Part shown: piece after piece, positions 1 through 38,297 of the stretch
Layout: every line of letters begins with the position of its first letter
Numbering within the stretch: position 1 is the stretch's first letter
From: Thermoplasmata archaeon
GTDB lineage: Archaea > Thermoplasmatota > Thermoplasmata > Lutacidiplasmatales > UBA184
Direction: 5' to 3'
Length of the DNA: 38,297 nt
Assembly (NCBI GenBank): GCA_022750415.1
Contig: JAKIVT010000001.1
Coordinates: 1-38,297, forward strand
The notes under the pieces: model-generated
Told to the model about the DNA's origin: nothing
What the model saw: only the letters and a program-made list of their open reading frames with translations
Databases searched by the model: none
Translations under genes and position numbers: made by a program

Positions 1-46
1 AAATAGCGAGACCACAGAGTACCGTTCGAGGCCCCGCGAGACCACC

Positions 47-1552
47 GTGAGCGCCATCCTCCGGCTGCCGCCCGAGCTGGTTGAGTTCAGTCTGCGGGAA
101 CCCCCGCGCTCCCTCCTCATTCGGGGCGAACCCGGGGCGGGAAAGTCCACCCTCGCGCTCACGGTCCTCAGCGGATTCCGGGGCAAGCGGCTTCTCGTCA
201 CGAGCCGGGTGACGAAGGGCGAGCTCGAGACGGACTATCCGTGGCTCGCGACGAACGTCGAGGGGCCCGTCGAGGTGATCGAAGCGCTCACCGGGACGTC
301 CGGGCTGGAGGCGAAGGGTCGGGCCCTCCGGGCCGGGGCCGAATTGATCCGGGGGGCATCGGAGGAGAAGGACCTCGAATCCCTCTGGCTTCCCGACGCC
401 GTCCTGGAGGCGTTTTCGAGGATTGGGCCCGGCAACCCCGGCATGGTCGTGGTGGATTCTTGGGACGCGCTCGTCGAGCAGTACGTGGGAGCGGTGAAGA
501 CCGACGCCGGACCGTACCCCGACCGCGACGAGATCGAACGCCTGATGCTCGGCCTCCTCGGTCGCGGCCGGGTCCACCTGGTCATCGTGGTCGAACGGGA
601 GGCTGCCTCGCAACTCGATTACCTCGTGGACGGCGTCGTCGCGTGCGTGGTCACCAGCAATGAGGACCGGCTCGAGCGGTGGTCCCATCTGAAGAAAATG
701 CGAGGGGTGCGGGTGAATCACGCCTGGTACCCCTACACCCTTGAGGGGGGTCGGTTCCTGTGCATCGCGCCCATGCCGTCCGATTTCCGCATGCAACTGC
801 GGCCGCCGCAGCCGGAGCCCGAACCGTTGGAGGGGAGGCTCTGGCCGGGCTCGTTCGACTACGCGTCCAATTTCGGACGACTCCCGTTCGGCCGGGCGAC
901 CTTGCTCGAGGTCGATCCGGAGGTGCCGATCGAGGCCGTCCGGTTGCTGGTTTCCCCCCTCGTGAGCCAAGTGCTGCAACTCCAAGGGCGGATCCTCGTC
1001 ACCCTTCCCCCCAGTCTTTCGGCCGCGGACGTCTGGCATTCGTTTCGGACCGTCGTGACCCCCGAGCAATTCGTGAACCAAGTCCGGATCTACGCCCCCT
1101 CCGGGTTGAACCCCTACGAGGCGGACCTGGAACTGTTGGAGAAGGTCCTCGTCTCCGGACCCAGCGGGGAGGGACCGTCGATGACGACCCGGATGCCGGA
1201 GGCGAGCCGCTTCCTTCGCGAGGGGAACGCCGGGGGGATCCCGAGCCTCGGGATCTCGTGGGTGAGCGGGCTGCAGGCCGCCTCCCCGGCGGAAGGACCC
1301 GCGATGTACACCCCCGAGGCGTTCCCCGCCCTCGTCCAGAAGATCCTGGTCGGTTCGACGACCCACCTCGTGATGATCGGCGTTCCCACCGACCCGCTCC
1401 TTCGGAGCCTCCAGGAGATCGCGTCCGCCCGCATCTCGATGAAGGCCCGGAGCGGCCGAGTCTTTGTCTTCGGAATCCAGCCCCTGACTCCGCCCCTGGT
1501 CCTCGCCCAGGCGGATACCGGGGACCCGTACCACCTGATCCGGATCGTCTGA
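47..1552 (+). CDS. GvpD/KaiC-like RecA-superfamily P-loop ATPase
   Basis: A 501-residue protein with a Walker A motif GEPGAGKST at residues 27-35 and a hydrophobic Walker B strand ending MVVVDSWD (Asp137). The opening, a short 'LPPELVEF' helix followed directly by the P-loop strand, resembles the N-terminus of the archaeal GvpD/KaiC-like family of RecA-fold ATPases. The C-terminal half (from about residue 270) has alternating strands and helices but no second Walker A, so it is probably a degenerate second domain. The start is a GTG at 47; a longer start would lie before the window. Upstream context is not visible. Actual gas vesicle function is unlikely without other gvp genes, and a regulatory or signalling ATPase is a better guess. 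The P-loop assignment is firm; the subfamily is tentative. Confidence 0.7.
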   Translation: MSAILRLPPELVEFSLREPPRSLLIRGEPGAGKSTLALTVLSGFRGKRLLVTSRVTKGELETDYPWLATNVEGPVEVIEALTGTSGLEAKGRALRAGAELIRGASEEKDLESLWLPDAVLEAFSRIGPGNPGMVVVDSWDALVEQYVGAVKTDAGPYPDRDEIERLMLGLLGRGRVHLVIVVEREAASQLDYLVDGVVACVVTSNEDRLERWSHLKKMRGVRVNHAWYPYTLEGGRFLCIAPMPSDFRMQLRPPQPEPEPLEGRLWPGSFDYASNFGRLPFGRATLLEVDPEVPIEAVRLLVSPLVSQVLQLQGRILVTLPPSLSAADVWHSFRTVVTPEQFVNQVRIYAPSGLNPYEADLELLEKVLVSGPSGEGPSMTTRMPEASRFLREGNAGGIPSLGISWVSGLQAASPAEGPAMYTPEAFPALVQKILVGSTTHLVMIGVPTDPLLRSLQEIASARISMKARSGRVFVFGIQPLTPPLVLAQADTGDPYHLIRIV

Positions 1553-1554
1553 TT

Positions 1555-1569
1555 CGTCGGCGGCCGACG
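1555..1569 (+). other. Small hairpin just after the ATPase gene
   Basis: CGTCGG and CCGACG form a perfect 6-bp stem with a CGG loop, three bases after the TGA stop at 1550-1552. No T-run follows, so this is only a possible transcript-end structure. Confidence 0.25.
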
Positions 1570-1838
1570 GGTCCAACGGTGGGTCGACCGTTCCCTGGTG
1601 GGAACTCCGCGCCCGGTGCCACGGTCGATTTCGGGTAGGCCCTCCAGGGAAGGCCGTTCCCCGAATCGCCCCCCAAATTCCCCCCACCCTCTCCGCCCTG
1701 CCTGGAACGAAGCCCGTGGGAGGTACGCCATCGGCCGTCCGTCACGAGGTTGAGGAAGGGTGGTTGGTGTCGTAGCAGGGCAAGAGGAGCGGGAGCTTCC
1801 TCGAGGCTCCCGGGTCGCCAGCTTCCCCCCTGGGAGGG

Positions 1839-2078
1839 GACCGATTCGACCGACTTCCGGACGCTCTCCTGGTCGGACGGACCGTTGCGGCCGGGGTCGT
1901 CGACGCCGTCACGGACCTCGGCCTCGGACACATCTTGACCCCCAACATGACGGGAAAGGTGGAGTTTCTTGCTCGGGCGGTGCGGCCGGCCAGCCTACTC
2001 ACGGCCCGGTACTCCGCCGGCGCGTTCCTGGGCTTCTCCGTCGGCGCGATGGTGGCGGTCGACGGTCCGACGCGTTGA
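1839..2078 (+). pseudogene. Remnant of a DUF1275 (YoaK-type) membrane protein, N-terminal part only
   Basis: One open frame reads DRLPDALLVGRTVAAGVVDA and then a segment with LGLGHILTPNMTGKVEFLAR and, further on, SAGAFLGFSVGAMVAVD before TGA at 2076-2078. This is the start of the DUF1275 family: a first helix with G-x-VDA, the 'NMTGN'-like motif (here NMTGK) and a second glycine/alanine-rich helix. The family is normally about 200-230 residues, and here only about 80 remain. No ATG, GTG or TTG lies between the in-frame TAG at 1773 and the conserved block, and the later transmembrane helices are missing. It overlaps the tail of the opposite-strand dehydrogenase gene. I read it as a decayed gene. 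Confidence 0.6.
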
Positions 2079-3164
2079 CCCGACGGAGGGACCGGTCGTC
2101 CGACGCGGCGCCGAACCGATTCGGTCGACGGTGGACGATTCGTCTTCGGACCCTCCGACGGCGGACGAACCCTGGGCGGGGTCCCCGACGACCGCGACCA
2201 CCACCTTCCCGCCCACGGCTCCCGTATCGACATACCGGTGCGCCTCGGGGACCTGGGCGAGGGGAAACCGCCGATCGATGGTAGCCCGGAGTCTCCCCGT
2301 CTCAATGAGCTGCCGTAGGAAGACCAAATCTTCCGTCGGCTGACGCGACGCCCCCGCGATGACCCGCCGCCCGCGTTTCCGAGAGCTCCAAACCCCGCGG
2401 AGCCGAGCCCCAACCCCGGGGTTTCCGAGGAGGTAGCATCCGTGGTCCGTCAGCGCGCCCATGCTGCCGGAGATCGAGCTTGATCCGGCGATGTCGAAAA
2501 TGACATCGTAGGTTTGGCCCCGTTGGGTGAAGTCTTCTCGGGCGTAGTCGATGACATGGTCCGCCCCGTTCGCGCGGAGGGCTTCGAGCTTCCCGGCGCC
2601 GTCGACGGCCGTCACCTCGGCGCCGAACTCCTTCGCGAGTTGGACGGCGAACATCCCGATGCCGCCCCCGGCCCCGTTGATCAGGACCCGGCGGCCCCTC
2701 AGCGGGCCCGCCCTTCGGAGAAAGTGCCATGCTTCGAGCCCTCCCGTGGGGACGGCGGCCGCTTCCTCGTAGGTCATGTTGGAGGGCATGAGCGCCAGGG
2801 CCCGGCCTCGCGAATCCTCCGGGAGGCAGAGATACTCCGCGTACGCTCCGAAGGCGAACCCGGTGGTCCCAAAGACCGCGTCGCCGACACGGAATCGCCG
2901 GGCGCGCGAGCCCACCGATTCCACCCTTCCCGCGAATTCCTGCCCCAGGATCTTCGGTCTCGGTTTGGTGATCCCCATCAGGAGCCGGACGAGGATCCGA
3001 AGTCCCAGGGAAAACCGGAGCGCACGAAGTTCGCAGTCCCCCGCCGCCACCGTCGTCGCGTGGATTCGGATCCGCACCTCGTCCTCCCGCGGTGATGGAG
3101 TCGGCACCTCCTCGAGGTGGAGCCCCTCGGGTGGGCCGTATTCCGTCCAAACGATCGCTTTCAT
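1995..3164 (-). CDS. Zinc-free medium-chain dehydrogenase/quinone oxidoreductase
   Basis: A 389-residue MDR-superfamily protein likely to reduce quinones, enones or similar carbonyls with NAD(P)H. The N-terminal GroES-like domain carries LGQEFAGRVESVG, and the Rossmann domain has the NINGAGGGIG-type turn (LINGAGGGIG, about residues 160-170). It lacks the structural-zinc cysteines, as in the QOR group. The ATG at 3164 gives the usual MKAIVWTEYGPPE opening. The catalytic fold ends near residue 326 (GGKVVVAVVG). About 60 further residues are arginine/serine-rich and unlike any MDR tail, and they run antisense through the DUF1275 remnant. They probably arose when the original stop was lost. Substrate is unknown. 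Confidence 0.85.
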   Translation of the reverse strand: MKAIVWTEYGPPEGLHLEEVPTPSPREDEVRIRIHATTVAAGDCELRALRFSLGLRILVRLLMGITKPRPKILGQEFAGRVESVGSRARRFRVGDAVFGTTGFAFGAYAEYLCLPEDSRGRALALMPSNMTYEEAAAVPTGGLEAWHFLRRAGPLRGRRVLINGAGGGIGMFAVQLAKEFGAEVTAVDGAGKLEALRANGADHVIDYAREDFTQRGQTYDVIFDIAGSSSISGSMGALTDHGCYLLGNPGVGARLRGVWSSRKRGRRVIAGASRQPTEDLVFLRQLIETGRLRATIDRRFPLAQVPEAHRYVDTGAVGGKVVVAVVGDPAQGSSAVGGSEDESSTVDRIGSAPRRTTGPSVGSTRRTVDRHHRADGEAQERAGGVPGRE

Positions 3165-3432
3165 GGGGATTCCTTTGACCCCAACCGGTGGGGCGGCCCG
3201 ATCCTACGGCGTCCCCGGCGAACGACGAGGCCCCCATCAAAGAGTCTCCGCTTCGGGCGAGCCGACACAACGCCACTTCCCCTGAGGCACCGTTTCGGGG
3301 TCTCCCCGTAGGCGAGATACGGGGCAAATTCCTGGGACCAAGCCATGGGTCTCGCCGCCGACCTTTCGGGAACACCTGTGGACCTTGGCCCCCGCGGGTC
3401 GCCCGGGAAGCGTAGGAGTTTGGGGTAAGCGG

Positions 3433-4002
3433 ATGGCCGAGTTCGTACTTCGCGAGCTCGGGGCCGAGACGTGGCCGGACTTCGCCGGCCTGGCCGCGAA
3501 GCACCGGGGCATCTGGGGCGGCTGCTGGTGCCTTTCCTTTCACCTGCCGCCCGGGACCGCAGGTCGTACCCCGGCGTCGAATCGGAGCGACAAGGAGCGG
3601 CTCGTTCGGGCCGGCCAAGCCCACGCCGCGCTCGTCTACGACGGCCGCGATCTCGCGGGGTGGTGCCAATTCGGGTCCCCGGTCGAACTCCCGGCCCGAA
3701 TGTCCATCTACCGAACGCTCGGCCTCGCTCCGCCCCGCTGGAGGATCACGTGCTTTTTCGTGGACCGGGACCGGAGGGGAGCGGGGGTGGCGGCCGCGGG
3801 GCTGGCCGGTGCGCTTCGCCAAATCGCGGCGAGGGGCGGCGGGACGGTCGACGGGTACCCGGCGAGGACGAACGGTACGCGGGTCGCCAGTTCGTTCCTC
3901 TGGCACGGAACCGCCTCCATGTTCGAGGCGGTCGGGTTCCGGCGGCTCGGTCCCATCGGCACGACCCGCCAGGTGATGCGGAAAGCGGTCCGGCGCGGCT
4001 GA
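3433..4002 (+). CDS. GNAT-family N-acetyltransferase
   Basis: A 189-residue protein predicted to move an acetyl group from acetyl-CoA to an amine. The central strand ITCFFVDRDRRGAGVAAAGL matches the acetyl-CoA pyrophosphate-binding motif (V-x-x-x-x-R-x-x-G-x-A/G). The following helix and the C-terminal MFEAVGFRRLG strand are also typical of GNAT. The N-terminus has a GGCWCLSFH segment and a GWCQFG strand, as in a subgroup of small GNAT proteins with 'CWC' motifs. ATG 3433 is preferred over an upstream alternative in the same frame because the domain begins directly after it. It is a single gene between opposite-strand neighbours. The substrate cannot be read from the sequence. Confidence 0.8.
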   Translation: MAEFVLRELGAETWPDFAGLAAKHRGIWGGCWCLSFHLPPGTAGRTPASNRSDKERLVRAGQAHAALVYDGRDLAGWCQFGSPVELPARMSIYRTLGLAPPRWRITCFFVDRDRRGAGVAAAGLAGALRQIAARGGGTVDGYPARTNGTRVASSFLWHGTASMFEAVGFRRLGPIGTTRQVMRKAVRRG

Positions 4003-4044
4003 GCCGCTCCGAGAGATCCGGGGAAACGGACCTCGGCTGCCGGT

Positions 4045-5022
4045 CTACCGATCGCCGGCGGCGACCGCGTCTCCGGGGACGCCGAGGGACGACACCTTCG
4101 GACTTTCGGGACCGGCCCCGGGCGGGATCGGCGGGTCGGGTGGAAGAGGCTGGTCCACGTGCTTCCGCGAGCCGGGCAGTCGGTAGAGCGAGTAGGCGGC
4201 CAGGGCGACGACGACCGCGGCGAGCACCGCAAAGACCACGTCGCTGACGGTCGCGCCGACCCACTTCAGCTTCAGGAGCACCTGGGTGAGGCCGAAGGAC
4301 ACGACCAGCCCGTCCATGGCCATGACGAACCGGGTGAACACATCTCGCGAGACCCGGGACATCACCCAGGTGCCGAGCGGAACCCCGATCAGGACGGGGA
4401 TGAGCAGGTAGGGAACGAGTCCGAGGGAGGGGGCGGTGATCAGCTTCGCTCCGAAGAATTCGGTGAACAGGATGTACGTCGTCAGGGTGAGGCTCGATTC
4501 CGCGACCCGGACCTGGGCGAGGGTGCACCGGAACTCGTCCTTGCTCAGCCCCTGGTTCCGGAAGAATACGGCCAGCGGGGGTCCCGAGATGGTGGTCAGG
4601 GCGTAGAGGAACCCGATCCCCGGACCAATGAGGGTTCCCCCGCGCTTCTCGTTGGTGAACGGCCGGCGGAGTCCGAGGAGCTGGATGACCACGAGCGGAA
4701 GGAGAACGACGTACACCACGACTTTGACGTCGTTGACGGCGAGGTACGTGAGTCCGATCGTGCCAAGGAGGACGCCGGGGAGGAGGGTCTTGACGACCGG
4801 CAGCGCCCGGGCCTTGGTGAGGGAGATGAAGGCCCGTTCCCGGTAGAGGAGGGTGATGTTGACCAGGAGTTCGACGCTGACGAGGGCGGGGTTCAGGACC
4901 TTGTTCGAGAACCAGAGGAGCGCGATGGGGGTTACGATGGAGGAAAATCCGTACCCGATGGCTCCGTTGATGCTCGCCGCGAAGAGGGCGACGAGCGCGA
5001 GCCAAATGTTCGCTAGGTCCAT
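4045..5022 (-). CDS. TauE/SafE-family membrane permease
   Basis: A 325-residue integral membrane protein with about eight hydrophobic helices. It opens with LVALFAASINGAIGYGFSSI, the N-terminal motif of the TauE/SafE (DUF81) family. A second G-x-G repeat, LIGPGIGFLYALTTISGPPL, begins the other half, as expected from the internal duplication of this family. Members export or import sulfite, sulfoacetate or other small organic anions, and the substrate here is unknown. The last 45 or so residues are hydrophilic and proline-rich, probably cytoplasmic. A clear TATA-like element lies 33-45 bases upstream of ATG 5022, with a palindrome above it. The gene stands alone, convergent with the GNAT gene. 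Confidence 0.85.
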   Translation of the reverse strand: MDLANIWLALVALFAASINGAIGYGFSSIVTPIALLWFSNKVLNPALVSVELLVNITLLYRERAFISLTKARALPVVKTLLPGVLLGTIGLTYLAVNDVKVVVYVVLLPLVVIQLLGLRRPFTNEKRGGTLIGPGIGFLYALTTISGPPLAVFFRNQGLSKDEFRCTLAQVRVAESSLTLTTYILFTEFFGAKLITAPSLGLVPYLLIPVLIGVPLGTWVMSRVSRDVFTRFVMAMDGLVVSFGLTQVLLKLKWVGATVSDVVFAVLAAVVVALAAYSLYRLPGSRKHVDQPLPPDPPIPPGAGPESPKVSSLGVPGDAVAAGDR

Positions 5023-5054
5023 GGTTTTGGCCGGGGGCGGCTCTAGACGGACCC

Positions 5055-5067
5055 GTATGTATACTTA
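5055..5067 (-). promoter_or_regulatory. TATA-like box of the TauE/SafE permease gene
   Basis: The minus strand reads TAAGTATACATAC, the most AT-rich stretch for hundreds of bases. Its position predicts a transcript start near 5036, leaving a leader of about 14 bases before ATG 5022. Confidence 0.6.
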
Positions 5068-5093
5068 CTGACAGTGGAGGAAATCGGTTCGCA

Positions 5094-5107
5094 TCGCAAG
5101 GTTGCGA
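5094..5107. promoter_or_regulatory. 14-bp palindrome upstream of the permease promoter
   Basis: TCGCAA-GG-TTGCGA is a perfect 6+6 inverted repeat about 27 bases upstream of the TATA-like box. The place and symmetry suit an operator or activator site for a dimeric regulator, but a chance palindrome cannot be excluded. Confidence 0.35.
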
Positions 5108-5243
5108 CGGGCCGAGGGCGATGGCGGGGACGGAGACGGCTCCGTCGAGAGTCCTCGGGCCCTCGTGGGCTCGGTCGGGGTCGATTTCCCGGGGGAGCGC
5201 GCGGCGGGGATCCGGGAGGGGGGAAGGGGTTCGCTACCGACTC

Positions 5244-6350
5244 CTAGACGATCTTCCCCGCCTCGACCACGGGCTTTCCGTCGATGGAGAGGTCGGCGCC
5301 CGTCACCACGATCCAAGCCCCGAACGGGGATTTGTTCTTCCCGCCGAGAAAGGTGTTGCCGCCGATGCGGAACAAGAGGGAGCCCAGTTCCTGGTCTTCC
5401 ATCTGGGGGAGCTTGGAGATCTCGGGGTTCAACCCGACCGTCATCTGGCTGAGGCGGTCCCGGCCGGCCCGAGGGGCCTTCGCGTAGGCGGCCTTGATCG
5501 GGTCGCCGCCCGAGTCGTACGACTGCCCCGTCAGGTGCCCGTTCGCAAACGTCCATCGGCCGCCGGAGACGGGGCCGCTGTCGGGGTACGTGGTATGGTT
5601 CCCGACGATCACGCCCGACGCGGAGGTGTGGTCGACGGCGGAGCCCACCACCCCGCCGGGGATGGTGGCCATGTTGTTGCCGGCTTTCAGGTCCGCTTCG
5701 TCCACCAGGGCGTCGTCCAGCTGAATGGGGAACTTCCCCAGCTTCAACGTGAGTTGGGTGCCGTTGGGGTGGTTCACGGTCGCCACCTTCCCCTTCCGGA
5801 TCCGCTCCCCCACCCGAGTTCCCATGGCGTGCATCTCCGCCGGGGGCACGAGGCTCGCCCGCACGAGTTCCTCCCGCCAGTCGTCGAGGTCGAGCTTCCA
5901 TCGGTCCGCCGCGACCTGGCTCGTCCGCCCGAGGTACAGCCGAGCTCCCCGGACCTTGGACTTGGCCGCGCGACGGTACCATTCGGGGTTATAGGCCGCC
6001 ACGCCCGTGAGGCTCTTGGCCGGTAGGTCGTCCCGGCGCGTCCACTCCGAGGGGCCGAAGAAGAACACATACGCGGCCGACTTGTCGAGGGCCGCCCACT
6101 CGTGGCTGCCGACGCGACCGTTGTGCTTCCCGTTCCCGGTCTTCACCGCCTCCCAGAACGATTCCTCGTCCTCGTAGAGAAGCATCGGGTTGGCTCCCAT
6201 CTTTCGGGCTTCCACGACGAACGGCTTCGCCCAGGGGAGCGTCTCCGACCAGGTCTCGATGACGACGTTGTCCCCTTTCTTGATCCGGAGGGTCTTCGAG
6301 AGGACGTTCTTCGCGAGGGCGGCTCCTTGTTCGGGGGAGGAGGCGGTCAC
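5244..6350 (-). CDS. M29-like aminopeptidase homologue without metal ligands
   Basis: A 368-residue protein with the layout of M29 (AmpS/AmpT) metallo-aminopeptidases: an N-terminal alpha/beta domain (IKKGDNVVIETWSE) and a C-terminal domain with NMATIPGGVVGSAVDHTSAS, a GRWTF strand and LSQMTVGLNP. Active members have Glu in the 'GEVF' block, Glu before 'LGxNP', His before the 'ALG' turn and an H-x-D pair near the end. Here those blocks read PGGVVG, SQMTVGLNP, SLLFRIGG and PFGAW, so none of the expected ligands is visible. It may be a non-catalytic homologue or use another chemistry. GTG 6350 is the start. Neighbouring tmk on the same strand ends in a separate unit. Confidence 0.7.
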   Translation of the reverse strand: MTASSPEQGAALAKNVLSKTLRIKKGDNVVIETWSETLPWAKPFVVEARKMGANPMLLYEDEESFWEAVKTGNGKHNGRVGSHEWAALDKSAAYVFFFGPSEWTRRDDLPAKSLTGVAAYNPEWYRRAAKSKVRGARLYLGRTSQVAADRWKLDLDDWREELVRASLVPPAEMHAMGTRVGERIRKGKVATVNHPNGTQLTLKLGKFPIQLDDALVDEADLKAGNNMATIPGGVVGSAVDHTSASGVIVGNHTTYPDSGPVSGGRWTFANGHLTGQSYDSGGDPIKAAYAKAPRAGRDRLSQMTVGLNPEISKLPQMEDQELGSLLFRIGGNTFLGGKNKSPFGAWIVVTGADLSIDGKPVVEAGKIV

Positions 6351-6477
6351 GCCGGCCCGAAACGTCCGGCCCTACATGAACCCCACCGGCAGGGCCTTCG
6401 ATTAGTGCCTAAAAACAGGCGGATTCCCGCCGCGTCAGTGGGTCGCCCGAGGTCGTACGACGGAGTCCTGGCCGGAA

Positions 6478-7068
6478 CTACAGCCCGGCCGCCATCAGGG
6501 CGTTGAGCGTCTGTTCGAGGGTCCGATCCGGGTTTCCGGTCGCGTTGATCCGCACCCAGCGAGGGGGCTGGAACATCTGCTCGAACTTTCGCTTGACCTT
6601 CGTCAGGTACGGCTCGTCCTCGAAGGCGTCCCGCTGGCCGGTTTCCTCGACGCGCTTCATGGCAAGCTCGACGGGGGCGTCGAGATAGAGCACCATGTCG
6701 GGTTCCATCCCGACGACCCGCTCGATCCGTTCGAGCTCCCGCCACGCCTCGGCCGACAGGCCCGGGTAGCGGTAGGCCAACGTCGAGTAGAACGACCGGT
6801 CTTGGATCACGACGTCCCCCTGGTCGAGGGCCTGCTCGATCTGGGGGCGGAGCATCGCTCGGTCGACGGTGGAGCACAAGGCGGCGCTCAGCCCATCGAC
6901 CTTGTTGAGTCGCTCGCTCTCGGCTCGGAGGAACTTGTCCGTCGGCTCTCGGAAGCTCGACACCGAGTGCCCCCGGGCGAGCAACGGGTGGACCATCCGC
7001 GCCGCGAGGTCGCTCTTCCCGGTCCCGTCAATCCCCTCGATGACGACGTACATCCCCCGTTCGCTCAC
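6478..7068 (-). CDS. tmk: Thymidylate kinase
   Basis: A 196-residue dTMP kinase that phosphorylates dTMP to dTDP with ATP, feeding dTTP synthesis. The P-loop is EGIDGTGKS (residues 11-19), followed by SFREPTD (the TMPK R-E-P element). The DRSFYSTLAYR segment stands for the DRY-type motif, and the 'DMVLYLDAPVELAMKR' strand-helix is the usual nucleoside-kinase core. Length fits the 195-215-residue family norm. ATG 7068 gives MSERGMYVVIEG, with the P-loop at the standard distance. An AT-rich box at 7149-7156 lies between this gene and the divergent small membrane protein and could serve either. Assignment is secure. Confidence 0.93.
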   Translation of the reverse strand: MSERGMYVVIEGIDGTGKSDLAARMVHPLLARGHSVSSFREPTDKFLRAESERLNKVDGLSAALCSTVDRAMLRPQIEQALDQGDVVIQDRSFYSTLAYRYPGLSAEAWRELERIERVVGMEPDMVLYLDAPVELAMKRVEETGQRDAFEDEPYLTKVKRKFEQMFQPPRWVRINATGNPDRTLEQTLNALMAAGL

Positions 7069-7191
7069 AGGCTCTCCCTCTCTGGCCAGGTCTCCGACGG
7101 CCGTCCTCGAACCCTCAGGCCCGGGCAGTCCCCAAGATTCCCTCTCAGGAAATAAACCCCCCAGACGACCGAGGGTTTCGACGGGCGATTT

Positions 7192-7210
7192 CGAGGAGTG
7201 AAACTCCTCG
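7192..7210. promoter_or_regulatory. 8-bp perfect hairpin over the start of the small membrane protein gene
   Basis: CGAGGAGT-GAA-ACTCCTCG is a perfect 8-bp inverted repeat with a three-base loop. It contains the GTG candidate start (7198) and the GAGGAG purine run. In RNA it would hide the initiation region; in DNA it could be an operator. It also makes ATG 7231 a credible alternative start. Confidence 0.4.
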
Positions 7211-7611
7211 CGAAGTGGATCTGGGTGGAGATGTTCAAGAGGGGCAGGGGGCCTGCTCCATCGGAGAGTTCCGTGTCCGAGGTTCGCTCATCGGGCACGC
7301 CGGATCCGGTGGACCGTTGGCTCTCCGAGCATGAACGGTCCCGGGGCGAGTCGGTCGCCGCGGCGAGGGACCCCATCCTTCCGGCGGAGACGGTGTTCGG
7401 GGTGCTCTTCCTCCTCTGGGGAACGATCCTCCTCATGCTGTTCACCCTCGACCTGGTGTGGGGAGGATTCCTCTCGCTGTTCCTCCCCGGGATCCGGACC
7501 TGGTGGCTCGCCTCCCTCGCGCTCTCCGCCTTCGGAGCGTGGATCGCGTTCGAGTTGTCGAACACGGAAGGATTCGAGGTCACGCGGGAACCGGTTCTCT
7601 CGCCCGGCTAG
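7198..7611 (+). CDS. Small two-helix membrane protein of unknown function
   Basis: A 137-residue protein that I do not recognise. The first 60 residues are hydrophilic and charged. They are followed by two hydrophobic segments, VFGVLFLLWGTILLMLFTLD and a second one around TWWLASLALSAFGAWIAF, then a short polar tail. A 'positive-inside' reading puts the long N-terminus in the cytoplasm. The GTG at 7198 lies in a hairpin, and ATG 7231 would give MFKRGRG and 126 residues. The AT-rich sequence GAAATAAAC at 7149-7157 is a possible promoter. It precedes the OB-fold gene by 69 bases and could be co-transcribed with it. Confidence 0.55.
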   Translation: MKLLAKWIWVEMFKRGRGPAPSESSVSEVRSSGTPDPVDRWLSEHERSRGESVAAARDPILPAETVFGVLFLLWGTILLMLFTLDLVWGGFLSLFLPGIRTWWLASLALSAFGAWIAFELSNTEGFEVTREPVLSPG

Positions 7612-7680
7612 ACGGGCCAGCGTTCGGCCCGTCCCCCCCCGCGAGGAAAGGGTAAGGAGCCGGGGCACTGTTCCCCCGAC

Positions 7681-8007
7681 GTGCCCGAAAGCCGCCCACC
7701 GGCAACGTTCATCTCCGACCTTCGTCCCTCCCGACTGGCGACCATCGAGGCCACGGTCGCGCAGCTCGAACCGACCCGGGAGATTGACACCCGCGACGGG
7801 GGCCGGAAGAAGGTCCGCAATGCCCGGCTGAAGGACGCGACGGGAGAAATCGCCCTGGTCCTCTGGGGCTCGGAGGTCGACCTCGTCGCGGAGGGCGACC
7901 GTGTCGCCATCGTGGAGGGCTGGGTCTCCGACTACCGGGGCCGACCGCAGGTCTCCCTCGGACGCACGGGCAAGCTCAGCCGACTTTCCCCGGGTTCGCC
8001 GCCCTAG
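7681..8007 (+). CDS. Small RPA-like OB-fold nucleic-acid-binding protein
   Basis: A 108-residue single OB-fold. The core has RNARLKDATGEIALVLWGSE, then a VAEGDRVAIVEGWVSDYRGR strand pair and a final 'QVSLGRTGKL' strand. This is the pattern of archaeal RPA-type ssDNA-binding domains, and it is clearly related to the glycine-rich SSB at 25684-26229, which has D-x-T-A-T-I-T-L-S-L-W in the same place. It has no zinc finger and no glycine tail. The GTG at 7681 gives MPESRPPATF just ahead of the first strand. A role in ssDNA or RNA binding is expected from the fold; the partner is unknown. Confidence 0.75.
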   Translation: MPESRPPATFISDLRPSRLATIEATVAQLEPTREIDTRDGGRKKVRNARLKDATGEIALVLWGSEVDLVAEGDRVAIVEGWVSDYRGRPQVSLGRTGKLSRLSPGSPP

Positions 8008-8136
8008 AGGGCCGGACCGTTTCGTCGGGCTGGCCGACCTTCGTGCCAATCGATGGTGACGCCGCTCTCGGGGGGCAGCCTCGACCGAACCACCGAAGTG
8101 GTCGTCAAGGACGTACCTTACGCTCGCGTTAGCGGG

Positions 8137-8145
8137 GGTATAAAC
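8137..8145 (+). promoter_or_regulatory. TATA box of the FMN reductase gene
   Basis: GGTATAAAC stands out in GC-rich surroundings. It predicts a transcript start near 8167, giving a leader of about 8 bases before ATG 8175. Confidence 0.6.
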
Positions 8146-8174
8146 GACGCCCGGCCGGTCCTTTCCTCGAGACC

Positions 8175-8792
8175 ATGTCCAACACCCAATCCCCCGCACG
8201 CTCGTCCGCGCCGCTGAAGATTGCCATCATCCTCGGGAGCACTCGCCCCGGTCGGAATGGCGAAGCCGTCGCCAAGTGGGTCGAGGAGATTGCCCAGAAG
8301 CGGACGGATGCTTCCTTCGAGCTGGTCGACCTGAAGGAGTACCCCCTCCCCCACCTCGACGAAGCGATCCCCCCGTCCGCCGGGCGCTACACCCAACCGC
8401 ACACCAAGGCGTGGGCGACGAAGATTGCCTCGTTCGACGGGTTCGTCTTCGTCACCCCCGAGTACAACCACAGCGTTTCGGGGGTCCTCAAGAATGCAAT
8501 CGACTTCCTCTACGCCGAGTGGAACAACAAGGCGGCCGGCTTCGTCTCCTACGGTTCGGTCGGCGGGGTCCGCGCCGTCGAACACCTGCGCCTCGTCATG
8601 GCCGAGCTGCAGGTCGCCACGGTTCGGGCGCAGGTCTCCCTCTCGCTCGTGACCGACTTCGTCCAGTACCACGAATTCCATCCCGACCCCTCGAAAGCCC
8701 CCCAAGTGACCACCCTGCTCGACCAGCTGGTCGCGTGGGCCGGCGCGATGCGAACGGTTCGGACCGCCTCGGCCGAGCCCCGGTCCGCCTAG
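8175..8792 (+). CDS. NADPH-dependent FMN reductase (flavodoxin-fold)
   Basis: A 205-residue flavodoxin-like protein that should reduce FMN or quinones with NAD(P)H. The FMN phosphate loop is LGSTRPGRNGE (residues 20-30). The second signature, TPEYNHSVSGVLKNAIDFLY, binds the isoalloxazine ring, and SYGSVGGVRAVEHLR follows as in the NADPH-dependent FMN reductase (SsuE/ChrR-like) family. The first 13 residues are a disordered lead. A good TATA box precedes the ATG. Its stop codon overlaps the stop of the convergent DUF420-like gene. The physiological acceptor is unknown. Confidence 0.9.
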   Translation: MSNTQSPARSSAPLKIAIILGSTRPGRNGEAVAKWVEEIAQKRTDASFELVDLKEYPLPHLDEAIPPSAGRYTQPHTKAWATKIASFDGFVFVTPEYNHSVSGVLKNAIDFLYAEWNNKAAGFVSYGSVGGVRAVEHLRLVMAELQVATVRAQVSLSLVTDFVQYHEFHPDPSKAPQVTTLLDQLVAWAGAMRTVRTASAEPRSA

Positions 8793-9238
8793 CTAGAGAC
8801 GGGCGTCACGAACCAGACGTAGTAGGTGGCGATGCCGGCGAGCAGGACCACCCACCACAGGACGAGTACCGTCCGCATCCAGAGCTTGTAGCTTCGGAAC
8901 CGGAACCGCTCCGGGACGAGGTTCGTCCCGGCCACGAGGATGACGTAGACCCCGAGCGACTCGAGAACCAGGCCGAGGGCGAGCATGACGGTGGGAACCC
9001 AGTAGAACGGTTGGGCCAGCTCGCCGGGGATGCCGGGCCACACATCGGCGAGGTACGCCGGCAGCATCCACACGAGGACGATCGGCACGTTGCCGAGGAC
9101 GACAGCGCTCTGCATGTAGGCGTGGAGGCGGACCCGGCCGGCCCGGACCACGAACCCACCGAGCAGGAGCGACGCCGCCATCGCGAGCTCGACCCCGAGT
9201 ACGAGGTCCGCGATCGCGACCGAACCGAAGTCTAGCAT
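8789..9238 (-). CDS. DUF420-like membrane protein, four to five helices
   Basis: A 149-residue membrane protein with hydrophobic helices near residues 5-25, 37-55, 70-95 and 118-143. The pattern RLHAYMQSAVVL after the first helix, and KLWMRTVLVLWWVVLLAGIA near the end, resembles the 'R-x-H-x-x-M' and C-terminal elements of DUF420/YozB-type proteins, whose exact role is not established. The open frame extends upstream, but the arginine-rich extension is unlike a membrane protein, so ATG 9238 is chosen. The TAG stop shares bases with the stop of the opposing FMN reductase gene (8789-8792). Family assignment is tentative; membrane location is clear. Confidence 0.6.
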   Translation of the reverse strand: MLDFGSVAIADLVLGVELAMAASLLLGGFVVRAGRVRLHAYMQSAVVLGNVPIVLVWMLPAYLADVWPGIPGELAQPFYWVPTVMLALGLVLESLGVYVILVAGTNLVPERFRFRSYKLWMRTVLVLWWVVLLAGIATYYVWFVTPVSS

Positions 9239-9330
9239 CCGGCGCCCCCGAAGGATCCCGGGCCGGACCGTGCGGTGGGAAGGGTCCGGTCGGCGGCCGC
9301 GGCTCGCACCATCGCGCTCGGCCCCGGAAT

Positions 9331-9822
9331 TCAGAAGTCCGACGGCGGGGTCAGGTCGACGACCGTCTTGTCGGCCCGCTTCGTGTGGTACTCTTCCCAC
9401 AGGCGACGGACCTCGTCCTCGCCGAAGCCGGCGCCATAGACCGGCGAGACCAGCGGCGCGGCGTGCAGGACCTCAATGAGGACGACCGCGCGAACCCGGC
9501 GAACGTCCGCTCCTTCTCGCTTGTACCGGTCGAGTGCCTGGAAGTAGAGCGGGCCGGCATGGTAGACGGTCGCCTTGCCGGCGAACCGGTATCCCTTCCG
9601 GCTGTACGGGTCGACGACGTTGACCTCGGTGCGGGGATTGACCTTGAGGTTGCGGACGGTGTGCGGGGAGTCGATGTCGGCGAAGATCAGGTGGCCGTTG
9701 TCCCACACAGTGAGCGAACCCTTCGGAGACACGTTGGGCGAACCGTCGGCTGCGACGGTGGCAACGTAACCGAGCCGCTGTTGACGCACGAGCGCCATCA
9801 TCGGTTCGCTCAGAAGGACCAT
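9331..9822 (-). CDS. Pyridoxamine 5'-phosphate oxidase-like FMN-binding protein
   Basis: A 163-residue split-barrel flavoprotein. The segments RLGYVATVAADGSPNVSPKG, 'LIFADIDSPHTVRNLKVNP' and 'TEVNVVDPYSRKGYRFAGKA' match the PPOX-like family (COG3576 type), in which the barrel binds FMN or F420. It lacks the C-terminal dimerisation region of true PdxH, so vitamin B6 oxidation is unlikely, and a flavin- or F420-dependent reductase is more probable. ATG 9822 is preferred because a TATA-like box is centred about 26 bases upstream, which would make the transcript leaderless. The longer open frame upstream is a shadow. Confidence 0.82.
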   Translation of the reverse strand: MVLLSEPMMALVRQQRLGYVATVAADGSPNVSPKGSLTVWDNGHLIFADIDSPHTVRNLKVNPRTEVNVVDPYSRKGYRFAGKATVYHAGPLYFQALDRYKREGADVRRVRAVVLIEVLHAAPLVSPVYGAGFGEDEVRRLWEEYHTKRADKTVVDLTPPSDF

Positions 9823-9844
9823 GCCTCCCCACGGGGCCGGGGCG

Positions 9845-9852
9845 CTTTTCTG
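9845..9852 (-). promoter_or_regulatory. TATA-like box of the PPOX-like gene
   Basis: The minus strand reads CAGAAAAG, centred 26-27 bases from ATG 9822, the spacing expected for a leaderless archaeal transcript. Confidence 0.45.
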
Positions 9853-10007
9853 ACTTTCGACCGTTCCTATGGCCCGAATGACCCCGCTGGCGGGGGGCGT
9901 CGTGCGTCCCCCGGCTCTCCGAGGGGCGTGACCGAACCGCTCCCGGAGACCCGCCGCGTCACTATCATTATCCGGTGGAGGTCCTCGGGGTCGTCCGGAC
10001 CGTCCCC

Positions 10008-10508
10008 ATGGTCGAGCTATTCCCGGGTGAGGTGGTCGTTCGGACATCCGCGGTGGTTTGGGTGGGTGGCCCCGGCCCACGTCCCGGGGTCCTGACCTTA
10101 ACGAACCGGGCCTTGATCTTCGACGGGCCAGTGCCCGTCGGACCCCCGGGGGGTGGACCGCCCGCCCCATCGGCCGGGCCACCGCAGCTCGAGGACGGGG
10201 AGCGACGATTCCCCCTCTGGCGGTGCCGGGGAGCGAAGGTCTCTCCCGGCCCCGCCGGCATGCGGCTCGAGATCGACCTCCTCCAACGCGTCATCTTCTT
10301 CCGGACCGCCGAACCGGGTGTCTGGGCCACCGCCATCAATCAGGCTCGGGCCACCGCGCCGCCGCCCCCTCCCGGGACCCCGGGCGTGGGTGGGGGTGCC
10401 CCCAACCTCGCGGCCCAGCGGGCCGCCATGCCCCGCTGCGCGTACTGCCAGAATCTCAACGCGCCCATGGCGACGCACTGCAAGACGTGCGGGGCGCCGC
10501 TCGCCTGA
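10008..10508 (+). CDS. GRAM/PH-like domain protein with C-terminal zinc ribbon
   Basis: A 166-residue protein of uncertain function. The N-terminal part, ELFPGEVVVRTSAVVWVGG followed by GVLTLTNRALIFDG, has the look of a GRAM/bacterial PH-like domain ('L-P-G-E ... G-x-L-x-L-T-N-x-R-L-I-F'). A proline/glycine-rich linker follows. The C-terminus has two CxxC pairs (CAYCQN and CKTCGA), a small zinc ribbon. ATG 10008 is chosen because it starts exactly at the PH-like domain and lies about 40 bases after an AT-rich box (TATCATTATC, 9963-9972); a GTG at 9975 is the alternative. Such proteins often act as adaptors at membranes, but this is only an inference. Confidence 0.6.
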   Translation: MVELFPGEVVVRTSAVVWVGGPGPRPGVLTLTNRALIFDGPVPVGPPGGGPPAPSAGPPQLEDGERRFPLWRCRGAKVSPGPAGMRLEIDLLQRVIFFRTAEPGVWATAINQARATAPPPPPGTPGVGGGAPNLAAQRAAMPRCAYCQNLNAPMATHCKTCGAPLA

Positions 10509-10596
10509 GCGAGCCGACAACGGCGGATCGGCGGCGATTCCAGTCGACGCAAACGCTTACCAAGCGCGGGCGACCGTCCCTTCCCTCGGAGGAGCG

Positions 10597-11331
10597 TTGG
10601 ACGCTTCGGAAGGCCGACCTCCGCCGTTCCTGGAGCCGCTCCTCGGGATTGTCTTCGACCTTGACGGCACGCTGGTCGTCTCCGACCACGACTTCGGCCG
10701 GATGCGGCACGAGGCGGTTCGGGTCGCGGAGAAGTACGGGGTGATCCCGGGCCATCTCAGCATCGAACAGACCATCGCCGAGATCCTGACGGCTGCCCGA
10801 CTCGAACTCGATTCCTCCGGGGCGCCCGAGGGGCAGAAGTTCCGGTTCGAGGCCGAGGTCCGCCAGACCATCGACGCGATCGAGATGGAGGCGCTCCCGA
10901 AAACCCAGGCGCGGGCCGGGGCCGACGAACTCCTCTCCGCCCTCGCCCGACGCGGATTCCGGCTCGCGGTCCTGACCCGCAGCTCCGATGAGTTCTGCCG
11001 GGCGGCCTTGCGGAAAACGGGCCTTCTGCAGTACTTCGCTTACCTGCGCACCCGGAGCGCCCCCGGACCGTCCAAGCCCGACCCGGAGGCCCTTCGGCTG
11101 CTCCTCCGGGAGATGGAGATCCCGTTCGACCGGTCCCTCCTCGTCGGCGACCACCGGCTCGACGGCGAGTGCGCGACCCGGGCCGGGGTCCGGTTCTACG
11201 CGATCTTGCCGGAAGGCGGCGGGGACCCGGGCCTCGCGGACCGGTTCCGGGCCAACGGCGCGGCGGCCGTCGCCCGCGACGTCCGCGAACTCGGGGAGTT
11301 CCTCGACGTCGCCCTCACGCCCGCGCCGTGA
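10597..11331 (+). CDS. HAD-superfamily phosphatase (phosphoglycolate phosphatase-like)
   Basis: A 244-residue HAD hydrolase. Motif I is FDLDGTL with nucleophile Asp21 and acid Asp23. Motif II is LAVLTRS, motif III the lysine in PSKPDPEALRLL, and motif IV LLVGDHRLDGECA. A helical cap (about residues 35-105) follows motif I, the C1-cap arrangement of phosphoglycolate phosphatases and beta-phosphoglucomutases. The TTG at 10597 is chosen because a GGAGG sequence sits five bases upstream and the domain begins soon after; there is no ATG near. The substrate could be any small sugar phosphate. It is convergent with the flavoprotein gene, ten bases away. Confidence 0.85.
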   Translation: MDASEGRPPPFLEPLLGIVFDLDGTLVVSDHDFGRMRHEAVRVAEKYGVIPGHLSIEQTIAEILTAARLELDSSGAPEGQKFRFEAEVRQTIDAIEMEALPKTQARAGADELLSALARRGFRLAVLTRSSDEFCRAALRKTGLLQYFAYLRTRSAPGPSKPDPEALRLLLREMEIPFDRSLLVGDHRLDGECATRAGVRFYAILPEGGGDPGLADRFRANGAAAVARDVRELGEFLDVALTPAP

Positions 11332-11341
11332 CCCGGCGGGC

Positions 11342-12334
11342 TCACAGGTAGTTCGCGTAGGCGTGGATCACGGCCCGCTCGGCCGAGGCCCAGGCCTCCG
11401 GGATCTGGTTCCAGCCGCTCTTCTGGTCGCCCACGCAGTAGACGCCCGGGACCGGATGGCCGTCCGCGTCGAGGGCGCGGCAGTCCTCGTCCACCGACAC
11501 AAACCCCTCGGAATCGATGGCCGCGCCCAGCGACCGCGGCATCTCCTGGTGGAGGTCCCACCAACCGAGGGCCGAGAACCCCTTGTCGTAGGTCCGGGAG
11601 GTGCCGTCGGCAAGGTGGACCTCGAACCGCTTCTCCCGGATCCCGTCGAGGCTCGCGATCGGACTCTCCACCCGGGGGATCTGGTGGGCCTCGAGCTCGG
11701 CCAACAGGGCGGCCCGCACCGGTTCGTCGACCTCCCTGAGGAGCGGCTCGCCGTGGGTCAGGAGCTCGACGGAGGACGGCTCGAAATGGAGGAGGTCGAG
11801 GGCGGTGAGCGCCGCGAACCGGTCGTGGCCGAGCACGCCGACCGACTTGCCGGACAAGGTGTGGCCGTCACAGAGGATGCAGAAGTCGACGATCCCGAAG
11901 TTCGCCCACGGGAAGATCGGCTTGATGTCGCCCTGCAACTGCAACATCCGGTCCACGACCCCCATCGCGAAGACGACGGCCCGGCCCCGGGTGGTCCGGC
12001 GCTCGCGGAGCCAATCGAATTCGAGCTCGAACCCGTCGGGGATCCGCCGCACGGCGTGGACCTGGGCGGGCGTGAAGTACCCGACCCGGTCTTCGACCGC
12101 GCGCACCTGGGCGATCTGCTTGTCCAGCAGCGCGTGCCCCGAAAGGCTCCCGGGGAATCCGGGAATGTTGTCCATTCGCGGAGCGTAGAACGACCGGGCG
12201 TACTTCGGCCCACGGTCGAAAACCCCGGCGGTGTGGTGGAGCAGCGCGGACTTGAGACCGGCTTGGAGACCGGCGTGGCCGGCGCCCACGATCAGGAGTT
12301 CGTACGACTCCTTCAGCTTCGGAAGACCGGGCAC
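11342..12334 (-). CDS. Thioredoxin-reductase-like FAD oxidoreductase
   Basis: A 330-residue two-domain flavoprotein. The FAD site GAGHAG is at residues 17-22. The redox disulfide Cys152-Ile-Leu-Cys155 followed by Asp-Gly is in the TrxR position, and the C-terminal FAD motif is YCVGDQKSGWNQIPEAWASA. The NADPH domain is odd: the usual GGGDSA is GHDRFA, and the HRRxxxR phosphate-binding motif is replaced by LLTHGEPLL. NADPH may therefore not be the electron donor, as I recall reported for the Thermoplasma acidophilum enzyme. No thioredoxin gene is adjacent. The ATG at 12334 is the only good start. Confidence 0.82.
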   Translation of the reverse strand: MPGLPKLKESYELLIVGAGHAGLQAGLKSALLHHTAGVFDRGPKYARSFYAPRMDNIPGFPGSLSGHALLDKQIAQVRAVEDRVGYFTPAQVHAVRRIPDGFELEFDWLRERRTTRGRAVVFAMGVVDRMLQLQGDIKPIFPWANFGIVDFCILCDGHTLSGKSVGVLGHDRFAALTALDLLHFEPSSVELLTHGEPLLREVDEPVRAALLAELEAHQIPRVESPIASLDGIREKRFEVHLADGTSRTYDKGFSALGWWDLHQEMPRSLGAAIDSEGFVSVDEDCRALDADGHPVPGVYCVGDQKSGWNQIPEAWASAERAVIHAYANYL

Positions 12335-12457
12335 GGCGTGTCGTACACCCTCGCGGATTTGACGGCTCCCGCGGCGAGGTCGATGGAAACGGCCCCGGCC
12401 AATCTCCCGGGGCGGGGGAGGACCCCGCGCCCGAGCCCCGAGATCGGGGGTTTGGCT

Positions 12458-12700
12458 CTACGCCGCGGTGGTCTTGGCCCGGTGGCCCGAGCGCAACCGG
12501 CTGCCGACCCGAGCGACGCCGTGCCGGGTGGCGGTTCCGACTCGCTTGCCGGCCCGCTTGACGTCTCGGCCAACGACCTTCGCGCCCTTCTCGAGCTTCG
12601 CGCCCGCGCGGCCCATTCCCTTCTTCACATCGCGCCCGACCGTCTTCGAGCCGCGCACGACCTTCTTCTCGACATTCCTTCCTCGCTCTTTCATTGACAT
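12458..12700 (-). CDS. 80-residue basic protein of eleven-residue repeats
   Basis: I do not recognise this gene. The protein splits into seven 11-residue units plus three residues: units 2-6 are KKVVRGSKTVG, RDVKKGMGRAG, AKLEKGAKVVG, RDVKRAGKRVG and TATRHGVARVG. Each ends in V/A-G, has a basic residue at position 5, and has Gly or Ala at position 6. Such hendecads form long amphipathic helices, as in synuclein-type or LEA proteins. The strong positive charge would suit binding to DNA, RNA or acidic lipid. There is no cysteine and no signal peptide. ATG 12700 starts exactly on the repeat register; ATG 12694 is possible. A real gene is likely from the regular protein-level repeat. Confidence 0.6.
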   Translation of the reverse strand: MSMKERGRNVEKKVVRGSKTVGRDVKKGMGRAGAKLEKGAKVVGRDVKRAGKRVGTATRHGVARVGSRLRSGHRAKTTAA

Positions 12701-13052
12701 TCGGATCCCTCTGGTAGATGGCACGACGAGCCCGGTCGGACGGTTAGTCTCCCCGTCAACTGGAATTGAGTCGTTTAGGGGAGCGCGACGAGCGTCAGGA
12801 AAAACTCCTCCTGCGAGCCACCCAACACTGCCCCTCTGCCAGCCCACAGCGATCTCGGCCTTGGCGCACGGGATCGTCGTCAAGACGGAGCGTGGATCCG
12901 CGGCATTCGTGGACCGGCTCGGCTGGACGCCGCGTTGGCCCGAGCCCCGGTTCCGAACCTCCGCTAGGCTCCGAACCCGCCGCTCCGAGGGAGACGGTCG
13001 GGACGGCCGGTTCGCACCCCTTTTCAAGCCCAGCGGGGTCAACCGTGGACCC
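12701..13052. other. Intergenic region between divergent genes
   Basis: No gene was found here. The notable stretch is 12749-12783, where CTCCCC and GGGGAG bracket a 23-base AT-richer core (CAACTGGAATTGAGTCG), which could hold the promoter of the basic-protein gene. The other end holds the promoter-like TTTTCAAG of the exported-protein gene. Open frames here have arginine-rich, low-complexity translations and look spurious. Confidence 0.5.
13021..13028 (+). promoter_or_regulatory. TATA-like box of the exported-protein gene
   Basis: TTTTCAAG is centred about 28 bases before GTG 13053, which fits a leaderless transcript and supports that start. Confidence 0.4.
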
Positions 13053-13913
13053 GTGATCGCGTCGCCAACTCGGGGGCTCTCCCGCAGAGGGTGGGCCGTG
13101 GTCACCGCCGGCGCGATCGCGCTGGTGCTCCTCGTGCCCATGGCGTTCGGGGCCGGTCTCGTCCTCCACTCGGAGTGCGTGCTCACTCGCCTCGGCACAG
13201 AGACGATCTGGACCCCCGGCCTCGTGGTGAACTCCCCACCGAACGGCTCGGCCAGGGGGTGGGGAAACGATAGCCAGCACGGAGTGGGCTGGGGATCGCC
13301 TCTTCTCTCGAATGGCTCGGCAGGGGTCCTCGAGATCGAGATGAACTGGACAGTGTCCCGAGCGGGGATGGCCTGGGTGGCGGGACCGGGAGTCCGGCAC
13401 GCGTGTACCGTCCCCTACTGGGCCACCGTGGCCGTCGACGTCCGGTCGACCAACTCGACGTGGTGTCTCCTGCAGGGCCCGGGAAGTCCCTCCGATGTCG
13501 GTCTGTCTTCCGACACCCCGGTGGCCGGCTGTCCATTCCTCGGGACCGGGACGGCCGCGAGGCTCAACGCCTCGTTTGCGACGGTTTGCGCCAATCAATC
13601 GGCCTACCAAGGGGGATGCGGCGCGATGCAGTACGCCATCGGACCTGGCAACCGGATCAGCTTTCGCGCCTCCGTCATTGGGTTCCCGATCGAGATCCCG
13701 ATTCCGGCTCGACCGGCCGGCGCTTGGCTTGCTGTGGCCGACCCGATGAATCAGACCGTCGTGAGTTCGCTCTCGGGCCCGGGGTGTTGGGTCGAAGAGA
13801 CCGTGGGGGGACCGGTGCCCGCTGTGAGCGGACTCCGGCTGGGCCTGCTGACGTGGGGAACGTACGCCATGTTCCCGACGTCCGGGACCACTCCGGCATG
13901 TGCCCACGGATGA
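13053..13913 (+). CDS. Membrane-anchored or secreted protein, unknown function
   Basis: A 286-residue protein that I cannot assign to a family. An arginine-containing start (PTRGLSRRGW) is followed by one hydrophobic helix, AVVTAGAIALVLLVPMAFGA, which should act as a signal anchor. The rest is extracellular in character: rich in Gly, Ser, Thr, Asn and Pro, with N-x-S/T sequons (NGS, NWT, NST, NAS, NQS, NQT) and about nine cysteines that could pair in disulfides. GTG 13053 is chosen over longer frames because it places the hydrophobic helix near the N-terminus and fits the promoter. It has features in common with surface proteins at 20007 and 21909 but no clear sequence match. Confidence 0.65.
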   Translation: MIASPTRGLSRRGWAVVTAGAIALVLLVPMAFGAGLVLHSECVLTRLGTETIWTPGLVVNSPPNGSARGWGNDSQHGVGWGSPLLSNGSAGVLEIEMNWTVSRAGMAWVAGPGVRHACTVPYWATVAVDVRSTNSTWCLLQGPGSPSDVGLSSDTPVAGCPFLGTGTAARLNASFATVCANQSAYQGGCGAMQYAIGPGNRISFRASVIGFPIEIPIPARPAGAWLAVADPMNQTVVSSLSGPGCWVEETVGGPVPAVSGLRLGLLTWGTYAMFPTSGTTPACAHG

Positions 13914-14206
13914 GGGGTCCTGCGCCCTTCCGAGAGTGCCCCCCGCCGACCCGACGGTAGTGGCGCCGACGGTCGGTGGAAGGCGAGATCGTCTCGGGCG
14001 CTGACGGGCCGGTTCGGGAGTGCGCTTGAAGGGCAGAATTTTCTTGTCGGTAGTTGCGCTCCCCGAAACACGTCAACTCGACTGGAGGAGATTCCCCGGG
14101 GCGACCCCCACCGGCGTGGCGAAGGACCGTACGGTGCCGTCCCGCCGCCGACTCAAGTTTATGTCGGGCGCGAAGCTGGTTCCAACGCCGACGACGACGG
14201 ACGTCG

Positions 14207-15262
14207 TTGCGCGATTCGGGGGGAAATCGTCTGACCGCGACGCCCAATCGACAGTGGTTGCTCGCGGGAGCGCCCGACGGAACGGTGAACGATGCGAACT
14301 TTCGTTGGGCCACGTCGACGGTACCGGTGCCCACCGACGGCCAGATGCTCCTCCGCAATCTGTGGCTCTCGTTCGACCCGACCCAGTACCTCCTGATGCG
14401 GAGCATCGGGGATCCGGACCTCCCTGTCGGCTCGGTGATGCGGGGCCTCGCGGTCTCGCAGGTGGTCGACTCCCGCCTCGCCGGATTTCGGGCCGGCGAC
14501 ATCGTCCATGGCTTCTCCGGTTGGGAGGATTATTCCTTGAGCGACGGGAAGGGGTTCCTCGACACGGCCCAAGTGCCCCCCTCCGTTCCCCCGAACCTTG
14601 CGCTGGGGACCCTCGGGGTCACCGGCATGGCAGCCTATTTTGGAGTGGTCGAGGTGGCCCGACCGCGCGCCGGCGAGACGTTCGTAGTCTCGGGCGCCGC
14701 CGGGGGCGTTGGCTCCATCGCCGGGCAGATCGCGAAGATCCACGGACTTCGGGTAATCGGGATCACGGGCGGGAAGGCGAAGGTCGATTGGCTCGTAGGG
14801 GAGGGCCGATTCGACGCGGCGATCGACCACCGGATCGAGGATGTCGGGGCCCGACTCACGGCGCTCTGCCCTGACGGAATCGACATTTTCTTCGACAACG
14901 TCGGCGGGCCGGTCCTCGACGAGGCGCTCGGCCGATTGCGGACGGAGGGACGAGTCATCGTCTGCGGAGGAACGTCCCGCTACGTGGCGAAGGACCTCCC
15001 GCCCGGGCCGGCGAACTACCTCAACCTCTGCATGGTCCGCGGCCGGATGGAGGGGATCCTCGCCCGCGACTACGCGGCCCGGTTTCCCGAGGCGGCGAAG
15101 GCGATGTTGGCGTGGATCCATTCCGGCCAGCTCCGGTCGAAGGAGGACGTCGCCATCGGCCTGGAGAACGCACCGGGCGCCCTCGCTCGACTCTTCCGTG
15201 GGGAGAACATCGGAAAGCAGCTGCTCAAGATCGCGGACCCTAGTACGACACCGGTCGGCTGA
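14207..15262 (+). CDS. NADP-dependent MDR oxidoreductase (leukotriene B4 dehydrogenase/CurA-like)
   Basis: A 351-residue MDR protein of the double-bond reductase group. NRQWLLAGAPDGTV and WLSFDPTQYLLM are the hallmark N-terminal sequences of the CurA/PTGR family. The Rossmann turn reads SGAAGGVGSIAGQIAK, and DIFFDNVGGPVLDEAL follows, also typical. It should reduce alpha,beta-unsaturated ketones or aldehydes with NADPH. Zinc ligands are absent. No ATG is near the domain; TTG 14207 is the closest in-frame start and lies about 50 bases after the AT-rich CAAGTTTATG (14152-14161). A hairpin overlaps its stop codon. Function is firm at family level; the natural substrate is unknown. Confidence 0.85.
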   Translation: MRDSGGNRLTATPNRQWLLAGAPDGTVNDANFRWATSTVPVPTDGQMLLRNLWLSFDPTQYLLMRSIGDPDLPVGSVMRGLAVSQVVDSRLAGFRAGDIVHGFSGWEDYSLSDGKGFLDTAQVPPSVPPNLALGTLGVTGMAAYFGVVEVARPRAGETFVVSGAAGGVGSIAGQIAKIHGLRVIGITGGKAKVDWLVGEGRFDAAIDHRIEDVGARLTALCPDGIDIFFDNVGGPVLDEALGRLRTEGRVIVCGGTSRYVAKDLPPGPANYLNLCMVRGRMEGILARDYAARFPEAAKAMLAWIHSGQLRSKEDVAIGLENAPGALARLFRGENIGKQLLKIADPSTTPVG

Positions 15263-15283
15263 GACGTCGGGGTCTCGGCCGAC
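15254..15283 (+). terminator. Strong hairpin overlapping the MDR stop codon
   Basis: GTCGGCTGAGAC and GTCTCGGCCGAC form a 12-bp stem with one G-U pair and a six-base loop (GTCGGG). The TGA stop (15260-15262) lies inside the left arm. No T-run follows, so intrinsic termination is uncertain; a role in protecting the RNA end or separating this gene from carA is possible. Confidence 0.35.
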
Positions 15284-15414
15284 TCGCGCTCGGGGGGCCG
15301 CAGCGAATTCTCCGCCGGCCGCGGAGTGGCGCCCGACCGGGCCGTGACGATTCGGGCCGTGTCGCGTGGCCGCGCTCTCCCGCTGGATCGCGGCGAATTC
15401 GCGTCGCAACGCTT

Positions 15415-16599
15415 ATGCGCGACAGCCCTCCTCGGCAACTTTGGGTTATCGAACCCGTGGGGAAAGCGGCCGATTCCGCCCTCTCGGGGACCCTATTTCT
15501 CGAGGACGGAACCCGTTTCGACGCCCAGGGATTCGGGGCCACCGGGCGCCGGGTCGGGGAGGTCGTCTTCACGACCGGCATGGTCGGCTATCCCGAGTCG
15601 TTGACCGACCCGTCGTTCCGCGGTCAAATCCTGACGTTCACCTACCCGTTGCTGGGCAACTACGGCGTGCCGCCCCCGGAGGCTAGGGACCGACACGGCC
15701 TGCCGGAGTTCCTCGAGTCGGAGCACGTCCAGGTCCGGGCCGCGATCGTCCGGGGTCTCACCCGGCCGAATCATTGGCGAAGCAAACTCGACCTCGACGT
15801 GTGGCTGCGGAACGAGGGAGTTCCCGGGCTCGTCGGCGTGGATACACGGCGCCTCACCGAACACCTCCGGACTCATGGGGTCGTCCGGGGTGTCGTGGAC
15901 GTCTCGGACGCGGACGAACGTCCCTCCACCGAAGAGCTTCGCAAGGCCCTCTCGAACGCCCCCAAGTACGAGGAGGAGGTGTTCGTCTCCGAGGTCTCGG
16001 TTCCCAAACCCGTCCTCTACGGCTCTGGACCGCTCGTCGGGGTCCTGGACTGCGGCGTGAAGGCGAGCATCATTCGCAACCTGCTCGACCGGGACCTCGC
16101 GGTCCTTCGACTGCCGTACGACCACGAGGTACCGACGACCTGGGAGGGCCGAAAGGTCCGGGGCATCCTCGTCGGGAACGGACCGGGAGACCCGGACCAG
16201 CTCGAATCGACCATCGAGGCGCTCCGCCCCTCGGCCATCGCCGGCCGACCGACCCTCGGGATCTGCCTCGGACACCAGTTGGTCGCGCTCGCCCGCGGGG
16301 CCACGACGTACAAGCTCAAGTTCGGCCACCGGGGACAGAACAAGACCGTCTGCTTCCCGGACGGGCGCTCCTACATCGTCAGCGAAAACCACGGATACGC
16401 CGTCCACGCCCCCTCGCTCAAGGGGACCGACCTCCAGGCGTGGGCGACGAACCCCGACGACGGGACGCTCGAAGGACTCCGGGACCGGCGGGGACGGGTC
16501 CTCGCCCTCCAGGGGCATCCGGAGGGACACCCCGGCCCGCAGGAAGCCGGGTTCGTCTTCGACCGGTTCGCGGAGCTCGTTCGGAAGGAGGCGCCGTGA
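15415..16599 (+). CDS. carA: Carbamoyl-phosphate synthase small subunit (glutaminase)
   Basis: A 394-residue CarA that hydrolyses glutamine and passes ammonia to CarB for carbamoyl phosphate, used in pyrimidine and arginine synthesis. The N-terminal CPSase small-chain domain shows GEVVFTTGMVGYPESLTDPS. The class I amidotransferase domain has the nucleophile elbow GICLGHQL (Cys284) and the His-Pro-Glu triad part in LQGHPEGHPGP (His368, Glu370). The ATG at 15415 leaves a lead of about 20 residues before the conserved domain. Its stop overlaps the carB GTG by four bases (GTGA), so translation is probably coupled. No clear TATA box is seen; GCGAATTCGC at 15393-15402 is a short palindrome just upstream. 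Confidence 0.95.
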   Translation: MRDSPPRQLWVIEPVGKAADSALSGTLFLEDGTRFDAQGFGATGRRVGEVVFTTGMVGYPESLTDPSFRGQILTFTYPLLGNYGVPPPEARDRHGLPEFLESEHVQVRAAIVRGLTRPNHWRSKLDLDVWLRNEGVPGLVGVDTRRLTEHLRTHGVVRGVVDVSDADERPSTEELRKALSNAPKYEEEVFVSEVSVPKPVLYGSGPLVGVLDCGVKASIIRNLLDRDLAVLRLPYDHEVPTTWEGRKVRGILVGNGPGDPDQLESTIEALRPSAIAGRPTLGICLGHQLVALARGATTYKLKFGHRGQNKTVCFPDGRSYIVSENHGYAVHAPSLKGTDLQAWATNPDDGTLEGLRDRRGRVLALQGHPEGHPGPQEAGFVFDRFAELVRKEAP

Positions 16600-19500
16600 G
16601 CCCTCGGTACGACAAGGTCCTGCTGCTCGGCTCCGGCGCCCTCAAGATCGGCGAGGCCGGCGAGTTCGACTATTCCGGAAGTCAGTGCCTAAAAGCGCTC
16701 GAGGAGGAGGGGGTCTACGCGGTGGTCGTCAACCCGAACATCGCCACCCTCCAGACCGACCCGCCGAAGTACGGCCGCGTGTACTTCCAACCGCTCCAAC
16801 CGGAGTTCGTCGAGCCGATCCTCGAAGCCGAAGCTCCGGACGGGATCCTGCTCAGCTTCGGCGGACAATCGGCGTTGAACTGTGGCATCGAGCTCGCCGA
16901 CCGGGGCGCCCTTCGTCGGTACAAGATCGAGGTCCTCGGCACGCCTCTCGCCGGGATCCGGGCGACGGAGGACCGCGCGAAGTTCGTCCGCGCGATGGAG
17001 AAGGCGAAGGTCCCGACCCTTCCGAGCAAGGCCGTCTACTCCGTCGAGGAGGCGGAGCTCGCGGCCGAGACGTTCGGGTTCCCGGTCATGGTCCGGGTCG
17101 CCTACACGCTAGGTGGAAAAGGCGGCGGCGTCGCCCGCGACAAGACCGAACTACGCGAGGTCGCGACCCGGGGGCTCCGAATTTCTCCGACCGGCCAGAT
17201 TCTCCTCGAGCGGTACGTCGGGGCGTTCAAGCAGATCGAGTACGAGGTCGTCCGGGACCGGACCGGCAACTCGCTCACGGTTTGCAACATGGAGAACGTC
17301 CTCTCCATGCGGGTCCACACGGGCGACAACATCGTCGTCGCGCCCTCGCAGACTCTTGACGACCACGAGTACCAGATGCTCCGCCAGGCGGCGCTCCGGG
17401 CCGTCGAGGAGTGCGGGATCATCGGCGAGTGCAACATCCAGTTCTGCTTGAACCCCGAAAGCGACGAGTACTACGCGATCGAGGTGAACGCCCGGCTCAG
17501 CCGGTCGAGCGCCCTCGCCAGCAAGGCCACCGGGTACCCGCTCGCCTACGTGGCGGCGAAGCTCGCCCTCGGCTTCACGCTGCCCGAACTGAAGAACCGA
17601 GTCACGGGTGTGACGAGCGCGTGCTTCGAGCCCGCGCTCGACTACGTCGTCGTCAAACTCCCCCGGTGGGACTTGGACAAGTTCCCTCGGGCCGAACGAC
17701 GACTCGGCCCGTCGATGAAGAGCGTCGGCGAGGTGATGGGGATCGGCGCCTCGTTCCCGGAGGCGCTTCTGAAGGCCGTCCGGATGAGCGACCCCCGCTC
17801 CGACCTCGTCCCGGCGGAGAAGGCCCGTCCGAAACCCGAGATCCTCGCGGACCTCGCCGAACCGCGACCCGACATCCTGGAGCGCGTGCTCGAGGGACTC
17901 CGAGCCGGACTCCCCCCCGCGACCATTGCCGCCACGAGCTGGATCGACCCGTGGTTCGTCCACGAGCTCGGCCACGTGGAGCAGACCGATGCGGCACTCC
18001 GAAAGTTCCGTGGCGTCACGGCCGTGCCGGAGTCGCTCCTCCGTACTGCCAAGGAGGCGGGATTCTCCGACCGGGCGATCGCCCGCGCGACCAAGGACGA
18101 CGAGGAGCGGGTCCGGAGCCACCGGCTCTCCCGGGGATTGCGGCCGCGGATCCGGATGGTGGACACGCTCGCCGGCGAGTGGCCGTCGGTCACAAACTAC
18201 CTCTACGTCACCTACCGGGCCGACGCGGACGATGTAGTCCCTACGCCGAAGGGGAGCATCCTCGTCCTCGGTGCCGGGCCGTACCGGATCGGCTCGAGCG
18301 TCGAATTCGACTGGTCGACCATGAATCTCGTGGACGGACTGAAGGCGGAGGGGATCCCGGCCGTCGCCCTGCTCAACAGCAACCCCGAGACCGTCTCGAC
18401 CGACTACGACCGGTCCGACCGGCTCTACTTCGAGGAGATCACGCTCGAACGGGTCCGCGACCTCTTCGAGTTCGAGTCGTTCCAGGGTGTCGTCACCTGC
18501 GTCGGAAGCCAGCTTGCCCAGAACCTCACGCCGCTCCTCGATGCCTGCGGGATCCCGATTCTCGGAACGGCTCCGGCATCGATCGATTCCGCCGAGGACC
18601 GGGCCCAATTCGGACGGCTCCTCGAGCGCCTCGGAATCCCCCAGCCGGCGTGGCGCGCCTTCACGACCATCGACGAGGCCGAACTGTTCGCCGACGAGGT
18701 CGGCTATCCGGTGCTGGTCCGGCCCTCCTACGTCCTCTCGGGTCAGGCGATGCGGGTCATCCACGGCCGGCAGGACCTCGACCGGTTCCTTGCCGAGGCG
18801 GTCCGACTCTCGCCGGAACACCCGGTCGTCATCACGAAATTCGTCGAGGGGGCCGACGAGGTCGAACTGGACGCCATCTCGGATGGGGCCCAGGTGCTCG
18901 TGGGCGGGATCCTCGAGCACGTGGAGCGGGCGGGCGTCCACTCGGGCGATGCGATCTTCTGTCTTCCCCCGCGCCACACCCCTCAGGCGATGCAGGCCCG
19001 GCTCGTCGACGCCGCGGAGAAAATGGCGCGCGCCCTCGAGATCCGGGGCCCGTTCAACGTCCAATTTCTCGTGAAGGGCGACGAGTTCCAGATCATCGAG
19101 CTCAACCTACGGGCGAGCCGGTCGCTTCCGTTCCTCACCAAGGCGACCGGTGTGCCGCTCCTCCGGGAAGCGGCGCGCGCGATGCTCGGCCGACCGCTGA
19201 CCCAGTCGGGAGTTGCCCGGCTGCCCCCGAACCGTTGGGGGGTCAAGGTCCCGCAATTCTCGTTCCTCCAACTGCAAGGGTCCGACCCGCTCCTGGGGGT
19301 CGAGATGCAATCGACCGGCGAGGTCGCCTGCTTTGGGCCGACGTTCGCGGACGCCCTCGTGAAGGCGCTCGTCGCCACAGGCGTCAAGCTGGTCCCGTCG
19401 GGAGGGACCGCCTTCCTCTCGGTCGGAGGGGTCCAGTTCAAGGAGCAACTCCTCCCCATCGCGCTCGGGCTCCGCTCCCTCGGCTACAAACTCGCGGCGA

Positions 19501-19940
19501 CGGAGGACACGGCGGCGTTCCTTTCCGACCGGGGAGCGAAACCCGTCCAGGTGCTGCACAAGGTCAGCGAGCCGGACCGGAAACCCAACGTCGTCGAGGC
19601 GCTCGACTCCGGGAAGATCGACCTGATGCTCAACCTCCCTTCCTCGCTCACGCAGGCGAAGCTGGAGCAGATGCTCGAGGACGAGTACGTCCTTCGACGC
19701 CGCGCGGTCGAGCTCGGAATCCCGCTGTTCACGAGCCTCGAAGGGTTCGCCGCGTATGTCGAGGGTCTTGCCTGGCTGAAGGAGAACCCGGCGACCGTGG
19801 ACGCCCTGTACGGGGCGCCCGAGCCCGGCCGGACCGATGGGAGCGTCCCGACGCCGCGAGGGGTTCCCCTCATCCAGCCTCGCACTCGCCGTGCGCGGAC
19901 GCCGAAGATCTCCACACTGCCGCCGGGACCCGACCCGTAG
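16596..19940 (+). CDS. carB: Carbamoyl-phosphate synthase large subunit
   Basis: An 1114-residue CarB that makes carbamoyl phosphate from bicarbonate, ammonia and two ATP. It has the normal two-half structure: the first biotin-carboxylase-like/ATP-grasp half starts at GSGALKIGEAGEFDYSG, and the second at about residue 555 with LGAGPYRIGSSVEFDWS. An MGS-like regulatory domain begins near residue 930 (LPIALGLRSLGYKLAATEDT) and contains LMLNLPSSL. A proline/arginine-rich tail of about 35 residues follows. The GTG start overlaps the carA stop, which excludes the longer in-frame extension inside carA. Codon use and GC match the neighbours. The enzyme is complete. Confidence 0.96.
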   Translation: MSPRYDKVLLLGSGALKIGEAGEFDYSGSQCLKALEEEGVYAVVVNPNIATLQTDPPKYGRVYFQPLQPEFVEPILEAEAPDGILLSFGGQSALNCGIELADRGALRRYKIEVLGTPLAGIRATEDRAKFVRAMEKAKVPTLPSKAVYSVEEAELAAETFGFPVMVRVAYTLGGKGGGVARDKTELREVATRGLRISPTGQILLERYVGAFKQIEYEVVRDRTGNSLTVCNMENVLSMRVHTGDNIVVAPSQTLDDHEYQMLRQAALRAVEECGIIGECNIQFCLNPESDEYYAIEVNARLSRSSALASKATGYPLAYVAAKLALGFTLPELKNRVTGVTSACFEPALDYVVVKLPRWDLDKFPRAERRLGPSMKSVGEVMGIGASFPEALLKAVRMSDPRSDLVPAEKARPKPEILADLAEPRPDILERVLEGLRAGLPPATIAATSWIDPWFVHELGHVEQTDAALRKFRGVTAVPESLLRTAKEAGFSDRAIARATKDDEERVRSHRLSRGLRPRIRMVDTLAGEWPSVTNYLYVTYRADADDVVPTPKGSILVLGAGPYRIGSSVEFDWSTMNLVDGLKAEGIPAVALLNSNPETVSTDYDRSDRLYFEEITLERVRDLFEFESFQGVVTCVGSQLAQNLTPLLDACGIPILGTAPASIDSAEDRAQFGRLLERLGIPQPAWRAFTTIDEAELFADEVGYPVLVRPSYVLSGQAMRVIHGRQDLDRFLAEAVRLSPEHPVVITKFVEGADEVELDAISDGAQVLVGGILEHVERAGVHSGDAIFCLPPRHTPQAMQARLVDAAEKMARALEIRGPFNVQFLVKGDEFQIIELNLRASRSLPFLTKATGVPLLREAARAMLGRPLTQSGVARLPPNRWGVKVPQFSFLQLQGSDPLLGVEMQSTGEVACFGPTFADALVKALVATGVKLVPSGGTAFLSVGGVQFKEQLLPIALGLRSLGYKLAATEDTAAFLSDRGAKPVQVLHKVSEPDRKPNVVEALDSGKIDLMLNLPSSLTQAKLEQMLEDEYVLRRRAVELGIPLFTSLEGFAAYVEGLAWLKENPATVDALYGAPEPGRTDGSVPTPRGVPLIQPRTRRARTPKISTLPPGPDP

Positions 19941-19965
19941 CCGGGGCGGGCTGACGAACAAGGCG

Positions 19966-19971
19966 CTTATC
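19966..19971 (+). promoter_or_regulatory. Possible TATA-like box before the pilin-like gene
   Basis: CTTATC lies about 38 bases before ATG 20007. It would give a transcript start near 19994 and a leader of about 13 bases. It is weak, but the only AT-rich site in the gap. Confidence 0.3.
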
Positions 19972-20006
19972 GCCCCACGGATTCCTGTCGCCCTCGAGGC
20001 ACCACG

Positions 20007-20603
20007 ATGATGGGCCTTCCGCCCCCACCCGAGGAAGGGCCGAAGGACCTGCTCATGGTCGTGGTCGTCAGCGTCTTGCTGGCGGGGGCCGGAATCGCCG
20101 TGCTCTTTGGGATCGGGATCCTCCTACCCCTTTGCGGCTGCCCGGGCCAGACCCCCCTCGGAGTGACGCTCTCGATGAGCACCGGCACGGGCACGTGCAT
20201 CGCCGGGAACGGGTCGACCCCGATGGACTGTGCCTACTCGTTCCGGATCGAGGTCCTCAGCCCTCCTGGTGGGGCGCCGACGCTCACGGCGCCCGACCTA
20301 GTGTTCCGCCTCCAGACCGCCAACCATACGCTGATCAACGCGACGTTCACCCTCCGACTCGTGACCCCGACCGGCTGCGGACTCGGGGAGTGGGACCAGG
20401 CTGGTACCCAGTGGGCGGCCGCGAGCGCCACGGCGGAGTGTGGTGCCGCCTACGCCCACTCCATCCCGATCGAGTCGGGCCAGCTGTTGCTCCTCAAACC
20501 CGGGCCGCCCGGGGGGCTGCCGTTCTCGAACCCCGGCGACCAGCTGAGCGCCGAAGCGACGGGCGGAGGATTCAGTGGCACAGTGAGCGCTGGGCTCGCC
20601 TGA
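20007..20603 (+). CDS. Membrane-anchored extracellular protein, pilin-like layout
   Basis: A 198-residue protein with a short acidic/basic lead (PPPPEEGPKDLL), one hydrophobic helix, MVVVVSVLLAGAGIAVLFGI, and an extracellular domain rich in Thr, Ser and Gly. The domain has six cysteines and sequons NGS, NHT and NAT. The layout of a short N-terminus, one helix and a beta-rich domain is that of archaeal type IV pilin-like proteins. The order of strands (FRIEVLSPPGG, DLVFRLQT, TLRLVTPTG) loosely resembles the two tandem proteins at 28865-30077. No prepilin peptidase site is certain. ATG 20007 or 20010 are equally plausible starts. Confidence 0.6.
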   Translation: MMGLPPPPEEGPKDLLMVVVVSVLLAGAGIAVLFGIGILLPLCGCPGQTPLGVTLSMSTGTGTCIAGNGSTPMDCAYSFRIEVLSPPGGAPTLTAPDLVFRLQTANHTLINATFTLRLVTPTGCGLGEWDQAGTQWAAASATAECGAAYAHSIPIESGQLLLLKPGPPGGLPFSNPGDQLSAEATGGGFSGTVSAGLA

Positions 20604-20638
20604 GCGCCGAGAGACCGGCGTCCGATTCGGGGACCTCG

Positions 20639-20649
20639 TAAATTAATAT
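20639..20649 (+). promoter_or_regulatory. TATA box of the DUF4242-like gene
   Basis: TAAATTAATAT is the most AT-rich element in this part of the window. It is centred about 28 bases before ATG 20672, so the transcript should be leaderless or nearly so. A CCGG-AA-CCGG repeat follows at once. Confidence 0.7.
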
Positions 20650-20671
20650 CCCGGAACCGGGTGTCGCTCGC

Positions 20672-20911
20672 ATGCCGAAGTTCATCGACACGCACCCGAT
20701 GGGCAAGCTGACGCCGGCCCAGCTGAAGCACCTCCAGAGCGCCGCGAAGGACGAGTTCGGTGTGACGCACCACGACATCCTGTTCAACGAGAAGGAAGAC
20801 CGGGTCTACTGCGTCCTGGACGCGCCGGACCGGAAGTCGGTGGAGAAGCACCATCAGCACGCCGGCATCGAATGCGAGTGGGTCCGCGAGGTCGAGTCCA
20901 CCCGGACGTAG
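20672..20911 (+). CDS. Small DUF4242-like (possible metal-binding) protein
   Basis: A 79-residue ferredoxin-like-fold protein. MPKFIDTHPMGKLTPAQLK, then a helix, then VTHHDILFNEKEDRVYCVL and a C-terminal APDRKSVEKHHQHAG segment match the DUF4242 family (SCO4226-like nickel-binding proteins). The His-His in VTHHD and the HHQH cluster could be metal ligands. A strong TATA box, and a start codon at the predicted transcript start, suggest good expression. It stands alone between membrane-protein genes. The biological role of the family is not known to me. Confidence 0.75.
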   Translation: MPKFIDTHPMGKLTPAQLKHLQSAAKDEFGVTHHDILFNEKEDRVYCVLDAPDRKSVEKHHQHAGIECEWVREVESTRT

Positions 20912-21165
20912 GAGCGACTTTCCCCCCGGACGGGGGGGCGGTCGCTGGCGAATCCATTCCCGGATTTGGGGCGGAAGGGTCGATTTGATAAAGTTCGGCC
21001 CGCATTTCTCCTCCTCGAGGCCGACCCACCCCCTTGCTCCCTGCGGCCACCTTGTCTCCGGCGCCGGCCGAAGTTCCCCTTGGTTCTCGGAGCCGGTCGT
21101 GGCCCGTCTCCGAGGCCTACACGCGGCGCCGCGAGGCGGCCGTTCGGTCGGACCGGGAGGCCCGA

Positions 21166-21768
21166 ATGGGGATCGGAATCCTCCTCGGCGTCGCCGCCGG
21201 GATGCTGATTGCGGGGGGGTACCTTCACGGTCTTCGAAGCGGTGAGCGAGCCGCCGCTACCGTCCTGTCCTTGGGGGTCGTTACCGTCTGTCTCGCCGCG
21301 GTGCTCGCCCTGGGCAACCTCGTGGTCCGGGGAGCGTTCGAGTCGGGGCGTGCGGGCCTCGACCCGCTCTTCATCGAGGTGAGCACGAGGACGATTCGGG
21401 TCCAGTACCAACCGGCGACGGAGGAGGCGTATCAGTGGACCGACCCAAATCTGATCGTCACCGTCACCGACGGTTCCTTCGCCCGGATCCGGGGCCGATC
21501 GAGCTCCGCGTCGGTGCTCCGTATTGAACGGCTTCCGTGGAAGGAGGGCCAGGTTCCGCTCCTGGCGCTGCTGATCCCCGAGGGCACCGCCGACTGGTTG
21601 GTAGGGCTGGCGAACGAGCTCCACCTCTCGGTAGACCGCGGAAAGTTCGCGGTGGGCGGTAAAGGGAAGGTGGTGATCCTCGAGACGCAGATGCACAACG
21701 GCCCACCGGTCGAGACGGAGAGTCCTCGGTTCGCCCTCGTTCGTGGAAAGGTCCGGGTTCGCGACTGA
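21166..21768 (+). CDS. Membrane protein with a soluble C-terminal domain, unknown function
   Basis: A 200-residue protein that I do not recognise. Two hydrophobic helices lie at the N-terminus (IGILLGVAAGMLIAGGYL and ATVLSLGVVTVCLAAVLALG), followed by a soluble domain of about 130 residues with alternating strands (TIRVQYQP, LIVTVTDG, KVVILETQM). ATG 21166 is chosen because it sits directly before the first helix, with a GGGAGG purine run five bases upstream. The frame is open back to TTG 21034, about 40 bases after an AT-rich box (GATTTGATAAAG, 20983-20994), so a longer form of 244 residues is possible. Confidence 0.55.
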   Translation: MGIGILLGVAAGMLIAGGYLHGLRSGERAAATVLSLGVVTVCLAAVLALGNLVVRGAFESGRAGLDPLFIEVSTRTIRVQYQPATEEAYQWTDPNLIVTVTDGSFARIRGRSSSASVLRIERLPWKEGQVPLLALLIPEGTADWLVGLANELHLSVDRGKFAVGGKGKVVILETQMHNGPPVETESPRFALVRGKVRVRD

Positions 21769-21908
21769 TCCCGGCCCGTTCCGCGGCAGTGCTTCGCGTT
21801 CGCCGGCTCCCACCGAGACATTCCTCGGGATCTGGCCCTCTTGACGGCCCTTATCCCTCGGGGTCCCGTCGGCGGTTCCCTCGCGCTCCGGTTCGGGGGG
21901 AAGGGACG

Positions 21909-24890
21909 TTGCGGTTTGGTCGACTGAGATCCGGGGGATCGCCGCGACCGGCGGGAGCCACGCGCTGGACCCTCCTGGTCGCCACGCTCACCCTGCTTGG
22001 CCCGCTGGCCGTGTTGCCCGCCACAGGCCATCTAGCGCCAAGTCCCGTGCTCTCGTCCGCAGGTCCCCCTCGGAATGTATCCACAGGCACCCTTGGGTCG
22101 GGCGCAATCGCCGCCCCCGCGGTTCTCTCCCTGCACGACCGTTCGGTCGCTCGCCCATCCGCGGCGCTTCACGTCGGCAACACGATCGTCACATTCAACG
22201 ATTCCCTCCAACCGGGGAACTTCCTCGCCACCAACGGGCTCGGCCCGCACGGAGCGGCGTTCGATTCGGCCAAGGGCGAGGTGTTCGTTCCGGACACGCA
22301 GACGAACACCGTCAGCGTCGTGTCGGCGTCGGTCGCCCTCCTGATCGCGAACCTGCCGGTCGGGATGGCCCCGGAGGCGGCGATCTACGTCCCCAGCGTT
22401 TCGGAAGTGTTCGTCGCGAACGCGGTCTCCAACACGGTGAGCGTGATCAACGACACGAACGACTCGGTCGTGGCGACCGTGGCGGTGGGGACCCAGCCCA
22501 CCGCGCTCGTCTGGGACCCCGGGGTCGGGGTCGTCTACGTCGTGAACACCCAATCCGACAACGTCAGTGTGATCTCTCTGCCCTCGAACACCATCGTCGC
22601 GAACATTCCGGTGGGGACCTTTCCCGGCGGGATCGCGTACGACAGCGGGACCCACCAGCTGTTCGTCGCCGACGCGGACAGCTCCAACGTCTCGGTGATC
22701 GCCGACCGCAACAACACCGTCGTCGCCACCGTAACCGTGGGTGCGGAGCCAATGGGCGTGGCGTACGACAACGCGACCGGGGAGGTCTACTTCGCCAACA
22801 GCGGGTCCCCCACCCTCAGCGTCGTCTCCGATTCGACAGACGGAGTCACAGCGACGATCAACGTCTCGTCCTCGCCCGAAGCCGTGGTCTACGACCCGGG
22901 GACCCAGGAGGTGTTCGTGGCGCTTCCGTACGCGAACTCAGTCTCGGTCATCGCCGCCGGTAACCACACGGTCGTAGCGACGGTGGCCGTGGGCCTGGGT
23001 CCGTTCGCCCTCGCGTACGATGCCGCCGACGCGTGGGTTTTCTCCGCCAACCAGGCCTCGAGCAATGTGACGGGGATCTCGGATGCGACCGACACGGTCG
23101 TCGCGAACGTCGAAGTCGGATCCGCCCCCGCGGCGTCGGTGTTCAACCCGAGCTTGGACACGCTGTTCGTCGCGAACGGGGAATCGCGGGTCGTCGACGT
23201 GTTCTACCTGGCGGCGGACCAGCTCCTCGGAAAGGTCTTGGTCGGAACCGACCCGGCCGCGCTCGCCTTCGACCCGGCGACGGGGCAGGTGTTCGTGGCG
23301 AACTCGGGCTCCGCCTCGGTGACCGTCATCGACGCCAACTCCCTCTCCATCGTGCGAACGATTCCCGTCGGGGATCACCCGGAGGGAATCGCGTACGACT
23401 CCGGGACCGGCCAGATGTTCGTGACCAACGCCGCGTCGGGGAACGTGAGCGTCATCTCCGACGCCAACGACACGGTGGTCCGGACGATCTCGACCGGCAC
23501 CTCGAGCTGGCCCCTGGGAGTGGCGTACGACAACGCGACCGGCCGGGTCTTCGTCGTTCGCGACGGGAACAGCGACGTCTGGGCGATCTCGGACGCGACG
23601 GACGCCAAGGTGGCGGACATCGCGGTGGGGACGAACCCCGGGCCGGCGGTCGAGGACTCCGGGACGGGAGAGGTTTACGTCGGCAACCTCGGTTCGGGGA
23701 ACGTCAGCGTGATCTCGGCCGCCCACGATTCGGTCGTCGCGACCGTTCCCGGCCTCGCGAACCCGGCCGGGGTCGGCTACGACCCCGCCTCGAACGCGGT
23801 GTTCGTCACCAGCACCAACCCCCTCGCCGCCGTCTCCGCCCCCGGCAACGTGTCGGAGATCTCGGACCGGAGCCACCACGTGTTCGCGGAGGCCGAGGTC
23901 GGTGCCCAGCCGCAATCCATTGGGTACGACAGTACCTCCGGGCAGATCTTCGTCGGCAACGAGTGGCAGGGGACGCTTTCCATCCTCCAGGCCGATGCGC
24001 GGTTCAACGTCACGTTCCAGGAAACGGGTCTCCAGAACGGGACGGTATGGGGCGTGCTGTTCGGAAACGACTTCATCGGTACGCTCGCCTCGACGGTGGT
24101 CTTCCCCTCGGCCAACGGGACGGTCCCGTTTCAGGTGCCATCGCTCGCCGGGTACCAAGTGTCCCCCGCGTCGGGCGCCGTGGTGGTGAACGGCTCCGAC
24201 CAGGTGATCCCGGTCGCCTTCACCTCGACCTCCAACGGCTCCGTATTCACCGTGACCTTCACCGAAGCCAACCTCCCGTTTGGGACCACCTGGAGGGTCC
24301 TGTTCAACGGGACGGTGCAGGCCTCGTTCAATCGGTCCCTCGAGTTCCACGTCCCGAACGGAACGTACACGTACTCGGCGAGTACGGATCCTCCCTACGA
24401 CGCGCCTCCCGCATCCTCGGTCCAGGTGGCGGGACACTCCGTCACTGTGACCCTCCCCTTCACCCATCTCCCCTCCGGCCACGGTCAGGACCGATTCGAG
24501 GTCCTCTTCACCGCCACGGGCCTCCCCGTCGGGGTGGCGTGGTCGCTGGTCTGGAACGGCACGACCAACACCACGTCCAACGCGACTCTGGCGTTCTTCC
24601 TCGCGAACGGAACCTACGTCTACGCCGTGGAACGGCTCTCGGGGTACACGGTGACGCCGACCTCGGGGAGCGTCCAGGTGGTCGGACTCGACCAGGAGGT
24701 CGCGCTCCAATTCGCCCCCGACGTCCCCACGCCCCCGCTGGCGGCGACCATTCCGTCGAGTGGACCTCCATGGGCCGAGATTGCCGCCGGCGGAGCCGTC
24801 GCCGCGATCGCCCTGGCGGTTGCCGGGGTGTGGCTGTACCGTCGAGGTCCTCGCGAGCAGGTCCCGAGCGCGCGAAGGGGCGCCCCTTAG
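21909..24890 (+). CDS. Large surface protein: 14-blade YVTN propeller plus Ig-like repeats
   Basis: A 993-residue exported protein. After a signal-type helix (WTLLVATLTLLGPLAVLPAT) come 14 repeats of about 42 residues, each with the pattern G-x-x-P-x-x-(I/V)-x-Y-D ... (V/L)-(F/Y)-V-A-N ... N-V-S-V-I ... (V/I)-V. These should fold as two seven-bladed beta-propellers. Three beta-sandwich repeats follow (starts FNVTFQETGL, FTVTFTEANLPFGTTW, FEVLFTATGLPVGVAW), then a C-terminal helix (IAAGGAVAAIALAVAGVWLY) and a basic anchor. Many N-x-S/T sequons suggest glycosylation. TTG 21909 is the start best placed before the signal helix. It probably binds or covers the cell surface. Confidence 0.85.
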   Translation: MRFGRLRSGGSPRPAGATRWTLLVATLTLLGPLAVLPATGHLAPSPVLSSAGPPRNVSTGTLGSGAIAAPAVLSLHDRSVARPSAALHVGNTIVTFNDSLQPGNFLATNGLGPHGAAFDSAKGEVFVPDTQTNTVSVVSASVALLIANLPVGMAPEAAIYVPSVSEVFVANAVSNTVSVINDTNDSVVATVAVGTQPTALVWDPGVGVVYVVNTQSDNVSVISLPSNTIVANIPVGTFPGGIAYDSGTHQLFVADADSSNVSVIADRNNTVVATVTVGAEPMGVAYDNATGEVYFANSGSPTLSVVSDSTDGVTATINVSSSPEAVVYDPGTQEVFVALPYANSVSVIAAGNHTVVATVAVGLGPFALAYDAADAWVFSANQASSNVTGISDATDTVVANVEVGSAPAASVFNPSLDTLFVANGESRVVDVFYLAADQLLGKVLVGTDPAALAFDPATGQVFVANSGSASVTVIDANSLSIVRTIPVGDHPEGIAYDSGTGQMFVTNAASGNVSVISDANDTVVRTISTGTSSWPLGVAYDNATGRVFVVRDGNSDVWAISDATDAKVADIAVGTNPGPAVEDSGTGEVYVGNLGSGNVSVISAAHDSVVATVPGLANPAGVGYDPASNAVFVTSTNPLAAVSAPGNVSEISDRSHHVFAEAEVGAQPQSIGYDSTSGQIFVGNEWQGTLSILQADARFNVTFQETGLQNGTVWGVLFGNDFIGTLASTVVFPSANGTVPFQVPSLAGYQVSPASGAVVVNGSDQVIPVAFTSTSNGSVFTVTFTEANLPFGTTWRVLFNGTVQASFNRSLEFHVPNGTYTYSASTDPPYDAPPASSVQVAGHSVTVTLPFTHLPSGHGQDRFEVLFTATGLPVGVAWSLVWNGTTNTTSNATLAFFLANGTYVYAVERLSGYTVTPTSGSVQVVGLDQEVALQFAPDVPTPPLAATIPSSGPPWAEIAAGGAVAAIALAVAGVWLYRRGPREQVPSARRGAP
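22228..23988 (+). repeat. Fourteen tandem propeller-blade repeats within the surface protein gene
   Basis: Coding repeats of roughly 126 bases (42 codons) run end to end. They are conserved at protein level (Y-D, V-F-V-A-N, V-S-V-I) but have diverged in DNA. Twice seven units is the number needed for two closed seven-bladed propellers. Confidence 0.75.
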
Positions 24891-25576
24891 AACGGGAACT
24901 TCGACACCGAGTACTCGGGCACGAGCGTGCTCGTGTCGAGGACCTCGGGGATGCCCCGGATCCGCTCGGTGACGAAGTCGAGGACCTGGCGCTTCTTCGT
25001 CCGCTGGCTATCGAACTCGAGGACGACGAAGACATCCCAGTCGCCGGTCAGAAGGTGCATCTCCCGGACCTCGGGGAAACCGAGGAGGATGTCCCGGATC
25101 CGGTCAATGTCTCCGCCGCGGACCTTCATGTAGGTGAACGCGCGGAGCGCACTCATCTCGGCGGGCATCAGCTCGCAGAGGTGCTCCTCCGTGAACGCCT
25201 CGCAGCCCTCGAGCCGCTGGTCGCCCGGGCCCACCAACAGCGGGAAGGTCTGGACTCCGCGGAGGCGCTCGGCCACGAGCCGCTCGAGGCGGCCGGCCTT
25301 GGCGATGTCCACGATCTTGACGGTGTACCCCCGCTTCGAGGCGATCTCCTCGGTGATGGCCACGCACCGGGCCTGGTCGTCCGAGAGGAAGAACGCCTCC
25401 TCCCCGGCGCGCGAATCGTCCGATTGCATGTGGGGCGGCCGCCCCATGCCGGCGGTCTGCCCGCTCTCCGGCCCGTACCGGACGTCCTGGGAGAGCGCGG
25501 CCGGGCGGTAGAAGCTGGTGACGACCTTCTTGCTCTGGACGTAGAGGCTGAGTTCGCGGGATTTCTCGTCGGCCAT
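24887..25576 (-). CDS. Thioredoxin-like domain fused to a Lrp/AsnC RAM domain
   Basis: A 229-residue two-part protein. The N-terminal half looks like a thioredoxin/glutaredoxin fold: LSLYVQSKKV, a helix from ARCVAITEEI, then YTVKIVDIAKAGRLERLVAE and GVQTFPLLVGPG with the cis-proline position. It has no CxxC. The C-terminal 80 residues are a RAM (Lrp/AsnC ligand-binding) domain: AFTYMKVRGGDIDRIRDILL, MHLLTGDWDVFVVLEF and a final VLDTSTLVPEY. There is no helix-turn-helix. It may sense an amino acid or redox state and act by protein contact. ATG 25576 is favoured over TTG 25582. Its stop shares bases with the convergent surface-protein stop. Confidence 0.7.
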   Translation of the reverse strand: MADEKSRELSLYVQSKKVVTSFYRPAALSQDVRYGPESGQTAGMGRPPHMQSDDSRAGEEAFFLSDDQARCVAITEEIASKRGYTVKIVDIAKAGRLERLVAERLRGVQTFPLLVGPGDQRLEGCEAFTEEHLCELMPAEMSALRAFTYMKVRGGDIDRIRDILLGFPEVREMHLLTGDWDVFVVLEFDSQRTKKRQVLDFVTERIRGIPEVLDTSTLVPEYSVSKFPF

Positions 25577-25602
25577 GCGCAACGACGGCGAGGGAGGGTG
25601 CC

Positions 25603-25610
25603 GTATTTAA
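25603..25610 (-). promoter_or_regulatory. TATA box of the Trx-RAM gene
   Basis: The minus strand reads TTAAATAC. Its spacing of about 26-30 bases from ATG 25576 implies a leaderless or very short-leader transcript. Confidence 0.6.
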
Positions 25611-25683
25611 CAGAATTCGGGGAAACGGTTGATCGGCGGGGGCTTTCGCCCCCGCCTGGGTTGGGATCGAAGTCGCTGGGGCT

Positions 25684-26229
25684 TCAGTAGCGCTTGTACG
25701 AGTCGGAGCGCTCGCGGCCACCGCCGCCACCGCCCCCACCGCCGCCGCCACCGCCGCCGCCGCCACCAGTTCCGCCGCCGCCGCCCCCGTACCGGGAGCC
25801 GCCGCCGCCCGAGCCGTAGCCGCCGCCCTGCCGGTCGCGGTATCCGCCGCCACCGTAGGACCGCCGCTCCGACTCGAACTCCTGCTGGCTCATGTCGAGG
25901 GTGGTGTTGACCTCCCCAATCGGGTCGGTCGACTTCGTCAGGTTCCCGTACCGGCCCACGTTCAGGCGCATGTGGCCCCGGACGAGGGAGACATAGCCGT
26001 TGTCGATCAGGACCACATCGTCCTTCGCGATCGATCCGATCTGCTCATTCCAAAGCGAGAGCGTGATCGTGGCCGTGTCGTCGCCGATGACGGCCTCCGC
26101 TACCTTGCGGGGGTCGCCGTACTTGCCCATGACCTCCTTCGCCTCGCCCACGTTGACTACCTTTGCGTGGACGTTCACTTGCTTCGAGCTCGGGGTCAGG
26201 TCTCTCACTTTTGTCAGGGTCTTCTCCAT
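25684..26229 (-). CDS. Glycine-rich RPA-like single-stranded DNA-binding protein
   Basis: A 181-residue protein. Residues 1-115 form one OB-fold: VNVHAKVVNVGEAKEV, AVIGDDTATITLSLWNEQIG, VVLIDNGYVSLVRGHMRLNV and a final GRYGNLTKS strand. This is the archaeal RPA/SSB pattern. The remaining third is a flexible tail of Gly, Tyr and Arg with runs of 6 and about 17 glycines, ending RERSDSYKRY. Unlike bacterial SSB the tip is basic rather than acidic, so binding of nucleic acid or phase-like assembly is more likely than partner docking. The minus-strand AGAGGAA lies about seven bases before ATG 26229. It is a likely main ssDNA-binding protein of the cell. Confidence 0.85.
   Translation of the reverse strand: MEKTLTKVRDLTPSSKQVNVHAKVVNVGEAKEVMGKYGDPRKVAEAVIGDDTATITLSLWNEQIGSIAKDDVVLIDNGYVSLVRGHMRLNVGRYGNLTKSTDPIGEVNTTLDMSQQEFESERRSYGGGGYRDRQGGGYGSGGGGSRYGGGGGGTGGGGGGGGGGGGGGGGGRERSDSYKRY
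25717..25788 (-). repeat. GGN-type codon repeat encoding polyglycine
   Basis: A run of glycine codons (CCN triplets on the plus strand) broken by one threonine codon encodes the tail of the SSB. Such a simple repeat is prone to length change by slippage. Confidence 0.8.
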
Positions 26230-26382
26230 GGCGTGTTCCTCTTTTTCGCGTTTCGCGTTTGTATCGACCCTCGGCCTTGGCCCAATCAAGTCCCAACTCG
26301 TCTGAAAAATCGGACGGGGCGAACTCGACCAAGTCGAGGCTACGGGTTTCTACGAGCCGTCGCAGATTGGTCGCCTACATAA

Positions 26383-26456
26383 AGGTCGTGGGAGCGGCCC
26401 ATGCCAGCGCATGGCGGGCCCTCCCGAGAGCGCTTCCGCACGAGGAGAGGCTTTTT
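26383..26456 (+). other. Intergenic AT-box, hairpin and T-run before the TPR gene
   Basis: Between the SSB and TPR genes, TACATAAAGG (26383-26392) is a TATA-like site. CCATGC-CAGC-GCATGG (26399-26414) forms a perfect 6-bp hairpin and CTTTTT (26451-26456) is one of the few T-runs in the window. Together they could be a short RNA unit or just the leader and promoter of the TPR gene (TTTTTCCCTAAGG at 26452-26464 is about 35 bases before its GTG). Confidence 0.25.
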
Positions 26457-26492
26457 CCCTAAGGTCCTTGTCCCACGCTTGCCGGGTCCGCC

Positions 26493-27263
26493 GTGAGCCA
26501 ACGATTCGATCTGGGGGTGCACTACCTCCTCCAGAAGGAGCATGACAAGGCCGTCCGGGCGTTCCAAGAGGTCCTCCACGAGGACCCCCTGAACGCCCGC
26601 GCATGGTCGTACCTCGGCATGGCCCAGGCCCACCTCGGGAAGGCCGCCGACGCCGAGGCGTCGCTCTCCCGCGCCATCGCGCTCTCCCCGCAGAACGCGG
26701 AGGCGTGGTTCCACCTCGGGGTCGCCCGCTCCCTTCGCTCCGAGTGGCCGGAGGCCGCGAGCGCCTACCGCCACGCCGTGGCGCTCGTTCCCGAGGACCT
26801 GGTCGCCTGGCACCGTCTCGGCGTCGCCCTCGCCGAGTGCGGGGAAGAGGACGCCGCGTCGGCCGCCTTCGAGCGGGCGTTGGTTCTGTCTCGGGAGACC
26901 GGCGAGCGCCCTCTCGAGGAACCGCTCCGCTCCACCGAGACCGGCGACGTCCATCTCTCGGAGGTCGGCGAGAAAGAGACGGCCCGGGAGGCCCGGAGCT
27001 GGATCGACCTCGCGCTTTCACTGCTGAGCCTCGGGGAGGAAGACGAGGCGATTGCCGCCTACGAACGGGCCTACACCCTCGACCCGGAGCGGGCGTCCAG
27101 GTCCCTCTTCCGCCCGATGTTGCAGCTGGTTGCCGCCGCCGCGACCCCCGAGGGGACCGAGAGCGGCGAGCTGCTCGGCTCGATGGTCGCCGGCCCTGTG
27201 CTCCCCCCCGCCGTTCGGCGCCCGCAGCCGCCGAATCCGGAGCACCGGCCCGAGGTCGGGTAG
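26493..27263 (+). CDS. Tetratricopeptide-repeat protein
   Basis: A 256-residue cytoplasmic protein made of TPR helices. At least four repeats can be seen, with the W/Y-x-x-L-G ... A ... A-x-x-x-(Y/F)-x-x-A-(L/I) pattern: residues about 1-34 (LGVHYLLQKEHDKAVRAFQE), 35-68 (AWSYLGMAQAHLGKAADAEA), 69-102 (AWFHLGVARSLRSEWPEAAS) and 103-136 (AWHRLGVALAECGEEDAASA). A further one lies near residue 170 (DLALSLLSLGEEDEAIAAYE). It has no signal peptide or enzymatic domain, so a scaffold for protein contacts is likely. GTG 26493 is the start. The S66 peptidase gene begins four bases after its stop, so the two are probably one transcript. Confidence 0.85.
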   Translation: MSQRFDLGVHYLLQKEHDKAVRAFQEVLHEDPLNARAWSYLGMAQAHLGKAADAEASLSRAIALSPQNAEAWFHLGVARSLRSEWPEAASAYRHAVALVPEDLVAWHRLGVALAECGEEDAASAAFERALVLSRETGERPLEEPLRSTETGDVHLSEVGEKETAREARSWIDLALSLLSLGEEDEAIAAYERAYTLDPERASRSLFRPMLQLVAAAATPEGTESGELLGSMVAGPVLPPAVRRPQPPNPEHRPEVG

Positions 27264-27266
27264 TCG

Positions 27267-28307
27267 ATGGGGCCGGTCAAGCCCGGCCGACTTCGTCCGG
27301 GCGACACGGTCGCGGTAGTTTCCCCCTCGTGGGGCGGTCCCTCACGCTTTCCGGCGGTGTACGAGCACGGCCTCCGCGTCCTGGAGCGAGAGCTCGGGCT
27401 GGTCGTCCGCGAGATGCCCCACGCTCGCACCGACGCGGACCGGCTCGCCCGCCACCCCGAATTGCGGGCCGAGGACATTGCGGCCGCTCTCGCCGACCCA
27501 ACCGTCCGCGCCCTCTGGTGCTCCATCGGTGGGGACGACCTGATGCGGGTCATCCCCCACCTCGACCCCGAACTTCCCCGGAAGTTCCCGAAAGTCGTGG
27601 TCGGGTACTCCGACTCCTCGGTCCTCCTCACCTGGCTCCGGCGGAACGGGGTCATCGCGTTCCACGGACCGAGCATCATGGCCGGGATCTCCCAGTGGCC
27701 CTCCCTCCCCAAGGAGTTCGGGGACCAGCTGCGGGCGGTCTTGTTCGAGCCGACGCCCAGCCACCGCTACCGGCCCTTCGCCGCCTACTCGGAAGGGTAC
27801 GTGGATTGGGGGGACCCGGCCTCCGTCGGCCAAACCAAGTCGACCCGGACGAGCGAGCCGTGGCATCGGCTGAACGGCGAGCGTCCCGTTGACGGAGAGC
27901 TGTTCGGGGGCAACCTCGAGTCGTTGGAGCAGCTCAAGGGAACTCCCCAGTTTCCCCCGGTGGAGTTCTTCGACGGCAAGCTCCTCTTCCTCGAAATCTC
28001 CGAGGAGCACCCGCCCCCAGTTGTGGTGGTCCGAATGCTTCGGAACTACGGCGTCTCGGGGATTCTGGGTCGGATCGCCGGGCTCCTCTTCGGACGACCC
28101 CGGGGGTATACCGACACGGCCCGGCGCGAACTGGATGCGGGGATTCGGCGGACCGTCGTCGAGGAGTTCGGACGAGCCGACCTCCCGATCGTGACGCATC
28201 TCGACTTCGGCCACACGGACCCTCAGTGGGTTCTCCCCGTCGGGGGGAGGGCCCGGCTCGACCCCGCCGCGCCATCCCTCGAGCTGCTTGAGCCCGCCGT
28301 CGCCTGA
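27267..28307 (+). CDS. S66-family LD-carboxypeptidase / MccF-like peptidase
   Basis: A 346-residue serine peptidase. The nucleophile Ser115 lies in VVGYSDSSVLL. The catalytic Glu218 lies in GELFGGNLESL, and His316 in HLDFGHTDPQ, the Ser-Glu-His triad of clan SS. LRPGDTVAVVSPSWGG is the typical N-terminus. Bacterial relatives trim murein tetrapeptides, while the MccF branch cleaves microcin C-type aminoacyl nucleotides. An archaeon without murein makes a detoxifying or general acyl-sulfamoyl/aminoacyl-nucleotide role more likely. It follows the TPR gene directly and is probably cotranslated with it. Confidence 0.9.
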   Translation: MGPVKPGRLRPGDTVAVVSPSWGGPSRFPAVYEHGLRVLERELGLVVREMPHARTDADRLARHPELRAEDIAAALADPTVRALWCSIGGDDLMRVIPHLDPELPRKFPKVVVGYSDSSVLLTWLRRNGVIAFHGPSIMAGISQWPSLPKEFGDQLRAVLFEPTPSHRYRPFAAYSEGYVDWGDPASVGQTKSTRTSEPWHRLNGERPVDGELFGGNLESLEQLKGTPQFPPVEFFDGKLLFLEISEEHPPPVVVVRMLRNYGVSGILGRIAGLLFGRPRGYTDTARRELDAGIRRTVVEEFGRADLPIVTHLDFGHTDPQWVLPVGGRARLDPAAPSLELLEPAVA

Positions 28308-28312
28308 GCGGG

Positions 28313-28321
28313 CTTTCAAAC
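28313..28321 (+). promoter_or_regulatory. TATA-like box of the NTF2-fold gene
   Basis: CTTTCAAAC is centred 26 bases before GTG 28343, the leaderless spacing seen at several genes in this window. Confidence 0.4.
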
Positions 28322-28342
28322 CCGCGAGCCCTTACCCTCGTT

Positions 28343-28786
28343 GTGCCGCCGGACCGGGCGATTCGCGCCCTGATGGCCGAGTTCCGGGCCGCCTGGAACG
28401 CCCACGACGCCGCCCGTCTTTCCGCGGTGTTCGCCGAGGATGCCGACTACACGAGTTGGCGGGGCAATCGGGCCGGCGGTCGCGTCGGGGTTCGGGCCCA
28501 CCACTCGGCGGGGTTCCAGGCGACCCTGAAAGAGAGCATTCTGACCGTCGACGGCCTCAAGATCCGGGAAGTGCGGCCGGACATCGCCTCGGTCGACGTA
28601 TGGTGGTCGATGACGGGGGCGCGGGACGAGGCCGGAGCACTCCGGCCGCCGCGGCGGGGGTTGATGGATTTGATCGTCCGGAAATCCGAAAGGGGTTCGT
28701 GGGAAATCCTTGTCTTTCACAACGTCGAGCTCCCCCGCGACGCCCCCGGGCCCGCCCAAGGTACCACTGTCGGCACGCGTCCGTGA
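28343..28786 (+). CDS. SnoaL/NTF2-fold protein (SgcJ/EcaC-like)
   Basis: A 147-residue cone-shaped-fold protein. The opening AIRALMAEFRAAWNAHDAAR, followed by LSAVFAEDADYTSWRGN, is the standard 'W-N-x-x-D ... F-x-x-D-x-x-(Y/F)' start of SnoaL-like, DUF4440 and SgcJ/EcaC proteins. The GRVGVRAHHSAGF helix and the WEILVFHNVEL strand close the fold. These proteins bind small hydrophobic ligands; some are enzymes and many are of unknown role. GTG 28343 fits the promoter spacing. The gene is followed by the convergent pilin-like pair. Confidence 0.8.
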   Translation: MPPDRAIRALMAEFRAAWNAHDAARLSAVFAEDADYTSWRGNRAGGRVGVRAHHSAGFQATLKESILTVDGLKIREVRPDIASVDVWWSMTGARDEAGALRPPRRGLMDLIVRKSERGSWEILVFHNVELPRDAPGPAQGTTVGTRP

Positions 28787-28864
28787 GTTGGTCCGGTTCG
28801 TCGACGAAGCAGGGTTCCCACCGGGCCCTCGCCGAGCTGGGGGCGGCGTCGAGGTCGCCCGGCG

Positions 28865-29401
28865 CTACGGAAGGACGACGTTCACCGTGCCGTTGGCCGG
28901 GGAGGTTGCGCTCGGCATAAGGTGCACAACGAGCGTGTCCCCCTCTCCAGTCAGGTCCGACGCGCCGGTTTCGAGATGAAGCATCTGCCCCGCCGTGGCG
29001 AGGACCTTCGACCCGACTTCCCAGGTCTGCGTTTGGAACCCGAAGACGGCCACTGGGGTCACGGAGGCCGAGAAGATGACGATGGTCCAACTCGACGTCG
29101 GTGAGAGATTCTTTCCCATCGGGGATACGATGGAGAACCTCGCCTGGCCCCAAGTCAGGCCACTGGACGGCGAGATCGACATGACGAAGGAGTAGTTGCC
29201 CGGCCCTCCCTGAGCGCTCGGGGTTCCGATCGCCAGATAACCACCTCCTCCACACTCGAGGCCGCACGGAGTGCCGCTCGACGCCGGGGGCGGTCGACCG
29301 AACGTGCCCCAGAGAACAACGCCGACCACAGCCGCCGTTACCACCAGCGCGACGATTCCGTAGCGCCAGTTCACTCCGGCTGAGGGGACAGAGGGCGCCA
29401 T
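28865..29401 (-). CDS. Membrane-anchored pilin-like protein, copy A
   Basis: A 178-residue protein with one N-terminal helix (YGIVALVVTAAVVGVVLWGT), a short proline linker with two cysteines, and a beta-rich outer domain. It is a clear paralogue of the next gene: shared blocks include AIGTPSA-GGPGNYS, SPSSGLTWG-ARF, SP-W-I, VLAT-GQ and a closing TVNVVLP/MVSTALP. The layout resembles archaeal type IV pilin-like or archaellin-like subunits, but no prepilin cleavage site is certain. ATG 29401 lies about 30 bases after an AT-rich site. The function is unknown; surface display is likely. Confidence 0.65.
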   Translation of the reverse strand: MAPSVPSAGVNWRYGIVALVVTAAVVGVVLWGTFGRPPPASSGTPCGLECGGGGYLAIGTPSAQGGPGNYSFVMSISPSSGLTWGQARFSIVSPMGKNLSPTSSWTIVIFSASVTPVAVFGFQTQTWEVGSKVLATAGQMLHLETGASDLTGEGDTLVVHLMPSATSPANGTVNVVLP

Positions 29402-29426
29402 CGCTCCAAATCGCCGATAGCTGCAG

Positions 29427-29439
29427 AACTATTTGTCAA
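29427..29439 (-). promoter_or_regulatory. Promoter-like element of pilin-like copy A
   Basis: The minus strand reads TTGACAAATAGTT, with the AAATA core about 30 bases before ATG 29401. The same segment, in a diverged form, lies before copy B (30102-30128). Confidence 0.4.
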
Positions 29440-29546
29440 TGGGTCGGTCCGCCCAATTCGCTGGCAGCTGGGAACTCCGGCGCGAAGTCCGGACCGGCCC
29501 GGGGTATTCTCAGTCGTCCGGAACTCGGCCTCCCCGAGTCGGGACC

Positions 29547-30077
29547 CTACGGAAGGGCCGTCGAGACCATGCCCCCACCCTCTGGACCCGCCCAAGGGGC
29601 GATGAACATCAAGAAGTGGTCGGCGAGGCCACGAAGATTGGTCGAGCCAAGCTCCAGGTCGATGGATTGCCCCGAGGTGGCGAGCACGTGATCGCCGCTC
29701 GACCAGCTGTCGCTTTGGAATCCAAAGGTCGCGATGGTCGCGTTGGCGGGGGAGCCGCTCCCCAGGATGTGAACGGTCCAGTTCGGGCTGGGCGAAACGA
29801 CCTGGCCGGTTGAGCTCGTAATTTCGAACCGCGCCTCCCCCCAGGTCAGGCCGCTCGACGGCGTAAATCCCATGACGTAGGAGTAGTTCCCCGGACCCCC
29901 CTCGGCCGACGGCGTGCCAATGGCCATCCCCGATCCGCACGGGCATCCAACCGGACCCGGCGGGGACGTCGGCTGGAGCAGGCTGCCCCACAGGGCTACG
30001 CCAACGATGCCCACCGCGACGGCGAACGCGACGAGGCCGTACCGGAGGGCCTTGGCCGCTGGCACCCGGGCGGTCAT
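29547..30077 (-). CDS. Membrane-anchored pilin-like protein, copy B
   Basis: A 176-residue paralogue of the downstream gene. It has one helix (YGLVAFAVAVGIVGVALWGS), a CPCGSG pair of cysteines, and the outer domain with GGPGNYSYVMGFTPSSGLTW, WGEARFEIT and DHVLATSGQSIDLEL. ATG 30077 is chosen: it lies 29 bases after the trpS stop, and the longer open frame upstream only reads trpS in the wrong frame. It may be transcribed from its own promoter or by read-through from trpS. Sequons NYS, NWT and NAT suggest glycosylation outside the cell. Confidence 0.65.
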   Translation of the reverse strand: MTARVPAAKALRYGLVAFAVAVGIVGVALWGSLLQPTSPPGPVGCPCGSGMAIGTPSAEGGPGNYSYVMGFTPSSGLTWGEARFEITSSTGQVVSPSPNWTVHILGSGSPANATIATFGFQSDSWSSGDHVLATSGQSIDLELGSTNLRGLADHFLMFIAPWAGPEGGGMVSTALP

Positions 30078-30101
30078 CGATCCGCAGTACGATGGCCAAC
30101 C

Positions 30102-30128
30102 CAGAACTAGCTGTCGACGGGCCGGTTC
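30102..30128. repeat. 27-bp direct repeat shared with 29424-29450
   Basis: The 27 bases at 30102 and 29424 agree at 21 positions and lie at nearly the same distance (25 and 23 bases) from the starts of the two pilin-like genes. The copy at 30102 includes the end and stop codon of trpS (NRPVDS-stop). The copy at 29424 reads DRPIDK-stop in the same frame. Confidence 0.6.
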
Positions 30129-31306
30129 GGAGTCTCCGCCCCAGCCTTGCGGACGTCCATGCCGTGGGGCGGGTGCTCGACGATGGTCGACTCCATCCAG
30201 GCCTTGGCCGCTTCGCGCGCCGCCCGGTGCCGGGCGAACTCCCCGTTCACTCGTTCGATCAGCATCCCCTTGCAATCGCCACACAGGAGGGCGCCGGAAC
30301 GACAATCCCCCGTAATCTGGTCGAATTCCGCCTTCTCCGGGGCGAACTTCGTCTTCCAGAGCGCCCAGACGGAGCAGATCTCGGGGGTCGCGCCGAGCCG
30401 GCGCTGCTCCTCGACAGTCGCCCTTCCCCCGGTGAACGCCTTCTTCAGCTTCCGCTCGACCTCTTTCGGTGGGTCGGAAAGGAACAGCGCGTTGTCCTTC
30501 TGCTCCCCGGTGGTCGACATCACCCGGTCCTGGCCGAGCAGGCCGGGCATCATCTGACTGTGAAGGAGCGCCGGCTTCGGGTAGCCGAGTCGCTCGGCGA
30601 GGTCGCGCGTCACCCGGAAGTGCGGGTCCTGGTCGATCCCGCACGGGATGAGGCACGGGACGTCCTTTCCGGCGACCCAGGACGGGTAGAAGCACGGCAC
30701 GGTCTGGAGGGCCGTGTAGAACACCAGCCCGACGTTCGTGGACGGCGGAAAGCCGAACACCGCCTTCACCGTCGAGTAGGGAATCTTCCGGGCCACGTCG
30801 ACCGCGAGGGGGTACATCGCCGCGATCGACCGGGTGTCGAAGAAGACGTGGGTCTTCTTCGGGTCGAAGCCGAGGGCGAGCAGGTCCGCGAGGTTCTCGA
30901 GCCCCCAGCGGTACGTCTCCGACCGCGGAAGGTCGGTCTTTGCCCAAACCTTCTCGTCGTCGGTGATCTGGATCCACATCTCGGCGCCGAACGCGTCCTG
31001 GAACCACTTGCACAGCTCGAACGCGAGGAGATGCGAGGTGTGGAGCGGCCCCGAGGGCCCGCGGCCAGAATAGACGAAGAACGGCCGCCCCTTCGCGTGC
31101 GCGTCGAGGATGAGGCCGAGGTCCCGGTGCGAGTAGTAAACGCCCCGCTCCAGGCTCGGCGGGAGGGGTCGATCCGCCGCCGCCCGGAGCCGGTCGAGCA
31201 GCGCGGCGGTCAGGTCCTCGGTCCCGAACAGTTCGCGAAGCCGCGCGTAGTCGATGCGGCCCTTGACTTCGTACGGCGTGACGGTGAACTCGTCCTTCGC
31301 CGGCAC
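30107..31306 (-). CDS. trpS: Tryptophanyl-tRNA synthetase, archaeal type
   Basis: A 399-residue class I synthetase that charges tRNA-Trp. The HIGH-type signature is GRGPSGPLHTSHLLAFELCK. Other archaeal/eukaryal TrpRS landmarks are MWIQITDDEKVWAK, 'PCGIDQDPHFRVTRD', LFLSDPPKEVERKLKKAFTG and a C-terminal helical tRNA-binding region with CSVWALW. The KMSKS loop is unusual: the expected lysine before Met263 is Val262, giving VMSTTGEQK. The start is GTG 31306, nine bases after the stop of the small zinc protein gene, so the two form an operon. Overall length and order of domains are normal. Confidence 0.93.
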   Translation of the reverse strand: MPAKDEFTVTPYEVKGRIDYARLRELFGTEDLTAALLDRLRAAADRPLPPSLERGVYYSHRDLGLILDAHAKGRPFFVYSGRGPSGPLHTSHLLAFELCKWFQDAFGAEMWIQITDDEKVWAKTDLPRSETYRWGLENLADLLALGFDPKKTHVFFDTRSIAAMYPLAVDVARKIPYSTVKAVFGFPPSTNVGLVFYTALQTVPCFYPSWVAGKDVPCLIPCGIDQDPHFRVTRDLAERLGYPKPALLHSQMMPGLLGQDRVMSTTGEQKDNALFLSDPPKEVERKLKKAFTGGRATVEEQRRLGATPEICSVWALWKTKFAPEKAEFDQITGDCRSGALLCGDCKGMLIERVNGEFARHRAAREAAKAWMESTIVEHPPHGMDVRKAGAETPNRPVDS

Positions 31307-31315
31307 GCGTGGTTC

Positions 31316-31624
31316 CTACCCTTCGGGGAACGTGATCTTGGCGAGGATCGCTTCCCGCTCCTGCGAGGGGACCCCCGCCGAGGCGAGCGCGTTCGAGACG
31401 CACGTGCGTCCGTGGTTGTAGTAGATCGTGTTGCCGCAGCCCGGACAGGGGCAATGACCCTGCATCAGGCGGTACAGCGCGTCCCGGCTGGTCGCCGAGT
31501 CCCGGCGGGCGAATCGGTCGACGATGAGCGCCCCTCCGGTGGCGCTCTCCAGGTTGGAGAGCGGCACCCGGACGGGGGTGTTGCACACCGGGCACCGGGC
31601 GGGATTCCGGCAAGTGCAGGACAT
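31316..31624 (-). CDS. Small cysteine-rich zinc-binding protein preceding trpS
   Basis: A 102-residue protein with two likely zinc sites: CTC-x5-CPVC near the N-terminus (Cys 3, 5, 11 and 14) and CPCPGC with a later HGRTC in the middle. A short helical C-terminus (QEREAILAKI) follows. I do not recognise the family. Start ATG 31624 places MSCTCRNPARC first and is two bases from the transcript start predicted by the TATA box at 31648-31655; the longer arginine-rich frame upstream is ignored. It is the first gene of the trpS transcript, so a link to translation or tRNA is plausible. Confidence 0.65.
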   Translation of the reverse strand: MSCTCRNPARCPVCNTPVRVPLSNLESATGGALIVDRFARRDSATSRDALYRLMQGHCPCPGCGNTIYYNHGRTCVSNALASAGVPSQEREAILAKITFPEG

Positions 31625-31647
31625 CGACGGTCTCACGAAGGGCGAGG

Positions 31648-31655
31648 GATAAAAC
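31648..31655 (-). promoter_or_regulatory. TATA box of the zinc protein-trpS operon
   Basis: The minus strand reads GTTTTATC in GC-rich sequence. It is centred about 27 bases from ATG 31624, so the mRNA should be leaderless. Confidence 0.6.
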
Positions 31656-31730
31656 CTCCCGGCCGGCCGCCGGCACGCCGACGACCGCGACGAGCGCACC
31701 CTTTTGGACGAGGAGGACGTCTCACCCCGG

Positions 31731-32081
31731 ATGCGAGTCCTCAGCGCGGAGGAGGCCTCGTACCGGTTTCACGAGACTCTGCTCGAAGTCCTGAAGCGGC
31801 TGAACCAGGCCGAAGAGGAGCGGGCCCCCCCGGTCCAGGGGATGGAACTCGTCGAGCTCGAGCGGATCATGCGGACGTTTTGGACCATGCACCCGGGGGA
31901 CGAGGAGGAGACGGCCGAGACCGCCTTGCGCCTCCTTCTGGAGAACGGGCTCGTCCGCGAACGGGACGACCCGCAGTACGCCTGGGACCGGAAACGGACC
32001 CTCGGCACCCGGTACACGATCACGACCCTCGGCAAGTCCTACCTTGTCCGGCAGCTCGAAGAGACCGAGCGAATTCGGTAG
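31731..32081 (+). CDS. Winged-helix-like protein, paralogue 1
   Basis: A 116-residue protein made of short helices and a C-terminal wing: HETLLEVLKRLNQAEEE, ELVELERIMRTFWTM, TALRLLLENGLVRERDD and TRYTITTLGKSYLVRQLEE. The last block ('YxITxxGKxYL') is the usual end of small archaeal winged-helix DNA-binding proteins. It is paralogous to the next gene over its full length. ATG 31731 is preferred over TTG 31704 because it gives the same lead length as the paralogue. A transcription-factor or chromatin role is inferred from the fold only. Confidence 0.7.
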   Translation: MRVLSAEEASYRFHETLLEVLKRLNQAEEERAPPVQGMELVELERIMRTFWTMHPGDEEETAETALRLLLENGLVRERDDPQYAWDRKRTLGTRYTITTLGKSYLVRQLEETERIR

Positions 32082-32124
32082 CCGGCCGAGTTTTCCCGAG
32101 ACGCCCCGTTCGCGGACGACGACG

Positions 32125-32142
32125 AGGGGTCTAAGTACCCCT
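32125..32142. promoter_or_regulatory. Inverted repeat across the TATA box of winged-helix gene 2
   Basis: AGGGGT-CTAAGT-ACCCCT is a perfect 6+6 inverted repeat whose centre carries the CTAAGTA TATA-like box (32131-32137), about 30 bases before ATG 32165. A bound dimer would block TBP, which suits autorepression. Confidence 0.5.
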
Positions 32143-32145
32143 TCC

Positions 32146-32161
32146 GAGCGTAAATTCGCTC
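32146..32161. promoter_or_regulatory. Second inverted repeat at the transcript start of winged-helix gene 2
   Basis: GAGCG-TAAATT-CGCTC is a perfect 5+5 repeat of the same half-site spacing (six bases) as the one at 32125-32142. It covers the predicted transcript start just before ATG 32165. Confidence 0.4.
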
Positions 32162-32164
32162 GCC

Positions 32165-32509
32165 ATGGCTGCTGCTTCTACCAAGGCCGACCCGGTCCAC
32201 GCCACACTGCTCGCCATCCTGAAGCAGCTCAACCAGGCCGAGACGGTCCACGAAGGGGCGACCAGCGACCAGGCGCTCGAACTTCCCGAGATTGAGCGGC
32301 GCCTCTCCGACTTCTGGGCGATCGACAACGGCTCCGTGAAGCTCGGCCTCGCGCTCGGCCTCCTCCTCCGCAATGGGCTCGTCGCCGCGGCGGGCGTGCC
32401 CGACTATTCGTGGCAGCGGCAGCGCGCCGTGGCCCAGCGGTATCAGATCACTCCGGAGGGCAAGAAGTTCCTCGTGGCGTCGATCCAAACGTCGGACCGG
32501 ATCGGCTAG
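32165..32509 (+). CDS. Winged-helix-like protein, paralogue 2
   Basis: A 114-residue paralogue of the preceding gene. Matching blocks are HATLLAILKQLNQAE, ELPEIERRLSDFW, ALGLLLRNGLVAAAG, a Y-x-W-x-R segment and QRYQITPEGKKFLVASIQ. Its own promoter, with two inverted repeats, separates it from paralogue 1, so the two can be expressed independently. The wing and the final helix are intact. It lies just before the uS15 operon but has a separate promoter. DNA binding is likely; targets are unknown and its own promoter is the first candidate. Confidence 0.7.
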   Translation: MAAASTKADPVHATLLAILKQLNQAETVHEGATSDQALELPEIERRLSDFWAIDNGSVKLGLALGLLLRNGLVAAAGVPDYSWQRQRAVAQRYQITPEGKKFLVASIQTSDRIG

Positions 32510-32551
32510 AACGCCCCCGCAGACCGCACCGCGGACCGCGCTCCGGTCACC

Positions 32552-32559
32552 GTTAAGTA
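32552..32559 (+). promoter_or_regulatory. TATA box of the uS15-nuclease-gyrA operon
   Basis: GTTAAGTA is centred 26-27 bases before ATG 32582. This fits a leaderless mRNA and decides the uS15 start in favour of MSRIHSGRKG. Confidence 0.65.
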
Positions 32560-32581
32560 GGGCACCCGGGTGGTCGCGCGG

Positions 32582-33037
32582 ATGTCCCGAATTCACTCCG
32601 GACGGAAGGGGCGTGCCGGGTCGCACCGGCCCTACCCGGTCCGGGCTCCCGAGTTCGCCACCCTCGACAAGGCGGAGGTGATCGAGGAGGCGGTCCGGCT
32701 CGCCAAGACCGGCGTTTCGCCGGCCCAGGTCGGCACGATCCTGCGCGATTCCCATGGCATTCCTTCGGTGCGCTCCGTCGTCGGCCAGCGCATGACTCCG
32801 TTGCTCGCCGCCGCCGGCGTCAAGCCCGATATCCCCGACGACCTCCAAGCGCTCCTGAAGCGGGTCGTCCACCTCCAGCGGCACCTCAAGACCCACAAGA
32901 AGGACCTGTCCAACCGGCGCGGCCTCAACCTGATGGAGTCGCGGATCCGGCGCCTCGCGCTCTACTACAAGCGCCACAAGCTTCTCCCGGAGGACTGGCG
33001 GTACACTTCGGCCACCGCGGTGCTCCAGGTGGAGTGA
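32582..33037 (+). CDS. rps15: Ribosomal protein uS15, archaeal type
   Basis: A 151-residue small-subunit protein that binds the central domain of 16S rRNA. MSRIHSGRKGRAGSHRP is the archaeal/eukaryal N-terminal extension (S13e type). The core is KTHKKDLSNRRGLNLMESRI, followed by RRLALYYKRHKLLPEDWRY. ATG 32582 coincides with the transcript start predicted by the TATA box; a GTG 12 bases upstream is rejected. The stop overlaps the next gene's ATG by one base (TGATG). The adjacency of uS15 with a GAN/RecJ-like gene is common in archaea. Confidence 0.96.
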   Translation: MSRIHSGRKGRAGSHRPYPVRAPEFATLDKAEVIEEAVRLAKTGVSPAQVGTILRDSHGIPSVRSVVGQRMTPLLAAAGVKPDIPDDLQALLKRVVHLQRHLKTHKKDLSNRRGLNLMESRIRRLALYYKRHKLLPEDWRYTSATAVLQVE

Positions 33038-34428
33038 TGCCCTCGGGGCCCGACGGTTTCGTCGCGAATCCGGCGTACGGCCGGGAGTTCACGAAGGCTC
33101 GCGAACTTTTGCTCTCCCACCCGGGTCGCTGGCGCGTCATCTACCACTACGACGGCGACGGGATTGCGAGCGCCTCCTCGCTCCTCCGTATGCTCGAGCG
33201 GCTCGGTTACCCGCCGTACGCGACCCCGCTCCAAGGGGTCGAGCGCGAGCGGATGCGGACCCTTCTCGCGGGGACGACGGGCCCGGCCATCGTGGTCGAC
33301 ACCGGGTCGAGCTGGCTCGACCTGTACCCCCCGCACCCCCACCCCGTGATCATTCTCGACCACCACCAGTACGAGGGGGCCCCCCATCCTCCGGCCCTCC
33401 CCGACCACGTCGCGCTCGTCACCCCGGTGGACTGGGGCGTCGACGGGATGCGGGAGCTGTGCGGGGCCACCCTCAGCTGGCTGTTCACCGTGTTCATCGA
33501 CCCGGTGAACTGGGACAACGCCCCCTGGGGTCTCTCCGGCGCCATCGCCGACCGGCAGCACGTCGGCGGATTCTCCGGCCTCAACGCGACGCTCGTCGAC
33601 GAGGCCGTCCGACGCTCGCTCGTCCAGAAACGCCCGGGACTCGCCCTGTTCGGTCCGACCCTCGGCGAGGCGGTCGTCCGTTCGATCGACCCGTACGTGA
33701 AGGGGCTCTCGGGCCGGCCGGACGCGGTCAAGCTGTTCTTGGAACGGATCGGTCTCGACTCGAAGCACGCGACCGATTCGCTCGACCCCGCCGGAGAGCG
33801 GACGCTGCATCAGGCGCTCCTCACCCGACTCGTCCAGCAGGGGGTCCGCCCCGAATTCTGCGAGACCCTGCGGCGCGAACGGTACCTCCTCCCATCCCTC
33901 GGCGTCGATGCCGAGGAACTTTCCAACTGGCAGAACGCGCTCGGTCGCGCGTCCGCGCCCGGTACCGGCGTCGCTCTGGCCCTCGGGGACCCCATGGCCT
34001 GGGCCGCCGGCAAGACCGCCGAAACGGCCTGGCGGACCACCATCCTGGGGGGCATGCGGCGCGTCGAGGACGGTGGGGTTAACTCCCTCGAGGCGCTCCA
34101 GTGGTTCGAGAGTTCCGAGACGACGTACGCGGGTACGCAGGCGGGTCTCGCGATGAACTACCTCGTCGACCCGACCCGTCCCCTCCTCGTCTTCTCGAAC
34201 GGCGGGACGGTCTGGAAAGTGTCCGGTCGCGGCACCACGTGGCTCGTCGGCCGGGGGCTCGACCTCGCCATCGCCCTACGGGATGCGGGGAAAGCCGTCG
34301 GCGGCGAAGGCGGCGGCCACAAGGTCGCGAGCGGCGCGACGATCCCGCTCGATGCCCGGGACCGATTCCTGTCCCACGCGAACGAATTGTTCGGGAAGCA
34401 ACTCCCCCGCGCGGAGGCGACGGCATGA
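33037..34428 (+). CDS. DHH-family exonuclease, archaeal RecJ/GAN-like
   Basis: A 463-residue DHH/DHHA1 phosphoesterase. Motif I is [10 protein letters not shown] (Asp39, Asp41), motif II VVDTGSS, motif III LDHH (Asp108-His109-His110) and motif IV VDWGVDG. The C-terminal DHHA1 motif is [12 protein letters not shown]. All the metal ligands seem present, so a nuclease is likely. In archaea the GAN/RecJ1 protein joins GINS at the replication fork; its usual place beside uS15 supports this class. It overlaps uS15 by one base and gyrA by four, so the three are translationally coupled. Confidence 0.9.
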
Positions 34429-37046
34429 GCCCGCCCGCCGAGAGCGCTCCGCCCCCGGTGGCCCCACCGGTCGAGCGGGTGCACGACCACCCCGTGGAGC
34501 GGGAGATGCACCGCTCGTACATCGACTACGCCATGAGCGTCATCATCGGCCGGGCGCTCCCCTACAGCCAGGACGGGCTCAAACCGGTCCACCGCCGCAT
34601 CCTCTGGTCGATGTGGGAGTCGGGGGCGACCCACGACAAGGCGTTCCGGAAATCGGCGCGCACCGTCGGAGACGTTCTCGGCAAGTACCACCCGCACGGC
34701 GACTTGTCGGTGTACGACGCGCTCGTCCGGATGGCCCAGACGTTCTCGCTCCGCTACCCGCTCATCGACGGGCAGGGGAACTTCGGCTCGATCGACGGCG
34801 ACACCGCGGCCGCGATGCGGTACACCGAAGCGCGGCTCTCCAAGCTCGCGGAAGAGATGCTCCAGGACCTCGAGAAGGAGACGGTCACCTGGGGCGACAA
34901 TTTCGACGGCTCGCTGAAGGAGCCGCTCCTCCTCCCCTCGAAGGTCCCGAATCTCCTGATCAACGGCTCGGCCGGGATCGCCGTCGGCATGGCGACGAAC
35001 ATGCCGCCGCACAACCTCGGAGAGGTCGTCGACGCGCTCACCCTCGTCCTCTGGAAACCGGAGGCTTCGCTCGACGAGATCATGACCCTTCTCCCCGGGC
35101 CGGACTTTCCGACCGGCGGATTCCTCGCCGCCTCGACGGGGATCCGCGAGGCGTACGAGACCGGCCGGGGAACGCTCCGGATGCGCGGGAAGGCGGAGCC
35201 ACGGGAGCGGGACGGCCGCAGCGAGATCGTGATCACGGAGATCCCGTACGAGGTCAACAAGACCACGTTGCTCCAATTGATCGCCGACCTGGTCAAGACG
35301 AAACGGCTCGAGGGGATCACCGACCTCCGCGACGAGTCCGACCGGCATGGGACCTCGGTCGTCCTCGAGCTCCGCCGCGACGCGCAACCGGAGATCGTCC
35401 TCAACCGGGTCTACGAGCACACGCCGCTCGAGACGAGCTTCGGCGTGATCAATCTCTGCATCGTCGCCGGCCAGCCTCGGGTCCTCTCGCTCAAGGGGCT
35501 TCTGGAGGCCCACCTCGCCCACCGCCGCCAGATCGTCACGAAGCGCTCGGAGTTCGACCTCCGGAAGGCGAGCGAGCGGCTCCATCTCCTCGAGGGATTC
35601 CTCACCGCCATCGACCACATCGACGAGGTGATCCGGATCATCCGGCGCTCGAAGGACGTTCCCGCCGCCGAACAGTCGCTGATGGGGAAGTTCCTCCTCT
35701 CCCTCGAGCAGGCGAAGGCGATCCTCGACATGCGACTCGCGCGCCTCACGGCGCTGGAGCGCGAGGCCGTCGAGAAGGAGGCGGCCGAGAAGGAGGCGCT
35801 CATCAAGCGCCTCAAGGAGATCCTCGCCTCCCCGAAGGAGCTCGACCTCCTCATCGCGGAGGAACTGAAGCTGCTCAAGGAGCAGTTCGGAGACCCCCGC
35901 CGGACGCAGATCGTCCCGGCGTTCACCGAGCGGACCCTCGAAGACCTGATCCCGGACTCCGACGTGGTCGTACTCGTCACCCGGGACGGCTACATCAAGC
36001 GCCTCCCGCTCGACCAGTACCGCCGGCAGGGCCGCGGCGGTCGCGGCCTCGTCCAGATGGAGACGAAGGAGGAGGACTACGTCATCCAGACGTTCGCGAC
36101 CCGGACGCACGACAACGTGCTCTTCTTCACGACCCTCGGCCGCGTGTACCTGCTGAAGGCGTACGAACTCCCCGAGGGAAGCCGACACTCCCGCGGCAAG
36201 GCCGTCATCAACCTCCTGCCGAAGCTGAAGGACGGCGAGAAGGTCCAGACGCTCCTTCCCCTCCGCGACCTCGCGACGGAGGCCTCGCTCCTGTTCGCGA
36301 GCCGCAAGGGGATCGTCAAGCGGACCGGCCTCGACATGTTCCAGAACATCCGGACGAACGGGATCCAAGCGGTCCTCCTCGACGACGGCGACGAGCTCGT
36401 CAACGTCGCCGTCGTGACTCCCGAGGACCGGGAGGCGATCCTCGCCACCCACTCCGGCCAGCTCGTCCGATTCGCGCTCTCCGAGATCCGATTGATGGGC
36501 CGGGCCACGTACGGCGTCATCGGCGTGCGTCTCTCCGACCCGAAGGACGACTACGTCGTCACGATGGCGCCGGTCCGCGGGGTTCGTCCGTTCCTGCTCA
36601 CAATCACGTCGACCGGGTTCGGGAAGCGCTCGCAAACGACCGACTACCGGGAGACGAAGCGGGGCGCGAAGGGGGTCCGTACGATCCGGACCGGCGGGCG
36701 GAACGGCGGCGTTGTCGCCGTCCTCCCCGTGGGCGAGGGCGATGAGATCCTCGTCACGACCGAGAAGGGCGTCACCATCCGGATGGCCGTCAAGGGGATC
36801 CGGGCCCAGGGACGGAACACGATGGGGGTCCGGGTCATGCGGCTCGACGACGGCGACTCGGTGAAGGACGCCCTCGTCCTCCCGGCGGGGCTCGAGGGGA
36901 ACGGCGAGGAGAAGCTCGACGTCCCTCCCCCCATCGGACCCGATTCCGCTCCTCCCGACGCCGGTCCCGAGGTCGAGAGCGAGGCCAACATCGAAGAACC
37001 CGACGACGAAGAGGGGGACGACGATGCGGCGGCGCCCGGAGCATAA
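34425..37046 (+). CDS. gyrA: DNA gyrase subunit A
   Basis: An 873-residue bacterial-type GyrA, the cleavage and wrapping subunit of the enzyme that adds negative supercoils. The winged-helix tower has [15 protein letters not shown] and [20 protein letters not shown], the catalytic tyrosine is Tyr133 in [13 protein letters not shown], and the C-terminal propeller carries a GyrA-box, QGRGGRG (residues 535-541). The acidic C-terminal tail is typical. The residue equivalent to E. coli Ser83 is Leu94, while the Asp87 equivalent is kept. gyrB is not in the window. ATG 34425 overlaps the nuclease stop (ATGA). Confidence 0.96.
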
Positions 37047-37194
37047 GAAAATCAAGATCTGCCCGCAGTGCCAGTCCGACCGACTGATCTTCGAGGCGGG
37101 ACTGATCACGGGGCAGGTGTACCACTGCCTCCAGTGCAACTACGTCGGGTCGCTCATCCTCGAGATCGACGCGCCCGAACCGCTGAAGAAGTAG
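37024..37194 (+). CDS. 56-residue zinc-ribbon protein
   Basis: A very small gene that starts 23 bases inside the gyrA end in another frame. The protein begins [20 protein letters not shown], continues with a [13 protein letters not shown] segment and ends [14 protein letters not shown] and CLQC form a treble-clef/zinc-ribbon pair, with [10 protein letters not shown] and NYVGSL as the usual strands. Such short archaeal zinc ribbons (often with 'IGPLI' ends) are widespread, and their roles are mostly unknown. Its position makes it the last gene of the uS15-gyrA operon. It overlaps the end of the kinase gene on the other strand by about 40 bases. Confidence 0.8.
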
Positions 37195-37750
37195 TCCGAC
37201 GGGACCGAACCCCGGCCGTGCCGGGAAGGCGGGACCGGATATCCTCGACGATGGCGAGGAGCGGCCGAGTGGCATCGACCGGGATCCCGGCCTCGAACGA
37301 GACGACCTTCGCGAACACGGCGCGGGCGGCCTCCTCCCCAAACGAGCGTGTTCGGTGCGCGTCCCGGAAAATGCAGAGCTCCACGGGGGCCCGGAGCGTG
37401 AACACGAACGACGGGTACGGGATTCGACCGCACAAATCGGACACCTGGGTCTCCCAGTAGAAGTTCCCGTCGACGACCACCGGGGCTCCGCTCGAGAGGA
37501 TCGGCAGCGCCCGCTCCACGACGAACGCGTTCGTCCGGAGGAAGCTCCCCTCGGAGATGTACCCCGCCGACCACTCCTCGAGGTCGAACTCCTCCAGGAT
37601 GGCATCGACCGAGACATACCAGCCGGCGAGAGTACGGGCCAGCCGCTTCGCGACCGTCGTCTTGCCAATCCCGAGCGGGCCGCGCACCACGATGAGTTGC
37701 CCGGCCGGCGGCAGGTCGTTCGTCGTCCGACGAGGGCGTCCCGCCGCCAC
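37154..37750 (-). CDS. P-loop kinase of the AAA_33/2-phosphoglycerate-kinase-like type
   Basis: A 198-residue nucleotide-dependent kinase. The Walker A motif GPLGIGKTT lies at residues 24-32. SVDAILEEF, a later PVVVDGNFYWETQ strand (Walker B-like) and HRTRSFGEEAARAVFAKVV (lid region) follow. The pattern is that of small-molecule or polynucleotide kinases and zeta-like proteins, and no substrate can be named. The frame is open to 37801, but GTG 37750 is favoured: it lies 10 bases after the folP stop with a GAGAGG run upstream. It is therefore the second gene of the folP operon. The tail is arginine- and serine-rich. Confidence 0.72.
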   Translation of the reverse strand: MAAGRPRRTTNDLPPAGQLIVVRGPLGIGKTTVAKRLARTLAGWYVSVDAILEEFDLEEWSAGYISEGSFLRTNAFVVERALPILSSGAPVVVDGNFYWETQVSDLCGRIPYPSFVFTLRAPVELCIFRDAHRTRSFGEEAARAVFAKVVSFEAGIPVDATRPLLAIVEDIRSRLPGTAGVRSRRTTSSAVRARRSRG

Positions 37751-37760
37751 CGGCGCCCTC

Positions 37761-38297
37761 TCACTCGGGTGGGGGCGGGGGCTCGCGAGACGCGCCGACA
37801 CCGGCCGTTCGGGCGGCGTGGACCATGGCGAGCGCTCGCACCGTGGCCCGGACGTCGTGGGCTCGGATCAACTCGGCTCCCCGGACCGCGCCCACGACCG
37901 CCGCCGCGAGGCTCGCCTCCAGCCGGTCATCGACGGGAGCATCGCTGGTCGCGGCACCGAGGAACGATTTCCGCGAGGCGCCGAGGACGACCGGGTATCC
38001 CAACGAACGGAACTCGCCGGCGTGCTCGAGCAGCTCGAGGCTCTGCGCGCCGCTCTTGCCGAATCCAAGACCCGGGTCCACGAGGATGTGCTCGGGAAGA
38101 ATCCCGTCCGCGATCGCGAGTTCGGTCGCGCTCCCGAGGGCTCCGTAGACCTCGTCGCGGACGTCGGTGTACGTGGTGTCCCTCTGCATCGTCGTCGGGT
38201 CCCCCCGCATGTGCATCACGACGACCGGGATCCCCGCGTGCGCGACGACCCGCCGCATCTCGGGGTCGCGGAGGCCGCTGACGTCGTTGATCCAATC
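37761..38297 (-). CDS. folP: Dihydropteroate synthase, partial (right edge)
   Basis: The last 178 residues of a DHPS; the N-terminus lies beyond the window. DWINDVSGLRDPEM, VVVMHMRGDPTTMQ, DPGLGFGK and GASRKSFLG are diagnostic blocks: the metal/pterin, p-aminobenzoate and phosphate loops of the TIM-barrel enzyme that joins p-aminobenzoate to dihydropterin pyrophosphate. The C-terminal HDVRATVRALAMVHA matches the usual end, and then a short proline tail follows. In archaea such genes serve folate- or methanopterin-type pathways. The kinase gene follows directly. Confidence 0.93.
   Translation of the reverse strand, partial: DWINDVSGLRDPEMRRVVAHAGIPVVVMHMRGDPTTMQRDTTYTDVRDEVYGALGSATELAIADGILPEHILVDPGLGFGKSGAQSLELLEHAGEFRSLGYPVVLGASRKSFLGAATSDAPVDDRLEASLAAAVVGAVRGAELIRAHDVRATVRALAMVHAARTAGVGASREPPPPPE

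Follow-up and report, generated by a model that had tools for sequence, protein, structure and literature searches.

The window, by which we mean the whole 38,297-bp stretch analysed here, carries on its minus strand a gene that runs from an ATG at position 12700 to the end of a TAG stop at 12458. It encodes a protein of 80 residues (MSMKERGRNVEKKVVRGSKTVGRDVKKGMGRAGAKLEKGAKVVGRDVKRAGKRVGTATRHGVARVGSRLRSGHRAKTTAA) containing 25 Lys and Arg and 5 Asp and Glu, which gives a pI of ~12 and a net charge of ~+20; aromatic residues, Cys, and Pro are absent. Long ORFs overlap on both strands. The minus-strand frame is supported by its translation, by homologues, and by purifying selection, while the plus-strand reading of 12458–12700 is an unrelated frame and was rejected. 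The gene occurs once in its own genome (G000), a 2.0 Mb MAG of 90% completeness from an uncultured soil archaeon. A relative in the same genus, the Lutacidiplasmatales isolate AcS5-58, originates from pine-forest soil and has a GC content of 69% (PMC9287336). By this kinship, the own genome probably belongs to the same order. The divergent neighbor in the window (13053–13913, plus strand) looks secreted or membrane-anchored and has no Pfam match.

A conserved family of basic hendecad proteins

Within one Lutacidiplasmatales-type genus, eight of 78 genomes contain homologues. Extending the search to 400 genomes sampled across the class added only weak matches of similar composition. Two further matches (L005 and L027, E about 5e-4) were set aside as other hendecad-like or Lys/Glu-rich proteins that are not clear orthologues. 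Intact copies share 49–65% identity with the window protein, and all copies have an Arg-rich C-terminus. The start codon is conserved, GC3 lies between 0.77 and 0.85, and pairwise dN/dS amounts to about 0.2–0.56, figures that were obtained without fitting an exact model and with synonymous sites partly saturated. The window gene thus encodes a real, conserved, unannotated, and strongly basic hendecad protein. The earlier note had held that a lack of homologues in related genomes, or indels that break the 11-residue period, would argue for a chance repeat. Since homologues exist and the sole indel among the intact copies is a gain of exactly 11 residues (the 91-residue proteins of G026 and G080, each aligned with a single gap), its proposal has withstood both challenges.

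The genes next to the family members differ from genome to genome and include a PCNA-like gene (G010), serA (G077 and G061), a cardiolipin-synthase-like gene (G078), and an FAD oxidoreductase gene (own genome), the PCNA and serA names being read from the sequence without a profile search. A search for conserved operon context returned only the serA gene that adjoins the family gene in G077 and G061. The copy in G061 (L014/L021) is probably decaying: it has no stop codon at the usual place, continues into the beginning of the next gene downstream, and has largely lost the Val face described below, while its promoter element is kept.

Helical register and relation to known families

The protein had been described beforehand as a strict 11-residue grid over its whole length. 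Wheel and periodicity analysis supports this for five consecutive regular units (residues 12–66; 12503–12667, minus strand), whereas the terminal units are degenerate. Within the regular units, the translation confirms Gly at position 11 (residues 22, 33, 44, 55, and 66), Gly or Ala at position 6, Lys, Arg, or His at position 5, and Val or Ala at position 10. The hendecad grid is statistically real: the lag-11 self-similarity of the window protein was equalled by none of 5,000 shuffles, and by 0.22% when maximised over lags 2–23.

A helix with 11 residues per three turns (11/3) is expected to show an angle of 98.2 degrees per residue. The hydrophobic moment of residues 11–66 of the window protein peaks at 98.5 degrees, and the hydrophobicity of all seven intact homologues peaks at 98–99 degrees (shuffle p <= 0.0005), with a charge kept between +17.8 and +21.6. 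Periodicity at the level of letters is weaker in some relatives and not clearly significant in G010 and G026 when maximised over lags; as the 98–99 degree peak is found in all, the amphipathic register appears to be conserved more than the exact letters. When the residues are plotted on an 11/3 wheel, one face, spanning 131–262 degrees, is made up of positions 6 (Gly/Ala), 10 (Val/Ala), 3 (Val/Leu/Thr), 7 (small), and 11 (Gly), and the remaining positions are mostly Lys or Arg. The face is only weakly hydrophobic, a shallow surface of Val, Ala, and Gly that lacks aromatics in most copies. With the family alignment, AlphaFold2 models a single helix over residues 3–78 (mean pLDDT 76), which is a prediction of helix propensity and not proof of a stable fold. 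The prediction is therefore a single amphipathic 11/3 helix of about 76 residues, whose Val/Ala/Gly face is set against a Lys/Arg face. The amphipathic hendecad helix of strong positive charge suggested by the earlier note is thus borne out by the periodicity, the charge of ~+20, and the modeled helix.

The basic hendecad family has no match above cut-off among Pfam, NCBIfam, PHROGs, and PDB families. A PDB profile search gave chance matches only, Foldseek against the PDB gave none, and plasmid and phage searches yielded nothing useful. Proteins of the alpha-synuclein type form 11/3 helices on lipid surfaces, with Lys-rich and Gly/Val positions. The basic hendecad protein shares this helix grammar with alpha-synuclein and Wolbachia WalE1 (NF047982), but it has no acidic tail. 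Matches to WalE1 are subthreshold in three of seven members (best E 0.024), with the window protein scoring 10.6 bits against an NCBIfam cut-off of 90, and none of the seven members matches Pfam Synuclein at E <= 1. Group-3 LEA proteins, such as tardigrade HeLEA1 (PMC10808001), likewise have the 11-mer amphipathic repeats seen in the basic hendecad protein, together with a weak hydrophobic moment. In experiments, HeLEA1 binds negatively charged membranes electrostatically and undergoes a disorder-to-helix transition (PMC10808001); such binding and a stress setting would be further points of likeness for the basic hendecad protein. In contrast to group-3 LEA proteins, it is far more basic, short, and archaeal, carries Gly at fixed positions, and is confined to one genus, and the Pfam LEA profile matches none of seven members at E <= 1.

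The archaeal nucleoid proteins Alba, histones, and HU/HTa are also small and basic but have a globular DNA-binding fold rather than a single amphipathic helix, and no histone, HU, or Alba profile matched the members in Pfam scans. Entericidin (PF08085) has a short G-D-V-K-R-A-G-like motif in common with the hendecad protein, which lacks the lipobox Cys; the match is weak and subthreshold (E 0.12–0.14; 12.7 bits, where the cut-off is 23.3). Because the tested profiles do not match, we assign the protein to none of these families. It is best read as LEA- or synuclein-like by its probable mechanism and as a detected member of neither family.

A promoter element shared with other genes

Upstream of the gene lies a 32-bp element (12742–12773, minus strand) built of a 16-bp dyad, CTCAATTCCAGTTGAC (12755–12770), seven intervening base pairs, and the YTAnCC-type motif CTAACC (12742–12747). 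The dyad has one mismatch to the consensus, and the 7-bp spacing is conserved across the regulon. The dyad is kept 5' of seven of the eight family genes, having diverged in G010, and the element is common to family genes despite their differing genomic contexts. The family consensus consists of a dyad of the type CTCAAYTC.RGTTSAG, seven bases, and YTAAC(C/T). In six of the seven copies whose site is recognizable, the element ends 34–43 bp upstream of the ATG. The dyad is presumably the operator of a dimeric winged-helix regulator and CTAACC a TATA-like core promoter element.

A loose degenerate pattern with three mismatches was not enriched over the control, since half-sites of the CTCGA type are frequent in GC-rich sequence, and was replaced by a hold-out weight matrix. 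To avoid circularity, the matrix was trained only on sites of other genes; as these had themselves been detected with a matrix to which the hendecad sites contributed, the hold-out gives a strong test, though one that is not entirely independent. The hendecad site is the top match in the window, at 25.1 against 9.8 for the runner-up. It heads the ranking in G077, G026, G065, and G061 as well, and thus in five of the seven loci with a recognizable site. It comes second in G078, where a higher-scoring site precedes a PF11999 gene (L019), and third in G080, where one of two higher-scoring sites precedes a hendecad-like gene starting with MESI (L020). The diverged site of G010 (10.2) is still the best match of its 12 kb, and 183 kb of background, window included, contain no other match above 15.0. 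An element at a fixed distance upstream, recovered with a matrix from other genes, makes the membership of the basic hendecad gene in a dyad + YTAnCC regulon well supported. As the family occurs in only eight of 78 genomes, it is dispensable for this regulon.

In the loci scanned, which take in part of the own genome, the element also precedes acidic hendecad genes (L028, L032, L033, L034, L026, and L096), genes for membrane proteins of ~53 aa (MA-H-ISL..; L028, L031, L032, L033, and L053) and ~128 aa (MVQRSLVT..; L026, L034, L096, L099, L100, and L101), and further genes beyond these classes. It lies before genes for surface proteins with the ice-binding domain PF11999 in G000:C37 (L102) and G077:C18, and a lower-scoring copy stands before one in G078:C50; surface proteins of this kind with a dyad promoter were seen at L102, L096, and L100. 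PF11999 genes occur in 12 of the 78 genomes and in five of the eight with the basic hendecad gene (Fisher p 0.0016; p 0.008 when restricted to the 47 genomes of at least 80% completeness), an overlap confounded by relatedness and genome size (larger genomes, p 0.002). PF11999 domains can also be adhesins.

The acidic hendecad proteins resemble the basic one in their promoter element, in their hydrophobicity peak (97.5–99 degrees), and in their register, which matches that of the basic family across 51 aligned columns (hhalign 92%, E 7e-7, a value from a single comparison of low-complexity helices). They differ in their acidic helix (charge about -2 to -7), a Pro/Ala-rich tail, and a distinct N-terminus (ME-). 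The partner in the own genome (G000:C17, L101:1885–2169) has a TTG start and adjoins a response-regulator gene. Such a gene lies beside element-bearing genes in four clusters, each from a different genome: G000:C17 (L101:722–1777), G077:C18, G063:C6, and G078:C50, the last three regulators being located at L096:11471–12562, L099:11516–12571, and L100 about 5186–6658. These candidate regulators are of the REC + ArsR-type winged-helix kind; in the own-genome copy, the REC domain matches at E 7e-22 and the winged helix (HTH_5) at E 4.5e-6. Dimeric ArsR-type winged helices habitually bind dyads, and from this habit and the position of the gene we infer that the REC-HTH_5 protein may bind the dyad.

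Several other observations were made at these loci. In three genomes, genes resembling cardiolipin synthase lie next to or close to dyad-bearing genes (L106/L107, L019, and L097). L106 and L107 come from contigs C163 and C80 of the own genome, which look as if they were the halves of a single locus of this kind. A dyad-bearing gene at L033:2591 (minus strand) encodes a basic, Lys/Arg-rich protein of 63 aa in which one unit is doubled (VTFLEGKKMPRRTRVKF / VSFLEGKKSPRRTRVTF). The locus L026 ~1312–1821 (minus strand) of G198, a genome from another genus of the family, encodes a 148-aa Ala/Val/Gly hendecad protein with a dyad promoter and near-perfect 11-residue repeats (GTAMVVGAETV GAAVVQGTETA ...). 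The regulon is not named in the order-level paper, one source rather than the full literature, which has no occurrence of "regulon", "response regulator", or "ice" (PMC9287336).

Proposed function in envelope-stress protection

Sharing its promoter with ice-binding-domain and small membrane protein genes, the basic hendecad gene probably contributes to protection against cold or drying. Among the nucleoid, RNA-chaperone, and membrane-curving roles listed by the earlier note, these promoter partners point toward cold, desiccation, or envelope stress, and we met no evidence in support of an RNA chaperone. We propose, with a probability of about 0.5, that the protein is a cationic amphipathic helix that protects the anionic membrane as part of a freeze/desiccation or envelope-stress regulon. 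The response regulator would bind the dyad and, under stress, switch the genes. In its free state the protein is probably disordered; at the anionic surface of the archaeal phospholipid membrane it would become helical and lie along it, bound chiefly through charge, and there it may buffer packing defects from freezing, drying, or osmotic stress by analogy with HeLEA1.

The register, charge, 11-residue indel, modeled helix, wheel segregation, and helix statistics were counted in favor of membrane protection, as were the presence of the REC-HTH_5 regulator at loci of the regulon and the cardiolipin-synthase-like gene that adjoins the family gene in G078. Membrane protection also fits the HeLEA1 precedent (PMC10808001) and the membrane and surface products of co-regulated genes. 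Against it stand a charge of +20 with few acidic residues, which exceeds the needs of electrostatic membrane adsorption, the weakly hydrophobic face, the presence in just eight of 78 genomes, the confounded PF11999 overlap, and the possibility that the PF11999 proteins are adhesins.

A less probable but serious alternative is a stress-induced nucleic-acid binder of the same regulon, a cationic helix that would coat or compact DNA (or RNA) during freezing or drying as a shield of the histone-H1-tail or Dsup type. The pI, the 25 basic residues, and the Arg-rich C-terminus would suit this role, and the Lys/Arg-rich protein of L033:2591 shows that another genome has a small basic product under the dyad. 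Histone (PF00808) and HU (PF00216) matches are absent from 25 sampled genomes of the genus, which makes lineage-specific DNA-packaging proteins plausible. Most sampled genomes, however, already have the nucleoid protein Alba: it is present in 20 of 24 others, and its absence from the own genome, 90% complete, probably reflects incompleteness. Moreover, the continuous hydrophobic stripe and 11/3 register are superfluous for DNA binding, acidic paralogues with the same register cannot bind DNA, and the co-regulated genes mostly encode membrane or surface proteins.

It is unlikely that the basic and acidic 11/3 helices instead join via their Gly/Val faces or charge into a filament, gel, or condensate. 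The two share promoter and periodicity, have opposite charges, and occur together in the own genome (G000:C1 and G000:C17), and a flat Gly-Val-Gly face suits close helix packing; yet the acidic family was detected in genomes without the basic one (G063, G005, and G082), and the charge match is far from 1:1. A secreted or bacteriocin-like peptide, to which a cationic amphipathic helix and the subthreshold Entericidin matches might point, is highly improbable for a sequence without signal peptide, Cys, or lipobox. Least credible of all is an ORF that arose by chance, or a repeat without coding function, in GC-rich DNA, since the overlapping ORFs on both strands are outweighed by homologues that are mostly 49–65% identical in unrelated gene contexts, by purifying selection, and by a promoter conserved at a fixed distance from the start.

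Considered together with its partners, the basic hendecad protein might belong to a previously undescribed archaeal freeze/desiccation regulon, although we hold this at somewhat less than even odds. Such a regulon would comprise a REC + ArsR-type regulator, a dyad beside the core promoter, 11/3 hendecads of opposite charge, and small membrane and ice-binding-domain proteins, as a counterpart to the combination of LEA and antifreeze proteins. The finding places a small, previously unannotated ORF within a regulon that can be tested, and the promoter element offers a means to find and group other genes "too short to annotate" in uncultured soil archaea. With its very high positive charge, the 11/3 helix provides a clean natural test of a membrane or DNA target. 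A thermophilic ancestor has been inferred for the Thermoplasmata (PMC9287336), and our results suggest that members of this class carry a LEA-like and ice-binding protection programme for temperate acidic soils.
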